A model generated the notes under the pieces. The model was not told where the DNA came from and did not search any database. It saw only the letters and a program-made list of their open reading frames with translations. Positions 1 to 64,000 of a stretch of DNA of 64,000 nucleotides are shown here, in pieces. The stretch's first letter is position 1. Each line of letters starts with the position of its first letter. The DNA comes from Melioribacter roseus P3M-2 (lineage in GTDB: Bacteria > Bacteroidota > Ignavibacteria > Ignavibacteriales > Melioribacteraceae): positions 558,001 through 622,000 of the forward strand of contig NC_018178.1 in assembly GCF_000279145.1 (NCBI RefSeq). Reading direction: 5' to 3'. The translations under genes and the position numbers were made by a program.

Positions 1-605
1 GTAAAGTCGGGCGTAATTTTCATATACATCGCGCCGAGATATTCGCCGTCCGGCACAAATGGAACGAGGATTTTGAAAGTCTTGTTGTTTTCGAGGATCG
101 AATAGATTGTTTCCGAGGCTCTAATTTCGTCTCTGTAACCGAGAAAGAGTTTAACAGCCTCCGAATGTCCGTTGGGGCCGGTCTCGTAGGGTTCGAGTTT
201 GTTCGTGAGAAACGCATAAAGTTTTTGACCGCTGTCGATAACATAAACGCGATGATTTTTAAGAAGAATTAGACTGATATCCTCCACGCTCTTTTGTATT
301 AATTGCTGTTTAAAGATAACGTTAAACGAGTATGTTATTTTCCTCTGATCGTATTCGGACATCGGTTTTTCCATAAAAAGATTTTCGTAGAGTAGTTCCA
401 TACTCGTCGTCGTAATGATAGCCAGCCGTTCGGCAGAATATTTTTGATACCAATCCTGAGTCTCGTTCAAAAAATCGCTCAACGAAGATTTTTGAACAAA
501 AGCCATTACAAGTTGAAAAATAATAAGCACAAACAGGAAGGCCGAAAGGTGCCTTATTTCGAATCTGTATTTGGAAAATTTATTTTTTAATTTTTGCCGT
601 ACCAT
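1..605 (-). CDS. Membrane sensor protein, N-terminal part (cut by window edge)
   Basis: Reading the minus strand from an ATG at 605 gives an open frame of 201 codons that runs off the left edge. The first 20 residues are basic, residues 21-37 form one hydrophobic membrane segment (AFLFVLIIFQLVMAFV), and the rest is a soluble, probably periplasmic, region ending near LGAMYMKITPDF, a style seen in Cache-like sensor domains. Length and order suggest the sensor part of a histidine kinase or cyclase, but the output domain lies outside the window, so the class is inferred. It starts 9 bases after the stop of the solute-binding protein, so the two are probably cotranscribed and may work as binding protein and sensor. 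Confidence 0.6.
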   Translation of the reverse strand, partial: MVRQKLKNKFSKYRFEIRHLSAFLFVLIIFQLVMAFVQKSSLSDFLNETQDWYQKYSAERLAIITTTSMELLYENLFMEKPMSEYDQRKITYSFNVIFKQQLIQKSVEDISLILLKNHRVYVIDSGQKLYAFLTNKLEPYETGPNGHSEAVKLFLGYRDEIRASETIYSILENNKTFKILVPFVPDGEYLGAMYMKITPDF

Positions 606-614
606 AAACTTTAC

Positions 615-1937
615 TCATCGCTCCTGCAAAATATTTTTTTCAAGTTGAATAGCGTTCGTGGCTTTGTTCAACGCTTCTTTTACGGACAAACGTCTTTTCA
701 AAGCCTCGTCGATATAGTACGACATTATTTTGGAAAATCTCGTATAGTCGGGATGCGCAGGTCTGTGCTTAGCAGTTTTCAGATATTCTTTTATTTTGGG
801 AATTTCAGGGTACTTGTTCAAATAGACGGAATCTTCGTAAAATCTTTTAACTACCGGGTAATGTCCGCTCAATTTATAGAAAATTTCCTGGGCTTCGTCG
901 CTCAATAGAAATTTCAGGAAATCGATTGTTTCTTTCTTCTTGGTAGAAAATTTGGATACCATCAAATCCCAGCCGCCTACTACCGAGGTAGGGACGCCGT
1001 CTTTGAAATACGGTATCCACATTTTCTTCAATCTCGATTGTTTCTCTTTGTCGAAAGGTTCATTAATAAAATCCATGTCGTATGTAGGCCAGCCGTGTAT
1101 TACCAAGCCGTCATTGTTAATGAAATATTCGTAGCTCGATATCTCCGTAAATTTAGTTACAACGGGCGGAGTCGCTTTATACTTATAAATAAGGTCGACC
1201 ATAAATTGCAAAGCTTTTTCGGCTTCCGGTCTGTCCAGATTAAAGCCGTATTGTTGAAAATAATTCGGATTGAGGCTCAAAAGGAATTCCATAAAGTTAC
1301 ATATCATACCTTCGTAATCGGCGGCGGGAAAGATGTAAAACGGTTTGTCGCCTTTGTAGAGTTTTCTGTAGCTTAAAAAATCTTCCCAGGTAATATTGGC
1401 GCTGTCGAGCTTTTCAATCAACTCTTTGCCTTTTGGGAGCGTTTCGACCAAATCTTCTCTGTAATAACAAATACTGTTTACCAGTACAAGCGGCGCCGCG
1501 ACCAATTCGCCGTTGAAATAACACGACTCCACCGCTAGAGGCAGAAGTCGTTTTTTTTCTTCTTCCGTAAGATACTTATCGAGCGACTCGCCCCATTTGG
1601 CAAATCTTTGCACCCATATAATATCAACCGCAAAAAGATCAATCCCGTCGCCAGTGCCCCGGAGCGAACGCGCCAGCACTTCCTTTCTTTCATTCGTGCT
1701 AAAATCGAAATTGGGAAAGTCTATCGGTATTACGCGCACTTTCCCTTTATTTCTGTCGTTATAGATTTCAATCAATTTTTTGTGGGCTGCGGTAATTCTG
1801 TCGGCAAAATAAATTTCAACGACTTTGTCGCCTTCGCTCCGGTAAAAGAAAAAGTTAATCGCATAATAAGCGAAGAAGGCGACAATTAGAATGCCGAGCG
1901 CCCATTTGAATTTAGAATTCATATATAATCTGTTCAA
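615..1937 (-). CDS. Membrane-anchored extracellular solute-binding protein (family 1)
   Basis: A 440-residue protein with the overall pattern of sugar ABC-type binding proteins: an N-terminal lobe beginning VVEIYFADRITAAHKKLIEIYND, a hinge region, and the GGWDLMVSKFSTKKKETIDFL stretch typical of family 1 proteins. It lacks a lipobox and a cleavage site; residues 12-30 are an uncleaved hydrophobic anchor (WALGILIVAFFAYYAINFFF), so it probably stays tethered in the inner membrane facing the periplasm. An alternative start lies at residue 6. No permease or ATPase gene is next to it; instead it sits between the mannan hydrolases and a membrane sensor. That favours ligand sensing over transport, which is an inference. 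Confidence 0.75.
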   Translation of the reverse strand: MNRLYMNSKFKWALGILIVAFFAYYAINFFFYRSEGDKVVEIYFADRITAAHKKLIEIYNDRNKGKVRVIPIDFPNFDFSTNERKEVLARSLRGTGDGIDLFAVDIIWVQRFAKWGESLDKYLTEEEKKRLLPLAVESCYFNGELVAAPLVLVNSICYYREDLVETLPKGKELIEKLDSANITWEDFLSYRKLYKGDKPFYIFPAADYEGMICNFMEFLLSLNPNYFQQYGFNLDRPEAEKALQFMVDLIYKYKATPPVVTKFTEISSYEYFINNDGLVIHGWPTYDMDFINEPFDKEKQSRLKKMWIPYFKDGVPTSVVGGWDLMVSKFSTKKKETIDFLKFLLSDEAQEIFYKLSGHYPVVKRFYEDSVYLNKYPEIPKIKEYLKTAKHRPAHPDYTRFSKIMSYYIDEALKRRLSVKEALNKATNAIQLEKNILQER

Positions 1938-1981
1938 TTCGGTTTGTCAAAATAACAAACGCAATTTTATTATTCATTGCA

Positions 1982-3040
1982 TTATTTTTTCCCTTCCATT
2001 ACCGCTTTATAAAATTTACCGCTGTCGGTAAGTTTATAAGTATCCCACGATTCGAACATCTTCGGATGCCATTCCGGATCGAACACCCACCAGACCCAGC
2101 TTATGCCTTTTGATTCGAGATAGTTTACAATCGCCTCTCCGTATTCGCCGTTAGAATCGACAGATTCGTCGCCCATAGTAAATCCGATCTCAGTTGCAAT
2201 TATCGGATACTTCTGAGCGGCGAAACCGAAATTTTCTTCCCATTTCGGTTCCCACGGTTTTGTTCGTTTATGAGGATAAGGATGCGTAACGTAAGCGATA
2301 TTTTCAGCTTTTACGGGTTCAATTAGCAATGGCGTGAGATCATAAGCCCAGTCGAATCCTGCTACGAGCGGAATCGTTTCGTTATCGTAGGCTCTTATTA
2401 GAGTTATCATTTTTTCATTCAGCTCTCTCCATTCCGTCCACGACATTGAACCAAGTTGATTAAAATAGAGCGTCGGCTCGTTGAAGAGTTCATAAAAAGC
2501 CACAGTATTATTTCCGGCGTATCTTTTTGCTATTGTGCGCCAGAATTCGAACGTTTCTTTTTTGGTAGTTTCATACATCGGATCCTGGAACAATTCCATG
2601 CCGAGATTACCTATTGTATGCCAATCGATTATAATATACATGCCGAGTTCCGTACACCATTCTACAGCCTGATCGAGCAGCTTCAAATAATTTTCCGCGC
2701 CTCTTTCGCGCCATGCAATCGGATGCACCGGTACGCGCACGATCATCGTACCGAGTTCTTTCACTTTTTCAAAGTGCTTCTTATTCCAATGACCTTGATT
2801 TTCAATCTTATCTGGGTCGGAAATCGAAACGCCTCTAAACAATACCGTATCTCCGTTCTCATCCACAAATCGATTCCCCATTACTTTAATAAGAGGAAGT
2901 TTCTTCTCATTAGGCGACTCGAACGTTTCTCTCAAATAGGAATCGTGCCACCATGCGTGATATTTTGTCTCCTGAGCGTTTGTAAAATTGATTCGACTTG
3001 CAAACAGAAACAAAACGATTAACTTAATTATGTTTTTCAT
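1982..3040 (-). CDS. Secreted GH5 family glycoside hydrolase (endo-mannanase/glucanase type)
   Basis: 352 residues with a signal peptide (1-22, ending TNAQ) and one (beta/alpha)8 catalytic domain of glycoside hydrolase family 5. The acid/base is E188 in the ELFNEP motif, the nucleophile is E284 in IATEIGF, and the conserved histidine and tyrosine are in THPYPH (253-255). The LFRGVSISDP start and IIIDWH strand are also family hallmarks. GH5 members act on beta-1,4 glucans or mannans; the locus argues for mannan or mixed substrates. A ribosome binding site (AGAAGGA) precedes the ATG. It lies 14 bases behind the acetylesterase gene and leads into the solute-binding protein gene, so all are likely one operon. 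Confidence 0.88.
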   Translation of the reverse strand: MKNIIKLIVLFLFASRINFTNAQETKYHAWWHDSYLRETFESPNEKKLPLIKVMGNRFVDENGDTVLFRGVSISDPDKIENQGHWNKKHFEKVKELGTMIVRVPVHPIAWRERGAENYLKLLDQAVEWCTELGMYIIIDWHTIGNLGMELFQDPMYETTKKETFEFWRTIAKRYAGNNTVAFYELFNEPTLYFNQLGSMSWTEWRELNEKMITLIRAYDNETIPLVAGFDWAYDLTPLLIEPVKAENIAYVTHPYPHKRTKPWEPKWEENFGFAAQKYPIIATEIGFTMGDESVDSNGEYGEAIVNYLESKGISWVWWVFDPEWHPKMFESWDTYKLTDSGKFYKAVMEGKK

Positions 3041-3054
3041 TTTTATATCCTTCT

Positions 3055-5064
3055 TTAATCCCAGTTGTCTGTTCTGAATGAAGAAGCAGGAAGTCCCGCC
3101 TTATTAAAAAGCGTGCCTTCCGAGATGTTATCCCAGCAATAACGAACGGCTGCCGGGTTCTCTACGCTATCGGAAAAGACAATTAATTTATCGTCTTTAA
3201 TTTCCACTTTTGCTTTTTTAAATACTTTGTCGTTTCCCGCAATAAGGAAATTGTTGTCTCCGTCGATTTCTTTGACTACCAAACCGCCGTCTGTATAATC
3301 GAAAGTAAGGATTATTTTATTGCCTTCGATTTTCATCGATTTATAGATGGGACCCGAAAAATCGATTTTCTTGCCGTAATCTTTAGCCAATGCCCATCTT
3401 GCAAGGCGTTCGCCCACGTCTTTTTTGTTTGCCGGATGAATATTATTCGGATTGCCGATGTCGAGAGTAACCGACATACCTGTATTCGGAACCGAAAGCG
3501 TCATAAGCTGAGCTTCTCTCAATTTTTGCGATTCCACATTGGGACCGTAGTTATAAGGCGCAATTTGAACATAATAAAACGCGAAATCGCCCAGCCCCCA
3601 TTCTTCTCTCCAATTTTTAATCATTAGCGGAAAGAGCTTTTTATACAATTCCGGATTTCCCGTATTCGATTCGCCTTGATACCAGATGGCTCCTTTTATA
3701 TTGTATGGAATCAGCGGAGCAATCATGCCGTTAAAAAGGAGCGTCGGAGTGAAAGCAGAATATTCAACCGACAATTTCGGACGTTTATAATATTCGGCAT
3801 TCTTAACGTCGAACAGATACAACTTGCCTCCGTAATATTCGGCGACGGGCAAATACTTCCATTCGCCTGCCAGAGAAACCGACTCGTTCGAATCAGTCGG
3901 GCGGAGTTTCATCTTTTCGGATGAACCCCATATTCCACCGCCGCCCTGTGTATCGACGACGCGGACGGCAACGGTGAGATTTTGATCCTTCGCCAGTTCA
4001 GCGGGTATTTTATAAATCCGGTCTGTTTGCCAGTAACCTCCTTCTTCGTAGCCGCCTATTTTCACTCCGTTAACGTAAGTTACGTCCATATCGTCTATCG
4101 GTCCGAGTTCCAGCGTCAGTTCTTTATTAATCCACTCGTTTTTGATTTTTATGTTTTTCCTGAACCAGACAACGCCGTCGAAGTTGCCCATTTCCGTCGA
4201 TTCCCATTTAACCGGCAGTTCCATAGTTTTCCAAGCCGAATCGTCGAAGCCGGGTTTAGCGCATTGAGAGTCGTTCAAATCGAGCCCTTTCCACGGAGTC
4301 GGCGATTTGATCGAATTGATATCGATAGTCGGTTTTTCGGCAAGCCAGGCTTTAAGCCGGTCGATTTCTTTACGGGCATTCTTCAGTTTTTCTACAATAT
4401 CTTTATATTCTTCGACCGTGGAAATATATTTGGCGCCCGTCCAGGCTTCAATAGGCGTGCCGCCCCAGCTCGAATGAATTAATCCTACCGGGATATTCAA
4501 TTCTTCATATAATTTTTTTCCGAAGAAATAAGCCGTGGCGCTAAACTTTGCCGCTGTTTCAGGATTCGATTCTTCCCAACGCCCCACGCAATCGAATTCC
4601 GGTTTTTCGGATATTGCTATTGTAACAGTAAAGAATCTTATATTTTTATTCGTTGCATTCGCAATAACTTCCTTGCTGTTGGCAACCGTATCTGTAGGAG
4701 GCCAGCCTTCGAGCGGCATTTCCATATTCGATTGTCCCGAGCAGAGCCACACCTCGCCGATTAATACATTCTTAAATTCGATTTCGGACTTACTGTCGGT
4801 AACTTTAAGCAAATAAGGACCTCCGGCAGAAGGCGTGATTAAATGCGCCATCCACTTTCCGTTTTGATCGGCTGTCGCTTTTGCCGATTCATTCCACGAA
4901 GCTTTAATAGTAATTTCGTCTCCCGGATTGCTCAAACCCCAAACGGCAACTTTCGAATTTTGCTGCAATACCATATTGTCCGAAAAAATCGAAGGCATTT
5001 TTAATCCTTTTCCATTTTCTGCAAATAACAGAGACGCTGCCAAAAAGAAGATTAAAATTCTCAT
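3055..5064 (-). CDS. Secreted SGNH carbohydrate acetylesterase (sialate O-acetylesterase-like)
   Basis: 669 residues with a signal peptide (1-15). The SGNH/SASA catalytic domain is split: the nucleophile S112 is in the block CSGQSNMEMPL, the WYQGESN block is near 461-467, and the catalytic histidine is H543 in NIHPANKKDVG. Between about 260 and 420 lies an inserted beta-sandwich like those in galactose-binding domains. Members remove O-acetyl groups from sugars; in this locus the natural target would be acetylated mannan, which is inferred from context. A strong site (AAGGGGGA) precedes the start. It is the first gene of a four-gene minus-strand operon and diverges from the epimerase gene across a 258-base regulatory space. 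Confidence 0.85.
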   Translation of the reverse strand: MRILIFFLAASLLFAENGKGLKMPSIFSDNMVLQQNSKVAVWGLSNPGDEITIKASWNESAKATADQNGKWMAHLITPSAGGPYLLKVTDSKSEIEFKNVLIGEVWLCSGQSNMEMPLEGWPPTDTVANSKEVIANATNKNIRFFTVTIAISEKPEFDCVGRWEESNPETAAKFSATAYFFGKKLYEELNIPVGLIHSSWGGTPIEAWTGAKYISTVEEYKDIVEKLKNARKEIDRLKAWLAEKPTIDINSIKSPTPWKGLDLNDSQCAKPGFDDSAWKTMELPVKWESTEMGNFDGVVWFRKNIKIKNEWINKELTLELGPIDDMDVTYVNGVKIGGYEEGGYWQTDRIYKIPAELAKDQNLTVAVRVVDTQGGGGIWGSSEKMKLRPTDSNESVSLAGEWKYLPVAEYYGGKLYLFDVKNAEYYKRPKLSVEYSAFTPTLLFNGMIAPLIPYNIKGAIWYQGESNTGNPELYKKLFPLMIKNWREEWGLGDFAFYYVQIAPYNYGPNVESQKLREAQLMTLSVPNTGMSVTLDIGNPNNIHPANKKDVGERLARWALAKDYGKKIDFSGPIYKSMKIEGNKIILTFDYTDGGLVVKEIDGDNNFLIAGNDKVFKKAKVEIKDDKLIVFSDSVENPAAVRYCWDNISEGTLFNKAGLPASSFRTDNWD

Positions 5065-5186
5065 AAATTTCCCCCTTATTAAAGAAAATAGTTGAAATAC
5101 ACCGTTTATTTCTATCTATTTATAGCAAAAACTACGCCTAAAGAATCAATTTTTTTATCGTCAAATTTAAGCGATCATTTACTCCC

Positions 5187-5207
5187 TTTTTATCATTTTG
5201 ATAAAAA
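5187..5207. promoter_or_regulatory. Palindromic operator candidate in the divergent mannan promoter region
   Basis: A perfect 21-base palindrome, TTTTTATCA-TTT-TGATAAAAA, lies in the 258-base space between the divergent acetylesterase (start 5064) and epimerase (start 5323) genes, 123 and 116 bases from the two start codons. A second half-site-like ATATCATT follows. The 15-base core TTATCA-N3-TGATAA recurs at 13999-14015, upstream of the other mannan operon. This looks like the binding site of one shared regulator. No DNA-binding regulator gene is visible in the window. Confidence 0.6.
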
Positions 5208-5322
5208 TATATCATTATTGTAAAAACAAATATAATTTTTGCGCCAATAACAAACGAAAAAAATAGCATAATATTTGCAATTAATAAGTTATCAGTCAAT
5301 TAAACGTTAAAGCGCAGAATAC

Positions 5323-6705
5323 ATGGGAATACTAAAAGACATGCTTAATGAATTTGAAAACAATTTAATCCATAAATGGTATCCTCTTGTTATCGACAAA
5401 CAGTACGGGGGTTACTTTACAAATCTGGCATACGACCTAAGTTTAATGCCCGAGCAGGAGAAAATGATCGTTACGCAGTCGCGCCACATGTGGACGACCT
5501 CAAAGGCGGCAAAATTCTTGAACAACGACATGTTGTACGAATCGGCTCTGCACGGTTTGAATTTCCTGAAAAATCAAATGTGGGACGAGCGTTACGGCGG
5601 CTTTTACCAGATCCGGAACAGAGAAGGTAAAGTATCCGACGTGGAAGGTTGGTTAGAAGAAAAAAGAACTTACGGCAATGCATTCGCAATTTACGGTTTA
5701 TCGGCTTTGTATGAACTCACGAAAAACAACGACGCGCTCGAACTTGCAATCGAAACATTTAACTGGCTGGAAGAGCGCGCTTACGACCCTCTTTACAAAG
5801 GCTATTTTCAATTTTTAACTCGCGAAGGCAAACCGTTCGGTAAAAACGATTCGCACAAAACAAATGCCACCGACGCAGTGGAAGCGGGATATAAGGATCA
5901 GAATTCGTCGATACATCTGCTGGAAGCCTTTACCGAGCTTTATGGAGTATGGCGGGACAATAAAGTACGCGAAAGGCTCGAAGAATTGTTGGTTTTGATA
6001 AGAGATAAGATTACTCACCCGAAAGGATATTTGCAATTGTTTTTTGAACGCGACTGGACCCCCGTTTCTTTCAGATACGCCTCGCCCGAAATACGAGACG
6101 CAAATTACCGCCTTGACCATGTATCGTTCGGACACGATTACGAAACGGCGTTTCTGATGCTCGAAGCTTCTTATAAACTCGGTTTGAAAAACGACACCGC
6201 CACTTTATACACGGCTAAAAAAATGCTCGACCATGCAATCGAAAACGGATGGGATAATTCGAGCGCAGGATTCTTCGACGAAGGCTATTACTACTCCGAA
6301 GAAGGCGAATGCAAAATTATCAAGCATACAAAAAACTGGTGGGCGCAGGCTGAAGCTTTGAATGCGCTATTACTCTTTTCCAAAATTTTTCCGAATGAAA
6401 AACGTTACTATAAGCTATTCCTTCAAGAATGGGATTATATAAAAAAATATCTGATAGACCATGAACACGGTGACTGGTATTGGGGAAGTCTGGAAAAAGA
6501 GGCTCACTACAAAACCGCTCCCAAAGGGACAATCTGGAAAGCGACTTATCATAACGGCAGAGCTTTAATGAATTGTATTCTTATGCTTTCCGACGAAGAT
6601 TCGGAATTATTTCAGAGCAACGAAAAATTCAGAGAGCTTAAATCCGAATTTGACGATTTTATAGGCCATTGGCAAAAAACCTCAGTGCAAGCCGTAGAAA
6701 AATAA
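5323..6705 (+). CDS. AGE-family cellobiose/mannobiose 2-epimerase
   Basis: 460 residues without signal peptide, so cytoplasmic. It has the (alpha/alpha)6-barrel pattern of the N-acylglucosamine 2-epimerase family, with the landmarks RHMWTTSKAA (res 54-63), the GGF/GGY repeats, HKTNATDAVEAGY in mid-protein, and WWAQAEALNAL and YHNGRALMN near the end. The family converts beta-1,4-linked disaccharides at the reducing end; with a mannosylglucose phosphorylase beside it, the likely reaction is mannobiose to mannosyl-glucose. It is somewhat longer than typical members (about 390-420). No clear ribosome binding site precedes the ATG. It converges with the GH130 gene over a shared hairpin. Confidence 0.87.
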   Translation: MGILKDMLNEFENNLIHKWYPLVIDKQYGGYFTNLAYDLSLMPEQEKMIVTQSRHMWTTSKAAKFLNNDMLYESALHGLNFLKNQMWDERYGGFYQIRNREGKVSDVEGWLEEKRTYGNAFAIYGLSALYELTKNNDALELAIETFNWLEERAYDPLYKGYFQFLTREGKPFGKNDSHKTNATDAVEAGYKDQNSSIHLLEAFTELYGVWRDNKVRERLEELLVLIRDKITHPKGYLQLFFERDWTPVSFRYASPEIRDANYRLDHVSFGHDYETAFLMLEASYKLGLKNDTATLYTAKKMLDHAIENGWDNSSAGFFDEGYYYSEEGECKIIKHTKNWWAQAEALNALLLFSKIFPNEKRYYKLFLQEWDYIKKYLIDHEHGDWYWGSLEKEAHYKTAPKGTIWKATYHNGRALMNCILMLSDEDSELFQSNEKFRELKSEFDDFIGHWQKTSVQAVEK

Positions 6706-6745
6706 TAAGCCATGCTAAACGGATATTTCAAATTAGCATGGCTTA
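6706..6745. terminator. Bidirectional hairpin between convergent epimerase and GH130 genes
   Basis: A perfect 13-base inverted repeat (TAAGCCATGCTAA and TTAGCATGGCTTA) begins right after the epimerase stop codon, with a 14-base loop. On the minus strand it is followed by a T-rich stretch (TTATTATTTTT), so it is the better terminator for the GH130 operon. It probably serves both genes. Confidence 0.75.
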
Positions 6746-6770
6746 CTAGGAGGCACAGAAGCTGAAAAAA

Positions 6771-7964
6771 TCAAATTTTTAGTTTTTTCATTATCTGCAG
6801 ATTTTTATCTATCAATTCATATCTCTGTCTGACGCATTCGGCGCTTCTCAAACCGTCTTCGGGAGTATTCATTACATAGTCGAGCAGTCTGTCGACGGTT
6901 GAATACGCCACGTGCATACGCGTGTCGGAAGAAGCGTAATAGATTAGTACGTCGCCGTTGTCTTTTTTAACCCAACCGTTGCTGAAGACGACATTCGAAA
7001 CGTCTCCTATTCTTTCTTCGCCTTTCGGAGCGATAAAATAACCGCCCGGTTTTGCAATTACCTTCGACGGGTCTTTTAAATCGGTCAAAAACAGATAAAG
7101 GACGTATCTGAGACCCGCAGCGGTATTTCTTACGCCGTGAGCCAATTGCAGCCAACCTTTTTCGGTTTTAATCGGAGCAGGTCCCAAACCGTTTTTTACT
7201 TCTTTAATTGTATGATATACTCTTTCGTCGATTATCTTCTCCTCTTCAATTACAGGATTTTCAATCGATTCGGTCAAACCCCATCCGATACCGCCGCCGG
7301 TTCCGGTAGTGATAAAACCGTCCTGAGGTCTGGTGTAAAAAGCATACTTCCCTTCAACGAACTCGGGATGCAAAACTACGTTTCTCTGCTGCGGAGATTT
7401 TGTTTTCAAATCCGGAAGTCTTTCCCAGTTAATCAAATCTTTCGTTCTGGCAATACCTGCCTGAGCAACCGCCGCCGAAGTATCTGTCGGCGGTGCGTCG
7501 GGGTCTTTTCGTTCGGTGCAGAAAATTCCGTAAATCCATCCGTCCTCGTGTTTAACCAATCGCATATCATAAACGTTTGTATCGGGATTGTCCGTCTCCG
7601 GCATTTTGACCGGGTAGTCCCAGAATTTGAAATTGTCAATACCGTTCGGCGATTCGGCGATGGCTATAAACGATTTTCTGTCGGCGCCTTCGACTCTGAC
7701 GGCTAACACTATTTTTCCGTTAAATTCCATTGCGCCCGCGTTAAATGCTGCGTTTATTCCCATTCTTTCCATTAAATAGGGATTCGTTTCGTAATTTAAG
7801 TCGAATCTCCAGAACAAAGGCGTATGTTCGGCAGTAAGTACGGGGTACTTATAACGATAAAAAACGCCGTTTGTTTTGGGCAGCCTCACGTTTTTTCTTT
7901 TTATCAGTTTATTGTGTTCTTCGAAAAGTTCTTTCAGTCTCTTATTAAACGCGCTTTTTGTCAT
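6771..7964 (-). CDS. GH130 4-O-beta-D-mannosyl-D-glucose phosphorylase
   Basis: 397 residues, cytoplasmic, five-bladed beta-propeller of family GH130. The catalytic aspartate is D133 in NVYDMRLV, and other family landmarks are the NPYLMER start of the fold, [23 protein letters not shown] and [12 protein letters not shown] near the C-terminus. The long N-terminal region (res 1-60) and these motifs match subfamily 1 enzymes, which phosphorolyse mannosyl-glucose to mannose-1-phosphate and glucose. That fits with the epimerase next door. A strong site (AGGAGA) lies before the ATG, 8 bases after the transporter stop, so it is the last gene of the transport/hydrolase operon. Confidence 0.9.
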
Positions 7965-7972
7965 ATTGTCTC

Positions 7973-9373
7973 CTAGTTATTGTTCCTTTTTTGTTCAAGT
8001 TCTGTTTCAATTTTTTTCATAAAATCTTCCGACAGGGGGTAAAAGAAAATAAACAGCGCAGCCAGCAGAGCTCCTCCGCCTGCAATAATACTGATTATCA
8101 AGCGAATGCCGAGCAACGATTCCGAAGTCTGCTCGATGTTAGCCTGGAATCCGAATAAAGCCAACAACCACCCGGTCAAAGCTCCGCCGAGAGTCCAGCC
8201 GAATTTTTGCGACATCGAAGACGACGAAAAGATCAATCCCGTCGCTCTCCTCCCGTTTTTCCATTCCGAATAGTCTGCAATATCCGCATACATCGACCAG
8301 ATCAAAGGCAGAACGATTCCCGCGCTTATACCGATCAATACATTTAGCAGAAAAATCGCAATTAGCTGATCCGGCTGCAAGAAATAGAGGAGCACACTGA
8401 GCAATGCCGACAGCAGCGCGGCATACATAAATGTTTTCTTTTTACCGATCAAAGACGAAACGGGCTTTGCAAGTATAACTCCGATAATATTCGTAGCCAG
8501 CCAGAGAGTCATATAAGCCGAGGCAAGCTCAGCCTGAGTAAAATTATAGCGGGCGCCGAATAGTTCGAGCGATTGGTCTTTGATAAAATATTTAAAGTAA
8601 TAAAGAATGGAGCCGTCGCGCAGAGAATTAAAAATGAGTATCGAAATTCCCGCAGCCAGCATTATAAACCACGGTCCGTTCTTTGATATGTCTTTCAAAT
8701 CATCCTTCAATGACGAATGCTTTACTTTGGCGGGTTTAAGTCGTTCTTTAGTGCCTGCAAAAGTCAAAAGGAAAAAGACTGCCGCAAGCGCCGCATAAAC
8801 TCCAACCGTCCATTGATATCCGCTTGCTGGATTTTCTTTTCCGCCGAAATATTCGACCAAATATGCGGCGGTTGACGTTACCAGAATGCCGCCCGAAAAA
8901 GCTCCTACAAATCTGAACGAAGCAAGCGAAGTTCTTTCCGCCGGGTCGTTTGTCATCACTCCCATTAAAGATGAATACGGAACATTAACGACCGTATAAA
9001 TCATCATCATCAATGTATAAGTTACATACGCATAAACTAATTTGCCCGAAGGGCTCAAATCCGGCGTGCTGAAAGTAATAATGCCGATAACAGCAAACGG
9101 CACGGCGCCGAAAAGCAAATACGGACGGAACTTGCCCCATCGCGTTTCAGTTCTGTCGCATATCACACCCATCATCGGATCGTTTATCGCGTCCCATATT
9201 CTCGTAACCAGAAACATCGTGCCCACCGCAGCGGCGGAGATTCCGAATATATCCGTATAAAAAAAGAGCAGGAACATCGAGAAAAGTTTCCAGAACATCG
9301 AGGATGCAAAATCACCGAAACCGTACGCTACTTTTTCTTTAAAAGGTATTTTAATGCCGTCACTAGTATTCAT
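7973..9373 (-). CDS. GPH-family sugar:cation symporter (major facilitator superfamily)
   Basis: 466 residues with about 12 membrane segments. It has the glycoside-pentoside-hexuronide family marks: [15 protein letters not shown] at the N-terminus, [15 protein letters not shown] with the cation-site aspartates, [10 protein letters not shown], and the second-half block [19 protein letters not shown]. Members import oligosaccharides with sodium or protons. Between a second transporter and GH130, it most likely takes up mannobiose or larger manno-oligosaccharides. Spacing to both neighbours is under 20 bases. Confidence 0.88.
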
Positions 9374-9388
9374 ATTTCTCCCGGTCTG

Positions 9389-11233
9389 TCATTCTATTTT
9401 AGAAGCGATTTCCCTATAAATTTTTTCGGTTTCTTCGCCGCAAATTTCATCGAGTTTATTCCACCATGTAAATTTGAGTATTATGGAAGTAACCGCCGTT
9501 ACTCCGAGCGTAATCGCAAAGTAAGTATATTCATGAATTACCAGATAAATCGGCGCCGCCAAAAGAGTTGTCTGCCATACGATACCGATTACCACGTTGA
9601 ACATATCTCTTTTGAATCCGAGATTAGGATTGAATTCGGGGAAACGGGCTTTAACTTTTTCATGAACAGGTTTCCACAATCCCCACGGACGAACGGTTAC
9701 ATAGAATTTCATCAATACATTATCCGGTTCGGGCTCCGTTAAATAACTGCCCAATACCGAACCGAGCACAGAAATAGCAAGTACGTACGGGAATGCATTT
9801 AGAGCCGGTAACGCCGGAAAGACTACGGGCATCATTAAAGCCGCCGCAATACCGATTACCATTCCCCAGAAATATCCGTAACCGTTCATTCTCCACCAAT
9901 ACCATTTAAGCACATTTGCAGCGGTGTAACCTCCCCACAGTCCGTTTACTATCCAGAGCGTTATTTGATTGACCGACTGCACCATAATACCAAAGACAAA
10001 TCCGAGTATCACAAAGAATACGGAAACCGCTATGCTCATATGGACATATTTTTTCGGGTGAGCATTCGGATTAATAAACTTCTTATAAATATCGTTTACC
10101 ACATAAGCCGGAGCCGCATTGATGGTTGCGGCATAAGTAGACATAAATGCCGCAAGAAGTCCTGCCAACAATACTCCTACCAATCCGACGGGTATCAAGT
10201 CTTTCAAAGCCAGCGGCAGTATCATTTCGAAATCGACGTTCGGACCCATTGCCTTCAATTCCGGCATCAGATAAACCAGCGCGAGCACAGTAAGACCTGC
10301 AATCATCATATAGCGGGGGAAGAAGAGAACAAGCGACACCAGCCAGCTCATTTTGGAGGCTTCTTTGGTATCCTTGGTCGCCAGAATTCGTTGCATATCA
10401 TAATTGGGAGCGGGGCCTGCGGCGCTCACCAATATACCTTTGAATAAAACCATCATCATAAAAATCATAAACAGTTCATAACCGTCTTCCGCTATTTTAG
10501 TATTGACGGAATCCATTATTCCGGTCCAATCGAGGTTCAAATGCCACCCGAAAAAGAGTTCTTTCCAGCCACTCGGAATTACGGCATTTAGAGCCTCGGG
10601 AGCTACTGCATTCATTGCCACAATTCCAACCGCCACGGAAGCTACGGTCATTACCAAAAATTGCAGCACTTCCGTTGCGACTACGCTTACCATTCCTCCT
10701 TTGACCGCGTAGATTGCAGTAATGCTCATTAAAATAATGGCGTACGTATCGGGCGACAAATCCCACGGCAGGAATATCTTTGCAAACTTTCCGATTCCTT
10801 TAAAGTCGTAAGCTATAAAACCCACAACGCTGACAAGCGCAAAACAAACCACAATGATGTGGGCAAGACGTGCGCCTTTGCCGTTTCCGAACCTGGTTTC
10901 GATCCACTGTGCGCCGGTCATCACGTTCGACCTTCTCAGCCAGATTGAAAGGTAGGCAAAAAGGAAGACCTGATTGAAGATAGGCCAGAGCCACGGTATC
11001 CAAACGCTTTTCATTCCGTAGACGAATAATAAATAGACTAGCCACATGGTTCCCGTAATATCAAACATTCCCGATGCATTCGATATTCCGAGCATCCACC
11101 AAGGTAATTTGTTGCTTCCGAGGAAATATGAATCGATATCCTTAATAGACCTTCTAGATACCACAATTCCGATGGCAAGCACTATTGCGAAGTATAATAT
11201 TATTATTACCAAATCTACTATGTGTACCTGCAT
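9389..11233 (-). CDS. Sodium:solute symporter (SSS family)
   Basis: 614 residues with about 13-15 membrane segments and the sodium/solute symporter pattern: YFLGSNKLPWWMLGISNASGMFD at the start, GAQWIETRFG, and the LAGLLAAFMSTYAATINAAPAYVVNDIYKK block of the second inverted repeat. Members couple sodium entry to sugar or related solute uptake. It directly follows the GH26 mannanase gene and precedes the GPH transporter, so the operon encodes two importers of different families. The substrate is likely mannose or a short manno-oligosaccharide, inferred from context. Confidence 0.87.
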   Translation of the reverse strand: MQVHIVDLVIIILYFAIVLAIGIVVSRRSIKDIDSYFLGSNKLPWWMLGISNASGMFDITGTMWLVYLLFVYGMKSVWIPWLWPIFNQVFLFAYLSIWLRRSNVMTGAQWIETRFGNGKGARLAHIIVVCFALVSVVGFIAYDFKGIGKFAKIFLPWDLSPDTYAIILMSITAIYAVKGGMVSVVATEVLQFLVMTVASVAVGIVAMNAVAPEALNAVIPSGWKELFFGWHLNLDWTGIMDSVNTKIAEDGYELFMIFMMMVLFKGILVSAAGPAPNYDMQRILATKDTKEASKMSWLVSLVLFFPRYMMIAGLTVLALVYLMPELKAMGPNVDFEMILPLALKDLIPVGLVGVLLAGLLAAFMSTYAATINAAPAYVVNDIYKKFINPNAHPKKYVHMSIAVSVFFVILGFVFGIMVQSVNQITLWIVNGLWGGYTAANVLKWYWWRMNGYGYFWGMVIGIAAALMMPVVFPALPALNAFPYVLAISVLGSVLGSYLTEPEPDNVLMKFYVTVRPWGLWKPVHEKVKARFPEFNPNLGFKRDMFNVVIGIVWQTTLLAAPIYLVIHEYTYFAITLGVTAVTSIILKFTWWNKLDEICGEETEKIYREIASKIE

Positions 11234-11301
11234 ATTCTTCCCGCAATTTATTTTTAATATTTCAACTAATACCGATAAGACTTACTAATTCAATATGCCA
11301 G

Positions 11302-12525
11302 TCAATTTACAGTTATAGGGTACGTCAATACAGCTTTTAACAATTCAACTCTTTGATTCAGATTGATGCGTTTAATGATTTCTCCGTCAATCGGTTCTGA
11401 GTACAAGTTAGGCAAATCTCTTTCGAGCAATATCTTTTCGGTCAGAGTAAATTTAACGAAATCGTCTTCGCTCGGATGTCCTTTATAAGGAGCATAGTGA
11501 TGTTTCTCGTTTGCATTCCTCCATACCATCAAATATGCGATTCTGACCGAGTCGCCTTCGATTGTTTTGTAGAGTTTCTCAGTCCACCATTCGGAATCGA
11601 CAATTCCCTCCAGTCCGGTTTCAGTAAATGCGGCAATTTTATTTTTCTTTTCGGCTAACACGGTTACAATTCGCAATTTCTTCTTAATCCATTCGAGTCC
11701 GTCGCCGTCCGGCATAAAATCGTAATAGTCATCCATGCCGAGAATATCGACGTATTCGTCTCCCGGATAACGTTCGAGGTATTCTTCCTCCGAATAAAAG
11801 TTCCTGTCGGGCGAATACGCATAAAGAATATTTCTCAATCCTCTTTTATCTCTCAGGTATTCAACCGTAGTTCTCCACAACTTCTTGAATTCTTGGGGAG
11901 TGCAAAAATTCTTTCCCCACCAGAACCAGCTGCCGTCAAATTCATGAAAAGGTCGGAATATAATGGGAATCGGCTTACCCGAAGAATCTTTTAATGTTTC
12001 TACGAAATCAGCTATCTGATCGAGCATTCTCAAATATTTCAAATAGTAACCGCCGCCGGGCAAGATTTTCGGGATTGCCACAGTAGTATCGTAAAACGAC
12101 CTGTCGGTAACGGGATTCGGCGCATGCCAGCAGAAAGCATTCACTCCGCCTCTCGAATAGGCTTCGCTTACAAGTCGCGTTATGCGTCTCTCTTCATTCT
12201 TAACGTTTGGTTCCCATGTCAAAACTCCGAAATCCCATCCGTAGAGACCGGGGTAGGAGCCTGTAACGTCTTTTACGTCCGACCTTCCTTCTTCGCCGCG
12301 CCAGCCTATGCCGTATGCAGTGGCGTCGTGATGGCCGAAGATCGTATTTCTATTCGATAACATTTTCATATTATAAAATAGCAACACGGTTTCCTTTGTC
12401 GCGTTGGAATCGACCAGTCTTAAGTTATTCTCTTTTTGAAATTCGAGAACATTGAATTCCGAAACGCAAGCGTTTATTGAAATCGCTATTATCGTTAAAA
12501 GACCGTATTTACGAATCATAATCAA
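11302..12525 (-). CDS. GH26 endo-beta-1,4-mannanase, lipoprotein
   Basis: 407 residues. A lipoprotein signal ends in the lipobox ISINAC with acylated C20. The GH26 catalytic domain shows FGHHDATAYGIGW, the CWHAPNP substrate-site block, the acid/base E195 in FRPFHEFDGSWFWWG, and the nucleophile E302 in FTETGLEG. These are diagnostic for beta-mannanases of this family. It would be anchored at the cell surface or outer membrane and cut mannan or the oligosaccharides released by the GH5 enzymes. It begins 5 bases after the GH5_7-like mannanase gene, in the same operon. Confidence 0.92.
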   Translation of the reverse strand: MIMIRKYGLLTIIAISINACVSEFNVLEFQKENNLRLVDSNATKETVLLFYNMKMLSNRNTIFGHHDATAYGIGWRGEEGRSDVKDVTGSYPGLYGWDFGVLTWEPNVKNEERRITRLVSEAYSRGGVNAFCWHAPNPVTDRSFYDTTVAIPKILPGGGYYLKYLRMLDQIADFVETLKDSSGKPIPIIFRPFHEFDGSWFWWGKNFCTPQEFKKLWRTTVEYLRDKRGLRNILYAYSPDRNFYSEEEYLERYPGDEYVDILGMDDYYDFMPDGDGLEWIKKKLRIVTVLAEKKNKIAAFTETGLEGIVDSEWWTEKLYKTIEGDSVRIAYLMVWRNANEKHHYAPYKGHPSEDDFVKFTLTEKILLERDLPNLYSEPIDGEIIKRINLNQRVELLKAVLTYPITVN

Positions 12526-12530
12526 TTGAA

Positions 12531-13871
12531 TTAATTGCGCACAAAGAGTTTTATTTTTCCAAGCCGGTTCATTTCCGCCGCATGTCCGGATATAATTTCA
12601 AGAGTCGACTTATCCGACATATAAACCGAATTAAGCCCCTGAGGCTCCTGAGGCGGATCGCCTGTAAACGGATCTCCTTTTTCCCAGATATAATCGTCGT
12701 CGGCGCTTTTTCCTTCGCCGCCCCAAGCCCAGAAATTGGTGCCTGCAATCGGAGCGCCGGCTTTTGCGCTGTCGGCCGTCAGTTCGAACAATTTGGAAAA
12801 ATACCTGTCCCTTGCTGTAACGGGCGTTCCGGGTTTATACTCCTCGTTATCTCTAGGCATACCGAACTCTTCCAGCGTTATCGGTTTATTTAACTGTCGC
12901 GCAAGCTTCATATGCTCGTTGAAATAATCGACAGCTTTCGATTCGGTTGAAGGATAAGTTTCTTCAATATTTTTAGCGTCGAACCAGCCCCAATTTTTCG
13001 CCCACAGGTGAAAAGTGGCATAATCGATATTCGGGCTTTTATGAGCGTTAATAAAAATGGTATCCGAATTAAGGCACCCGCCCAAGCCCTCGTTCCCCGT
13101 TGTAATCAGATGGTTGGGGTCGATAGAGCGGATAAAAGCCGCAGTTTCGTCGATCCATTTATAAAAATTTTGGGCATTCCGGAAACCTTTCTCGCCCCAG
13201 CCGGGCCGCGGCTCGTTAGCTAGCTGCCATGCCATTATAGTCGGGTCTTCGTAATAATAATCGCCCGTATATTTATTTTTTCTGGTAATAATTTTAAGAA
13301 TGAAATTCCGATAATATTCGTTTGCCTTTTCGTTTGTATAAAATTTTGCCGAATAATTCATGAACTCCGTCCATCCCTGTTCCGGATTATGCGGGTCGAC
13401 GTAATTCGAATCGCCCGACCATCTGTTGTAAACGGCAAAGCCGCCCGACCATTCCCAATAATTGCTCAAAAATACAACTGCAAACATTTCCCGTTTACGC
13501 ATTTCAGAGAGGAGATAATCCAGCCCGTCGAGCAAATCTTCATTATAATTTCCGGGTTCGCTCTGTATTGCCGGCTCAAGCGAACCCCGGATGTACGATT
13601 TCTCGGATGCCGCAAGCACTCTCAAATTTGTTATGCCGAGTTCTTTAAGGTAATCGAGTTCGCGTTTCAGCCTTTCCCGGTCGCCCTGTTCGCCGCTTCG
13701 CCCCAGATAACAGCCGTACCAAAGGTTTGTGCCTGTAAAATAGTACGGCTCGCCTTTGTATTCAAAATGAGTATCGATAACCCGCACGAAATCGGTTTTA
13801 TTGAATAATGAGACGCCGCACCCCGAAAACAATATCAGAAACACTGAAAATAGCGTAAGTTTTTTCATCAA
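12531..13871 (-). CDS. GH5 endo-beta-1,4-mannanase (GH5_7-like), lipoprotein
   Basis: 446 residues with a lipoprotein signal (LILFSGC, C18). The fold and motifs match subfamily 7 mannanases: YYFTGTNLWYGCYLG at the start of the barrel, acid/base E220 in QLANEPRPGW, THFHLW-like ATFHLWAKNWGW, and nucleophile E335 in ITLEEFGMPR, followed by FWAWGGEG. It would hydrolyse the mannan backbone outside the cytoplasm. It is the first gene of the operon that continues with GH26, two transporters and GH130, and its upstream space carries the shared palindrome at 13999-14015. Confidence 0.92.
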   Translation of the reverse strand: MMKKLTLFSVFLILFSGCGVSLFNKTDFVRVIDTHFEYKGEPYYFTGTNLWYGCYLGRSGEQGDRERLKRELDYLKELGITNLRVLAASEKSYIRGSLEPAIQSEPGNYNEDLLDGLDYLLSEMRKREMFAVVFLSNYWEWSGGFAVYNRWSGDSNYVDPHNPEQGWTEFMNYSAKFYTNEKANEYYRNFILKIITRKNKYTGDYYYEDPTIMAWQLANEPRPGWGEKGFRNAQNFYKWIDETAAFIRSIDPNHLITTGNEGLGGCLNSDTIFINAHKSPNIDYATFHLWAKNWGWFDAKNIEETYPSTESKAVDYFNEHMKLARQLNKPITLEEFGMPRDNEEYKPGTPVTARDRYFSKLFELTADSAKAGAPIAGTNFWAWGGEGKSADDDYIWEKGDPFTGDPPQEPQGLNSVYMSDKSTLEIISGHAAEMNRLGKIKLFVRN

Positions 13872-13998
13872 AATTAAGACTCCGCCTTAAGAATAGAGTT
13901 AGTAAAGTAATAGTACAGAAATTATGCCACTTAATAATCCCATTATCTCCTTGTTAATCGATTATTTCTATTTCATTTATTTATAAGGATAATAAAAT

Positions 13999-14015
13999 TT
14001 TATCAAAATGATAAA
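13999..14015. promoter_or_regulatory. Second copy of the mannan-locus palindrome
   Basis: A perfect palindrome, TTTATCA-AAA-TGATAAA, lies 128 bases upstream of the GH5_7-like mannanase start and 84 bases upstream of the divergent glycosyltransferase. It shares the TTATCA-N3-TGATAA core with 5187-5207, at almost the same distance from the minus-strand start codon (128 versus 123). This supports one regulator for both operons. Confidence 0.6.
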
Positions 14016-14098
14016 CGGCAAGATTACGTTAAATTTCCTCCGTAATTTGAATTCGACAATTTTTACGGATATTTTAGTCGGGATTAAATTGGCGTCAG

Positions 14099-15407
14099 AT
14101 GAAAATTAAATCCGGACATATACTCAAAACCGTCATTCTCTTACAGTTTATATTATATCTTTACCTCTATCTTCATTATGAGGTTGTCTCTTACACTTAC
14201 ATTTCAATAATCTCTTCGATTCTCTTTATTCCTTTTGCCGTTTTATTGGTTAAAAACGGAACGGATCGAAAGACCCTTTATTTTGGTTTAACCGCGGCTT
14301 TTGCGATCCGTTTGTTATTTATAAATCATTTTCCTATCGGAAGCGACGACATCTACAGGTATATCTGGGACGGCAAAGTTCAACACAACGGTATCAATCC
14401 ATATTTATATCCGCCCAATGCGAGCGAATTAAATCATCTTTCGAGCGCGATAATTCCCGGCAAAGTAAATTTCCCTGATATGAAAACAATCTATTTCCCA
14501 CTAAGCCAGTGGCTTTTTTATCTGGGGTATGCCATCGGCGGGGAAGCCGTATTGGGATTAAAGCTCCTCATGTTGCTGTTTGAAATGATTAGCGTGACGG
14601 GAATTTTATTGCTATTGAAAATCAGAGGAATGAACGCAGGCAATGTTTTACTTTATGCGTTATGCCCTCTAATTTTAAGTCATATTGGCATTGACGCTCA
14701 TCTGGACGGATACGGATTTACGTTTTTCATACTCTTTCTGTTTTTCTATCTTAAGCCCTCGGGTAATGAAAACATAAACAAAATAATTTCTTTAATATTT
14801 CTGGGATTCGCTTTGTCGGTTAAGCCCGCTTTTTTTGATAGCGTTGCCGGCGATTTTTCTATATGAATCGAACGCGAAAAGAAAAATCATATTTCCGATA
14901 ATTCCCGCTTTAATACTGGCGATTCAATTTATACCATATTTAAATACGCCCGACTTATTTCAGGCGCTTTTGAAATTCACAAAGAATTGGACGTTTAACG
15001 GAAGCATATTCAGCTTTATTAACTCATTCCTGGAACACAATCAGAAATCGAGATTGATTTGCCTTTTCTTATACGCCGTCGTTTTTCTCCTTTATTATAT
15101 TTATACGAAACGAGCGCATATCGAAATCGACCTTTACTACACATACCTCCTTATGCTTATATTTTCGCCAGTAGTGCATCCCTGGTACATCGGTTGGTTA
15201 ATAATATTGTTGCCAGTGGCGCCGAGACCGAGCGGAATTTTCTATGCCGCGCTCGGCAGCCTAACGGCTATTACAATAATGAATTATCAACTTTACGGAG
15301 TATGGAAGGAATATTCTCTATTGCTTATTGCCGAATATTTACCGGTGATCGTATTAATTGTGCGTGAATTAATTTTCGACGGCAGGGAGATAAACGTAAA
15401 AAACTGA
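14099..15407 (+). pseudogene. Membrane glycosyltransferase (GT87/mannosyltransferase-like), frameshifted
   Basis: Two overlapping frames together encode one polytopic membrane protein of about 436 residues. The first frame (14099-14866) carries the conserved luminal block GSDDIYRYIWDGKVQHNGINPY with the paired aspartates of polyprenol-phosphate-dependent mannosyltransferases, then hydrophobic segments. The second frame (from about 14835) continues with further membrane segments. The frames join if the run of seven T at 14830-14836 had eight, giving KPAFFLIALPAIF. So the gene is either disrupted, phase-variable or misread at the homopolymer. Its 3' end overlaps the convergent histidine kinase gene by 39 bases. 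The role is probably transfer of a sugar from a lipid carrier; the substrate is unknown. Confidence 0.7.
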
Positions 15408-17417
15408 CCCTTTGCCCTTCTGGCTTTCGAGCGAAATGTAGCCTTTCATATATTCGATCATTTTTTTTGATAGAGTAAGACCGAGGCCTGTGCCTTCATA
15501 ATTTCTTTTATGACCTTCGCTAGCCTGCCGGAATTCCTTAAATATTATTTCTTTATCCGATTCGTCGATACCGATTCCCGTGTCCGCAATACTTATAACG
15601 TTCCATTCAAGTCCGTCTTTTTCGATTGAATAAGCCGATATGCTTATTTCTCCTTTTGACGTAAACTTTATTGCATTATCAATAATATTGCCTAACGCCC
15701 TGGTAAAAAGATTATTATCTATTTCCGAATGCAAATCAAACTCGGGTAAATTCAATTTAATTTGTAATCCTTTGGCTGCGGCTATCGGATAAAAATAATC
15801 ATATTGTATTTTTATCAATCCGTTCAAAGGAGATTCCGATAATTGCAAATATCCTGAGAGCGATTCGAGTTCCGATAACTGAAGCACGCTGTCCAGCGTA
15901 TTCAAAAGCCTTTTACCGGCGGAATGGATATCTTCCACAATTTCTTTTGTTTCCTCGTTAAGATCGTCTTCCAATAATAATTCTGTAAAGCCGAGTATGC
16001 CGATCAACGGAGTGCGGAATTCGTGACTCATATTAGCCAGCAGCGAGGATTTCAACCGCGCCGCTTCTTCGGCTTTTTCTTTAGACCTGATTATTTCTTC
16101 TTCGGCTTTTTTCTTTATTGAAATATCTTCGTAGACCGCAAGATAATGCGTAACTTTCCCTCGATCGTTGACGATTCCCGAAACCGAAGCGGAAACCCAG
16201 ATAAATTCCCCCGTATTTTTTTTAATCCTAATATCTTTATGCCAGACTTTTTCCTGACTTATAGTCTCAATAATTTCTTCTATATACGTAGCGTTATTGT
16301 CCGTTATAACAACGTCGGCGATTCTTTTTCCGATTACATCGTCGTAATAAAATCCCGTCAGATTGTAAAATTTCGGATTTACGTAATCAATTTTACCTTC
16401 CAGGTCTACAATTACCATTGCAACGGGACTCTGATAAATCGCGTAGTAAAGCTTTAATTTTTCTTTTTCCAGCTTCGATCGCGCTTCCATTTCCGATTTC
16501 AATTTATCGTACGCGGTCTTCAATTCTTTTGTTCTTTCTTCAACTTTTTGTTCCAACTGGTATTTCAATTCGAGCAGTTCGTCTTCCAATCTTTTCTGCT
16601 CGGATATATCCGAGAAAGTAGATAAGATAAAAGTTTCGGTTCCCAGTTTAATCTTCTCTTCGGTAAGTATCACCGGTATCACATTCCCGTCTTTCCTTTT
16701 CAATATAGATTCAGAACCGAGCAATTTGCCGAACTCTTTATAGTCCCACGAATTAAGAAGGAATAATTCTTCGCGTTTCATACCGATCAAATCGTCCTTC
16801 GACAAACCGGTTAATTTCCCGGTCATACTGTTGGCGTCTTCAATTCGTTGAGTTTCAGGATTCACCAGTACAATTCCAGCTTGAAGAGAATCGAGTATGT
16901 TTCTGAGATTTTGTATCCCCTCAAGAAGGGCTCTGTTTTGATCGTAATTTTGTTCAACAATATTTTTTTTATGCGTATCCCGGCCCTTTCTTTTATGATA
17001 ATTATCGAACCAGAGACTCAGCAATTTTGAAACCGCCGCATAATTGTCGTCCGGCGGCGGTTCCTTAAAACATTTTATGAAAATAAAACCGTACAAATAT
17101 TCTTTTGTCGCAAGCCTGATAACAACGCCAGTCTTACTATATGAAACCGGGAGTTCCGAATTTATTAAATCGGCTATTATTCCATCTTCAATTAACGACT
17201 CGTAGTCCGATCCAATTTCTCCCGGGTCATTGTCGGGATAAATTTTGGTTAGTTTGAAATCGTGAATTTCGTTGTCATGTAAGAAAAAAGCGCACTGCTT
17301 TATTGCTGCGTTCGAATTAACTAGCGATTTCGATACGGACTGGAAGAGTAAATCTCTTTCGTCGCAATCGATAATCTTTATTATATCGGACAATATGTTT
17401 ACTTCCTCGGCGTTCAT
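15369..17417 (-). CDS. PAS-domain hybrid-less sensor histidine kinase
   Basis: 682 residues with no membrane segment, so cytoplasmic. Domain order: a GAF-like N-terminal region (about 1-150), PAS 1 (about 170-285), a coiled coil (about 285-325), PAS 2 with PAC (about 325-450), HisKA with the phosphoacceptor histidine in NMSHEFRTPLIGILGF, and the ATPase domain with N box NIIDNAIKF, G1 DTGIGID and G2 GTGLGLTLSKK. No receiver domain is attached, and no response regulator lies next to it. Its start codon overlaps the stop of the HDOD gene, so the two are translationally coupled. Confidence 0.9.
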   Translation of the reverse strand: MNAEEVNILSDIIKIIDCDERDLLFQSVSKSLVNSNAAIKQCAFFLHDNEIHDFKLTKIYPDNDPGEIGSDYESLIEDGIIADLINSELPVSYSKTGVVIRLATKEYLYGFIFIKCFKEPPPDDNYAAVSKLLSLWFDNYHKRKGRDTHKKNIVEQNYDQNRALLEGIQNLRNILDSLQAGIVLVNPETQRIEDANSMTGKLTGLSKDDLIGMKREELFLLNSWDYKEFGKLLGSESILKRKDGNVIPVILTEEKIKLGTETFILSTFSDISEQKRLEDELLELKYQLEQKVEERTKELKTAYDKLKSEMEARSKLEKEKLKLYYAIYQSPVAMVIVDLEGKIDYVNPKFYNLTGFYYDDVIGKRIADVVITDNNATYIEEIIETISQEKVWHKDIRIKKNTGEFIWVSASVSGIVNDRGKVTHYLAVYEDISIKKKAEEEIIRSKEKAEEAARLKSSLLANMSHEFRTPLIGILGFTELLLEDDLNEETKEIVEDIHSAGKRLLNTLDSVLQLSELESLSGYLQLSESPLNGLIKIQYDYFYPIAAAKGLQIKLNLPEFDLHSEIDNNLFTRALGNIIDNAIKFTSKGEISISAYSIEKDGLEWNVISIADTGIGIDESDKEIIFKEFRQASEGHKRNYEGTGLGLTLSKKMIEYMKGYISLESQKGKGSVFYVYLPAVEN

Positions 17418-18268
17418 CAGTTGATCATTAGCATCTTAAATATATGTTCGTATTCGAGTATTATTTTTTTACGGTTGTTCGAAAAAAAATCCTCCGGCAG
17501 GAACAATTTACGCCAGACTGTATTCACGGGTTTTTTTATGACCGGGTTGCCCGAATACCCGAGCGATAAAAGCCTGGAAGCAATGTCGCCGATATGAACG
17601 GCGGCTACCAGATTTTCCTGCGACGGCAAATCGGAAGTTCCTTTGTGATGATTTTTTAAGGTATTGATAATAATTTCCGGCAGTTTCCATTTCTCAGCCA
17701 ATTTGGCTCCCAATTCCGCATGAGTAATGCCGAATTTATCCGCTTCGACTGCCGAGATTTCAATTTTGTTTTTTTGAGCAATCTCGAGCGCTTCGGCGTA
17801 TTCTTTGCTCAAATACTCTATGAATAACAGCTTGCCAAAGTCGTGCAATATGCCCGCAAGAAAATAATTTTCTATTTTTTTGTCCTTAATCTCGCCGCCT
17901 ATAATTCTCGATATAACTCCTACGGAAATCGAATGCGCCCATAAATCAACGGGTTTTAATGCGGATAATATTTTGCTACCCGGCATAATTTTGAGTAACG
18001 AAACCGTAAACAAAATGTTTTTAACTTCATTATGACCTAAATATAATATTGCCTGAGATATGGTATCTATTTTGCCTCTGAATCCAAACAACGGCGAGTT
18101 TGCCACTCTCAATATCTTAAATGAAGAGGACTGATCGGCGGAAATAATTTCAGCAATCTTTTCATTGGTTATATACGGATCTTCCATTGCTTTGGAAACG
18201 GTCGTGTAAACCGTCGGCAGCGTAGGTATGTTATGGATCCTCTCAAGTATTTGTTCTTTTGCGGTCAT
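17417..18268 (-). CDS. HDOD domain signalling protein
   Basis: 283 residues, cytoplasmic, one HDOD domain: NIPTLPTVYTTVSKAMEDP at the start, the LRVANSPLFGFRGKIDTISQAILYLG block typical of the family, then the HD-like part GILHDFGKLLF and HAELGAKLAEKWKLPEII. HDOD proteins act in signalling or stress regulation and usually lack phosphodiesterase activity; the exact partner is unknown. It overlaps the downstream kinase gene by one base and the upstream small gene by 26, so the three genes form a tight operon. Confidence 0.9.
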   Translation of the reverse strand: MTAKEQILERIHNIPTLPTVYTTVSKAMEDPYITNEKIAEIISADQSSSFKILRVANSPLFGFRGKIDTISQAILYLGHNEVKNILFTVSLLKIMPGSKILSALKPVDLWAHSISVGVISRIIGGEIKDKKIENYFLAGILHDFGKLLFIEYLSKEYAEALEIAQKNKIEISAVEADKFGITHAELGAKLAEKWKLPEIIINTLKNHHKGTSDLPSQENLVAAVHIGDIASRLLSLGYSGNPVIKKPVNTVWRKLFLPEDFFSNNRKKIILEYEHIFKMLMIN

Positions 18269-18584
18269 AAAATTTAATCTGCTCTAATTTATGTTCTGCC
18301 GCCATATTGATTAAATCTTCTTCGAATTTATTTTCCGGTTTCCATCCGATTTCTTTCAGTATCTCAACTTTCTTGTTCTCCCTTTCCTCCTCTGTAATGA
18401 CGAGTTCTTCTTCTCCCTCCCCAACTATTGAAACAACCGAAACGCCCCAGGTTTTCAGCAGGCGCACATGCTTTTCATTAAGAACTGTTTCGGCGGATAT
18501 CAACAATTGTCCGTATTTGTTTTTAATATCTTCCGCCAATACCATACCGTTTTTTATCTCGTCAATCGATATAATTTGGGACAT
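18243..18584 (-). CDS. Small protein like the N-terminal region of HD-GYP proteins
   Basis: 113 residues. The first half, ISIDEIKNGMVLAEDIKNKYGQLLI and HVRLLKTWGV, resembles the short domain that precedes HD-GYP or HDOD output domains, where the signature is M-LAEDI-N--G-LLL. The second half is charged and probably helical. It overlaps the HDOD gene by 26 bases in another frame. The split suggests that a usually fused domain is a separate polypeptide here. Function is not known. Confidence 0.65.
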   Translation of the reverse strand: MSQIISIDEIKNGMVLAEDIKNKYGQLLISAETVLNEKHVRLLKTWGVSVVSIVGEGEEELVITEEERENKKVEILKEIGWKPENKFEEDLINMAAEHKLEQIKFYDRKRTNT

Positions 18585-18754
18585 CTGCCGCCTATTGTAA
18601 TTTAATAAAGGAATAAATCCACATATTATTATCGAATTAAGTTAAAAATAATTGATAGTTAATAATATATTAAAGTTTGTTTATTAATTTGGCGACAATA
18701 ATGCGCAAGTATTGGATTTATGATTAAATATTCGATTACGGTGTTCGTGCGAAA

Positions 18755-19390
18755 TTCTTGAGGTCAGATAGAGACTGATTCCCCCGCCTTTGGCGCGATG
18801 TAGAAAAGATTCAGTTGGCAGAGCAAAGCAATCTCTCCCGTATTCATTCGAGTTTGCTTCGTGGTCCCGTTTTCTTCGGATCTCCTCGCGTAAGGACGGA
18901 ATTTTATTCAGAGTTTGTTTTCCATCATACTGTAGGTTTGTAAAGACTGTTTTTCCGTGTAGAGTCATTACGAGTACCGCCTTTGGCGGGACGAAGTAAT
19001 CTCACCGCTATTCATTAGAGTTTGCTTCCCTCGCATACTGCGGGGTTGCAAAGACGAAGTTTTGTTCAGACTTTGCTTCCCACATACCACTCGTCCGTAA
19101 GACCTATTCGATCCGGCATTTGTCATACTGACCCCGCCGTAGGCGGGGGAAGTATCTCACACACTCATTTGAGTTTGCTTCGTCGCTCGCTTTGCCCACT
19201 CCTTGCAAAGACGAAGGCGTTCATTGTGCGGGTGTGCAGGCGTGACGGAGTTCTTCGTTATTCAACTTTGTACAAAATACAAACTTCCAAACCTAGAACC
19301 TACCTACCGGCAGGCAGGCTCCAAAACGAAGAACGATCAACCAACAAACATTGCGACCTAAGCCGGATAACAATTATATGCCAGCCATAA
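18755..19390. repeat. Intergenic cluster of modular hairpin repeats (cluster 1)
   Basis: This gene-free space holds degenerate and intact copies of the dispersed hairpin family. Intact examples are GTCATTACGAG...GAAGTAATCTCA at 18964-19004 and GTCATACTGAC...GAAGTATCTCA at 19122-19159, each followed by inverted TTTGC-stem units. From about 19215 to 19345 lies a second element (GACGGAGTTCTTCGTTAT and CTACCGGCAGGCAGG) that recurs at 38670-38790 and partly at 45605-45655. Short open frames here are repeat-derived and not counted as genes. Confidence 0.8.
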
Positions 19391-19430
19391 TTCATGGCTA
19401 ATGCCAGCGTAACCCCTCTAAATATAAATT

Positions 19431-21038
19431 CTATTTGACAAGCATCATTTGCTTAATGTCGGTAAATTTATCTGTAATTAATTTATAGAAATAAACGCCG
19501 GATGTGAGTCTTGAAGCGTCAAATTTGAGTTCGTAATTGCCCGCCTGCTGATGATTATTTACAAGCGTTTCAATTTCGTTGCCCAACATATCGTAGACCT
19601 TAAGACTTACGAAAGACGCCTCGGGAAGCTGATATTTAATCGTAGTTGTAGGATTAAAAGGATTGGGATAATTCTGGAATAATGCAAACTCAGTCGGCTT
19701 AACGTCTTCGTTAACCGAAACAACCTGACTCGTGGTTATAACCGAAGTATCGTTGACAAAAGTGTGCGTGTCGAAAGCAACCACTATTATCGTAAAAGTT
19801 TTGTTTGCCTGGTCTTGAGTGGGAGTCCAGGTAAACAAACCTCCAGCTGTTATGCCGGCTCCGTCAGGTACCTGAAGCGCGGCAAACGTAATCGGGTCGC
19901 CTTCCGGATCGGTCGCTTCATATTGGAATGAAAATTCGACAGGGACATTGTGTACGGTTACTATTTCGCCGTCCAAAGTTTTTGTAAATACCGGGGGCTG
20001 ATTTGCGTCATTTACAATAATCGTCAGTTCCTTTGTATCCCTGGCATCATATTCGTCTCTAACTGCGAACGTAATTGTATAAGCGCCAGCCTGGTCGTAT
20101 CCCGGCGTCCATGAAAATAAACCGTCCGCAGTCAAATCGGCTCCATCCGGAAGCGTGCCCAATGTAAAGAATAACAAAGTTGCGCCCGGGTCGGGGTCGT
20201 CAGCGGTCAATTGCAATTCGTAATTTTCTCCTTCGTCGATATTCACCGGACTGGTTATGTTCAGGTTAAGCGTTGGAGGACTGTTTATATTGTTAACGAC
20301 AATATTAACAGTTAAAACCGAGGAGGAATTTCCGTCGTTCGCAATAAAGTCGACTTCATACGTTCCCGCCTGGTCGTATCCGGGCGTCCATGTAAATGTT
20401 TTTGTAGCGGGATCAAATGACGCGCCGTCGGGAAGTTTATCAGCAGAGTATGTTATCGGGTCTCCTTCGGCATCCGTTGCATTCACTGTAAAGCTTAAAG
20501 TCTCGCCTTCGTTTACGGTCTTGTCTTCAACCGGGTCGAATACGGGCGGATTGTTTACGGTACTTACCGTAGCTGAACCGTTTTCCCATGTTACAGTAAG
20601 AGAAGAAGGTCCGAACGATTTTGGATTCACGTTGCCGTTGTCGTAAACAATGTCGCCGAACTCCAATGCAGTTGTACCGGACGATTTAAACTTGATTTTT
20701 ATATTCAATAACGTTCCGCTGCCGGATAAAGGCGAGGAGCTCGCCCAAGCTACTCTCAGGTAGCCTTTCGCGGTATCGACTTTTGTGGTCGGACTGTTGC
20801 CCGATACTTTTGTGCCTGTTGTGCTGATGCCTGTAATATAAATGGCGCTATTGTCATAATTAATTTGAAACTGAAATGATGTTACGTCAAGTCCCGTCAA
20901 ATCACTGACTGTAATAGGGAAAAGTATTTCCGTATCCGGCGAACCGACCGCATTTGGCAGAGATACTGTTACTTGCGCCATCGAAAAAGACGTAAATACT
21001 AAAGTAATTATTAACGATAAAAATATATTCTTTTTCAT
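19431..21038 (-). CDS. Type IX-secreted cohesin and Ig-like domain protein
   Basis: 535 residues from the ATG at 21038, chosen because it gives a clean signal peptide (MKKNIFLSLIITLVF...SMAQ); an ATG five codons upstream is possible. Order: signal peptide, a cohesin-like beta-sandwich (about 20-150; SFQFQINYDNSAIYI and GTLLNIKIKF), three cadherin/He-PIG-type Ig-like repeats each with the DPEGDPIT and FTWTPGYDQAG motifs (about 160-440), and a type IX sorting domain starting LFQNYPNPFNPTTTIKY and ending in KQMMLVK. It would be secreted and surface-attached, possibly binding dockerin-bearing partners. The first of four such genes in a row. Confidence 0.85.
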   Translation of the reverse strand: MKKNIFLSLIITLVFTSFSMAQVTVSLPNAVGSPDTEILFPITVSDLTGLDVTSFQFQINYDNSAIYITGISTTGTKVSGNSPTTKVDTAKGYLRVAWASSSPLSGSGTLLNIKIKFKSSGTTALEFGDIVYDNGNVNPKSFGPSSLTVTWENGSATVSTVNNPPVFDPVEDKTVNEGETLSFTVNATDAEGDPITYSADKLPDGASFDPATKTFTWTPGYDQAGTYEVDFIANDGNSSSVLTVNIVVNNINSPPTLNLNITSPVNIDEGENYELQLTADDPDPGATLLFFTLGTLPDGADLTADGLFSWTPGYDQAGAYTITFAVRDEYDARDTKELTIIVNDANQPPVFTKTLDGEIVTVHNVPVEFSFQYEATDPEGDPITFAALQVPDGAGITAGGLFTWTPTQDQANKTFTIIVVAFDTHTFVNDTSVITTSQVVSVNEDVKPTEFALFQNYPNPFNPTTTIKYQLPEASFVSLKVYDMLGNEIETLVNNHQQAGNYELKFDASRLTSGVYFYKLITDKFTDIKQMMLVK

Positions 21039-21169
21039 TTCGGAGCCCTTCATAATTGTTTTTAATCAAGCTAAATATAAAGTAAATTTTAAGTTTTATC
21101 AAAAAGATTTTTATCTCATTTTGACGTTAAGCACACTGCGGATTTTCTAATTACGGATCGAACAGATCA

Positions 21170-21512
21170 TTGCGGACAAGTATCGCGAGTGTGAGGCTTA
21201 ATCTAAACTAAACTTTGTCTTTGCGAGGATATCCGACGAAGACGGAACAACGAAGAATCCGCGGATGATTTTTTATTAAAATACAAAAACAATGATTGAT
21301 AGAGATACTTCGCCCCGCCTCTGGCGGGACTCAGTATGACAATATTCATCTCGTCTTTGCGAGGAGCGAGCAAAGCGAGCGACGAAGCAAACTCAAAAGA
21401 AAAGACGATGAGATTACTTCGCCCCGCTAAAGCGGGTCTCGTAATGACTGTACAGACATAAATAAGTCTTTGCAAGGAGTCCCGCCAGCAGCAAGGCTCC
21501 TAATGACAGACC
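21170..21512. repeat. Modular hairpin repeats (cluster 2)
   Basis: The space between two cohesin genes holds TTTGC-stem, ATACT-stem (about 21302-21341, GATACTTCGCCCCGCC...CTCAGTATGAC) and ATTAC-stem (about 21410-21450) units, plus the sequence TTTTTATTAAAATACAAAAACAA that parallels the linker in other clusters. No gene is visible. Confidence 0.8.
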
Positions 21513-21515
21513 TAT

Positions 21516-21542
21516 AAAAAAAGCCCCTTATTCAGGGGCTTT
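21516..21542 (-). terminator. Rho-independent terminator of the 758-residue cohesin gene
   Basis: On the minus strand AAAGCCCC-TGAATA-GGGGCTTT is followed by a T run (TTTTTTT). It lies about 50 bases after the stop codon at 21594. A nearly identical terminator with the same flanks sits at 24954-24980 behind the paralogous gene. Confidence 0.88.
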
Positions 21543-21593
21543 CAAAATTGCATCAATAAACTAATCCCTATTCCCTAATAACTAATCCCTAAC

Positions 21594-23870
21594 TTACTTC
21601 ATATAAATCATTTTTTTAATCGATACATAATCGCCCGCTTCGAGTTTATAGATATAAATTCCGGCATTCAATTCATTTGCGTCGAAAGATACTCTGTGAT
21701 AACCCGCGCTTTGATTTTCGTTAACGAGCGTCATAACTTCCTGTCCGAGCACATTGTATACCGTCAGGCGCACATGAGCTTCTTTCGGCAATCCGTATTT
21801 AATAACGGTAGTAGGATTAAACGGATTCGGGAAATTCTGCAATAACTTGAATTCTTTCGGAATTCCTTCTTCTTCGACGCCGGTAACAACGTCGCTTACT
21901 TTGATAATTTTGTTCGATACAGCCGTTAATTCGCCGTCCGAGACTTCAACCATTAGCACATACGATTTACCCGCCTGGTCTGGCATCGGCGTCCAGGTAA
22001 ATCTTCCGTCAACAGAAACAGCTCCGGGACCGCTGATCTTTCTGAATGTAACCGGATCTCCGTCCGGGTCTTCGGCTTCGAACTGGAATTGATATTCAAC
22101 GGGAACGTTATGAACGGGAATCAATTCGTTATCAGGAATTTCGGAAGTGAATTCCGGCGCGCGGTTTACATTAGCTACGGTTACTTCGGCTTCAACCGAT
22201 GCCGACAAACCGCCCTGGTCGGTTACTTTGAATGTCATTGTATAAGTTCCCGCCTGATCATAGGAAGGAGTCCATGTAAACAATCCCGTTTCAGAATCAA
22301 CGCTTGCGCCGTCGGGTAAATTCTCGCCTGTATAAGTTAATACGTCAGCCGAGTTCTGATCGCTGCCCATAAGTTGAATTGTAAGCGTTTCATTTTCATT
22401 AACTGCAAAAGGTCCTGCCGGGTCTAAGCTCAAAGAAGGAGCCACATTAGCTTCTGCTACCGCTACGATTCCGGCGTCCGCTGCAACTACCGGCGAGCCG
22501 GTGTTAAATTTGAATGCCGTAAAATCAACATTTGTAACTCCAGCCGAAACTGCCGTGCCAACCAGATATACTAACGTTCCGCTACCTACAAGATTGCTGC
22601 CGCTTGCAAACGCAAAATTAACGGAACCGGGATTTGTCGTATTAATCGAAGCGCTACCGCCTTCGCTTAATGTGCCTGCCAGTTCATAGCCTGTAATATT
22701 AATAATTGAAGAATTGTAAGTTGCCGTAAAATCATAAGACAACACGCCTTGAGCTGCGGTCAATTCGGTTACCAATACCGGAATCATAATTTCGTCGCCG
22801 GCAGTAGCGCTGACCGAACCGCCCTGAACCAGTACGGAGGCGGATTTTGCCATGCCTGCGGTAACAATTGCCGCGGGCATACCGCCGTTTAGCACAAATG
22901 TATTTCCCGTACTGAGCGTAGTCATACCGGCGTTGCTAAATTTCATATTTAATTTCAGCAGGTCGCCTTCGCCGCTCAATGCCGGATAACCTGCCCATGC
23001 AACCAACAATTTTCCGTTAGCAGTATCGGCGTTAACTTCGAGCGTGCCCTGTCCTTCTAGCAAAGTTCCGGTTACGTCGGTTCCCAGAACGCTGACAACG
23101 TTCTTGTCGTACGTTAATGTAAACTGAATTGACGTAACGTTCTTGCCCGTTAAATTATCTACCGTTATAGCGGCTGTTTTTTCAGAGCCGGGCGTGCCGG
23201 AAACTTTCGGCAATGCCACATTAACGGGCGCGCTCGCGCTCGATTCGTCAATACTCGTACCAATAATTCTCACGTCCTGTACGTAAAGATATTTTGAGGT
23301 AGAAGGTGAACTGTCATACCAGGGATAAATTCTTACAAAGAGCGTATCGCCGTATTTGACAAGCTTATTCAGTTTATATTCCAAAAGCTCTACCGCATTT
23401 TTAACCAGATGTAATGTAGTATCGTTTAATTGGACAGGATTATCGAAGGAAGAAGAAACATCATAGACAATGTTGGCTCTGATATGATCGGTGCCTCCGC
23501 CTCCGAGATAAAGAGAAAGGGTGTCCGCCTGGAAATAATATCCGTTTTCCGGAGTTACGGCAAACTGCACATAGCGGTCCGGATTCGGACCTGTTTCATT
23601 ACCCCAGGAGATAGCGCTGTTTCCGTCATTTGGCCACCATCTTTGATTGTTGCCCAATGGACCCGCCGACGTTCCCGAATAGCTTCTTACTCGGAAAATA
23701 GGCGTTCCAGTTTCCGGGAAAGCTACTATATGTCCTGCTAATTCGGATACATTTTGACTGTCCGGTTCCACGCATTTCCATCTTGCATATGCATTATCCT
23801 GCGCATTTATCACTCCACCGAGACCTAACATTATCAACATCAATAAGATTGACTGTGCAATTTTTTTCAT
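21594..23870 (-). CDS. Type IX-secreted protein with two cohesin-like domains
   Basis: 758 residues. Order: signal peptide (1-23, ending INAQ), an N-terminal beta-rich domain (about 24-205; unrecognised, with an RANIVYDVSSS stretch, possibly carbohydrate-binding), cohesin-like domain 1 (about 213-345; SIQFTLTYDKNVVSV), cohesin-like domain 2 (about 345-475; LSYDFTATYNSSIINI), two Ig-like repeats with FTWTPSYDQAG and FTWTPMPDQAG (about 480-665), and the type IX sorting domain LLQNFPNPFNPTTVIKYGL. From domain 1 onward it is very similar to the next gene (25041-26756), so they arose by duplication. Likely a surface scaffold or adhesin. No catalytic domain is seen. Confidence 0.85.
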   Translation of the reverse strand: MKKIAQSILLMLIMLGLGGVINAQDNAYARWKCVEPDSQNVSELAGHIVAFPETGTPIFRVRSYSGTSAGPLGNNQRWWPNDGNSAISWGNETGPNPDRYVQFAVTPENGYYFQADTLSLYLGGGGTDHIRANIVYDVSSSFDNPVQLNDTTLHLVKNAVELLEYKLNKLVKYGDTLFVRIYPWYDSSPSTSKYLYVQDVRIIGTSIDESSASAPVNVALPKVSGTPGSEKTAAITVDNLTGKNVTSIQFTLTYDKNVVSVLGTDVTGTLLEGQGTLEVNADTANGKLLVAWAGYPALSGEGDLLKLNMKFSNAGMTTLSTGNTFVLNGGMPAAIVTAGMAKSASVLVQGGSVSATAGDEIMIPVLVTELTAAQGVLSYDFTATYNSSIINITGYELAGTLSEGGSASINTTNPGSVNFAFASGSNLVGSGTLVYLVGTAVSAGVTNVDFTAFKFNTGSPVVAADAGIVAVAEANVAPSLSLDPAGPFAVNENETLTIQLMGSDQNSADVLTYTGENLPDGASVDSETGLFTWTPSYDQAGTYTMTFKVTDQGGLSASVEAEVTVANVNRAPEFTSEIPDNELIPVHNVPVEYQFQFEAEDPDGDPVTFRKISGPGAVSVDGRFTWTPMPDQAGKSYVLMVEVSDGELTAVSNKIIKVSDVVTGVEEEGIPKEFKLLQNFPNPFNPTTVIKYGLPKEAHVRLTVYNVLGQEVMTLVNENQSAGYHRVSFDANELNAGIYIYKLEAGDYVSIKKMIYMK

Positions 23871-24089
23871 GGCACCTCCTTAAAATGATTATTTATTTTA
23901 TTTAAAACTTTTGCCCCACTTAACCGATTAATTCATTTTATTCTAATATTTTAAGCAAATTTACCTAAGTATTTTGTGTAATGCAATTTATTTTTTCATT
24001 TTTTTTCGCTCTTTTTGTTATTAAATCTTATATCCGTAATTCGTTTCTTCATCGGTCAATTTTGCGCGTGTTTTTGAGATATATATGTT

Positions 24090-24947
24090 GGCGGTGTCAG
24101 TATGACAAATGGCGGATTGTGTAGGTCTTTGCGAACGAGCGGAGCGAGTGAAGCAAACTCTGAACAAACTTCGTCTTTGCGAGGAGTGAGCAGAGCGAAC
24201 GACGAAGCAAACTCAAATGAATACCTGTGAGATTACTTCGTCCCGCTAAAGCGGGTCTCGTAATGACAGTACAGACATAAATAAGTCTTTGCGAACGAGC
24301 GGAGCGAGTGAAGCAAACTCTGAACAAACTTCGTCTTTGCGAGGAGCGAGCAAAGCGAACGACGAAGCAAACTCACATGTATCCCAATGAGATACTTCCT
24401 CCCGCCAAAGGCGGGACTCAGTATGACAACATCCTTCTCCTGTCTTTGCGACCCCGCAGAATACGGGGGAAGCAAACTCTGAACAAACTTCGTCTTTGCG
24501 AGGAGCGAGCAAAGCGAACGACGAAGCAAACTCACATGAGTGTGTGAGATACTTCCCCCGCCGTTGGCGGGGTCAGTATGACAAATGACGGATTGTGTAG
24601 GTCTTTGCGAACGAGCGGAGCGAGTGAAGCAAACTCTGAAAAAAACGTTGTCTTTCTGAGGATATCCGACGAAGACGGAACGACGAAGAATCTGAGGTTG
24701 ACCTTTGATTGTTATTCAAAAACAATAATTGATTGAGATTACTTCGTCCCGCCTCTGGCGGGACTCGTAATGACGAACGCCGGATCGAACAGGTCTTTGC
24801 GAGGAGTGAGCAAAGCGAACGACGAAGCAAACTCACATGAATACCTGTGAGATTACTTCGCCCCGCTAAAGCGGGTCTCGTAATGACAGTACAGACATAA
24901 ATAAGTCATTGTGAGGAGTCCCGCCAGCAGCGGGACTCGTAATGACA
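24090..24947. repeat. Large array of modular hairpin repeats (cluster 3)
   Basis: About 860 bases of alternating units: TTTGC-stem units with cassettes such as GAGCGAGCAAAGCGAACGA and ACGAGCGGAGCGAGTG, ATTAC-stem units (24228-24267 and others) and ATACT-stem units (24545-24582 and others). It also holds one copy of the linker with AATAATTGATTGAGATTACTTCG. The whole span between the cohesin genes has no gene; the many short frames of the MSLLRRSLCSLLAKTK type come from these repeats. Confidence 0.85.
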
Positions 24948-24953
24948 AACCAA

Positions 24954-24980
24954 TAAAAAAGCCCCTTATTCAGGGGCTTT
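24954..24980 (-). terminator. Rho-independent terminator of the 571-residue cohesin gene
   Basis: Same hairpin as at 21516-21542 (AAAGCCCCTGAATAAGGGGC then T run on the minus strand), 60 bases behind the stop codon at 25041. Confidence 0.88.
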
Positions 24981-25040
24981 CAAAATTACATCTATAAACT
25001 AATCACTAATAACTAATCCCTGGTCACTAATCACTAATTC

Positions 25041-26756
25041 CTACTTCATCAAAATCATCTTCTTAATCGATGTAAAGTCGCCAGCTTCGAGTTTATAGAT
25101 ATACATTCCCGTGTTCAGGTTTGAAGCGTCGAAACTAACGGTATGATATCCAGCGGATTTCAAGCCGTTAACGAGCGTTGCAATTTCCTGACCGAGCACA
25201 TTGTAGACGGTGAGTCTAACATGCGCTTCTTTCGGAACTGCATATTTAATTGTAGTTGTCGGGTTGAACGGATTCGGGAAATTCTGCAAGAGTTTGAATT
25301 CTCTCGGAATTCCGTCTTCTTCAACTCCCACAACCGTATCGCTCACTTTGATTGTTTTAGTCGAAACTGCAGTCAATTCACCGTCCGAAACTTCCACCAT
25401 CAACACATACGATTTTCCGGCTTGCGACGGAGTCGGAGCCCACGAATATTCGCCTGTAGCAGAAATTTCGCCGGGGCCGCTTACGATACGGAATTGTACG
25501 TCGTCGCCGTCCGGGTCTTCGGCTTTATAGATGAATTCATAAGCTACCGGCACATTATGAACCGGAATAACTTCGTTGTCGGGAATTTCAGCGGTGAATA
25601 CAGGAGCTCTGTTAACGTTGTTAACCGTTACAGTTGCGGTAGCATTTGCGCTTAAACCGCCCTGATCGGTAACCGTAAAAGTAAGAGTATATTCTCCTGC
25701 CTGCTCGTAACCGACATTCCATGTAAATGCGCCCGTTTCGGCATTGACGCTTGCGCCGGCAGGTAAATCAACTCCTGCGTATGTCAAAACGTCGCCGCTG
25801 TTTGCATCGTCGCCAACAAGTTGGATAGACAATGTTTGTCCTTCGTCAACTACAAAAGGACCTTCGGGATTCAGCGTTAAAGTCGGAGCAACGTTGGCGT
25901 CTGCAACCGCTACTACGGCAGGATCAGCCGCTACGGGTATGTTGCCCGTGTTAAATTTAAAGGAAGTAAACTCGACTTCTGTCGTACCTCCTGCAACCGC
26001 AGTGCCTACAAGATAAACGAGCGTGCCGCTGCCTGTAATTTTGCTGCCGCTTGCAAATGCAAAGCTTACAACGCCTGCGGTGGATGTATTGATCGATGCA
26101 CTGCCGCCTTCGCTCAATGTGCCGGCTAATTCAAAACCGGTAATATTGATAACGTCGCTGTCGTAAGTAGCCGTAAAGTCGTAAGACAATACGTTTTGCG
26201 CATCAGTAATTTCAGTTGTAAGAACCGGAATCATAATTTCTTCGCCTGCTGTTGCGCTAACGGAACCGCCCTGAATAAGAACGGCTGCGGTTTTAGCTTC
26301 GCCAGCTGTTACAGCAGCTGCCGGCGTGCCGGCGTTGAATTTGAATGTGCCGCCAAAGTCGAGCGCGGTTGTTCCGGCGTTTCTGAACATGAAATTCAGT
26401 TTAAGTAAAGTTCCTTCGCCTTCAAGAGCAGATCCACTTGCCCATGCTACGGAAATCTTTCCGTTTGCAGTATCGGCGTTCACCTGAATGGAGCCGAGAC
26501 CATCTACCAATGTACCGGCTTGATCGACGCCGGTTATATAAACAACATTCTTGTCGTATGTAAGAGTAAATTCAAAAGACAAAACATTCTGTCCTGTCAA
26601 ATCACCTACAGTAATTGCGCCGCTTTTCTCAATACCGGCGGAACCGGCTACATTCGGTAGAGTCACACTAACCTGAGCAAACGTACTCGTTCCTAACATA
26701 AGCATTGCTGCCGCAACAGCCAGAAACTTTACAACGCTTATTTTGAAACTTCTCAT
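25041..26756 (-). CDS. Type IX-secreted protein with two cohesin-like domains, shorter paralogue
   Basis: 571 residues. Order: signal peptide (1-28, ending TFAQ), cohesin-like domain 1 (about 28-155; LSFEFTLTYDKNVVYI and GTLLKLNFMF), cohesin-like domain 2 (about 155-285; LSYDFTATYDSDVINI), two Ig-like repeats (about 290-475), and the type IX sorting domain LLQNFPNPFNPTTTIKYAV ending KKMILMK. It matches the 758-residue neighbour almost domain for domain but lacks that protein's N-terminal domain. It follows the giant dockerin protein gene on the same strand. Probably secreted to the cell surface, where cohesins could hold dockerin proteins. Confidence 0.86.
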   Translation of the reverse strand: MRSFKISVVKFLAVAAAMLMLGTSTFAQVSVTLPNVAGSAGIEKSGAITVGDLTGQNVLSFEFTLTYDKNVVYITGVDQAGTLVDGLGSIQVNADTANGKISVAWASGSALEGEGTLLKLNFMFRNAGTTALDFGGTFKFNAGTPAAAVTAGEAKTAAVLIQGGSVSATAGEEIMIPVLTTEITDAQNVLSYDFTATYDSDVINITGFELAGTLSEGGSASINTSTAGVVSFAFASGSKITGSGTLVYLVGTAVAGGTTEVEFTSFKFNTGNIPVAADPAVVAVADANVAPTLTLNPEGPFVVDEGQTLSIQLVGDDANSGDVLTYAGVDLPAGASVNAETGAFTWNVGYEQAGEYTLTFTVTDQGGLSANATATVTVNNVNRAPVFTAEIPDNEVIPVHNVPVAYEFIYKAEDPDGDDVQFRIVSGPGEISATGEYSWAPTPSQAGKSYVLMVEVSDGELTAVSTKTIKVSDTVVGVEEDGIPREFKLLQNFPNPFNPTTTIKYAVPKEAHVRLTVYNVLGQEIATLVNGLKSAGYHTVSFDASNLNTGMYIYKLEAGDFTSIKKMILMK

Positions 26757-26812
26757 TTATTACCTCAATTTAATTTCTACATTATATGTTAACACACAAA
26801 ACAAACTTTAAT

Positions 26813-26845
26813 AAAACCGGGGAGCGGGTAGACCGCTCCCGGTTT
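26813..26845 (-). terminator. Terminator behind the giant dockerin gene
   Basis: On the minus strand AAACCGGGAGCGG-TCTAC-CCGCTCCCCGGTTT followed by TATT lies 12 bases behind the stop codon at 26857. The stem is strong and GC-rich, the T tract short. Confidence 0.85.
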
Positions 26846-26856
26846 ATGAAGCGCAA

Positions 26857-29800
26857 TTACTTCAACAGATTCATCTTCATTGTAGAAGTATACTTGCCGG
26901 CTGTGATTCTGTAGATATAGATACCGGAAGATACTCTGCTACCGAAGTCGTTGGTGCCATCCCATCTTACCGTGTAGTAACCGGCTTCCTGTTCCTGATC
27001 AACCAATGTTTTAACTACCTGTCCGAGCATGTTGTAGATAACCAGACTTACTTTAGCATCCTGAGGAATACCGTATTTGATGTTTGTAGTCGGGTTGAAC
27101 GGGTTCGGATAGTTCTGGCTTACGGTAAATTCGGTCGGGATTTCTTTAACTTTAACCGACATCTGACCGCCGATCTGATCGTTCAATTTAGCCGAAGCGG
27201 TAACATTAACCGCAGCTTCTTTGTCTTTCAATGCAATACCGATCAGAGCGACATCGCCGTCTGTCAACGGAGTCGTACCGGCAAGAGCTAATTTGAGAAC
27301 GCCGTTTTCGAAGTTGGAGAACATTACCCAACCTTCGGGCAGTCTCGGAGCTACGTTCTTGAATTCAACGGCGTCGCCAAGCTGAATTTCGGCGGATACC
27401 GAAAGAACGCCCTGAGCTTTCATTAATGTAACTGGTACGGAAAGAACTCCGTTTTCGTTAACTGCATTACCGAATTCAACTGTACCCATTGCAGCGCTGA
27501 CTTTAGCAGTCGGGAATTCGCCTTCTACTACGTAGTAGAGAATCCATGCTGCGTCGTATGCGCCAATAATACCGTCGTTATTAACGTCTGCTGCATACAT
27601 TCCTTGTGCATCGAGAGTATCGAGGCCTACAACATATTTAAGAATCATCGAAGCGTCGTCTGAAGCAATATTTCCATCGCCGCCTACGTCGCCTTTTTCA
27701 ACCGGATAATCAACAGTAACTTGAGCTGTTGTAGTATCGCTTGCAGTACCGTCGGTAGCTACTACGCTTACGGTAAATGTCTTGTTGGCGTCTGCAAATA
27801 CAGGAGCAAATGACAATGTACCCAATGTGGAAGAAATAGTAGCGGTACCGCTGAATGCAGGCGTTATCGGCAGCAATGTATAAGTTACCGCATCGCCGTC
27901 GACGTCAACTGCATTGTATGTGAATGTTAAAGTTTCACTGCTCTTGATTGTAGTATCTGCCAGTGCGGCTGCTCCTGCATCTGTGAATTTGGGAGCTCTG
28001 TTAACATTGGCTACTGTTACTGTAACAGTATCGTAGGAAGTTAATGTGCCGTCTGTAGCGGATACGATAATTGTTGCGGTTCCTGCATCCGTGAAGGATG
28101 TAATCCAGGTTAATGTATTTGTCGAAGCGTTGAAAGTAGCGGCTTCGGGTTTTTGAACTACTGCCATTGTAGCTGTTTGACCGATATCAGGATCTGTAGC
28201 TGTCCATACAACCGTTACAGTATCGCCTTCGTTAACCGCTACGTCTGCAGGTTTGGAAATAACAGGGGCTTTGTTCAATTGGCTGAATGTAAAGCGTGCG
28301 CCTTGCGAAGAGATAGCTCCTTCAGCGCTTCTTACGATTACTACAGGTGTTGTGCCGTCTGTAGAGTTATCGTAACCCGAACCGCCCTGTACGATCCACG
28401 GGTTGTCGACGTTACCGTCGAATCTTCTTACGAATCTTACGTTCTGAATTCCGTCTGTCTGGAAGTCGGTATATCCTTCCGCTCTTGCTTCGATATCGTA
28501 TTTGATTTGAGGTTGAAGCGTTAAGTCTGATTTAACCAGCCAGTAGAAATCGGGATAGTTTGTAATAACCAGATTACCCGAAGTCAACGGGAATCCGTTT
28601 GTACCCTGAGGACTGGCTTCAACATGAGAAACAGTCAATGTAAAGTTCGAAGTTGGAATATTGTTGAATTGAATAGCCAGCGGTCTGTAGTTCGGTTTGG
28701 AAGCAGGTGCCGTACCGACCGGGAATTCTACTCTAGTTAAAGCAATCGAAGCCGTACCTGCCCACTTAGCATTTGTAGCATCGATTAGTTTGCGAACATT
28801 ACCGACAACGTGACTTGCATTGGTTCCGGTAACTCCGCTTCTGTCGAAGCCCTGTGTCGGCTGAGCGCCATTATCGCTATGTCTTAAGATTACGTTTTTA
28901 CTTCCGGTCATAAGCACGCCGTTCTGGAAGTACAATACAGCGCCGTTCGTAGCAAAATCGAGGTCTGCGCCCGATAATGTAACGGTGGCTTCGTTGCTGC
29001 TCTTGTTCAATCTGAATTTAACATTAGCGGGAACTGACCATGCTGCGTTAAGTGTAAATGTAGTATTATCGGAACCTGTGAAATTCAGGAACGCAGCCGA
29101 AGTAGCGGTAAACATGCCGCCGTTCGAAGTCTGGGTTACATTTCCGCCAACGTTTACATCTTTACCATTAATATCAAAGTTACCGCCGTCAAAAGTCAGA
29201 TCGCCGTTAAACGTAATTTTATTATCTAACGTTACGTTGGATTTGAAAGTAACATTACCTGCGTAAGGAGCGTAAGAACCGCTTGTAACAGCGCCTAATT
29301 CACGGGTTGATGTAGCGGTTGCGCCGTTGTAAACAAGAGCCATTGCGCCTGCCTTAACCAGATCTTTATCGAGAGCTACAGTACCGTTGACTTTAAGTTC
29401 TAAAGTAGAACCGTCAGCCATTGTAACTGTTTTGCTGTTTGTTGTGGCATCAAGTTTGTCATCCAGGCTTAATGTACCTGCAACAGTAACATCCGCGTTC
29501 AATATTACTTCAACACCGTCAGCATTATTTGCAGTAGCGTCACTGCTTACAACGGTTAAGTTTCTGACTGTTGCCGGCAACTCTTTACCAGTTGTAATAT
29601 CACCGCCTGTGTAAGTAGTATATTTTACATCGGTATTTGCGCCGAAAGCAGGCAATTTAGCCAAAGTAGCGGCATTAGCCGTTCTTTCGATTAAAATACC
29701 GTCGCCTAAAGTAAGATCGTTATCGTTGGTTGTAGTAAGCGAATTTTTGAGAACCAAATTTTTATTAACAGTAAATTTATTTGCGCCTGTGTTTACTGCG

Positions 29801-32800
29801 GCATTCACAGTAAGGTTGTCAATCGAGAAACCGGAAGACGGAATTGTAACGCCGGCATTCGACCCATTCGACCAGGTAAGCATACCAGTGGTCTGAGTAA
29901 TTGCGCCTGCAGTAAATGTAAACGTACCGGATACTACCAAATTATGAATGCCCATTTCCAGGGTACCTGCAGTATTAGTAAATGCAGTAGAAACAGTGAG
30001 AGTTCTTACAGTTGCAGCAGGATCTGAGCTGACAGTTACAGTACCGGCGCTGTTAATTGTAAGAGTAGGTATAGTATAATCTTTTTTGAGCAGAACATTT
30101 GCGGCAGCGCCTTTGAGTTCCATAGCGCCCGTGAAAGCGCCTGCGTCAGATTCTACAGTTACGCTGTTGCCGGTTACTGTCAATGTACCGGTTTGTGTAA
30201 ATGTAGCGGCGTTATCGATCAACAATGAATTCGAAACTGTCATGCCAGCATTAATTGTAACGCCGTTTGCCGTACCTACCGAATTCAAATTCGGAACTGT
30301 GAAAGAAGCGCCGGGCGTTAAATCAATTGCTGCGGCAGTTGAATTGAGTTCCAAGGTACCGTTCGTAAACGTACCTGCGCCGGTTCTGTTATAATCTGGG
30401 GAAGCAGCGGAACCCAACTGGATATATTTGAAACCGCCTGCATCGATATTACCGGCAGCTTGCGTAGTTGCCCCGGTAACCTGAACATCGGAGCCTAAGG
30501 TTAACGTACCTTTGGTTAATGTTACGGTACCGCCGATAACTTTGCTTGCGCCGCCTCTGGTAAGAGTAAGCGTACCGTTTGTCAAAGCTACATTGCCGCC
30601 TAAAGTAGAAGTAGTACCACCTGCCACTGTAACGCTTGCCGTAGGTCCTACTGTAGCGTTACCGACCGACAGATTACCGCTAATGGTAGCATTGTCTGCA
30701 TTCATTGTAACCGTAGCAACGGCGTCGGTTTTTGTACTTGTACCCTGCAAAGTCAGATTTGCAATGGATTTAAGATCGGTAGAAGTAAACGTAGCGCTGT
30801 TAGCAGCGGGTTCAAAAGTAAGATTATTGACGGTAGCGGCGTCGCCGGATGCAGTCGAGCCGTTAACCGAAGAACCGCTTCCGGTTACTTCCAAAGTACC
30901 GCCGCTTACGGTTCCTTTAATTGAGTGTGTTTTGCCGTCGCCGGCTAATGTATAAGTATTAGCGCCCTGAGCGAGGGTTGTACCCGTATTAACGGTTAAA
31001 GTACCGTTAATCGTGGAAGCGCCGTTGTAACCGGTAACGGTTTTACCACTGGCAACTGCTATAGTTACATCGTTAATTTTGGCAGGCGTACCCGACCATT
31101 CCATGCCGGCCACATAATCATTGCTTCCAAAATAATACAAATTAACATTTGCAGAATAAGTCAATGTACCGGATCCTGTATTAGCAAGTATGCCTCCTGC
31201 GCTAAGGAAAGCTGCGGTTGCATTGGCACCACCGCCGGTACCGACCAACCCTGTCAATTCAATAGTGTTTGCATCGACGACTGTGGCAACCGTATAATAT
31301 CCTGCGGGGACCAAAGGATTAGTACCATCTGACGCAACAACTTGCCCTACTACCAATCCATGACCTGTGATTGTAATCTGTCTTAATGCCGGACCAGCAG
31401 GGTCGGTTACATTAGTAATAGCCTTTAATGAATTAGCCGTCGTATTAATTTTAACAGTCGGATTTGTTACAAGCGTATTATTAAATGTAACAGTATGGCC
31501 TGCGGCAGCAATATTAAAACTGCCCTGATTAATATATAATGTACCGGAAATATTAACGGAAGAACCGGTGGAAACTGCGTTTGCGGCATTCGAAAGATTA
31601 ACTAAAATATTTCCGAAAGTACCCGTACCCTGTACAGTACCGCTTGCGCCGATAAATGCAACGTATCCTACGCCCGTTGTGGAATAGGCGTTACCGCTGT
31701 TATCGAATACACTTGCCGCACCTGTAAGGTTGAGATTGTAGTTTCCGACGTCGAGCGTACCGCTTGTAATAGTAAGATTGCCGGCAACTTCGATCGAAGC
31801 AGTCAACGACACTACCGTGCTTGCGCCTTTATTAACAGTCATATTATTAAGCTGCAAAGAAGCGCCGGGATTGAACGACTGGGTAAGGTTGCCTGCGAAT
31901 ACCAAAGTACCGGTTGCGGCAACGTTGCCCGGCGTATTGTCCGTTCTGTTGAATTGATCGCCGTATATTGTTAAAGTAAAACCGCCGTCGGTCAAAGCGC
32001 CTGCGTCACTCGAAGCTATTGTAAGCGAACCGTAAACCGGAGTGTTTGCGCCCAATGTTAATTTACCGCCAGAGGCGATTGTAACGTTCGGCAGTTCTCC
32101 ACCGCCGTTTGCGGTAACTGTACCCGAGATATTAAGAACGCCGGAACCTACAGTAGAAGCAGCGGAAGAAATTATGTTGCCTGCGTTTGTTAATGTAGTA
32201 CCTCCGGAAAGAGTGAGCTGATATCCGTTTAATTTGATTACGGAAGCGGCGTTATTGTTGCTTACAGTCGCGTTAGAGAATGTAGCGGAAGTAAGCAGAT
32301 TAATTGTACCGCCTGCATTGTTGTTAACAGGACCTGCATATGTTCCCGCGCCGACTTCGATTGTGCCGGTCGAACCGTTTGTAAGACCGAAATTAAATGA
32401 AGTTGTTCCTACTCCGCCGCTCAATACAATTTTACCAGTAGAAGCGTTATTAATTTGAGTCGTACGTGGGCCTTCACCGCTAGTTGATTCAGCTCCCAAC
32501 AATTGTACCGCAAATGTAACTGTACCCTGTCCGTTATTAACAATTGCATTAGCATTCGGTGAATTGGCCGTAAACGAAACGGTTCCGTTAAATGTAGGAG
32601 AACCCTGTGTTACAACTATTTGCCCCGTAGAAAGCGCCAAATTACCGTTAACGGTCAATGTAGTAGCGGCGGCGCCCAAGTTTATAGTCAAAGTACCTGT
32701 TCCCAAGCTGGAAGGCAATTCAGGACCTGCGACTGTGTTTGAAGTAGAAGTATATGTAACATTGACATTAGTTGTAGTCGGAGTTTCTGTAATTGTACCG

Positions 32801-33279
32801 GCAGAACGCGTAAGAGTAGCGCCGCTGGCCAGAACAACATTAGCGCCTGTAATATTGAGAGTACCGCTTGTCAGTACCAGAGCATTAGCGCCGCTGCCAA
32901 GATTAAATTTCTGGCTTCCGTCTGCGCTTGAGCCCAAATAAACAGTTTTACCCGAACCGGGGTTGATTGTCATACCGTTAGTAATAGTTACGGTATTCAA
33001 CCCATTGAATGTTTGAGCTACAAAGTGAACTGCTTTTGTAACGTTTACATTCGCTTCGTTATAAGTATCTGCCTCGATACGAATAAAGTCCCCGTCGGAA
33101 GCAACGCTTAAAGCTTTTGCAATGGTTTTGTACGGGGTAGTGGACGAACCGTCGCCCGTAACATCGTTACCGTTTGTATTACTTACGTAATATGTGCTTT
33201 GAGCAAAAGCCGCAGATGCGGCAAACGTAAGCAACACAATCAGGAGACTTAATTTGTTAATGATGTTTCTGAAATTCAT
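26857..33279 (-). CDS. Giant type IX-secreted beta-helix protein with dockerin and cohesin-like domains
   Basis: 2140 residues from the ATG at 33279; this start was chosen over one 26 codons upstream because it has an AGGGAG site and a clean signal peptide (MNFRNIINKLSL...AAFAQ). Order: a DUF1565-like start (YYVSNTNGNDVTGDGS, YKTIAKAL), about 1500 residues of threonine-, asparagine- and glycine-rich GTLTV-type repeats expected to form a long beta-helix, two Ig-like repeats (NEGDTVTVVWTATDPD), a dockerin at 27517-27702 with calcium loops DVGGDGNIASDD and DVNNDGIIGAYD, a cohesin-like domain, and the sorting domain SQNYPNPFNPTTNIKYGI. Likely a surface structure or adhesin able to dock to cohesins. 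No catalytic residues are recognised. Confidence 0.85.
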   Translation of the reverse strand: MNFRNIINKLSLLIVLLTFAASAAFAQSTYYVSNTNGNDVTGDGSSTTPYKTIAKALSVASDGDFIRIEADTYNEANVNVTKAVHFVAQTFNGLNTVTITNGMTINPGSGKTVYLGSSADGSQKFNLGSGANALVLTSGTLNITGANVVLASGATLTRSAGTITETPTTTNVNVTYTSTSNTVAGPELPSSLGTGTLTINLGAAATTLTVNGNLALSTGQIVVTQGSPTFNGTVSFTANSPNANAIVNNGQGTVTFAVQLLGAESTSGEGPRTTQINNASTGKIVLSGGVGTTSFNFGLTNGSTGTIEVGAGTYAGPVNNNAGGTINLLTSATFSNATVSNNNAASVIKLNGYQLTLSGGTTLTNAGNIISSAASTVGSGVLNISGTVTANGGGELPNVTIASGGKLTLGANTPVYGSLTIASSDAGALTDGGFTLTIYGDQFNRTDNTPGNVAATGTLVFAGNLTQSFNPGASLQLNNMTVNKGASTVVSLTASIEVAGNLTITSGTLDVGNYNLNLTGAASVFDNSGNAYSTTGVGYVAFIGASGTVQGTGTFGNILVNLSNAANAVSTGSSVNISGTLYINQGSFNIAAAGHTVTFNNTLVTNPTVKINTTANSLKAITNVTDPAGPALRQITITGHGLVVGQVVASDGTNPLVPAGYYTVATVVDANTIELTGLVGTGGGANATAAFLSAGGILANTGSGTLTYSANVNLYYFGSNDYVAGMEWSGTPAKINDVTIAVASGKTVTGYNGASTINGTLTVNTGTTLAQGANTYTLAGDGKTHSIKGTVSGGTLEVTGSGSSVNGSTASGDAATVNNLTFEPAANSATFTSTDLKSIANLTLQGTSTKTDAVATVTMNADNATISGNLSVGNATVGPTASVTVAGGTTSTLGGNVALTNGTLTLTRGGASKVIGGTVTLTKGTLTLGSDVQVTGATTQAAGNIDAGGFKYIQLGSAASPDYNRTGAGTFTNGTLELNSTAAAIDLTPGASFTVPNLNSVGTANGVTINAGMTVSNSLLIDNAATFTQTGTLTVTGNSVTVESDAGAFTGAMELKGAAANVLLKKDYTIPTLTINSAGTVTVSSDPAATVRTLTVSTAFTNTAGTLEMGIHNLVVSGTFTFTAGAITQTTGMLTWSNGSNAGVTIPSSGFSIDNLTVNAAVNTGANKFTVNKNLVLKNSLTTTNDNDLTLGDGILIERTANAATLAKLPAFGANTDVKYTTYTGGDITTGKELPATVRNLTVVSSDATANNADGVEVILNADVTVAGTLSLDDKLDATTNSKTVTMADGSTLELKVNGTVALDKDLVKAGAMALVYNGATATSTRELGAVTSGSYAPYAGNVTFKSNVTLDNKITFNGDLTFDGGNFDINGKDVNVGGNVTQTSNGGMFTATSAAFLNFTGSDNTTFTLNAAWSVPANVKFRLNKSSNEATVTLSGADLDFATNGAVLYFQNGVLMTGSKNVILRHSDNGAQPTQGFDRSGVTGTNASHVVGNVRKLIDATNAKWAGTASIALTRVEFPVGTAPASKPNYRPLAIQFNNIPTSNFTLTVSHVEASPQGTNGFPLTSGNLVITNYPDFYWLVKSDLTLQPQIKYDIEARAEGYTDFQTDGIQNVRFVRRFDGNVDNPWIVQGGSGYDNSTDGTTPVVIVRSAEGAISSQGARFTFSQLNKAPVISKPADVAVNEGDTVTVVWTATDPDIGQTATMAVVQKPEAATFNASTNTLTWITSFTDAGTATIIVSATDGTLTSYDTVTVTVANVNRAPKFTDAGAAALADTTIKSSETLTFTYNAVDVDGDAVTYTLLPITPAFSGTATISSTLGTLSFAPVFADANKTFTVSVVATDGTASDTTTAQVTVDYPVEKGDVGGDGNIASDDASMILKYVVGLDTLDAQGMYAADVNNDGIIGAYDAAWILYYVVEGEFPTAKVSAAMGTVEFGNAVNENGVLSVPVTLMKAQGVLSVSAEIQLGDAVEFKNVAPRLPEGWVMFSNFENGVLKLALAGTTPLTDGDVALIGIALKDKEAAVNVTASAKLNDQIGGQMSVKVKEIPTEFTVSQNYPNPFNPTTNIKYGIPQDAKVSLVIYNMLGQVVKTLVDQEQEAGYYTVRWDGTNDFGSRVSSGIYIYRITAGKYTSTMKMNLLK

Positions 33280-33339
33280 TTTTTTCTCCCTAATTGGTTG
33301 AGAAATATTTAACAATAAAAAGAATAACTTGATTTTAAG

Positions 33340-33450
33340 ATTGTTTTTTGCACGCAAACAAACTTTATGCTTGCCAAAGGCAATACTTTGTTTGGAAACT
33401 CGCGCCCTAAGTAGGTATTGGTTTTCTCATCAGCATTTACCTCCTTGCTT
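33340..33450 (-). promoter_or_regulatory. Structured 5' leader with a micro-ORF upstream of the giant gene
   Basis: On the minus strand a strong GGAGG (33440-33444) precedes a nine- or seven-codon frame (ATG at 33436 or 33430, stop TAG at 33407-33409; MLMRKPIPT). After it comes a long hairpin (33357-33393) with AAACAAAG and CTTTGTTT-type outer arms and a perfect TTGCC-TTT-GGCAA tip. The giant gene starts about 80 bases further on. This could be a translated regulatory leader; no known riboswitch class was recognised. Confidence 0.35.
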
Positions 33451-33727
33451 GGTTTGTTAATAATTTCGTTTGTTGTTTCGTTCATAATATATATGTAAAT
33501 CAAACTTATTTCCGCGCTTTTAAAATCAAAATGTCAAAGAGCGCAATCTTCCTTCCCGGTTCAGATTTACTCTTTGTTTTACAATAAGTTACAAAACTTA
33601 TATAGAGTTTTGGTTTAAAATATCAGAATCCCTCGTACTTGTCAACTCTTTTTTTAAATATTTTTTCATTATCGAAGCTTAAGATATAAATTTGGCGCCG
33701 TCTTGTCAATTAAAAAATTTGTTAAAC

Positions 33728-34066
33728 CGTTCAGCGTTCAACGTTCGTGGTTCAACGTTCAGCGTTCAACGTTAGTCATTACGAGTCACGCTGAAAGCGG
33801 GGCGAAGTAATCTCACTGGTATCCATATGAGTTTGCTTCGTCGTTCGCTTTGCTCTCTCCTCGCAAAGACAAAGTTTTGTTCAGAGTTTGCTTCACTCGC
33901 TCCGCTCGTTCGCAAAGACATACTTAGGTCTGTGATGTCATTACGAGTCACGCTGAAAGCGGGGCGAAGTAATCTCTCGCATTCCTATGAGTTTACTTCG
34001 TCGTTCCGTCTTCGTCGGACCTCCTCGCAAAGACCTATTTAAGTCTGTAATGTCAATCCAACAACC
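33728..34066. repeat. GTTCAACGTTC microsatellite and modular hairpin repeats (cluster 4)
   Basis: 33728-33775 is a run of GTTCAACGTTC/GTTCAGCGTTC units. It is followed by ATTAC-stem hairpins with the GTCACGCTGAAAGCGGGG cassette and inverted TTTGC-stem units. A copy of the same microsatellite is found inside rpiA at about 34628-34680. No gene is visible in 33504-34167. Confidence 0.8.
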
Positions 34067-34167
34067 AAAACTCTAATACGGAAAAATCTTCTGATTATTC
34101 CGCTTCCATTATATAAAGAACTTACGCGTTCACTGCAGTTGAAACTATATTGAAACCTCCAGGCGCG

Positions 34168-34914
34168 CTAAGAGACGCTAAGTATTTCAATTCCGTCGTT
34201 CGAAGAACAATAAACCGAATCTACGAGTTTATTCAGAAATATGCCGTGTTCTACGATACCGGCTCTTTCATTTAATAAAGAGTTCAACTCAGCCGGATTT
34301 TCAATTTTTCCGAAATTGGCGTCTATAATATAATTGCCTTCGTCCGTAACGAAAAATCCGCCGTCGTCGCTTTTTCTTATATCAGTTTTAGCGCCGAGCG
34401 ATTCGAGAAAATTAATTTCGCTTTCGAGCGCGAACTGCAGAACTTCCACAGGCACAAAGAACTTTTCGCCCAGTCTGCTGGATAATTTTGTTTTGTCGAC
34501 TACAATCAATAATCTTCCGGTATTCTGAGCGATCACTTTTTCCCTCAGCAGCGCGCCGCCTCCGCCTTTAATCAAATTCAAATCGCTGTCAACTTCGTCG
34601 GCTCCGTCGATTGTTATGTCGATTAATTTTGTTCGTTCAATGTTCAACGTTCGGCGTTCAACGTTCTTGGTTCTGAGTTTAAATAGTTGATTTAAGGACA
34701 GCAACGGGATTCCGAGTCCTGCGGCTAATTCTTCCGTTTTTTTTGAAGTCGGGATACCGTAAATATTTTTCAAATGTCCGTCCTTAATTTTCTTTGCGAT
34801 TTTAATAATAGCAAACTTAGCCGTCGATCCCGTGCCCAAGCCAACAAACATACCGTCTTTAACCTCTTCAACCGCTTTTTCAGCCGCAATTTGCTTCAGC
34901 CTGCTATAATCCAT
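34168..34914 (-). CDS. rpiA: Ribose-5-phosphate isomerase A
   Basis: 248 residues, cytoplasmic; interconverts ribose-5-phosphate and ribulose-5-phosphate in the pentose phosphate pathway. Family motifs are GLGTGSTAKFAI (res 26-37), IDITIDGADEVDSDLNLIKGGGGALLREK with the catalytic acids and lysine, and DKTKLSSRLGE. The protein is about 15-20 residues longer than usual. The extra piece, KNVERRTLNIERT between NQLF and LIDITIDGADE, is encoded by GTTCAACGTTC repeat DNA like that at 33728-33775, so a repeat appears to have been inserted in frame in a surface loop. The catalytic motifs stay intact. Confidence 0.95.
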   Translation of the reverse strand: MDYSRLKQIAAEKAVEEVKDGMFVGLGTGSTAKFAIIKIAKKIKDGHLKNIYGIPTSKKTEELAAGLGIPLLSLNQLFKLRTKNVERRTLNIERTKLIDITIDGADEVDSDLNLIKGGGGALLREKVIAQNTGRLLIVVDKTKLSSRLGEKFFVPVEVLQFALESEINFLESLGAKTDIRKSDDGGFFVTDEGNYIIDANFGKIENPAELNSLLNERAGIVEHGIFLNKLVDSVYCSSNDGIEILSVS

Positions 34915-35051
34915 GGTTTTATTCCTAAAAAATTTCGTGCCAAGTGGAAATAATTTGATTTCTTTAAAATATTCAATTTTTCGAAGAAAACAGGTACGAA
35001 AAATTTTCGGGGTTTAAAAAATTTTTGCAGTTGCCTATTTATAAGAGTGAA

Positions 35052-35902
35052 TCTGTCATTACGAGACCCGCTTTAGCGGGGCGAAGTTATTTCACCGGCA
35101 TTCCTGTGAGTTTGCTTCACTCGCACAGCTCGTACGCAAAGACATACACAATCCGTCATTTGTCATACTGACCCCGCCAACGGCGGGGGAAGTATCCCAC
35201 CGGTATACATTTGGGTTTGCTTCGTCGTTCGCTCTGCTCACTCCTCGCAAAGACCTGTTCGATCCGGCGTTCGTCATTACGAGTCACGCTGAAAGCGGGA
35301 GGAAGTATCTCATTTGTAATCATTTGAGTTTGCTTCCCCCGCATTCTGCGGGGTCGCAAAGACGAAGTTTGTTTCTCTCGCTCCGCTCGTTCGCAAAGAC
35401 ATACACAATCCGCCATTTGTCATACTGACCCCGCCAACGGCGGGGGAAGTAATCTCAATCAATTATTGTTTTTGAATAACAATCAAAAGTCAACCTCAGA
35501 TTCTTCGTCGTTCCGTCTTCGTCGGATCTCCTCAGAAAGACAACGTTTTTTTCAGAGTTTGCTTCACTCGCTCCGCTCGTTCGCAAAGACCTGTTCGATC
35601 CGGCGTTCGTCATTACGAGTCCCGCCAGAGGCGGGGCGAAGTAATCTCAATCAATTATTGTTTTTGAATAACAATCAAAAGTCAACCTCAGATTCTTCGT
35701 CGTTCCGTCTTCGTCGGATATCCTCAGAAAGACAACGTTTTTTTCAGAGTTTGCTTCACTCGCTCCGCTCATTCGCAAAGACTTATTCGATCCTGCACCC
35801 GTCATTACGAGGCCCGCTTTAGCGGGACGAAGTAATCTCACAGGTATTCATTCGAGTTTGCTTCGTCGTTCCGTCTTCGTCGGATCTCCTCGCAAAGACG
35901 GT
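35052..35902. repeat. Large array of modular hairpin repeats (cluster 5)
   Basis: About 850 gene-free bases in the opposite overall orientation to cluster 3. It holds ATTAC-stem, ATACT-stem and TTTGC-stem units and two near-identical copies (about 35455-35560 and 35645-35750) of the linker AATTATTGTTTTTGAATAAC plus the AGATTCTTCG...CTCAGAAAGAC unit. Two units here have mismatched outer arms (35273-35312 and 35419-35457), unlike almost all others in the window. The 34915-35051 stretch has no visible feature. Confidence 0.85.
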
Positions 35903-35967
35903 ATTTGACAGTGTTTAGTTATGTAGTTTATAACATAGCGAAAACTAATAGAGTAAGATTAACGTTC

Positions 35968-37005
35968 TCACTCTTTTACGTCGAGTTTCTTTTCGAGTTC
36001 GAGCAATTCTTTTATTCTCATGTCGAGCAGTTGATTCTGTTTTTTCAGTTCCTCGATTCTTTTTTCGATGTCTCTTTCGTATTCTACCTTGTTCCAATAG
36101 CCTCTTTCCTCGAAGTAGCCTTTGAAGAGCCAGTTATGTTTAAGCGCTTCCATATTTTCATAAAGACTCGAAGTAGCCATGCGGGCTTCGTCCGAAGTGC
36201 GCGTCAAATTCGAAATAACCTGTTTGAGCGAGTCAGCCATTTTTTGGTCGCTCACCAGAACGCCGAGGACGCCTTCGCCCCTGTCGACTTTGTCGACCAC
36301 TCTTTTAACGTCGTAAATCGCCGAATCGACATTCGAAATAATCGACTTAATGCCGCCCGTCATTTCCACAATGATATCCGAGACGTCCGTCAATCGTTTG
36401 GTCACCTGCGTTAAACTCCTGTCGGCATTTTGAGTAATGCTGACAGCCGATTCGTAGAGTCGGTCGTCGTTTACTATTTTACCGATAGTGCCTTCGCCTC
36501 TGTTCACTTTGGCAATAATTTCAGCGAGGTCTCTTGTAAGGTCTTTCAAATAAGAAATAGTCGATTCGGTCTGTTCCATAATAACGGAGAGATTGAGGGG
36601 ATTTTTCGATTTAATAATGCCGCCGTTTTTGATTACCGGTTGGTCTGCCGAGCCGGGCGTAATCGTAATAATCTTTTTGCCGACGAGTCCTTCTGTTTCA
36701 ATCGAAGCTTCGCTGTCGAGCCGTATAAAATGGACAAGGTCGTTGTCGATTCTCATAACCACTTCGACGTTGCCTTCTTCGTCGCCGACCAACGAAATGG
36801 AGCTTACGCTTCCGACGTCGTATCCGCTCAGTCGAACCGGCGCCCCGGGTTTTAAGCCTTCTATCTGGTCGAAATATGTTTTAATTTCGATAGCGCTAGT
36901 AAATAAATTTTCTCTGCTCCCGATAAGAAAGATTGAAATAATCAACAGTACGGTGCCGATAAAAATAAACAAGCCAAGTCGCGCGCCTTCGAGTTGTTTT
37001 AACAT
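35968..37005 (-). CDS. mlaD: MlaD-type MCE protein, lipid transport substrate-binding subunit
   Basis: 345 residues. One N-terminal membrane anchor (about 10-29; LGLFIFIGTVLLIISIFLIG), an MCE domain (about 38-115; VRLSGYDVGSVSSISLVGD), then a long region with alpha-helical tendency and a coiled-coil tail (about 300-345; RIEELKKQNQLLDMRIKEL). The protein would form the periplasmic ring that binds phospholipid in the Mla-type ABC system between the outer and inner membranes. It follows the ATPase gene by 10 bases, completing the E-F-D gene order. Confidence 0.9.
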   Translation of the reverse strand: MLKQLEGARLGLFIFIGTVLLIISIFLIGSRENLFTSAIEIKTYFDQIEGLKPGAPVRLSGYDVGSVSSISLVGDEEGNVEVVMRIDNDLVHFIRLDSEASIETEGLVGKKIITITPGSADQPVIKNGGIIKSKNPLNLSVIMEQTESTISYLKDLTRDLAEIIAKVNRGEGTIGKIVNDDRLYESAVSITQNADRSLTQVTKRLTDVSDIIVEMTGGIKSIISNVDSAIYDVKRVVDKVDRGEGVLGVLVSDQKMADSLKQVISNLTRTSDEARMATSSLYENMEALKHNWLFKGYFEERGYWNKVEYERDIEKRIEELKKQNQLLDMRIKELLELEKKLDVKE

Positions 37006-37015
37006 TACTACCTCG

Positions 37016-37753
37016 CTAAGCTTTAATTAATTCGTGACTGAAAAAGTTTTTAAGGAACGGGTCGTTCGATTTGGTTAATTCTTCGATCGTTCCTTCGTAA
37101 GCAATCTTAGCGTCTTTCAAAAAGATGGCCCTGTCGGCTATTATTTCCGCGCAGATCAAATCGTGGGTGACAATAACCGAAGTCATATTGAATTTATTTT
37201 GAAGATTGAGAATCAGTTCGCTGATTTCTTTAGATGTAATCGGGTCGAGACCCGTAGTCGGTTCGTCGTAGAGCATAAGTCTCGGGTCGGTAATAATCGA
37301 GCGAGCAAGTCCGATTCTTTTTTTCATACCGCCGGACAATTCCGAAGGCATTTTATCGATTGCATGTTCGAGCGAGACAAGTTCGAGCGTATATTCCACT
37401 TTATCGTTAATTTCCTTTTCCGTAAGATTCGGGAAATTCCTTTTGAGCGGAAACGCCAGGTTTTCGCGAACCGTCATCGAATCGTAAAGAGCCGCGCTCT
37501 GGAATAAAAACCCGATGTTTTTTCTTACTTTGTTCAATTCGTTCAAATCGAGGTTGATAATACTTTTGCCGTCAATAATTATATTGCCGCTGTCGGGATT
37601 CAATAAACCGATTATGCATTTCAGCAATACGCTTTTTCCCTGTCCGCTCCTTCCGAATACAACGAGGTTTTCTCCTTTGGAAACTTCGAGCGAGACGTCG
37701 TCGAGCACAATAAGTTGCCCGAAACGTTTACTAAGGTTTTCTATTTCAATCAT
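37016..37753 (-). CDS. mlaF: MlaF-type ABC transporter ATPase
   Basis: 245 residues from the ATG at 37753, which overlaps the mlaE stop as ATGA; an upstream ATG at 37774 would overlap mlaE further and is less likely. Walker A is GRSGQGKSVLLK, signature LSGGMKKRIGLARS, Walker B LMLYDEPTTGLDP, with the H-loop in VIVTHDL. The protein energises phospholipid movement by the MlaE/MlaD complex on the cytoplasmic face of the inner membrane. Confidence 0.93.
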   Translation of the reverse strand: MIEIENLSKRFGQLIVLDDVSLEVSKGENLVVFGRSGQGKSVLLKCIIGLLNPDSGNIIIDGKSIINLDLNELNKVRKNIGFLFQSAALYDSMTVRENLAFPLKRNFPNLTEKEINDKVEYTLELVSLEHAIDKMPSELSGGMKKRIGLARSIITDPRLMLYDEPTTGLDPITSKEISELILNLQNKFNMTSVIVTHDLICAEIIADRAIFLKDAKIAYEGTIEELTKSNDPFLKNFFSHELIKA

Positions 37754-38559
37754 CCGAGCGTCGGCCATAACCACAACGTTATTTTTACCAAAATCATGTC
37801 AAATATCAAAATCAAAAGCGAAGCGAGCACTACGGCGGTAGTCGAAGCCCTTCCCACGCCTTCCGTTCCGCCTTCGGTTGTATATCCTTTATACGCGCCT
37901 ACGATACCCACAATATATCCGAACACAAATGTTTTCGCCACGCCGGGAACGAAGTCGCCGAATTCAATCGACCTTACCACCGAATCGATATAATAACGGA
38001 AGTTAATGCTTTCCGTAATAAGAATTGCCAGGTATCCGCCGAAGATTGCAATAACAATTACATATACTGTAAGAATCGGCAGTATCATTGTGGTTGCGAT
38101 TACGCGGGTTACCACGAGATATTTAAACGGATTAACTCCGGTTACTTCCATGGCGTCGATTTGTTCCGTAACTCTCATCGAACCGAGTTCCGCGCCGATA
38201 CCGGAACTAACGCGTCCCGCAAAAATCAAAGCCGTTATAACGGGGCCCAATTCCCTTACCACCGAAAGGGCTACCATGCCTGGCAAAAAATCCGAAGCGC
38301 CAAACCTCGCCATTACAGGCTGACTCTGCATCGCAAGCACCAATCCGATTATAAATCCGGTCACGCTTACTATACCGAAAGTTTTTACTCCGAGCTCGTC
38401 CATATGCTTTTTGACTTCGGGAATTTCATAGGGAGGCAAAAATGCCTGTTTGAAGAACTCCAGATTGAAAACCGTAAGTCCCGTAATCGTAGCAAAAAAA
38501 TTATAGACCTTGTCGGAAAAATTTAATTTTCTGCCGTATCTGTGTTTGGGTAGTTTCAT
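37750..38559 (-). CDS. mlaE: MlaE-type ABC transporter permease
   Basis: 269 residues with about 5-6 membrane segments, DUF140/MlaE permease family. Diagnostic blocks are VRELGPVITALIFAGRVSSG and GSMRVTEQIDAMEVTGVNP. It is the membrane part of the phospholipid transporter encoded with the ATPase and MCE genes behind it. First gene of the operon; no clear ribosome binding site is seen in the AT-rich leader. Confidence 0.93.
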   Translation of the reverse strand: MKLPKHRYGRKLNFSDKVYNFFATITGLTVFNLEFFKQAFLPPYEIPEVKKHMDELGVKTFGIVSVTGFIIGLVLAMQSQPVMARFGASDFLPGMVALSVVRELGPVITALIFAGRVSSGIGAELGSMRVTEQIDAMEVTGVNPFKYLVVTRVIATTMILPILTVYVIVIAIFGGYLAILITESINFRYYIDSVVRSIEFGDFVPGVAKTFVFGYIVGIVGAYKGYTTEGGTEGVGRASTTAVVLASLLILIFDMILVKITLWLWPTLG

Positions 38560-38618
38560 TAATAATTAATTATTCCAAATCGCCTTTCCAAAATAGTAAA
38601 AGTATTTTATAGTTTAAA

Positions 38619-39190
38619 AGGGATTAGGGGTTAGGGATTAGGGATTAGGGGGCGCTTGGTTGGGGAGTTCAACGTTCTTCGTTATGGAGCCTGCCTGTAG
38701 GTGGGTTCGTGGTTGAGAAGTTTGTTTTTGTACAAAGTTGTATAACGAAGAACTCCGTCACGCCTGTACTTCCGCACGCCCTCGTCTTTGCGAGGAGATC
38801 CGAAGAAGACGGAACGACGAAGCAAACTCGAATGAATACTGGTGAGATACTTCCCCCGCCTGCGGCGGTGTCAGTATGACAAATGCCGGATCGAATAGAT
38901 CTTAGCTATCCAGTAACGCGGGAGAAACAAACTCTGAACAAATCTTTGTCTTTGCGAGGAGTGAGCAAAGCGAGCGACGAAGCAAACTCATCTGAATAGC
39001 GGTGAGATTACTTCGTCCCGCCAAAGGCGTGACTCGTAATGACATTACAGACATATGTAAGTCTTTGCGAACGAGCGGAGCGAGTGAAGCAGACTCTGAA
39101 CATAACTTTGTCTTTGCGAGGAGTCCCGCCAACGGCGGGACGACGAAGCAAACTCATGTGAATATATGAGATTACTTCCTAATGACAAAC
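38619..39190. repeat. GGGATTA tandem, composite element and modular hairpin repeats (cluster 6)
   Basis: 38619-38650 is a short tandem of GGGATTA/GGGGTTA units; the complementary TAATCCC units also occur near 21560 and 25005. Then comes GTTCAACGTTCTTCGTTATG with GCCTGCCTGTAGG, the same composite element as at 19215-19345, and then TTTGC-, ATACT- (about 38845-38881) and ATTAC-stem units. No gene lies in 38560-39253. Confidence 0.8.
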
Positions 39191-39253
39191 GACTAAAATC
39201 TGTTTTTTTTTAGAAACGACGCATAATACGCTGTCAGTCATTCTCTGATAGAT

Positions 39254-39541
39254 TCAAATCAAATCGAAATATAAATCTTTCCATTCGGGATTTAGCTTGT
39301 TAATTAAATCGAGTTTCTTTTTACGCGAACCGGCTTTGATTTGTTTTTCTCTTTTTATTGCGTTGACGGGAGTATCGTGAATTTCATACCAGACAAGTTT
39401 TGTGCAGTTGTATCTTTTGGTAAAACCGTTTGTCAATTTGTTTTTATGTTCATAAACTCTTCGTATAAGATTGTTAGTCATCCCTGTATAAAGCGTTGTG
39501 TTGTGTTTGTTGGTCATTATATATACATAGTACTGATTCAT
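39254..39541 (-). CDS. GIY-YIG nuclease superfamily protein
   Basis: 95 residues, the usual size for the short stand-alone GIY-YIG proteins (UPF0213/YhbQ type). The motif pair is YVYIM (res 5-9) and LYTGMT (17-22), followed by the conserved arginine in RRVYEHKN, and the late KREKQIKAGSRKKKLDLI block. Such proteins are putative DNA nucleases of unclear role. It stands alone, flanked on both sides by hairpin repeat clusters 6 and 7. Its placement could mean that it acts on these repeats, but that is only a hypothesis. Confidence 0.88.
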   Translation of the reverse strand: MNQYYVYIMTNKHNTTLYTGMTNNLIRRVYEHKNKLTNGFTKRYNCTKLVWYEIHDTPVNAIKREKQIKAGSRKKKLDLINKLNPEWKDLYFDLI

Positions 39542-39589
39542 ATCGGAAGCCCTACTGCAACAAAATATAAAATGATTTATTAAAAACTA

Positions 39590-39965
39590 CAAGTGAGATT
39601 ACTCCGTAATGACAAATGACGGATTGACTAAGTCTTTGCGACCCGCAGTATACGGGGGATTCAAACTCAAATGAATACTAGTGAGATTACTTCGCCCCGC
39701 CAGAGGCGTGACTCGTAATGACATTACAGACATAAGTAAGTCTTTGCGACCCCGCAGTATGCGGGGGATTCAAACTCTAAACAAAACTTCGTCTTTGCGA
39801 GGAGTCCGGCCAACGGCGGAACGACGAAGCAAACTCGAATGAATGGCGGTGAGATACTTCCCCCGCCTGCGGCGGGGTCAGTATGACAATGTTAAAATCG
39901 TTATCCCGTCCTTGCGAGACTGCAGTATGCGGGGGAACAAACTCAAATATAACTTCCGTAATGAC
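39590..39965. repeat. Modular hairpin repeats (cluster 7)
   Basis: Units flanking the GIY-YIG gene on its upstream side: TTTGC-stem units with the ACCCCGCAGTATGCGGGG cassette, an ATTAC-stem unit (about 39683-39721) and an ATACT-stem unit (about 39852-39889). Several are degenerate. No gene is visible. Confidence 0.8.
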
Positions 39966-40006
39966 TGATACAAAAGAAGTCTCTGAACTCTGCTTTTATA
40001 AAAAGA

Positions 40007-40615
40007 TTATTCGGGTTTATTAATTATTCTTTTTAAAAATGTTTTTCGGTGGAGCGGAGTAACGCCGTAAAGTTCGATCGCTTCGAAATGTTCCTTTGTA
40101 GGATAGCCTTTATTTTTATGCCAGCCGTATTCCGGATAATAGCAAGAATAATTCTTCATTATCTCGTCGCGCGTTACTTTTGCCAATATCGACGCGGACG
40201 CTATTGCAAACGACTTCCTGTCGCCGCCCACAATAGCATTGCATTCGACTGCGGCGTCGAATTTTTTATTGCCGTCAATCAGTATTATATCGGGTTTAAC
40301 GCTCAGATTTTCAACAGCCGTTTTCATTGCTTTCAGCGCGGCATTAAGAATATTTATTCTGTCGATCTCTTCATGATGAACGATTCCCACTCCGTACGAC
40401 AAAGCGTTTTTAATAATCCAGTCGAAAAGGAGCGAGCGTTTTTTTTCGCTCAGTTTTTTCGAGTCGTTGATCTCGTCGTTCTTCACATTTGCGTCAAATA
40501 TCACAGCCGCGGCCACGACCGGACCGGCTAAGGGACCGCGACCCGCTTCGTCAATACCGCAGATTAATTCCGTTCCCTTTTTCAAAAAAGAATTATCGAA
40601 TTCTTTCAATTTCAT
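40007..40615 (-). CDS. rnhB: Ribonuclease HII
   Basis: 202 residues from the ATG at 40615, placed 1 base after the stop of the Omp85 gene; a longer frame starting further upstream would overlap that gene and is rejected. Motifs are CGIDEAGRGPLAGPVVAAAV with catalytic aspartate and glutamate, NDSKKLSEKKR, ASILAKVTRDEIM and the YGWHKNKGYPT end block. It removes RNA from RNA/DNA hybrids, including single ribonucleotides. Start and size match the family. Confidence 0.95.
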   Translation of the reverse strand: MKLKEFDNSFLKKGTELICGIDEAGRGPLAGPVVAAAVIFDANVKNDEINDSKKLSEKKRSLLFDWIIKNALSYGVGIVHHEEIDRINILNAALKAMKTAVENLSVKPDIILIDGNKKFDAAVECNAIVGGDRKSFAIASASILAKVTRDEIMKNYSCYYPEYGWHKNKGYPTKEHFEAIELYGVTPLHRKTFLKRIINKPE

Positions 40616-40616
40616 A

Positions 40617-42314
40617 TTAGAACTCATTGACGATTCCGAAATGAATTTTGCCTTCTCCGAACGAGTCGCCTTTGCCGAGCGCAAAACTGACGCTCATTAT
40701 ACCGAATGCGGTTTCGAAATTGATTCCCAAACCGTATCCGATTTTATAGTCCGAAAGTTCGTCGCGTTTGAAATAGCCGGCGTCGAAAAACAGGAAAGCG
40801 TGGGTTTTATTTGTCAGGAGATATCTGTACTCGATATTCGACCAGAGAATTCTTTTTCCGGCAAATTGATTTTCGATATACCCGCGCAGGGAATTGGCTC
40901 CGCCCAGCAAATACATGTCGCTTATTTCAATATTGTCTCCCCTGATTTCACGCGCATGAAAAGCAAGCGCCAACACCTGTAATCGAAATACTTCAAGAAA
41001 ATAGCCGAAGTCGACTTCGAATTGCTGCAAACTGAAACTTCTGTTTGCGGGCAGGTATTCCGCGGGACCGTTGATTTTTTTTGAATTGAGTTTATACGTA
41101 TTGGCAAAAATGATTCCGCTCGTAGGAGAATAGATATTGTTTCTTGTATCGATACTCAAATTGACGCCTGTAATCAAAGAAGTCGAATTATAAACCGTAA
41201 ATCCTTTCACGCTGCGTTCGGTTGGAATTGTGGAACGATGCGCTATCGATACGGAACCGGTTACGTCTTCGGAAGCCATAAAAATCAACTCGCCCGAAAG
41301 ATTTCTTTGCACGTAAGTCGTATCCTGAATTCTCTGAAACAATCCCGTTCTTAAATTCAAAGGGAAGCCGAACAGCCACGGTTCGAGATATTTTATTTCG
41401 AGTTCCTGGGAATTGCGGTTCTCGCTCTGCCAGCGGAAGGAAAGATTTCTTCCCGTGCCGAAAATGTTGCCGAGTCCTATATTGACCAATCCGGTCAGAT
41501 ATCCTTTTTCCGATTCTCTTCCCGGAACGTATCCTATTATTCCGTCGAATTGATTTGTCTGCTTTTCTTTTACTTTTATTCTCAGGACGCCTTCGTTTTT
41601 ATTATCGATAAAAAATTCCGGTTCTCTCACGCTCTCGAAAAATCTTAATTTCATAAGCCTCGAAGGAATTTTATTAATTTTTTCGCGAGAGTAAATTTCG
41701 CCGGTTGATATGCCCGCGCTTCGGATAATAACCATCTCTTTCGTTTTATCATTACCTTCGATTTCCATTCTGTCGATTTTTGCTTTAAGTCCTTTTTCTA
41801 TTTTTAAATAAATATCCGCAAGATGTTTATCTTCTTTGTCGAAGAAATAAACCGAAGCAATTCTGATTGCAGCGAAAGGATATCCGAGTTCTTCGTAATA
41901 ATCCAGCAGAAAATTAACGTTCTCCTCGAATTGCTGCGCCGAAAAAATCTCGTTATCGAGCTTGCTCAATATCTCTTTTACAAACGTCGAATCCTCGTTC
42001 AAACCATCGGCAATTATATTATTTATGAACGTCGGTTTCCCTTCGTCTATTTCAATCTGAAATTGATTGCCACCGGACTCCCGTATTTTCACATCGGTAT
42101 GATAATAACCGTAGTAAGAATAAAATTTCTTAATTGAGGAGATTATCGAATCGTCATCGGCTTTTTTAATTCGAGTTTCGAGATTACGCAGTAATGTCTT
42201 CGAATCGAATATTTTATTTCCGGTAAAAACGAAATTACTTTCGGACTGAGATACGGCGTTAACTCTTAAAAACAGAAGGAGGAAAAAAATAAATTTAATA
42301 TTTCGGCGTATCAT
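40617..42314 (-). CDS. Omp85-family outer membrane protein with POTRA domains
   Basis: 565 residues. A signal peptide (1-22) is followed by POTRA repeats (about 25-255; VFTGNKIFDSKTLLRNL, GKPTFINNIIADGLNEDSTFV, KIDRMEIEGNDKTKEMVIIRSAG), then a C-terminal beta-barrel ending in aromatic/polar strands with the LLGGANSLRGY signature of the surface antigen domain. Such proteins insert or translocate proteins at the outer membrane (BamA/TamA-like); the shorter length suggests a TamA-type or accessory member and not the main BamA. It overlaps pfkB by 20 bases. Confidence 0.85.
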   Translation of the reverse strand: MIRRNIKFIFFLLLFLRVNAVSQSESNFVFTGNKIFDSKTLLRNLETRIKKADDDSIISSIKKFYSYYGYYHTDVKIRESGGNQFQIEIDEGKPTFINNIIADGLNEDSTFVKEILSKLDNEIFSAQQFEENVNFLLDYYEELGYPFAAIRIASVYFFDKEDKHLADIYLKIEKGLKAKIDRMEIEGNDKTKEMVIIRSAGISTGEIYSREKINKIPSRLMKLRFFESVREPEFFIDNKNEGVLRIKVKEKQTNQFDGIIGYVPGRESEKGYLTGLVNIGLGNIFGTGRNLSFRWQSENRNSQELEIKYLEPWLFGFPLNLRTGLFQRIQDTTYVQRNLSGELIFMASEDVTGSVSIAHRSTIPTERSVKGFTVYNSTSLITGVNLSIDTRNNIYSPTSGIIFANTYKLNSKKINGPAEYLPANRSFSLQQFEVDFGYFLEVFRLQVLALAFHAREIRGDNIEISDMYLLGGANSLRGYIENQFAGKRILWSNIEYRYLLTNKTHAFLFFDAGYFKRDELSDYKIGYGLGINFETAFGIMSVSFALGKGDSFGEGKIHFGIVNEF

Positions 42315-43269
42315 CGATTATTTTCATTTTCTTTCCAATCTGTTCAATCCGTACCAGCTCGAGTAGACCCGAATATTCTTCGACCGTAACCGCGCTCGTT
42401 TCGAGTTTGGAAGCGTTAGCCGAGCCTGCCGCGGTTGCAATGCGAATGAATTCGTCGAAGACCATCGACTTTTCCAGACCGTATGCGATTGCCGCCACAA
42501 AAGAATCGCCGCTTCCGGTTGCATCGTAAACGTCAACTTCAGGCGGAGTGATTTTGTAATGGAAATCGAACTTTGCCGCATAAAACGGTTTGTCGCCGTC
42601 CGTAATAAAAATAAGTTTAATTCCTTTCGAATAGAGATCGTTCATATAAGCGCGAATCTCTTTTTCGCTTTTCAGCGAAATACCGAGCGACTTTTCTAAT
42701 TCTTCCCTGTTATTGTGAACTGCCGTTGGCGCGGCATTCAGACAATCCTCGAGATGACTTCCGTATGTATCGAGTATCGAAATCTTGTCGTATTTATGAG
42801 CGAGTTCAATTCCATACGGGAAAATCGAATTTGCCGAGTCCGAAGGAGCGCTGCCGGAAAAAACGACTATCGAACAATTTTGAATCATCTTGTCGAGTTT
42901 CGATTTGAATTCTTCGGCTTCTTCATAAGTCACGTCGTTGTTCAATCCGAAAAATGTGGTAACCCGTTTATGGTTTTCTTCGATAATCAATTCCGCCGCG
43001 CGCGTTTCGGATTTGGTCGATTGAACGGTAAAATTTATTTTTTCGTTTGTCAGAACAGAGCGCAATATTTTGCCGTTGTTTCCTCCTAAAAAAGTAAACG
43101 CCGTATTTTGAATTCCGAATTTATTTAACTGCCGGCTGACGTTTATTCCCTTTCCGCCTGCGGCATAAATTTCATTTTTACATCGATGCGATTTGCCCAA
43201 CTCAACTTCGTCGAAGAATTTTCTTCTTTCGAGCAAAGGATTTAATGTTACCGTAAGAATCATAATCAA
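42295..43269 (-). CDS. PfkB-family sugar kinase (1-phosphofructokinase/tagatose-6-phosphate kinase type)
   Basis: 324 residues, cytoplasmic. It begins ILTVTLNPLLERR, as in the FruK/LacC subgroup, with the GGKGINVSRQL glycine motif near residue 40 and the ATP-site signature DATGSGDSFVAAIAYG near residue 245, including the catalytic aspartate. Members phosphorylate a phosphorylated ketohexose. No phosphotransferase genes are nearby, so the exact substrate is open. Confidence 0.85.
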   Translation of the reverse strand: MIMILTVTLNPLLERRKFFDEVELGKSHRCKNEIYAAGGKGINVSRQLNKFGIQNTAFTFLGGNNGKILRSVLTNEKINFTVQSTKSETRAAELIIEENHKRVTTFFGLNNDVTYEEAEEFKSKLDKMIQNCSIVVFSGSAPSDSANSIFPYGIELAHKYDKISILDTYGSHLEDCLNAAPTAVHNNREELEKSLGISLKSEKEIRAYMNDLYSKGIKLIFITDGDKPFYAAKFDFHYKITPPEVDVYDATGSGDSFVAAIAYGLEKSMVFDEFIRIATAAGSANASKLETSAVTVEEYSGLLELVRIEQIGKKMKIIDDTPKY

Positions 43270-43403
43270 TTCGCTTTGTTATTCGATACGCTAAAATATC
43301 GATATTTCATTAAAGTTTCCTTGAGTTTCACTAATGACAACCGGCAGGGTAATAAAAAGAATTCAAATACACAGAGAACAACGACAGATTTACCTACCAG
43401 ATA

Positions 43404-43462
43404 TTCTTGTCAACCTGGCAATCTTTCCAATTTGCCAACTTGACAATCTTGCCAATTTGAAA
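43404..43462. repeat. Degenerate TTGCCAA/TTGACAA microsatellite
   Basis: In the 230-base gap upstream of rtcB's 3' end, units of about 9-10 bases of the type CTTGCCAAT, CTTGACAAT, TTGCCAACT repeat about six times with substitutions. The remaining gap shows nothing else. Confidence 0.5.
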
Positions 43463-43499
43463 TTAAAAACCCTCGCGCCCATACGCTAAAAATCTTCAT

Positions 43500-44969
43500 T
43501 CATCCTTTAATTACTCCGGCAGGTTTTAGTTTGGCTACTTTTTTACTGATACCCGCGTTGTGCATTACCTCGACGACTTCAGAAACGTCTTTATAAGCGT
43601 CGGGCATTTCTTCTGCAATAGTTTTTCTGCCTTTAGCATGAACGGTAATGCCTTTATTTTTCAATTCGCCGATAATGTCTTTGCCTTTGGCGGATTTCAG
43701 AGCTTGATGACGGCTTTGGAGTCTGCCCGCGCCGTGGCATGAACTTCCGAAAGTTTCATGCATGGCTGATTCGGAACCCGCGAGCACAAACGAATAACGT
43801 CCCATGTCGCCGGGTATTAAAACCGGTTGTCCGGCTTCCCTGTACTTTTCGGGGATGTAATCGCTGCCCGGCGGAAAAGCTCTGGTTGCTCCTTTACGAT
43901 GCACGCAAACTTTTTTTAGAATCCTGTCGCCGTCTTTTTCGGTAATTACGTGTTCTTCAATCTTTGCAATATTATGGCATACGTCGTAAACAAGTTCGAA
44001 TCCCAATTCCCGCTGCGATATCGAAAGAGTTTCGATGAGAGTTTTCTTTGCCAGATGCATTATGATTTGTCTGTTGTTCCATGCAAAATTAGCCGCCGCT
44101 TTCATTGCGTTCAAATAATCTTTTCCTTCGACGGATTTTATCGGAGCGCAAGCCAGTTGTTTGTCAGGCAGGTTAAAGCCGAATTTCTTTTCCGAATTTA
44201 CAAGCAGTTTAAGATAATCGTCGCACACCTGATAACCGAGTCCGCGCGAGCCGGTATGAATAAGTATAACCAGCTGACCTTTGAACAATCCGAATATATC
44301 TGCGATTTTTTCGTCGTAAATTTCTTCCACCAGATCGACTTCAAGAAAATGATTGCCCGACCCGAGCGTACCTGCCTGGTCGGCGCCTCTTTCGATTGCC
44401 CTGCGGCTCACGGCGTCGGGGTCTGCGCCTTCCAATCTTCCGTTTTCTTCCGTATAGAGCAGGTCGTCTTCCGAACCGAATCCGTTTTCGACCGCCCATC
44501 GCGAACCGTTAACCAATATTTTTCTTATTTCTTTTTCGGATAGTTTACGAATAGCGCCGCTCGCTCCGACGCCGGTCGGAATATTCTTGAATAAATTTTC
44601 AACAAATTTCGGTATTCTTTTTTCCACATCGTCGAATTTTAAATTCGTGCGCGCCAGTCTGACGCCGCAATTAATATCGTAACCGACTCCACCCGGAGAT
44701 ATTACGCCCGTTTCAATATCCGTAGCCGCCACGCCTCCGATCGGAAAACCGTAACCCCAATGAATGTCCGGCATAGCTATGCTATACATTTGAATACCCG
44801 GAAGATGGGCGACGTTTACAACCTGACGTACTGCTTCGTCGCCGCTTATTTGATTCCGCAGCATATTTTCCGTCGCATAGATTCTGCCCGGCACAAGCAT
44901 TCCATCCCGCGCCGGAATTTCCCATAGATAGTCGTGAATTTTTTCTATTTCATAACCGCTGATTTTCAT
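43500..44969 (-). CDS. rtcB: RNA-splicing ligase RtcB
   Basis: 489 residues from the ATG at 44969 (MKISGYEIEKIHDYLWEIP), which has an AAGGGCGG site in front; the open frame extends 156 codons further but that part is antisense to yraN and not RtcB-like. Motifs are GVGYDINCGVRL with a metal-binding cysteine, GTLGSGNHFLEV, HTGSRGLGYQ, and SSCHGAGRLQSR with metal ligands near the guanylylated histidine site. It joins 2',3'-cyclic phosphate RNA ends to 5'-hydroxyl ends, for tRNA or mRNA repair. An archease, its usual activator, is present at the right window edge. Confidence 0.95.
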   Translation of the reverse strand: MKISGYEIEKIHDYLWEIPARDGMLVPGRIYATENMLRNQISGDEAVRQVVNVAHLPGIQMYSIAMPDIHWGYGFPIGGVAATDIETGVISPGGVGYDINCGVRLARTNLKFDDVEKRIPKFVENLFKNIPTGVGASGAIRKLSEKEIRKILVNGSRWAVENGFGSEDDLLYTEENGRLEGADPDAVSRRAIERGADQAGTLGSGNHFLEVDLVEEIYDEKIADIFGLFKGQLVILIHTGSRGLGYQVCDDYLKLLVNSEKKFGFNLPDKQLACAPIKSVEGKDYLNAMKAAANFAWNNRQIIMHLAKKTLIETLSISQRELGFELVYDVCHNIAKIEEHVITEKDGDRILKKVCVHRKGATRAFPPGSDYIPEKYREAGQPVLIPGDMGRYSFVLAGSESAMHETFGSSCHGAGRLQSRHQALKSAKGKDIIGELKNKGITVHAKGRKTIAEEMPDAYKDVSEVVEVMHNAGISKKVAKLKPAGVIKG

Positions 44970-45068
44970 TTTCCGCCCTTTCTTAATTTTATTCACTCCT
45001 TCTGTGAATATACAATTCTTTCGATTCTTCATAAAGAGATGAATTATTCCTCCCAATGAATTATTTTT

Positions 45069-45455
45069 ATGATGAAAATCAAGAAGCAAACGATGGGCGG
45101 CGTCAACAAACGCGAGAGAGGAAACCTGGGCGAAGAGATCGCATGCAATTATCTGATTAATAACGGCATGACGGTTATCGACAGAAATTATCATTACGGA
45201 CACGGCGAAATCGACGTAATTTGTAAAGACGGCGATACAATTGTATTCGTGGAAGTTAAATACCGCAAGTCTTTCAAATACGGAGAACCCGAATTCGCAA
45301 TAACAAAGAGCAAACAAAGACAAATCCGGAATATTGCCGAAGCCTACCTCTACGAAAAAAAGATTACCGACTGCCCCTGCAGGATTGACGTGATTACTAT
45401 AGTTCACGAGGCAGGAAAGGAACCTGCGCTTAATCATTACCGGGATGCGTTTTAA
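45069..45455 (+). CDS. YraN/UPF0102 family protein
   Basis: 128 residues with the family motifs GNLGEEIACNYLINNG, IDRNYHYGHGEIDVI and TIVFVEVKYRKS, the last resembling the D-ExK active site of Holliday-junction-type endonuclease folds. Function is not established in the family. The first codons MMKIKKQTMGGVNK may include an alternative start at residue 9. It diverges from rtcB across 99 bases. Confidence 0.85.
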   Translation: MMKIKKQTMGGVNKRERGNLGEEIACNYLINNGMTVIDRNYHYGHGEIDVICKDGDTIVFVEVKYRKSFKYGEPEFAITKSKQRQIRNIAEAYLYEKKITDCPCRIDVITIVHEAGKEPALNHYRDAF

Positions 45456-45479
45456 GGAAAGCTGTTGACGGTTTAGATG

Positions 45480-46115
45480 TTGGGGAGTTCTTGGTTTTGG
45501 AGTTCAACGTTCTTCGTTTTGGGGTTTTGGAGTTCAACGTTCTTCGTTTTGGTGTTCAGGGTTTGGGAGTTCAATGTTCTTCGTTTTGGAGTTCAAGGTT
45601 TGTCATTCAAAGTTATACAACAAAGAACGCCTGCACTTCCGCACGCCCTCGTCTTTGCGAGGAGTCCCGCCAACGGCGGGACGACGAAGCAAACTCTAAT
45701 GAGTGTATGAGATTACTTCGCCCCGCTTTCAGCGGGACTCGTAATGACGGACGCCGGATTGAACAGGTCTTTGCGAACGAGCGGAGCGAGTGAAGCAAAC
45801 CCTAAACAAAACACTGTCTTTGCGAGGAGATCCGACGAAGACGGAACGACGAAGAATCTGCGGATGACTTTTGATTAATAATTAATTGATTGAGATACTT
45901 CCCCCGCCGTTGGCGGGGTCAGTATGACAAATGACGGATTGTGTAGGTCTTTACGAACGAGCGGAGCGAGTGAAGCAACCTCTAATGTATACCAGTGAGA
46001 TTACTTCGTAATAACGTTACAGACTTAAATAAATCTTTGCGAGGAGTCCCGCCACCGGCGGGACTCGTAATGACAAATGACGGATCGGATAGGTCTTTGC
46101 GAACTAATCCGTTTA
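45480..46115. repeat. TTCAACGTTCTTCGTTTTGG tandem and modular hairpin repeats (cluster 8)
   Basis: 45480-45610 is a tandem of about four GAGTTCAACGTTCTTCGTTTTGG-like units with variation. It is followed by the CTGCACTTCCGCACGCCC piece of the composite element, then TTTGC-stem units with GTCCCGCCAACGGCGGGAC, ATTAC-stem (about 45709-45748) and ATACT-stem (about 45893-45930) units. No gene lies here. Confidence 0.8.
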
Positions 46116-46120
46116 TTTAC

Positions 46121-47431
46121 TCACCCTCCGTTTAATTGATTTTCCAGATAAAGTTCATAAGCTCCGAGGTCGAGAAATCCGTGTCCCGACAAATTAAACA
46201 AAATCGTTTTTGATTCTCCGGTTTCCTTGCATTTCAATGCCTGTTCGACCGCTTCTTTAACGGCATGAGAACTTTCGGGAGCAGGCACTATTCCTTCGGT
46301 TTGAGCGAAGATTTGAGCTGCTTTGAAAACTTCGAGTTGTTCGTAAGCAGACGCCGAAATAATGCCCTGATTATAAAGGTGAGATATCGAAGAAGCCATA
46401 CCGTGATACCTCAATCCGCCAGCGTGAATTTTGGGCGGTATAAAATCGTGACCGAGAGTATACATTTTCAATAAAGGCGTCATGCCCGCTTCGTCGCCGA
46501 AATCATAATCGAACTTGCCTTTTGTCAAAGTGGGACACGAGGCGGGTTCGACAGCAATAATTTCGAGATTCTTTCTTTCGCCGCTCAGTTTGTCTTTAAT
46601 AAACGGGAAGGCGATGCCGGCAAAGTTGCTGCCGCCCCCGGCACATCCGATTACAATATCGGGATAGTCGTCCACCATTTCCATCTGCAATTTTGCTTCC
46701 TCTCCGATTACGGTTTGATGCAGCAGAACATGATTCAAAACGCTGCCCAGGCTGTAGTTCGTATCGTCCCTTTGAACGGCGACTTCAACCGCTTCGCTGA
46801 TTGCAATGCCGAGCGAGCCAGGAGAATCGGGATCGGCTTCCAGTACTTTTCTGCCTGCGTTCGTTAAATTAGTAGGACTCGCGTGAACCGTAGCCCCGAA
46901 CAATTTCATAAACGTTTTACGATATGGTTTTTGATTATAGCTGACTTTTACCATAAAGACTTCGCATTCCAAACCGAAATGCTTGCACGCCATCGATAGC
47001 GCGCTGCCCCATTGACCGGCTCCGGTTTCGGTAACGAGTTTTTTGATTCCGGCTTTTTTGTTGTAATAAGCCTGGGCGTACGAGGTATTTGTTTTGTGGC
47101 TTCCCGTTGGATTTGCGCCTTCGTATTTAAAATAAATTTTTGCGGGCGTGTCGAGTTCTTTTTCCAGATTAGCGGCGCGAATTAACGGCGTCGGTCTGCT
47201 TATTCTATATAGATCTCTTACTTCGTCGGGAATTTCGATATACCTTTCGGTAGAAACCTCCTGCATAATCAAATCCATCGGAAAGATAGCCGATAAATCT
47301 TCCGGACCGGCGGGTTGTTTCGTGGCGGGATTTAACGGCGGGTCCATCGGAACGGGCAAATCCGCAAGAATATTGTAATAATGAGTTGGCATTTTAGATT
47401 GTTCGAGAAAAACTATTTTGTTGTCCGACAT
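46121..47431 (-). CDS. trpB: Tryptophan synthase beta chain, TrpB2 type
   Basis: 436 residues, longer than TrpB1 as is normal for TrpB2. The pyridoxal phosphate lysine is in [13 protein letters not shown], the phosphate-binding loop is [11 protein letters not shown], and [10 protein letters not shown] and [11 protein letters not shown] are further TrpB2 marks. It makes tryptophan from indole (or indole-derived intermediate) and serine in the cytoplasm. No trpA or other trp gene is beside it. A GGAGG site precedes the ATG, and the 290-base leader encodes a tryptophan-rich peptide and a terminator, so expression is likely controlled by attenuation. Confidence 0.92.
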
Positions 47432-47481
47432 TTTTTAATAACCTCCGATTTATTAGTGAGAAAAATCTAATCCCGTAAAAC

Positions 47482-47518
47482 AAAAAAGCCGTGAACGGTT
47501 CTACCATCCACGGCTTTT
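47482..47518 (-). terminator. Attenuator terminator upstream of trpB2
   Basis: On the minus strand AAAAGCCGTG and CACGGCTTTT form a 10-base stem around a 15-base loop, followed by TTTTTTG. It lies between the Trp leader peptide and trpB2, 51 bases before the trpB2 start. The loop segment GGAUGGUAG (47501-47509) can pair over 9 bases, with two G-U pairs, with CUGCCGUCC (47544-47552) in the leader, which gives a candidate antiterminator. Confidence 0.85.
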
Positions 47519-47540
47519 CGATTGCAAAATATTTAAAGTC

Positions 47541-47615
47541 CTAGGACGGCAGAGAGGAATATCTCCACTGCCACCAGAACAAGTTAACTTTAGCGATATT
47601 TAATTTTCCGTTCAT
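47541..47615 (-). CDS. Tryptophan leader peptide (attenuator)
   Basis: A 24-residue frame starting ATG at 47615 and ending TAG at 47541-47543, with sequence MNGKLNIAKV... and the end FWWQWRYSSLPS. Three tryptophan codons (TGG TGG CAG TGG, 47565-47576) sit in the 5' arm of an RNA hairpin (GGCAG with CTGCC, 47548-47572), directly upstream of the 47482-47518 terminator. That is the arrangement of a classic ribosome-mediated attenuator: a ribosome stalled at the tryptophans would block the hairpin, free its 3' arm to pair with the terminator loop, and allow read-through into trpB2. Confidence 0.8.
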   Translation of the reverse strand: MNGKLNIAKVNLFWWQWRYSSLPS

Positions 47616-47723
47616 TTGAATGCAAAGATAAATTTTAAGAATTCAATAGTCAATAAAAAATATCAGGGTTCGAGTAAAAATTACTCTCCCCCCGACCACC
47701 CTCAAACAATTATTATGGAATGA

Positions 47724-48989
47724 TTACTTTAAAAGAATGAGTTTTTTAATTTCGGAAAACTCTCCGGACTGCATTCTGTAAAGGTATATACCGTTGCTCA
47801 GATTACCGCCGTCGAATTCTACTTCGTAATTGCCGGGAGTTTTTTCTTCATTTACAAGTGTTATAATTTCTCTGCCGAGAATGTCGTAAACTGTGATGTT
47901 TACAAAGCTTTTTTTCGGCACAGAATATTTAATCTTAGTTGTCGGGTTAAATGGGTTGGGGTAGTTTTGGGAAAGGGAAAAGTCTGTGGGAGAAGATAAA
48001 ATAGGAACATCAGTTTGAACATCTGCTTTGAGTAGATATATGCCGTCGCCGGTGCTTAATAGATATTCCCCATTAATTTCAATCATGGAGTAAACTCCAT
48101 AATTGAAATTTAAGTCCGTCCAATTCTGCAAGTCCCACGACCATAAAAGCTTTTCTCCCCCCAACAGCCACCCTAAGCTCGGGGAATAAATAACAGAACT
48201 GAATAAGAGATGATCAGTGGCGGGGTTTTGATAATGTCCCCAAGATTCGCCATCAGAAGAAATATACAGCTGCAAATCCGAAACCGCTAATAAATTGTAT
48301 TTATTCTCCGCTACAGACCTGAACAAATAGTCTAGGTCTATCTCGGGGAGATTTGGCGTCGGTCGCCGCCAGTTTTTTCCCTCATCATCAGAAACCCATA
48401 CACCTTCTTTTTGACGGTTTAATCCCATCAAGTAGGCAATTATTCGACCTGTACTTGTGCGATACAAGAAACTTATAGTGTTTTGCCCCCAATATCGGGA
48501 AGAATCTACAATTTGCTCCCATAATTTTTCATCCGTTATATTCGGCGAAATATCAGTCCGTACTCTCAGAAGGTCATACCAGCCACCCCCCGCAAGGAAT
48601 GATCCATCCGAGAGAGGGAGCATCGCAAAGGGGCCATGTTTTTCATTCATGATCCAGGTTTTCCCTGAATCAGGGGTAAGATAAGTCCCCCTGCCACTCG
48701 CTATAACAACACAGCCATTGGCTGTGGTTATAAAATCTCCAATCCTAAGAATGGGAAGGGAGATTTTTTCCCATTGGTTGAGGTTTTTAACATTAGACCT
48801 GTATATACTTTGGTAATCTGTGCCAAAAATATAGTCTCCTGACATTGTAACATCATAAAATCCTACAACCATATCATTTATATCATAAAATTCGGCAATC
48901 TTTTCTATGGACTCCACCCGCAGCACCTGCCCTTTTAAAAGGGCGGGGAAAAGAAAAACAAAAACTACGAGAAACAATAACTTTTTCAT
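47724..48989 (-). CDS. Type IX-secreted beta-propeller (BNR/sortilin-like) protein
   Basis: 421 residues. Signal peptide (1-21), then about 310 residues of Asp-box-type repeats as seen in sialidase/photosystem II assembly-like propellers (TPDSGKTWIMNE, SDDEGKNWRRPTPN, SSDGESWGHYQ), and a type IX sorting domain (about 335-421; SLSQNYPNPFNPTTKIKYSV, ending KKLILLK). It would be exported to the surface or medium. No catalytic set is recognised. It stands alone downstream of an apparently alien ORF. Confidence 0.82.
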   Translation of the reverse strand: MKKLLFLVVFVFLFPALLKGQVLRVESIEKIAEFYDINDMVVGFYDVTMSGDYIFGTDYQSIYRSNVKNLNQWEKISLPILRIGDFITTANGCVVIASGRGTYLTPDSGKTWIMNEKHGPFAMLPLSDGSFLAGGGWYDLLRVRTDISPNITDEKLWEQIVDSSRYWGQNTISFLYRTSTGRIIAYLMGLNRQKEGVWVSDDEGKNWRRPTPNLPEIDLDYLFRSVAENKYNLLAVSDLQLYISSDGESWGHYQNPATDHLLFSSVIYSPSLGWLLGGEKLLWSWDLQNWTDLNFNYGVYSMIEINGEYLLSTGDGIYLLKADVQTDVPILSSPTDFSLSQNYPNPFNPTTKIKYSVPKKSFVNITVYDILGREIITLVNEEKTPGNYEVEFDGGNLSNGIYLYRMQSGEFSEIKKLILLK

Positions 48990-49105
48990 TTTACAATCCT
49001 CCTTTTTTTATTTTTTTAATCAACTGCTTTAATTATATCATAAAAAGAAAAAACGAGCAAGATTATTATTCTTGCATTCAATTAAAAGGAGGGTTAGATA
49101 GATAG

Positions 49106-50188
49106 CTATTGTCTTAAAATCGCGCGAATTAATATGTAATATGTCGTACCGGGAGTTAAGCCATCAATTTTATAATCACGATCCCCTGTCTGTGTCCTTT
49201 GTTTATTATTTTGATCTGTCGAATCAAAACTAAATTTTCCTTTTTCCCCCCAACACCTTGTCACATCGCTTTCTGTTTTACATCTGTTAAAACTATTTGG
49301 CGCATTAGGATCTTTGGCCTCATCAACATTAAACATCATAATCTTCACCTTGCTATAATCCATTGGGTTTTCCCAGTTGACAGTGATGGAGCAGTAGCCA
49401 TTGGAGCAGGAATTTTTTTGAACAGATGTAATTTTTGGCTTTTGTATTTTTGCCTTTGGAGTTTGGGCAGGATAGGTTGTGGAGGAAACATAGACGCAGT
49501 AAATTGGGTCATTGGGATTGTTGGGATCGCAGAAGTGAATTTGAGGGACAATGTTTACCTCCTTTGTGCTTCCAGACAAAACTCCTGTGGATGATGTGTA
49601 TGTTATCCCGCTTAAATCTACATAGCCGTCAAATGAGCTATAAGATGAATCAAAGCTTAAAAATTTCGCATAGCCGGAAAGCTTATCTCCCGACAACATC
49701 GCCGGAGATGAAAGATGGGCTGCATCCAAATCCGCCTTATTAAACGATATCCAGCCATAACCGCAAACATCATTGCTTTGCCCGCAAGGAACCCCGCTCC
49801 AAGCATAGCCCATAAGTTCATTGGTGTTGCGGTTAAGGTAGACGCCGTATTTTTGAGTGCCGCTTATAATTGCATTAGGGTCGGTTGATGTTGTATCCGA
49901 ACTAAACTTAATCCAGCCGACGGAAGGGCTGTTTGACACTGGAGTTGATGATGCCCCCGCCCACGCCCAGCCATATACAGGAGATATAGCGGTGAGGTCC
50001 AACTCTGTTGTCGTTGAACCAAAAAGTAAAACACTGCTGCTTTCAATTTGAGATGCAAACACAGGTAAACTTGGAGAAACATATAAAGGATCTTTAATCT
50101 CTACGCTAAATTGCAATTCCTTGCCCAATAAGCCTCCAGCTTTGTATTCATAACACTCCACATTGGCAGCATCTATTAAGAAAACCAT
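49106..50188 (-). CDS. Patescibacteria-like GYAW/GWISF repeat protein with fibronectin-like end
   Basis: 360 residues with no signal peptide; a stop codon lies just before its first ATG and no ribosome binding site is visible, so it may be the 3' part of a longer gene. The middle holds the blocks YGWAW, VGWIKF, GYAWSG and YGWISFN, which are typical of secreted proteins in candidate phyla radiation bacteria (Parcubacteria and relatives). The last 100 residues look like a fibronectin type III domain (SITVNWENPMDYSKV, IDGLTPGTTYYILIRAI). Cysteine-rich pieces (CDPNNPNDPIYC) add to the unlike-neighbour style. Function unknown; foreign origin is an inference. Confidence 0.6.
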   Translation of the reverse strand: MVFLIDAANVECYEYKAGGLLGKELQFSVEIKDPLYVSPSLPVFASQIESSSVLLFGSTTTELDLTAISPVYGWAWAGASSTPVSNSPSVGWIKFSSDTTSTDPNAIISGTQKYGVYLNRNTNELMGYAWSGVPCGQSNDVCGYGWISFNKADLDAAHLSSPAMLSGDKLSGYAKFLSFDSSYSSFDGYVDLSGITYTSSTGVLSGSTKEVNIVPQIHFCDPNNPNDPIYCVYVSSTTYPAQTPKAKIQKPKITSVQKNSCSNGYCSITVNWENPMDYSKVKIMMFNVDEAKDPNAPNSFNRCKTESDVTRCWGEKGKFSFDSTDQNNKQRTQTGDRDYKIDGLTPGTTYYILIRAILRQ

Positions 50189-50210
50189 ATATTAAAAACT
50201 AATAAAAAAT

Positions 50211-50411
50211 TTATCTCATCAGCACCATCTTCTTAGTTTCAGAATAATTCCCAGCCTGCATTCTGCAGAAGTAAGTCCCGCTTGGCAGATTTGAAGCATT
50301 GAATTCTACTTCGTAATTGCCTGGGATTTTTTCTTCGTTAACAAGAGTTGCAATTTCTCAGCCGAGTATATTGTATATCTTTATTGTCACAAAAAGATAA
50401 GGGTAAGATCA
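50211..50411 (-). pseudogene. Remnant of a type IX sorting domain gene
   Basis: Reading the minus strand gives LFVTIKIYNILG-stop-EIATLVNEEKIPGNYEVEF and a tail ending KKMVLMR-stop, which is the second half of a type IX sorting domain. The stop codon (TGA at 50358-50360) replaces the usual arginine of the GREI motif, and the NPFNP half is missing. It is the decayed end of a secreted protein gene whose body is gone. Confidence 0.8.
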
Positions 50412-50444
50412 ATCATCACACTTACGCAAATTTTATATAAGACT

Positions 50445-50777
50445 TCAGATTTTGTGTAATCTATTATTTTCTTTGCCGGATATTTCATCAATTAAATTAG
50501 CCATAAGTTCTGAAATCTTATATGTATTGTTTTCAATACTTACAAAACAAGAAATAATCTGTCCTTGAGCAACTATAAAATAACCTATTGTAGCTATTAA
50601 AAACCCCCAAATAAATTCACCATTAAAATCAAAATGTCTATTATCAATACAGCTTTTAAAACTGGAAAATATTATTAGCGCGGCTACAAGAACTATTATC
50701 CATCCAATTGTTGAAATTGTTTTACCTACCGATAACAAAGTTAAAAAGCGCTGCTCATTTTGTTCTTTATTTTCCAT
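50445..50777 (-). CDS. Small membrane protein, unknown function
   Basis: 110 residues with two membrane segments (about 22-40 TIGWIIVLVAALIIFSSF and about 56-78 FIWGFLIATIGYFIVAQGQII) and a charged C-terminal tail likely to be helical. I do not recognise the family. It lies between the sorting-domain remnant and the IS3-family element, in a region with other unusual genes. Confidence 0.55.
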   Translation of the reverse strand: MENKEQNEQRFLTLLSVGKTISTIGWIIVLVAALIIFSSFKSCIDNRHFDFNGEFIWGFLIATIGYFIVAQGQIISCFVSIENNTYKISELMANLIDEISGKENNRLHKI

Positions 50778-50992
50778 ATGTCACCTATGATTATTTTAGA
50801 AATTATTACTTGCACTGTAGCCTATAACTCTGTCTTTATCAACCTTTCAATTATAACTTGAAAGTATGAATTGTATAATCATCAATTAATATTGTATAAT
50901 CTCCTTCAGGGAGAGGTGATCTTGCCCCCATCTTGTAGACAGACAGAAAAGCAACTATATTTAAATTAAAACAAATATAGGAGAACACTAAG

Positions 50993-51289
50993 ATGGGACA
51001 AACAAGAAGAACCTACGACAAAGAGTTTAAGCTATCGGCAGTCAAAATGGTAACCGAAGAAGGAATGTCGGTGGCAGAAGTATCCAGAGACTTGGGCATA
51101 AGCGAGAACTCGATTCATAGATGGAAGAAGAAATATCTCGAAGACAAGAATAATGCATTTCCGGGAAAAGGGAAATTAAAACCGGAAGATGAAGAAATAA
51201 GACGACTTGAGAGGGAGCTCAAGCGAGTAAAAATGGAAAGAGACATATTAAAAAAAGCCATATCTTTTTTTTCAAAGGATACGGAGTAA
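50993..51289 (+). CDS. IS3-family transposase OrfA
   Basis: 98 residues with the helix-turn-helix MSVAEVSRDLGISENSIHRWKKKY and a leucine-zipper-like tail ELKRVKMERDILKKA. The run of seven A at 51250-51256 (LKK codons) allows a -1 slip; the shifted frame reads SHIFFFKGYGVKYM and joins OrfB's start without a stop. So the active OrfAB transposase is probably made by programmed frameshifting. It binds the element's ends. Confidence 0.92.
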   Translation: MGQTRRTYDKEFKLSAVKMVTEEGMSVAEVSRDLGISENSIHRWKKKYLEDKNNAFPGKGKLKPEDEEIRRLERELKRVKMERDILKKAISFFSKDTE

Positions 51290-51294
51290 AATAT

Positions 51295-52167
51295 ATGTTC
51301 ATAAAAGAGAACCGAAGGAATTATCCTTTAGAGTTAATGTGCCGGGTATTACGGGTCAGCCGCTCCGGGTATTATAATTGGCTAAAAAGGAAATTAAGTA
51401 GTAGAGAGATAGAAGAGCGGAAATTATTAGAGATAATAAGATTTCATTACAATAGAAGCGATGGCAGGTATGGATCGCCAAGGATAACGGCGTCGATCAG
51501 AAGGAATGGAATAATTGTAAACAGGAAGAAAGTGGCAAGGTTGATGAGGCTACACAATATACGAGCCAAGATGAAGAAGAGATACAAATCAACGACGCGT
51601 CAGAATCGAAAAGCGGAGGTGAGCGAAAATTTGGTAAAAGGCAATTTTCGTTCGGAAGAGAAAGATAAGGTCTGGACGAGCGATATAACATATTTGTGGA
51701 CATCAGAAGGCTGGTTGTATTTGGCAGTGATAATGGATATTTACTCAAGAAAGATAGTGGGATGGTTGGTAAGTCAGAGATTGACAGCTGAAATAATAAA
51801 TAGAGCTTTAAGGATTGCCATAATGCATAGAAATCCGCCGGCGGGGTTAATTTTTCACAGTGACAGAGGCAGTCAGTATACGAGCAAATCATTCAGAGAA
51901 CAATTGAAAAGCTATCAGATGAAACAATCGATGAGTTCGAGCGGCAATTGTTATGACAATGCAATTACGGAATCGTTTTTTCATACATTGAAAACCGAAT
52001 TGGTGAATTTTGAGAAATATGAAACGCGTGACGAAGCCAGGCAAAGTATATTTAGATACATTGAAATATTTTACAACAGGCAGAGATTACATTCAGCTTT
52101 GGGTTATTTATCTCCGGTTGAATTCGAAGAAAAAAATAAGGAAGAAATTAAAGAAAGAGTTGCTTAA
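51295..52167 (+). CDS. IS3-family transposase OrfB (DDE integrase core)
   Basis: 290 residues: an N-terminal HTH_21 region (LELMCRVLRVSRSGYYNW, RYGSPRI) and an integrase core with the full catalytic triad, D in WTSDITYL, D in FHSDRGSQY, and E in NAITESFFHTLKTE. No disrupting stop is seen, so the element could be active. It is translated from its own start or as a fusion with OrfA. Confidence 0.94.
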   Translation: MFIKENRRNYPLELMCRVLRVSRSGYYNWLKRKLSSREIEERKLLEIIRFHYNRSDGRYGSPRITASIRRNGIIVNRKKVARLMRLHNIRAKMKKRYKSTTRQNRKAEVSENLVKGNFRSEEKDKVWTSDITYLWTSEGWLYLAVIMDIYSRKIVGWLVSQRLTAEIINRALRIAIMHRNPPAGLIFHSDRGSQYTSKSFREQLKSYQMKQSMSSSGNCYDNAITESFFHTLKTELVNFEKYETRDEARQSIFRYIEIFYNRQRLHSALGYLSPVEFEEKNKEEIKERVA

Positions 52168-52224
52168 CTTATTGTATACTTTTTGGGGGAAAGATCAATA
52201 TTATTTTCAAGCTTTTATTGTGAG

Positions 52225-52983
52225 TTACCGTCCAATTCCAAAATTAACCCCTAATCTTACTTCCGGACCCATTAACTTAAACGGGGAATCGTTTGTCCTT
52301 TTATTATCAATATAAAATGCGAGGTTATTTGCATCTAGATCTTCATTTGCTGTTACATTTGTTCCATTTTGATCCGGACCCGTAAAGCTAACTTCCGGTT
52401 TTAAGTCTATATTTATTGAATAACTACCCGATAAAATTATTTGAGCATTAGGGCTTACATCGATTACAAAAGCTAAATTCGGTCTAATAAAGGCATACCA
52501 TCCAACCATACTTATATCAACATTTGCAAAATTTTGAAACCGGGTATCATTTACCTGTATCCAAGTTGTATGGTTTTCCAATGTTCCGAGTGATTTATTA
52601 TAGTACCCTACTCCACCAGAAATGCTTGGCAAGAACGAAATATTTCTTTCACCAGTAATAAAGAAAGGATAGCCGATACTACCGCCACCATCTATACCAA
52701 AGTATTTCCCCAAAAACAAATTCACAAAGGCGTCCCAATACATATTTTGAGTTTTTGAATAATTGTTATAATTAACTCCCAAATTAAAAACCGTCTTGCC
52801 ACTTAATTCAATGTCAGTAAAAAAATTATCCGGGGCTGGTGATTCATCACGATACCAAAACCAGATATTGGAGCCCCTGTATTCAATAAATTTTAATCCT
52901 CCATATACTGTTACATTTCTTTGAGCCGTTGCATGCTCGCAAACAAATAAAAATGCAACAAATAACATTGTAAAAGTTTTCAT
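52225..52983 (-). CDS. Outer membrane beta-barrel-like protein, unknown function
   Basis: 252 residues with a signal peptide (1-20, ending ATAQ) and alternating amphipathic strands ending in VRLGVNFGIGR, as in small porin-like OmpW/OMP_b-brl barrels. No close family recognised. Its stop lies 28 bases from the right end of the IS element, and it may be cotranscribed with the small lipoprotein gene upstream. Confidence 0.6.
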   Translation of the reverse strand: MKTFTMLFVAFLFVCEHATAQRNVTVYGGLKFIEYRGSNIWFWYRDESPAPDNFFTDIELSGKTVFNLGVNYNNYSKTQNMYWDAFVNLFLGKYFGIDGGGSIGYPFFITGERNISFLPSISGGVGYYNKSLGTLENHTTWIQVNDTRFQNFANVDISMVGWYAFIRPNLAFVIDVSPNAQIILSGSYSINIDLKPEVSFTGPDQNGTNVTANEDLDANNLAFYIDNKRTNDSPFKLMGPEVRLGVNFGIGR

Positions 52984-53007
52984 TTTGCCTCCACTTATAT
53001 GAAAAAT

Positions 53008-53415
53008 TTAATCTCTTTTTTCGAGTTCACAATCAATAGGATACATACAAATATTACTGCTAAATTTTCCGATAATTCTACGACCATTTAACTTCCCATG
53101 TATATTTATTTTTATTGATGAACCTAACACTGAGCCGGCTTCACCATTTAACGAAACTGCATCGCCTTCAAGAAATCCTTGTACAGCAATAGTATTTTGT
53201 TGAAGGTTATTTTGCAGACTCATCGTCAGTAACCCGTTTAAATTTTTTTCATTCTGACTAAGAAGTAATTCAAGCTGTAAAGTTGTAACTTTATCACCCC
53301 TTATCTCAGTAGCAGTACCCCTCCAATTACCGGATAAGTTCGGTTCTTTTGAACAACCAAAAGAATATACTATGAATGTAATTAACACAAATTTTATTGA
53401 ACATCTTTTATTCAT
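53008..53415 (-). CDS. Small lipoprotein, unknown function
   Basis: 135 residues with a lipobox YSFGC (C21) followed by a predicted beta-rich domain (LSGNWRGTATEI, LQLELLLSQNEKNLNGLLTM) of lipocalin-like appearance. I do not recognise the family. Its start overlaps the end of the DUF898 gene by 4 bases. Confidence 0.6.
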   Translation of the reverse strand: MNKRCSIKFVLITFIVYSFGCSKEPNLSGNWRGTATEIRGDKVTTLQLELLLSQNEKNLNGLLTMSLQNNLQQNTIAVQGFLEGDAVSLNGEAGSVLGSSIKINIHGKLNGRRIIGKFSSNICMYPIDCELEKRD

Positions 53416-53732
53416 ATTTCCCCCTCAAACTCCATATGCTCAACAATCCATTTTTGTAAATCAGGAATAATCCATATGGCATAAATTCCGAAAGTGACTA
53501 TTAACAGGAAGAACCATTTAATCCATAAACCGAACAAACCAGCGCCGCTGCCAATAAATTTGCAGCGTCTGCCATTGATAATTGTGTGCTTTGCTATCCA
53601 TTGTTGTTTAAGAACAACCGCCCATGGGAATGCAAGACCGAGTGATAATAACGTAATTAAAAAAGCCGCAACGGCAGTACCGAAAAATGTCCCGGCACCT
53701 CCATCGAATGAAAAGTTTTTTGATTTTGTCAT
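53412..53732 (-). CDS. DUF898-like membrane protein
   Basis: 106 residues. FDGGAGTFFGTAVAAFLITLLSLGLAFPWAVVLKQQW matches the start of DUF898/YjgN family proteins (FxG...F...LLTLxTLGLxxPWA), followed by a second membrane segment WFFLLIVTFGIYAIWII. Function of the family is unknown. Shorter than full DUF898 proteins, which have more repeats of this pattern. Confidence 0.7.
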   Translation of the reverse strand: MTKSKNFSFDGGAGTFFGTAVAAFLITLLSLGLAFPWAVVLKQQWIAKHTIINGRRCKFIGSGAGLFGLWIKWFFLLIVTFGIYAIWIIPDLQKWIVEHMEFEGEI

Positions 53733-53884
53733 AAATTTATTCTTCTTAAAAATGGTAGAATTTTACTTTTCATCTGTTTTTCAACAACAAACCATATGAT
53801 GCTTAACTTGCAAGCAAATTCACTTAAATTTTATCAATTTTTTCCCATTGGAAGCCTTCATTTACATATGTTCATACATATAAA

Positions 53885-55288
53885 TTATCTGCTCAACTCC
53901 TTCTCAATCCATTCACTTAACTGGTCATATAATTTTACATTCCATTCCCTCTCAACATCAATGTCTCTTGAAGGTGCATTATTCCCTCCTGGATATTGAA
54001 CTGTTACCGGCTCTTTCGATACTGTCTGATATTTTCCAAATCCTGTTTTAACATCAACTACACGACCCTGAATCTCTATTCCATAAGTGACCATAACGTT
54101 AGCGAGAACGCGTCTTGTTTTCGTTAAACGCTGCTTTGTTTTACTATCATATTCATCATATTCTTCATCTCGGTAGATAGGATTTCTCAATACTTGTGTT
54201 TTTTTCAAAAATTTTCCATAAACAAGCTTATCTACTCCAAGAAGTTTACCGGCTTCTTTTTCCGATAAAGATGATTCTAATTGTAATAGTGAAAGGAAGT
54301 AATCGCGGTCATAAACATTGAAATTCGATTGTGCTAATCTTGTGCTTATAAAGACGGATGCCAGCCAGCCATCGGCTTTATCATTAATTGCCTTTGTATC
54401 AAATTCCATTACTGCAACATTAGGCGCGTCTTTTTTATATGCAGTTAATCCTCCACTAGCTGCTTTTGATTCAGATTCAGCTTCAACCAGCGTTTGCAAT
54501 TTTTTTCTTGCTTCAGAAAAAGCTTCGGGTTTTATCCGTTTGAAAATGCTTGTTTTTTGATTGTTATCTTCAGCCATGTTTAAGGCATTGAGGGCATCTC
54601 CAAATCGCCTCTGGGTTTCATAGAGATTTGCTAGATTCCCATAAAGTAGGGCTCTTTCAAACCCAGGTTCGTAAGATTCAATAGAAATCTTTATTTTATT
54701 TTCCGCTTCATTGAACTTGTCGTTTTTCAAGAGTGAAATAATTTCATCTTTATTCTTATCATCGGACGGAAAGGTGTAGCGTATATAATCGCTTATTTCC
54801 TTTTTATAGCCTCCGAGTATTTTTACAATTTGATCCACATAAGAAGCTTCTCCATATCCCTTTAAAAATCGAGCAAATGCTATACGTCCATCTTTTTCAA
54901 TTATTTTGAATGCAACCTGTCCTCCAATATCCTCAGCAACAAGGAAAAGATCTACATTAGTTTTGTAGCCGAAATTGCTAATACTTTCATTTGTCGCCTT
55001 GAGTTTTCTTTCGTGTATAATACTTGTTAATTGCTGGATATCAATAACATTCACATTCAGTTCTTTTTGAAGTCCTTCCATAAGTTTCGCTTGCAATGTT
55101 TGATTATCATCAGTTTTTGTTGGAAGCACGGCAATTGTTTTGATCCCTTCGAGCTTAACCTGTGGAGCAATGTCGTACGAAAACACTTTAGCTCCCATAT
55201 CTAAGGTTGATAGGGAGGGGGCACACCCGTAAAAAAATAAAACTATCAAACCTACTGCTAAAATTTTTAAAATATATTTTTTCTCCAT
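53885..55288 (-). CDS. CsgG-like lipoprotein
   Basis: 467 residues with lipobox FFYGC (C22). An N-terminal domain (about 40-170) with KTIAVLPTKTDDN resembles the CsgG/HfaB-type secretion pore fold, a TPR-like middle (about 200-255; YGNLANLYETQRRFGDAL), and a second CsgG-like domain (about 285-430; NVAVMEFDTKAINDKADGWLASVFISTRLA, LLGVDKLVYGKFLK). CsgG-type lipoproteins form outer membrane pores or sense envelope state; the double arrangement is seen in some Bacteroidota relatives. No curli genes are nearby, so the role is open. Confidence 0.7.
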   Translation of the reverse strand: MEKKYILKILAVGLIVLFFYGCAPSLSTLDMGAKVFSYDIAPQVKLEGIKTIAVLPTKTDDNQTLQAKLMEGLQKELNVNVIDIQQLTSIIHERKLKATNESISNFGYKTNVDLFLVAEDIGGQVAFKIIEKDGRIAFARFLKGYGEASYVDQIVKILGGYKKEISDYIRYTFPSDDKNKDEIISLLKNDKFNEAENKIKISIESYEPGFERALLYGNLANLYETQRRFGDALNALNMAEDNNQKTSIFKRIKPEAFSEARKKLQTLVEAESESKAASGGLTAYKKDAPNVAVMEFDTKAINDKADGWLASVFISTRLAQSNFNVYDRDYFLSLLQLESSLSEKEAGKLLGVDKLVYGKFLKKTQVLRNPIYRDEEYDEYDSKTKQRLTKTRRVLANVMVTYGIEIQGRVVDVKTGFGKYQTVSKEPVTVQYPGGNNAPSRDIDVEREWNVKLYDQLSEWIEKELSR

Positions 55289-55656
55289 TTTCTCACCTAA
55301 TTTTGTTTTGAAAGGATTATTAAAATCGTTTATATATTTACCCGAACAGGTAATTTTACAGAAAATGTTTTGAAAATTTTTTAAAAAATTTTCAGAAGTG
55401 ATATAAATCCCGCTTTTTGAAATGGTGAGTAAAGTGGCAAGTCACTATGCTGCGAGGTATTCTATTTCAGCAGTCTGAATTCCATTATTGTACTTATTCT
55501 TTGCAGAATGATCGACAATTTTATTTCTGAATAATTTTAATGCGGATTGCTATGTCATTAATAATTGCTTTCCCTCAAACTCGCTCGTTTTCTTGAAACT
55601 TTTTACTACTTAAGCGGGGAAAACGACGGCCAATAAAGTTTACAGCGTAGATATTC
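55289..55656. other. Intergenic space without recognised features
   Basis: About 370 bases, AT-rich, with no open frame, hairpin repeat copy or clear terminator that I can support. It separates the CsgG-like lipoprotein gene from the 3' extension of the anti-sigma-like gene. Confidence 0.5.
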
Positions 55657-55796
55657 CTACTCAGGTAGTTTAAACTTCTCGTTCCAATATTTATTCTTTG
55701 CCGGGTAGTTAACAAACTTATCCCCATCCCAATATTGCAACGAATCTTTATATGCGGCTAAATAATCGTTTATTATATCCGGCGAAGTAATTTTTA
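55657..55796 (-). pseudogene. Frame-shifted 3' end of the zinc-finger membrane protein gene
   Basis: Just after the stop at 55794 the next frame reads KITSPDIINDYLAAY, DSLQYWDGDKFVNYP and ends KLPE-stop (stop 55657-55659), about 43 protein-like codons. The two frames join if the run of seven A (T7 at 55797-55803 on the plus strand) had eight. It is the same pattern as in the glycosyltransferase at 14830. Confidence 0.6.
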
Positions 55797-57128
55797 TTTT
55801 TTTATTTTTTCATATTCGTAAAGATATGTCGGGGTTGCTGTTATATACTGTATATTAAAATTCTTATCCAAGACGAATTGTAAGGCAACTTCGATTTTTT
55901 GATCAAAATATTCCAATGATTTCACTACTATTCCACTGTCATTAAATTTAGATATGTCGCTTACTCCAATACTTTTAGTTCTTGATAGAGCAGAAGCTAA
56001 TGCTGTTACCGGGAATAAAATATAATAAGAAGCATTGCCTTTTACTTTATGACCAATAGAATAAAAATCGGGCATAACTCCCATTAATGTATCACGATCA
56101 ATTACCATTAAAAACGGCTTGTAGTAACTGCTAACTCCTCCGAAAAATATTTCTTCATCTCCATCCAGGTCGATATCAATATTAGCCGCCGCCGTAATAT
56201 GCCCTGAATGATATAGAGACGATTTTATATTACCGGTTGCTGGATTCAGAGTCGACACAACGCATCCTCCAAAATCATAATCGTGCGCTATTATAAATAA
56301 TAAATTTTTCTTACCTCTTTTTGCCACAAGAAATTGGTTTATAACCCATTTTGTCCTTTTCCATTTGGGAGCATAATTAAATCTTTCGCTTTCCGGAGCA
56401 GCTTTCCATCTTAGGCTGCCGTCGTAATTAAAACAGTAAAGCGTATCGGGATGGTAATTTCCGACATCGTATTCGCCACCTGTTAGAAGCACCTCATTCA
56501 AATTATCGCCGTCTATATCTTCCAGCATTAATCGACGTCCGCGGTAATTCGTACTCATTAAAGAATCGATATTTCCGCTCAAAGCTCCGGATACGTTCTT
56601 CTTCCAGAGCAAATCGCCGTTTATATTATAAGCTTCGAGCATAAAATCGTTTAGTTTTAACGCAACGGGATTATATTCCGTGTAATCCGTCGGTTTAACC
56701 TTGAAAAGCAGTAAGAGCAGAATAAACGAGAAAACAAAACTGTATGAAACGGCTTTGATCGGATTTCTTTTAATCCAATGTCTTACATTTTTAATTATTC
56801 CACGGGGATTTCTTTCAACAATTTCGAACTCCGCGTCGTGTATTTGAATCGAGTCATTTTTCTCCGGAAGACGTTTTCTGTCAAAACCGGAAAAGCCCTC
56901 TTCTAATTTATCCGCCAACAGACGATCCAATTCGTCGGGCTCTTTTTTAACAGCCTCTTTGAACCCTCTGAACAGATTGAAATAAGTATCGTATATATCC
57001 CTGCAATAAGCGCATTCATCCAAATGCAGCTTTATATTTTCGCTCTCTTCCCGTGTAAATTGCTCCGGCGAGCCCGCGTATAACTCCAGTATTTTTTCGT
57101 CAATGTGCACCTTAATTCCTTTTTGCAA
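55794..57128 (-). CDS. Zinc-finger anti-sigma-like membrane protein with VCBS/FG-GAP-type periplasmic domain
   Basis: 444 residues in the visible frame, probably about 488 if the homopolymer frameshift is corrected. Residues 31-45 hold the anti-sigma zinc-finger pattern H35-xxx-C39-xx-C42 (HLDECAYC). A linker leads to one membrane segment (about 126-142). The large periplasmic part has FG-GAP/VCBS-like pieces (MLEDIDGDNLNEVLLTGG, ANIDIDLDGDEEIFFGG). The layout (cytoplasmic zinc finger, membrane span, sensor) fits an anti-sigma or sigma-like regulator. It follows 35 bases behind an unrecognised gene, its candidate partner. Confidence 0.75.
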   Translation of the reverse strand: MQKGIKVHIDEKILELYAGSPEQFTREESENIKLHLDECAYCRDIYDTYFNLFRGFKEAVKKEPDELDRLLADKLEEGFSGFDRKRLPEKNDSIQIHDAEFEIVERNPRGIIKNVRHWIKRNPIKAVSYSFVFSFILLLLLFKVKPTDYTEYNPVALKLNDFMLEAYNINGDLLWKKNVSGALSGNIDSLMSTNYRGRRLMLEDIDGDNLNEVLLTGGEYDVGNYHPDTLYCFNYDGSLRWKAAPESERFNYAPKWKRTKWVINQFLVAKRGKKNLLFIIAHDYDFGGCVVSTLNPATGNIKSSLYHSGHITAAANIDIDLDGDEEIFFGGVSSYYKPFLMVIDRDTLMGVMPDFYSIGHKVKGNASYYILFPVTALASALSRTKSIGVSDISKFNDSGIVVKSLEYFDQKIEVALQFVLDKNFNIQYITATPTYLYEYEKIKK

Positions 57129-57162
57129 TTAATAATTTAGATGAAACATTATCGCTGCGTAA

Positions 57163-58269
57163 TTATTCGTCTGAAAAAAGATAATACCTGCATTTTTCTT
57201 TCAGCAATTTTATCATATATTCGATTTTAGATTTGTATCTAAGATTATATTCCGACTTGTCAATATCGATATATTTTCTCAAATAATCGTAATACGACAA
57301 GTTATTGCCTCCGTGAGCTATAAAATCGTGCAAGATATCGTTAACCGCTTCGTATAGTCCTCTGGACTGTTTTTCCGTTAATTTACTCTTTGCGTAGTAA
57401 TCAATCAATATTTTGCTTTTAATTTCGTTCAAAATAAGATTTTTCAATTGAATAATTTCGTAGTCGTTCAATACTCCGTTAATATCGAATATATCGTCTT
57501 CCAGGCGGACGGTTTCAAGCCCCATTTCATAATATTCTTTAAACAACAAGACAGCGTCGTTTAATAGTATTTCTTTTCTGCAGTCGAGCTGCATAACGGT
57601 TTGATATAAAATATTCAGCAAATCTCTTGTCGTATGATTTTTACCGATTTGAGACAAGAAAACCGCTTTAAGACTATCAAACCCTGCATAAGGTAATTTA
57701 TCGTAATCATCAGAACCTATGACATAAATTTCCGCGCCTCTAATTGATTTTCTTAACGCTAAATTCTCGGTAGGCAAAGTATCTTTTATATTTCTTTTTA
57801 TCTTAAATCCGGTAGGGTCCAGTTCGGCATATACTCTGGCTATATAAGCGTCTGAAACTTTTCTTAAAAAACTCTGATATGCAAAAAATAATTTCTCGCC
57901 TTCTATTTCATATATACTGTCATTCAGAATGTTAATAAAAGAATTTATATTAACAAGATAACCCGATTCGTCCTGTATAAACAAATCTCCCATTATGTCT
58001 ATAGCTACATCCGTTATATCGAGACCGTTACGAGCGGAGAGGTAAACAAAATTCGATTTAGTATTTATCAAATAGGAAACGATTATCGATTTTGTAATGG
58101 CGACGAACTCGCCCAGTTCACGCCTGTTGAGTCTCTTTTCCGAAATACCTATAAAATATGCCCGCAGGTTATCTAATTTATCTTCCGGCAGCAATTTCCG
58201 CCCCGCTCCTCTTAAACGCCCTAAGGAAATAGTCGGCGGAAATATAGCCACTCGATTATTAATTAACAA
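57163..58269 (-). CDS. Unrecognised protein, possible divergent sigma-like factor
   Basis: 368 residues, cytoplasmic, helical. No family is recognised. Residues about 65-95, with ITDVAIDIMGDLF, have the spacing of the ECF sigma region 2.2 block (AEDxxQEVF-like), and the C-terminal stretch LSYYDYLRKYI-DIDKSEYNLRYKSKIEYMIKLLKEK has the rhythm of a region 4 helix-turn-helix. These are loose resemblances only. The downstream zinc-finger membrane protein supports a regulator pair. The middle (about 150-260) is unlike sigma factors. Confidence 0.4.
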   Translation of the reverse strand: MLINNRVAIFPPTISLGRLRGAGRKLLPEDKLDNLRAYFIGISEKRLNRRELGEFVAITKSIIVSYLINTKSNFVYLSARNGLDITDVAIDIMGDLFIQDESGYLVNINSFINILNDSIYEIEGEKLFFAYQSFLRKVSDAYIARVYAELDPTGFKIKRNIKDTLPTENLALRKSIRGAEIYVIGSDDYDKLPYAGFDSLKAVFLSQIGKNHTTRDLLNILYQTVMQLDCRKEILLNDAVLLFKEYYEMGLETVRLEDDIFDINGVLNDYEIIQLKNLILNEIKSKILIDYYAKSKLTEKQSRGLYEAVNDILHDFIAHGGNNLSYYDYLRKYIDIDKSEYNLRYKSKIEYMIKLLKEKCRYYLFSDE

Positions 58270-58315
58270 ACGAAATATCGAAACGCGATACTAATTATTG
58301 TCCGGATCACACCCC

Positions 58316-60259
58316 TTATCCCGCTTTCTGGTATTTCTCCGGTTTCAGGATAACGCCCATATTTAGCAGAATAAAGATTGCCGTTTCGGTTTTAGCCAGA
58401 GCCATTATATACTCGTCGCTGTCGCTATTGCCGAAGTCGGGCGCGTTTTCGATTTCGGAAGCTTTGACGTCGTAGACCGCTTCGACTTCGTCGACAATCA
58501 AACCGACTCTTATCAACAGACCGTCCACTTCGTCTTCTACAATCACGATTCTTGTCTTGTCGTCGTATTCTTTTTCCGGCATATTTAGTTTTAATCTCAA
58601 ATCGATAACAGGGACAATATTTCCTCTCAAATTAATTACGCCTTTGACATAGGGGGAAGTATTCGGAACGGGAGTAATCGGGATAAGACGAATAATTTCA
58701 ATTATTTTCAATATTTCAATACCGTAATGCTCTTTGCCTAGCGAGAAACGGAGATATTTACCTTCCATATTCAAGACCGCTTTGGTTTTACTATCTCTTC
58801 CATCGGAATCGCTCTTTTCGAGCAGGGCTTTTGCTTTAGAGGCAAGGTCGATTTCGCTTACATAACTTTTTGCCGCCGATTTGTCGCTTTCGCTGCAAAC
58901 CTGGTCGGCAAAACGCTTGTCCACGAATTTATTCAAATCGATAATCGAGCCGATGCCCATTTTGTCGTGCATATAACGCTGAATAAAATCGAGGTCCTGA
59001 ACAACCGGATATAAATTGTTGGTTTTAATTCCTTTCGGTTCGGTCAGAACGTTTTTGAGAATCGGCACTTTCAAACCGAGTTCTTTTTTCGGATCGAGAA
59101 AATCGACGGCGATTTCCGCTGCCATCGAAGGCTTTTGTTCGATAAACTTGCCGCTATAAACGAGCATTTCAGTAAATTCTTTGACGGCGTCGGGATAATT
59201 ATTTATCAATTCTTCCTGAAATGCAACAACGCAGCACGGATGATTTTCCCACAGCTCGCTCGACAGGAATTGAAGCTTGGCGATTCCCGATGCGATAGCT
59301 TTTGTGCCGAGCGGCTCGGCTACCAGATATCCGCTTGCGTCCGGATTGCCCGCAAGGAATTCCGGCATTTTAATCGGCGCCACCACTTCGAATTCGACGT
59401 CGACCCCTTTTTGACCCGTTACCCCCGGATTCAATCCGATATTTCTGAAAAAGATATGACCCAGCATATTATGAATCGACATCGTATGAGGAATGTAGAA
59501 AGATTTACCGCGGAAGAAATCGGCGCCGTGACTGTCGTCTCCGCCGGTTTTATTCCTTACGCAACAGCTGCCGTTTTTATGCGCGAATAATACGAGCCGC
59601 AGCGGAACTCCGTAATTGTATAAATCCATAGCAAGAGGAGCCAGTATAAACGCGACGTCGGCGGAGCCGTCTTCGAGCGCTTTTGCTACCGTATTCCACG
59701 AAGGCATACACTCGGTTTCCAATTCGAAATGTTTGGGATTCAGCTCGCCTTTTTTGATCAAATGTTTCATTACGCCGAGCGTAAGGTGGTCGGTAATTTG
59801 AATATGAATAGCCTTAATACGTACTTTACCGCCGCTCGTCAGTCTGGGCTCTTTCTTTTTATTGCCGTTGTCTTCTGTTTTAATTCCGAAGGCTTCGTTT
59901 ATTTTTTCCTGTAATTCGTCTTTGTTGAAAGGCTTGGAAATAAAACTGCTTACGCCGGCTTCGTTGGCTTTTTCGACTTCCTTTTTTTCGCCTCTGCCAG
60001 TAGCCATCAAAAACGGAATGGCAGCCGTCGGCTGATTTCCTCTTACCCACTTCAAAAGCTCGAATCCGTCCATCTCGGGCATATTCCAATCGCTTATTAT
60101 CAGGTCGATTTCAGGATTATCTTTCAGATATTCTACGGCGTCGACTCCGTTTTCCGCTTCGACTATATTTGTATATCCGAGTGAATTTAAAGTTTTGATT
60201 TCCATCTGCCGCATTACGCCGGCGTCTTCTACGAGGAGAATTCTGATATCTTTATCCAT
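58316..60259 (-). CDS. Receiver / substrate-binding / CheW fusion protein
   Basis: 647 residues with no signal peptide. Order: a CheY-like receiver (5-125) with phosphoacceptor D57 in IISDWNMP and lysine in FISKPF, a cytosolic NMT1/nitrate-sulfonate-type substrate-binding domain (about 148-425; TLGVMKHLIKKG, DVAFILAPLAMDLYNYG, GYLVAEPLGTKA), a linker, and a CheW domain (about 500-640; FSLGKEHYGIEILKI, VKGVINLRGNIVPVIDLR). It would link a phosphorelay and direct ligand binding in the cytoplasm to a chemotaxis-type kinase array. The combination is unusual. The start ATG has a site in the AAAG-rich leader, not strong. Confidence 0.85.
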   Translation of the reverse strand: MDKDIRILLVEDAGVMRQMEIKTLNSLGYTNIVEAENGVDAVEYLKDNPEIDLIISDWNMPEMDGFELLKWVRGNQPTAAIPFLMATGRGEKKEVEKANEAGVSSFISKPFNKDELQEKINEAFGIKTEDNGNKKKEPRLTSGGKVRIKAIHIQITDHLTLGVMKHLIKKGELNPKHFELETECMPSWNTVAKALEDGSADVAFILAPLAMDLYNYGVPLRLVLFAHKNGSCCVRNKTGGDDSHGADFFRGKSFYIPHTMSIHNMLGHIFFRNIGLNPGVTGQKGVDVEFEVVAPIKMPEFLAGNPDASGYLVAEPLGTKAIASGIAKLQFLSSELWENHPCCVVAFQEELINNYPDAVKEFTEMLVYSGKFIEQKPSMAAEIAVDFLDPKKELGLKVPILKNVLTEPKGIKTNNLYPVVQDLDFIQRYMHDKMGIGSIIDLNKFVDKRFADQVCSESDKSAAKSYVSEIDLASKAKALLEKSDSDGRDSKTKAVLNMEGKYLRFSLGKEHYGIEILKIIEIIRLIPITPVPNTSPYVKGVINLRGNIVPVIDLRLKLNMPEKEYDDKTRIVIVEDEVDGLLIRVGLIVDEVEAVYDVKASEIENAPDFGNSDSDEYIMALAKTETAIFILLNMGVILKPEKYQKAG

Positions 60260-60486
60260 ATAAACTACCCTAGTTGAGAATTATCCGCATTTACCGATTA
60301 AATATTTTTATTGTTATACGGTTTTATTATCGGATTTCGTCATGTTTTTTTTAATCTGCGCAAAAATGTTTTAGTTAAAATTTAAATGGAGATTTTTCGG
60401 GAACCTTATCAACCCGTCGATTTTAGAAAACTCCGACATTTCAAATTTCTTTTCGATACGATCAACCATAAAGAGAGGAGTAGCTT

Positions 60487-62775
60487 ATGTTGGGACAGCA
60501 TAATATCAACAAAATAGCTTTTGTAGGTAATTATCTTCCCCGTCAATGCGGAATAGCAACCTTCACTTACGATTTGTACAATTCGGTTTCCGAGCAGCAT
60601 CCTCACGCGGAAACTTTCGTAGCGGCGATTACCGACCGAGGCCAAAAGCTCGACTATCCCCCGGAAGTCCGCTTTGAAATAATCAAACAGGATATCGATA
60701 CGTATCAAAAAGCTGCCGATTTTTTAAATTATAACAATGTGGACGTAGTTTCGGTGCAGCATGAATTCGGTATTTTCGGAGGCAATGCCGGCAGTCATGT
60801 CCTTGCTTTAATCCGGAGTCTGAAAATGCCGGTGGTTACGACTCTTCACACAATACTTCCGGAACCGAATCCCGACCAGCGACGGGTTATGGACGAATTG
60901 ATCGCTTATTCTTCGCGCCTTGTAACGATGACAGAAAAAGGAAAAAAGTTTTTGATGGAAATCTACAAAGCGCCGGAAGATAAAATCGATTTGATACCTC
61001 ACGGAATACCCGATATGCCGTTTGTCGATCCGAATTTTTATAAAGACCGTTTCGGCGTCGAAGGCAAATACGTATTGCTGACGTTCGGTCTCCTTTCCCC
61101 GGGTAAAGGCATCCAATACGTATTAAAGGCATTGCCAAAAGTAATTTCGAAATTTCCGAATCTTGTTTATATAGTTCTCGGCGCTACTCATCCGAACATA
61201 ATTAAAGAACAGGGCGAATCGTACAGAATGAGTCTCGAACGTCTGGCTCACGACCTCGGAATTAAAAACAATGTAATTTTCTATAACCGTTTCGTCGACG
61301 CCGAGGAACTTAAAGAATTTATAGGCGCCGCCGACATTTACATTACGCCGTATTTGAACAAAGCGCAAATTACGTCAGGAACGCTTTCCTATTCGTTCGG
61401 ATGCGGCAAAGCGGTGATTTCAACGCCTTACTGGCACGCCGAAGAATTACTGGCGGACGGACGCGGGATCTTGGTGCCTTTTGCGGATAACGAAGCGATT
61501 GCCGATGAAATTATTAAATTGCTCGAAGACGAACCGCTTCGCCATTCGATACGCAAACGCGCTTATATGCTCGGTCGCGAAATGGTATGGAGCAATATTG
61601 CTCATCATTACCTGAATTCGTTCCAGAAGGCAAGAAGACAACGGGCTATTAAATCAAACGGATATTTTTCCGTCAAAACATTGAGCGAAAAGAGGATGGA
61701 GCTGCCGGCGTTTAATTTAAATCACTTGAAGAATTTGACCGACAGTACGGGAATTTTCCAGCATGCCAGTTATACATTTCCCCGCTTCGAAGACGGATAC
61801 TGCCTCGACGATAATGCGCGGGCTTTTCTTTTAACCGTATTGTTAGACGAACTCGGCATTGCGGACGACCAGATTTACACGCTCGCTTCCAGCTACGCAT
61901 CGTTTATCAATTACGCATACAATCCCGAAAAAAGACGTTTCAGAAATTTCATGGATTTCAGCCGCAGGTGGCTCGAAAAAGTTGGCTCGGACGACGCTCA
62001 GGGCAGAACTATCTGGGCGCTCGGCGCATGCGTCGGCAGATCGACCAAAAACAATTTCAAGGTATGGGCGCACCAGTTGTTTAACGAATCGATAAATTCC
62101 ATACCCGAACTTACCTCGCCGCGCGCGTGGGCTTTTGCCCTCTTGGGTATTAACGACTATTTGAATAAAATGAGCGGCGACCGACTCGTATTGAGCATTC
62201 GCGAAACGTTGACCGATAAGCTCGTCTCGCTTTATAAAAATTTTGCCGACGATCAATGGAAATGGTTCGAAAACATACTTGCATACGACAATGCGCGTCT
62301 TTCGCAGGCTCTGATTTTAAGCGGTCATGCTATGAACAATGCGGATGCGATGAATATCGGTCTCGAATCTTTAAAATGGCTGATGGAAATTCAAACCAAA
62401 GAGAAAGGATATTTTAGACCGATCGGCTCCGAAGGCTGGTATCCAAAGGGCGGTAAGAAAGCCGGTTTCGACCAGCAGCCGGTTTCGGCTTACGATGCGG
62501 TTTCGGCTTGCGTCGACGCTTATCGCATTACGGGCGACGAATATTGGTACGATATGGCGAAGACGAGTTTCGAATGGTTCCTCGGCAGGAACGACCTGGG
62601 TCTGTCGCTCTACGATCCTAATTCCGGCGGCTGTTACGACGCCCTCCATGTCGACAGAATTAATCTCAATCAGGGCGCCGAGTCGACGCTTTCGTTCCTG
62701 TTGTCGCTTGCAGAAATTTACAGAATCGAAAATATGATTAAAACTTTCGAAAGCGTTAATTCTTTTCACAATTAA
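60487..62775 (+). CDS. GT4-family glycosyltransferase with C-terminal helical barrel-like domain
   Basis: 762 residues, cytoplasmic. The first 400 residues are a GT-B fold: acceptor-side start NYLPRQCGIATFTYDLY, TLHTILPEPNPDQRR, IPHGIPDMPF, LLTFGLLSPGKGIQYVLKAL, and the donor EX7E-like region YITPYLNKAQITSGTLSYSFG. Residues about 410-750 resemble an alpha/alpha barrel of six-hairpin glycosidases (CLDDNARAFLLTVLLDELG, WFENILAYDNARLSQALILSG). It is followed by GH130 after 14 bases; such GT4-GH130 pairs point to a manno-oligosaccharide or mannan-type glycan. RBS AGAGAGGAG precedes the ATG. Confidence 0.85.
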   Translation: MLGQHNINKIAFVGNYLPRQCGIATFTYDLYNSVSEQHPHAETFVAAITDRGQKLDYPPEVRFEIIKQDIDTYQKAADFLNYNNVDVVSVQHEFGIFGGNAGSHVLALIRSLKMPVVTTLHTILPEPNPDQRRVMDELIAYSSRLVTMTEKGKKFLMEIYKAPEDKIDLIPHGIPDMPFVDPNFYKDRFGVEGKYVLLTFGLLSPGKGIQYVLKALPKVISKFPNLVYIVLGATHPNIIKEQGESYRMSLERLAHDLGIKNNVIFYNRFVDAEELKEFIGAADIYITPYLNKAQITSGTLSYSFGCGKAVISTPYWHAEELLADGRGILVPFADNEAIADEIIKLLEDEPLRHSIRKRAYMLGREMVWSNIAHHYLNSFQKARRQRAIKSNGYFSVKTLSEKRMELPAFNLNHLKNLTDSTGIFQHASYTFPRFEDGYCLDDNARAFLLTVLLDELGIADDQIYTLASSYASFINYAYNPEKRRFRNFMDFSRRWLEKVGSDDAQGRTIWALGACVGRSTKNNFKVWAHQLFNESINSIPELTSPRAWAFALLGINDYLNKMSGDRLVLSIRETLTDKLVSLYKNFADDQWKWFENILAYDNARLSQALILSGHAMNNADAMNIGLESLKWLMEIQTKEKGYFRPIGSEGWYPKGGKKAGFDQQPVSAYDAVSACVDAYRITGDEYWYDMAKTSFEWFLGRNDLGLSLYDPNSGGCYDALHVDRINLNQGAESTLSFLLSLAEIYRIENMIKTFESVNSFHN

Positions 62776-62789
62776 AAAGGAGTTCTGTT

Positions 62790-63758
62790 ATGGGAAATTC
62801 CAGAAAAGAATTGTTCAAACGCTATTCCGGCAATCCGATAATTACGGTCAATGATTTGCCGTACCAGGCAAATTCGGTTTTCAATTGCGGAGCTACGAAA
62901 ATCGGAGACGAAATTCTCCTGCTGATGCGAGTTGAAGACATGAGGGGAATTTCGCATCTGACCGTAGCCCGCAGCAAAGACGGTATTACGAATTGGAAAA
63001 TCGACGAGAAACCGACGATGCCTCCCGAACCCGATAAATTTCCCGAAGAGATATGGGGAATCGAAGACCCTAGGATTACGTATATAGACGAACTGAAAAA
63101 ATACGCCATAACGTATACGGCATACTCGCACGGCGGTCCGTTGGTTTCTCTGGCGTTGACTGAGGACTTCAAGACTTTTGAAAAGTTTGGGGCGGTTCTG
63201 CCGCCGGAAGACAAAGACGCCGCTCTCTTTCCCGTTAAATTCAATAACAGATGGGCAATGATTCATCGTCCTATAATTTCGACGCCTCAATCGGCGGCTC
63301 ATATGTGGATTTCGTTTTCGCCCGATTTAATCCATTGGGGCGAGCATCGAATATTGGTTAAAGCGCGCGAAGGCGCATGGTGGGACGCCAATAAAATCGG
63401 ACTTTCGCCGCCGCCGCTTTTGATTCCCGAAGGCTGGCTCGTTATGTATCACGGCGTCAAAAAAACTGCCAGCGGCGCAATCTACAGATTGGGACTCCTG
63501 CTGCTCGACAAAGAGAATCCCACCAAAATATTAAAAAGGAGCGACGAATGGATTTTCGGTCCCCTTGAACCGTACGAAACCAAAGGCGACGTGGACAATG
63601 TCGTTTTCCCCTGCGGCTGGTATGCCGACGATAAAACTCTTTATATCTATTACGGCGCAGCCGATACCTCGATTGCGCTGGCTACAGCCGATTTGAACGA
63701 AGTTCGCGATTACGTTTCCAAACTACCGGAAGGCGAATCGCCGAAGAGGTGGGGTTAA
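62790..63758 (+). CDS. GH130 family phosphorylase or hydrolase
   Basis: 322 residues, shorter than the mannosylglucose phosphorylase at 6771. Five-bladed propeller motifs are NPIITVNDLPYQANSVFNCG at the start, catalytic aspartate D93 in IEDPRITYID, HRPIISTPQSAAHMWIS and VMYHGVKKTASGAIYRLG, ending with the YYGAADTSIALA block. This pattern fits the subfamilies acting on beta-1,2- or beta-1,4-linked mannose with an N-glycan or manno-oligosaccharide; the exact link is unclear. A GAAGGAGT-type site (AAAAAGGAG) lies before the ATG, and it shares an operon with the glycosyltransferase. Confidence 0.85.
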   Translation: MGNSRKELFKRYSGNPIITVNDLPYQANSVFNCGATKIGDEILLLMRVEDMRGISHLTVARSKDGITNWKIDEKPTMPPEPDKFPEEIWGIEDPRITYIDELKKYAITYTAYSHGGPLVSLALTEDFKTFEKFGAVLPPEDKDAALFPVKFNNRWAMIHRPIISTPQSAAHMWISFSPDLIHWGEHRILVKAREGAWWDANKIGLSPPPLLIPEGWLVMYHGVKKTASGAIYRLGLLLLDKENPTKILKRSDEWIFGPLEPYETKGDVDNVVFPCGWYADDKTLYIYYGAADTSIALATADLNEVRDYVSKLPEGESPKRWG

Positions 63759-63855
63759 TTTCCCCTCCTCTTTGCTTCTTAATTTTTACGCGCCCTCTCT
63801 CGCGATTTTTTGATCAATTTACTTTTTTGTTTCGGAAATTAAACGCAAAAATTTT

Positions 63856-64000
63856 TCAGATATCGAAGACTATAACGGTTTTATAAAAATCGCCGTCTTT
63901 TTCGATTTTAAGATTGTGAAAAGTAACTGCTTTAATCTCTATTTTAATAGACGACGGGTCGATGGTTCCGCCTTCAAGCGAAGCTATCAATTTAAGTCCG
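63856..64000 (-). CDS. Archease, C-terminal fragment (cut by window edge)
   Basis: The minus strand gives a frame ending AVTFHNLKIEKD-GDFYKTVIVFDI with TGA at 63856-63858 and running off the right edge. The AVTxHNL and xxVIFDI pieces are archease hallmarks (about 140 residues normally); GLKLIASLEGGTIDP matches the upstream part. Archease activates the RNA ligase RtcB. The window also has rtcB at 43500-44969, about 19 kb away on the same strand, so the two are not in one operon. Confidence 0.8.
   Translation of the reverse strand, partial: GLKLIASLEGGTIDPSSIKIEIKAVTFHNLKIEKDGDFYKTVIVFDI

Follow-up and report, generated by a model that had tools for sequence, protein, structure and literature searches.

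A probable ribosome-mediated tryptophan attenuator in front of a stand-alone trpB2 gene of Melioribacter roseus and its relatives

The window analysed here is a stretch of 64,000 nucleotides from the genome of Melioribacter roseus (3.3 Mb, single contig), a member of the class Ignavibacteria. Its minus strand carries, at 46121..47431, a gene for a TrpB-like PLP enzyme of 436 aa; in the closest named relative of this genome in the collections, a Melioribacter roseus MAG, TrpB2 is 96% identical. The protein scores above the curated cut-offs of both NF009057 (741 bits) and TIGR01415 (683 bits), does not reach the TIGR00263 trpB profile, and is encoded outside the trp operon, which places it in the TrpB2 family. 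Downstream, about 680 nt pass before another ORF begins on this strand, so that trpB2, the gene taken here as the regulated one, is monocistronic. Between RtcB and the 3' end of trpB2, positions 45491-46110 of the window are repetitive, with repeats of 'gttcttcgttttgg' and of 'gtctttgcgaggagtcccgcc'.

All of the features named in an initial annotation of this DNA were recovered in place upstream of trpB2, on the minus strand. A leader ORF at 47541..47615 encodes the peptide MNGKLNIAKVNLFWWQWRYSSLPS in 24 codons followed by TAG, and contains the run TGG TGG CAG TGG at 47565..47576, exactly as the annotation had proposed. Counted to position 47514, 26 nt separate it from an intrinsic terminator at 47482..47518, which consists of an 11-bp GC-rich stem (47488-47514, sequence GCCGTGGATGGTAGAACCGTTCACGGC read from 47514 to 47488), an A/U extension, and a run of six U (47482-47487), and which gives a match of 78.4 bits with the covariance model R1 considered below. 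A further 50 nt lead to trpB2, whose Shine-Dalgarno sequence CGGAGG and start codon lie at 47429..47447. A putative promoter of the Bacteroidota type occupies 47623..47653 (TTG ... TATCTTTG); its TAnnTTTG element, which we take to be the consensus of such promoters, lies at 47623-47630 and ends 7 nt 5' of the leader ATG. Of 28 relatives, 14 have this element no more than 30 nt before the leader start (in 13 at a distance of 4-8 nt), whereas shuffled sequences give a mean of 0.6 and a maximum of 3. Given this short distance, the mRNA may be nearly leaderless.

The 134-nt region comprising leader and terminator folds at -49 kcal/mol, as compared with -28.3 +/- 3.7 kcal/mol for shuffled sequences (z -5.7), with a hairpin spanning the Trp codons; fold and sequence thus bear out both the hairpin and the strong terminator of the initial annotation. 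Four segments can be distinguished. Segment 1 (47563..47572), the 5' arm of a pause or anti-antiterminator hairpin, overlaps the Trp codons. Segment 2 (TCTGCCGTCC, 47544..47553) is formed by the last leader codons, abuts the stop codon, begins 11 nt past the last Trp codon, and may pair either with segment 1 or with segment 3. Segment 3 (GGATGGTAGA, 47500..47509) pairs either with segment 2, in a 10-bp antiterminator helix (47544-47553 with 47500-47509), or, through its stem part, with segment 4. The 9-base pairing described by the initial annotation (47544-47552, CTGCCGTCC, with 47501-47509, GGATGGTAG) is exact, but segment 3 lies in the 5' arm as well as the loop of the terminator, and not in the loop alone.

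A trpB2 gene is present in 82 of 164 genomes of the order, and upstream DNA was read for most of these 82, together with 80 loci from named genomes. This yielded 36 distinct leaders that have a Trp-run ORF at the equivalent place, with WWW, WWWW or W-x-WWW, and behind it a terminator with the pattern GCCGTGRATRGY...CACGGC-U. Within the named-genome set, 20 of 21 trpB2 loci of Ignavibacteria (95%) have a Trp-rich leader before the gene; among the other ORFs of 200 aa or more in the same loci, the figure is 13 of 217 (6%). Across 160 genomes of the order, R1, the covariance model of the element, gives strong matches (E<1e-6) in 36; of these matches, 35 lie directly upstream of trpB2 and one is cut by a contig end, and there are no others; the Melioribacter roseus genome has a single match (E 1.3e-11). 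Weaker matches (E 5e-4 to 0.1) were left uncounted, and three of them (G007, G002, G011) sit directly before trpE, which suggests that the trpB2 and trpE attenuators may share a general form.

Loss of the leader or replacement of its Trp codons, looked for in relatives, was seen only in L139/L035. There the trpB2 gene is 89% identical to the query, the leader ORF is lost and a terminator-like hairpin with an enlarged loop is kept: a natural case of leader loss. In more distant parts of the order, many trpB2 genes lack a leader. Trp leaders followed by terminators, of different sequence, also occur before trpB2 in unrelated lineages, with antiterminators of 13 bp in L074 (KSB1), 11 bp in L069 and 12 bp in L109, and a weaker case with 6 bp in L093 (Caldithrix). 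In 16 more distant members of the order (L016, L017, L018, L163-L165, L167, L169, L170, L172, L173, L175, L177, L178, L180, L184), a Trp leader stands before trpB2 and a terminator is not visible; these leaders have conserved ends such as HTWPWRR, SWWPPRGL and AWWWLSC before the stop codon, and Rho-dependent or translational control is possible. At two loci (L044, L046), the trpB2 leader lies directly behind an apparent tRNA gene 3' end with no visible promoter between them, and may be co-transcribed with the tRNA.

The pairing scheme was evaluated on an alignment of the 36 distinct leader sequences, with 500 shuffles and slid helices as controls that leave the kinship among these sequences in place. 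All three helices beat every one of the 500 shuffles in paired cells, double changes and covariation score, and all are clearly above the slid controls. In the terminator 3:4, 97% of cells are paired, with 12 double-change cells; the antiterminator 2:3 has 89% of cells paired, 32 double-change cells and 5 pairs with compensatory changes; and the hairpin 1:2 has 86% of cells paired, 29 double-change cells and 3 pairs with compensatory changes. Since part of segment 2 encodes leader codons, the covariation of 1:2 and 2:3 is also subject to codon constraint. The terminator lies outside coding sequence, and alignment column 93 changes in step with its partners in 2:3 as well as in 3:4, a pattern that coding constraint alone would not produce. 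Antiterminator duplexes are also more stable with their own partners (mean -18.2 kcal/mol) than with permuted ones (-14.1 kcal/mol, 0/500), and in each of the 28 leaders tested, 8-15 nt separate the last Trp codon from the start of the 2:3 helix. The mutually exclusive helices 1:2, 2:3 and 3:4, whose covariation in relatives the initial annotation had named as a check, are supported by compensatory changes.

When the complete leader was folded at equilibrium in three ribosome states, ON and OFF were not separated, and the terminator was favoured in most sequences even with a ribosome at the Trp codons, so that the switch must work during transcription. In folds made before segment 4 exists, the mean probability of 2:3 is 0.98 with a stalled ribosome and 0.13 with a ribosome at the stop codon, a result that follows in good part from the masking geometry imposed. 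The locus combines a Trp-codon ORF before the gene, exclusive covarying helices, Trp codons within segment 1 and a stop codon close behind segment 2. As Trp codons, three helices, stop placement and linkage to trpB2 are all conserved, the trp-type attenuation logic first read from this one locus is strongly supported.

A plain terminator of the upstream transcript beside a chance ORF, without any regulation, would account for the strong terminator sequence, and a 24-codon ORF is by itself unremarkable. The comparative data already contradict this reading, to which we give practically no credence: the Trp run and its distance to segment 2 are conserved, covariation is three-way, the arrangement is kept at trpB2 in 35 genomes, and Trp-rich leaders are rare before other genes. 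It is also very improbable that the leader is a protein-free riboswitch or a protein-binding leader in the style of the trpB motif RF04312, with an incidental ORF. RF04312 is indeed the best Rfam match at the locus, but no part of the leader is better conserved than its Trp codons, which lie inside segment 1, and at all 30 loci of RF04312 itself a Trp leader ORF stands directly before the motif.

The leader might instead encode a Trp-sensing arrest peptide of the TnaC kind, in place of a run of slowly decoded Trp codons, as could be suggested by the partial conservation of the C-terminal residues (R/N..SLPS or SLLS) that follow the Trp run and by the WPWRR or SWWPPRGL ends of the terminator-less leaders, a third family. 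However, the conserved C-terminal codons are segment 2, so that RNA constraint explains their conservation, and the Trp codons differ freely between leaders in how many there are and how they are spaced (WWW, WWWW, WRWWW, WWQW), which fits sensing at the codon level. Moreover, arrest by free Trp would turn the gene on at high Trp, the wrong direction for a Trp-making enzyme, and we hold an arrest peptide to be very unlikely too. By far the most probable reading is that the element is a classical ribosome-mediated transcription attenuator which senses charged tRNA-Trp and turns trpB2 on under Trp shortage.

In such an attenuator, RNA polymerase would start a short way 5' of the leader ORF. Under shortage of Trp-tRNA, the leading ribosome would stall at TGG TGG CAG TGG and cover segment 1, leaving segment 2 free to pair with segment 3 once this is transcribed; the 2:3 helix would then block the terminator 3:4, and trpB2 would be transcribed. 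When Trp is plentiful, the ribosome would reach the stop codon directly behind segment 2 and mask this segment, and in the absence of translation 1:2 would form instead. In both situations 3:4 would form and transcription would end before trpB2. The layout and the precedent of E. coli trp both point to Trp shortage as the condition that turns trpB2 on.

The window has no Rfam match at gathering score, and no T-box is found among Rfam matches up to E 10 in 47400-47700. Trp_leader (RF00513) and RF01692 have no gathering-score match in the window, in relatives or in trpE leaders, and the trpE leaders have no Rfam match. The Bacteroid-trp motif RF01692, which we presume to be a probable Trp attenuator of trp genes, does not match the trpB2 leader or 11 trpE leaders of relatives. 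Weinberg et al. 2010 (PMC2864571) list RF01692 as a cis-regulatory RNA candidate from Bacteroidetes, and Seliverstov et al. 2005 (PMC1262725) predicted actinobacterial attenuators for trp operons and trpS, among them 'trpB2A' of C. diphtheriae. With E. coli trpL (RF00513) and the proteobacterial and actinobacterial trp attenuators, the window element shares a short leader peptide with adjacent Trp codons, the pairings 1:2, 2:3 and 3:4, a stop codon that masks segment 2, and an intrinsic terminator before the gene. Unlike these, it stands before a monocistronic stand-alone trpB2 in another phylum, has no sequence relation to them, and has its leader start only a few nt behind the promoter element. 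The logic is ordinary and the place, a stand-alone trpB2 in Ignavibacteria, is new; in agreement with the initial annotation, which knew of no description for this group, we found no paper in the open-licence literature that reports Trp attenuation for Ignavibacteria or for any stand-alone trpB2.

The nearest Rfam family is RF04312, which reaches 27.3 bits at the locus, its best match genome-wide, and 37 bits in L004; it was rejected as the family of the trpB2 element, these scores being far under its gathering score of 59 bits. Narunsky et al. 2024 (PMC11109978) published it as a strong riboswitch candidate but were unable to rule out a classic attenuator. We sampled 30 RF04312 loci from one Bacillota order (L258, L263-L291; motif start at about locus position 1501). 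All 30 carry an ATG ORF with Trp codons that ends 9-27 nt before the motif, typically in ...SWQNWRR (...WQ[NS]WRR) before the stop codon, and 27 of 30 have at least two Trp codons among the last 12, against a mean of 0.06 and a maximum of 1 of 30 in shuffled sequences. An extra stem joins the stop-codon region with the P1 5' arm, own partners beating permuted ones in 500 of 500 cases, and of the 11 downstream proteins tested, 9 are TrpX and the other 2 TrpB. Like the trpB2 element, RF04312 is associated with Trp genes and has an upstream Trp leader ORF, a hairpin with an antiterminator in its 3' shoulder, and then a terminator hairpin; unlike it, it is found in Bacillota, mainly before trpX transporters and canonical trpB, and its leader ORF ends before the described motif. 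Trp leaders in all 30 loci, the extra stem and the downstream trpX and trpB genes indicate that RF04312 is probably itself a Trp leader-peptide attenuator, as judged from one order of the family's range, which would be the likely answer for this orphan riboswitch candidate.

Downstream of the first terminator, three designs were observed among relatives. In the first, shared by the window copy, L004, L033 and L034, nothing further follows and there is no segment 5. In the second, 15 distinct leaders (L005, L006, L036-L039, L041-L046, L141, L148, L150), from closely related genera and hence representing few independent events, carry a segment 5, GYCGTGAAY. It includes a 9-nt complement of terminator arm 4 (GTTCACGGC), which none of 200 shuffles equalled in any of the 12 leaders tested, and 7-10 nt complementary to the ribosome-binding site of trpB2 (GGTTCA, immediately 5' of the ATG). 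The energy needed to open this site is 2.45 kcal/mol higher when the terminator has formed than when the antiterminator has, the corresponding differences in the other two groups being -0.56 and -0.35 kcal/mol. L040 has lost both complementary halves. The third design, in 15-16 leaders, has a second terminator whose 5' arm (segment 5) is complementary to arm 4; here 4:5 forms before segment 6 is made, and the full-length state usually favours the second terminator.

We see roughly even chances that, in these sister genera, a longer chain relays the position of the leader ribosome beyond the first terminator. In the second design, Trp starvation would lead from 2:3 to 4:5 and leave the ribosome-binding site free, and Trp excess would favour 3:4 as well as pairing of segment 5 with the ribosome-binding site in any read-through transcript, so that dual control of trpB2 transcription and translation is possible. 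In the third, 4:5 would have to disarm the second terminator; some relay is likely, since an unconditional second terminator would silence the gene. In the trp leader of B. subtilis, the TRAP protein is the sensor and acts on the terminator and then on the ribosome-binding site. The analogy, one signal acting at these two levels in turn, concerns only the sister genera with segment 5, where the sensor would instead be the leader ribosome. If true, these genera would have a five- or six-segment relay attenuator, which is testable.

The same genome encodes a complete trpEGDCFBA operon (L032 3771-10280), 2.6 Mb from trpB2. It is preceded by an attenuator of its own (L032 3603-3760), with the leader MMNLKSTYNMKNRNHWWWWRSVIPVISVIT, a 12-bp antiterminator (CTCAGTGATAAC/GTTATCACTGAG) and a terminator (ACCCTTCTTAG..CTGAGAAGGGT-U). 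A Trp-rich leader ORF precedes trpE in 29 of 30 relatives, mostly with a terminator ACCCTTCTYAG..CTGAGAAGGGT. Genes similar to trpE or trpG adjoin trpB2 in only 1 of 80 trpB2 loci, within the flanks examined. Among 18 other places in the genome with TGGTGG(N0-3)TGG, a pattern that leaders with two Trp codons escape, no short leader ORF was found beyond those of trpB2 and trpE. The initial annotation had placed trpB2 alone under its own attenuator: the attenuator is there, but the Trp signal is not private to trpB2, since the trp operon has a Trp attenuator too, and trpB2 would be part of a shared Trp-starvation regulon rather than the sole gene so controlled.

The in vivo role of bacterial stand-alone TrpB2 is debated, between indole scavenging and O-phosphoserine-dependent Trp synthesis. 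In T. kodakarensis, TrpB2 is described as taking part in indole salvage as well as in the synthesis of Trp (Hiyama et al. 2014, as cited in PMC11085991), and TrpB2 enzymes as being O-phosphoserine dependent (Busch et al. 2014, as cited in PMC11917138). As to the earlier proposal that indole salvage is regulated by Trp charging, a Trp-codon attenuator does stand before trpB2, but the salvage role itself derives from TrpB2 enzymes elsewhere. The genome encodes two enzymes of the tryptophanase / tyrosine phenol-lyase family, one of the tryptophanase subfamily (PRK13238, 710 bits, under the tryptophanase equivalog cut-offs) and the other a tyrosine phenol-lyase, and an indole source is therefore possible. 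The attenuator would make the stand-alone trpB2 answer to the same signal, Trp starvation, as the trp operon, and this common signal argues for a role of TrpB2 in Trp supply, and not in serine or indole breakdown.
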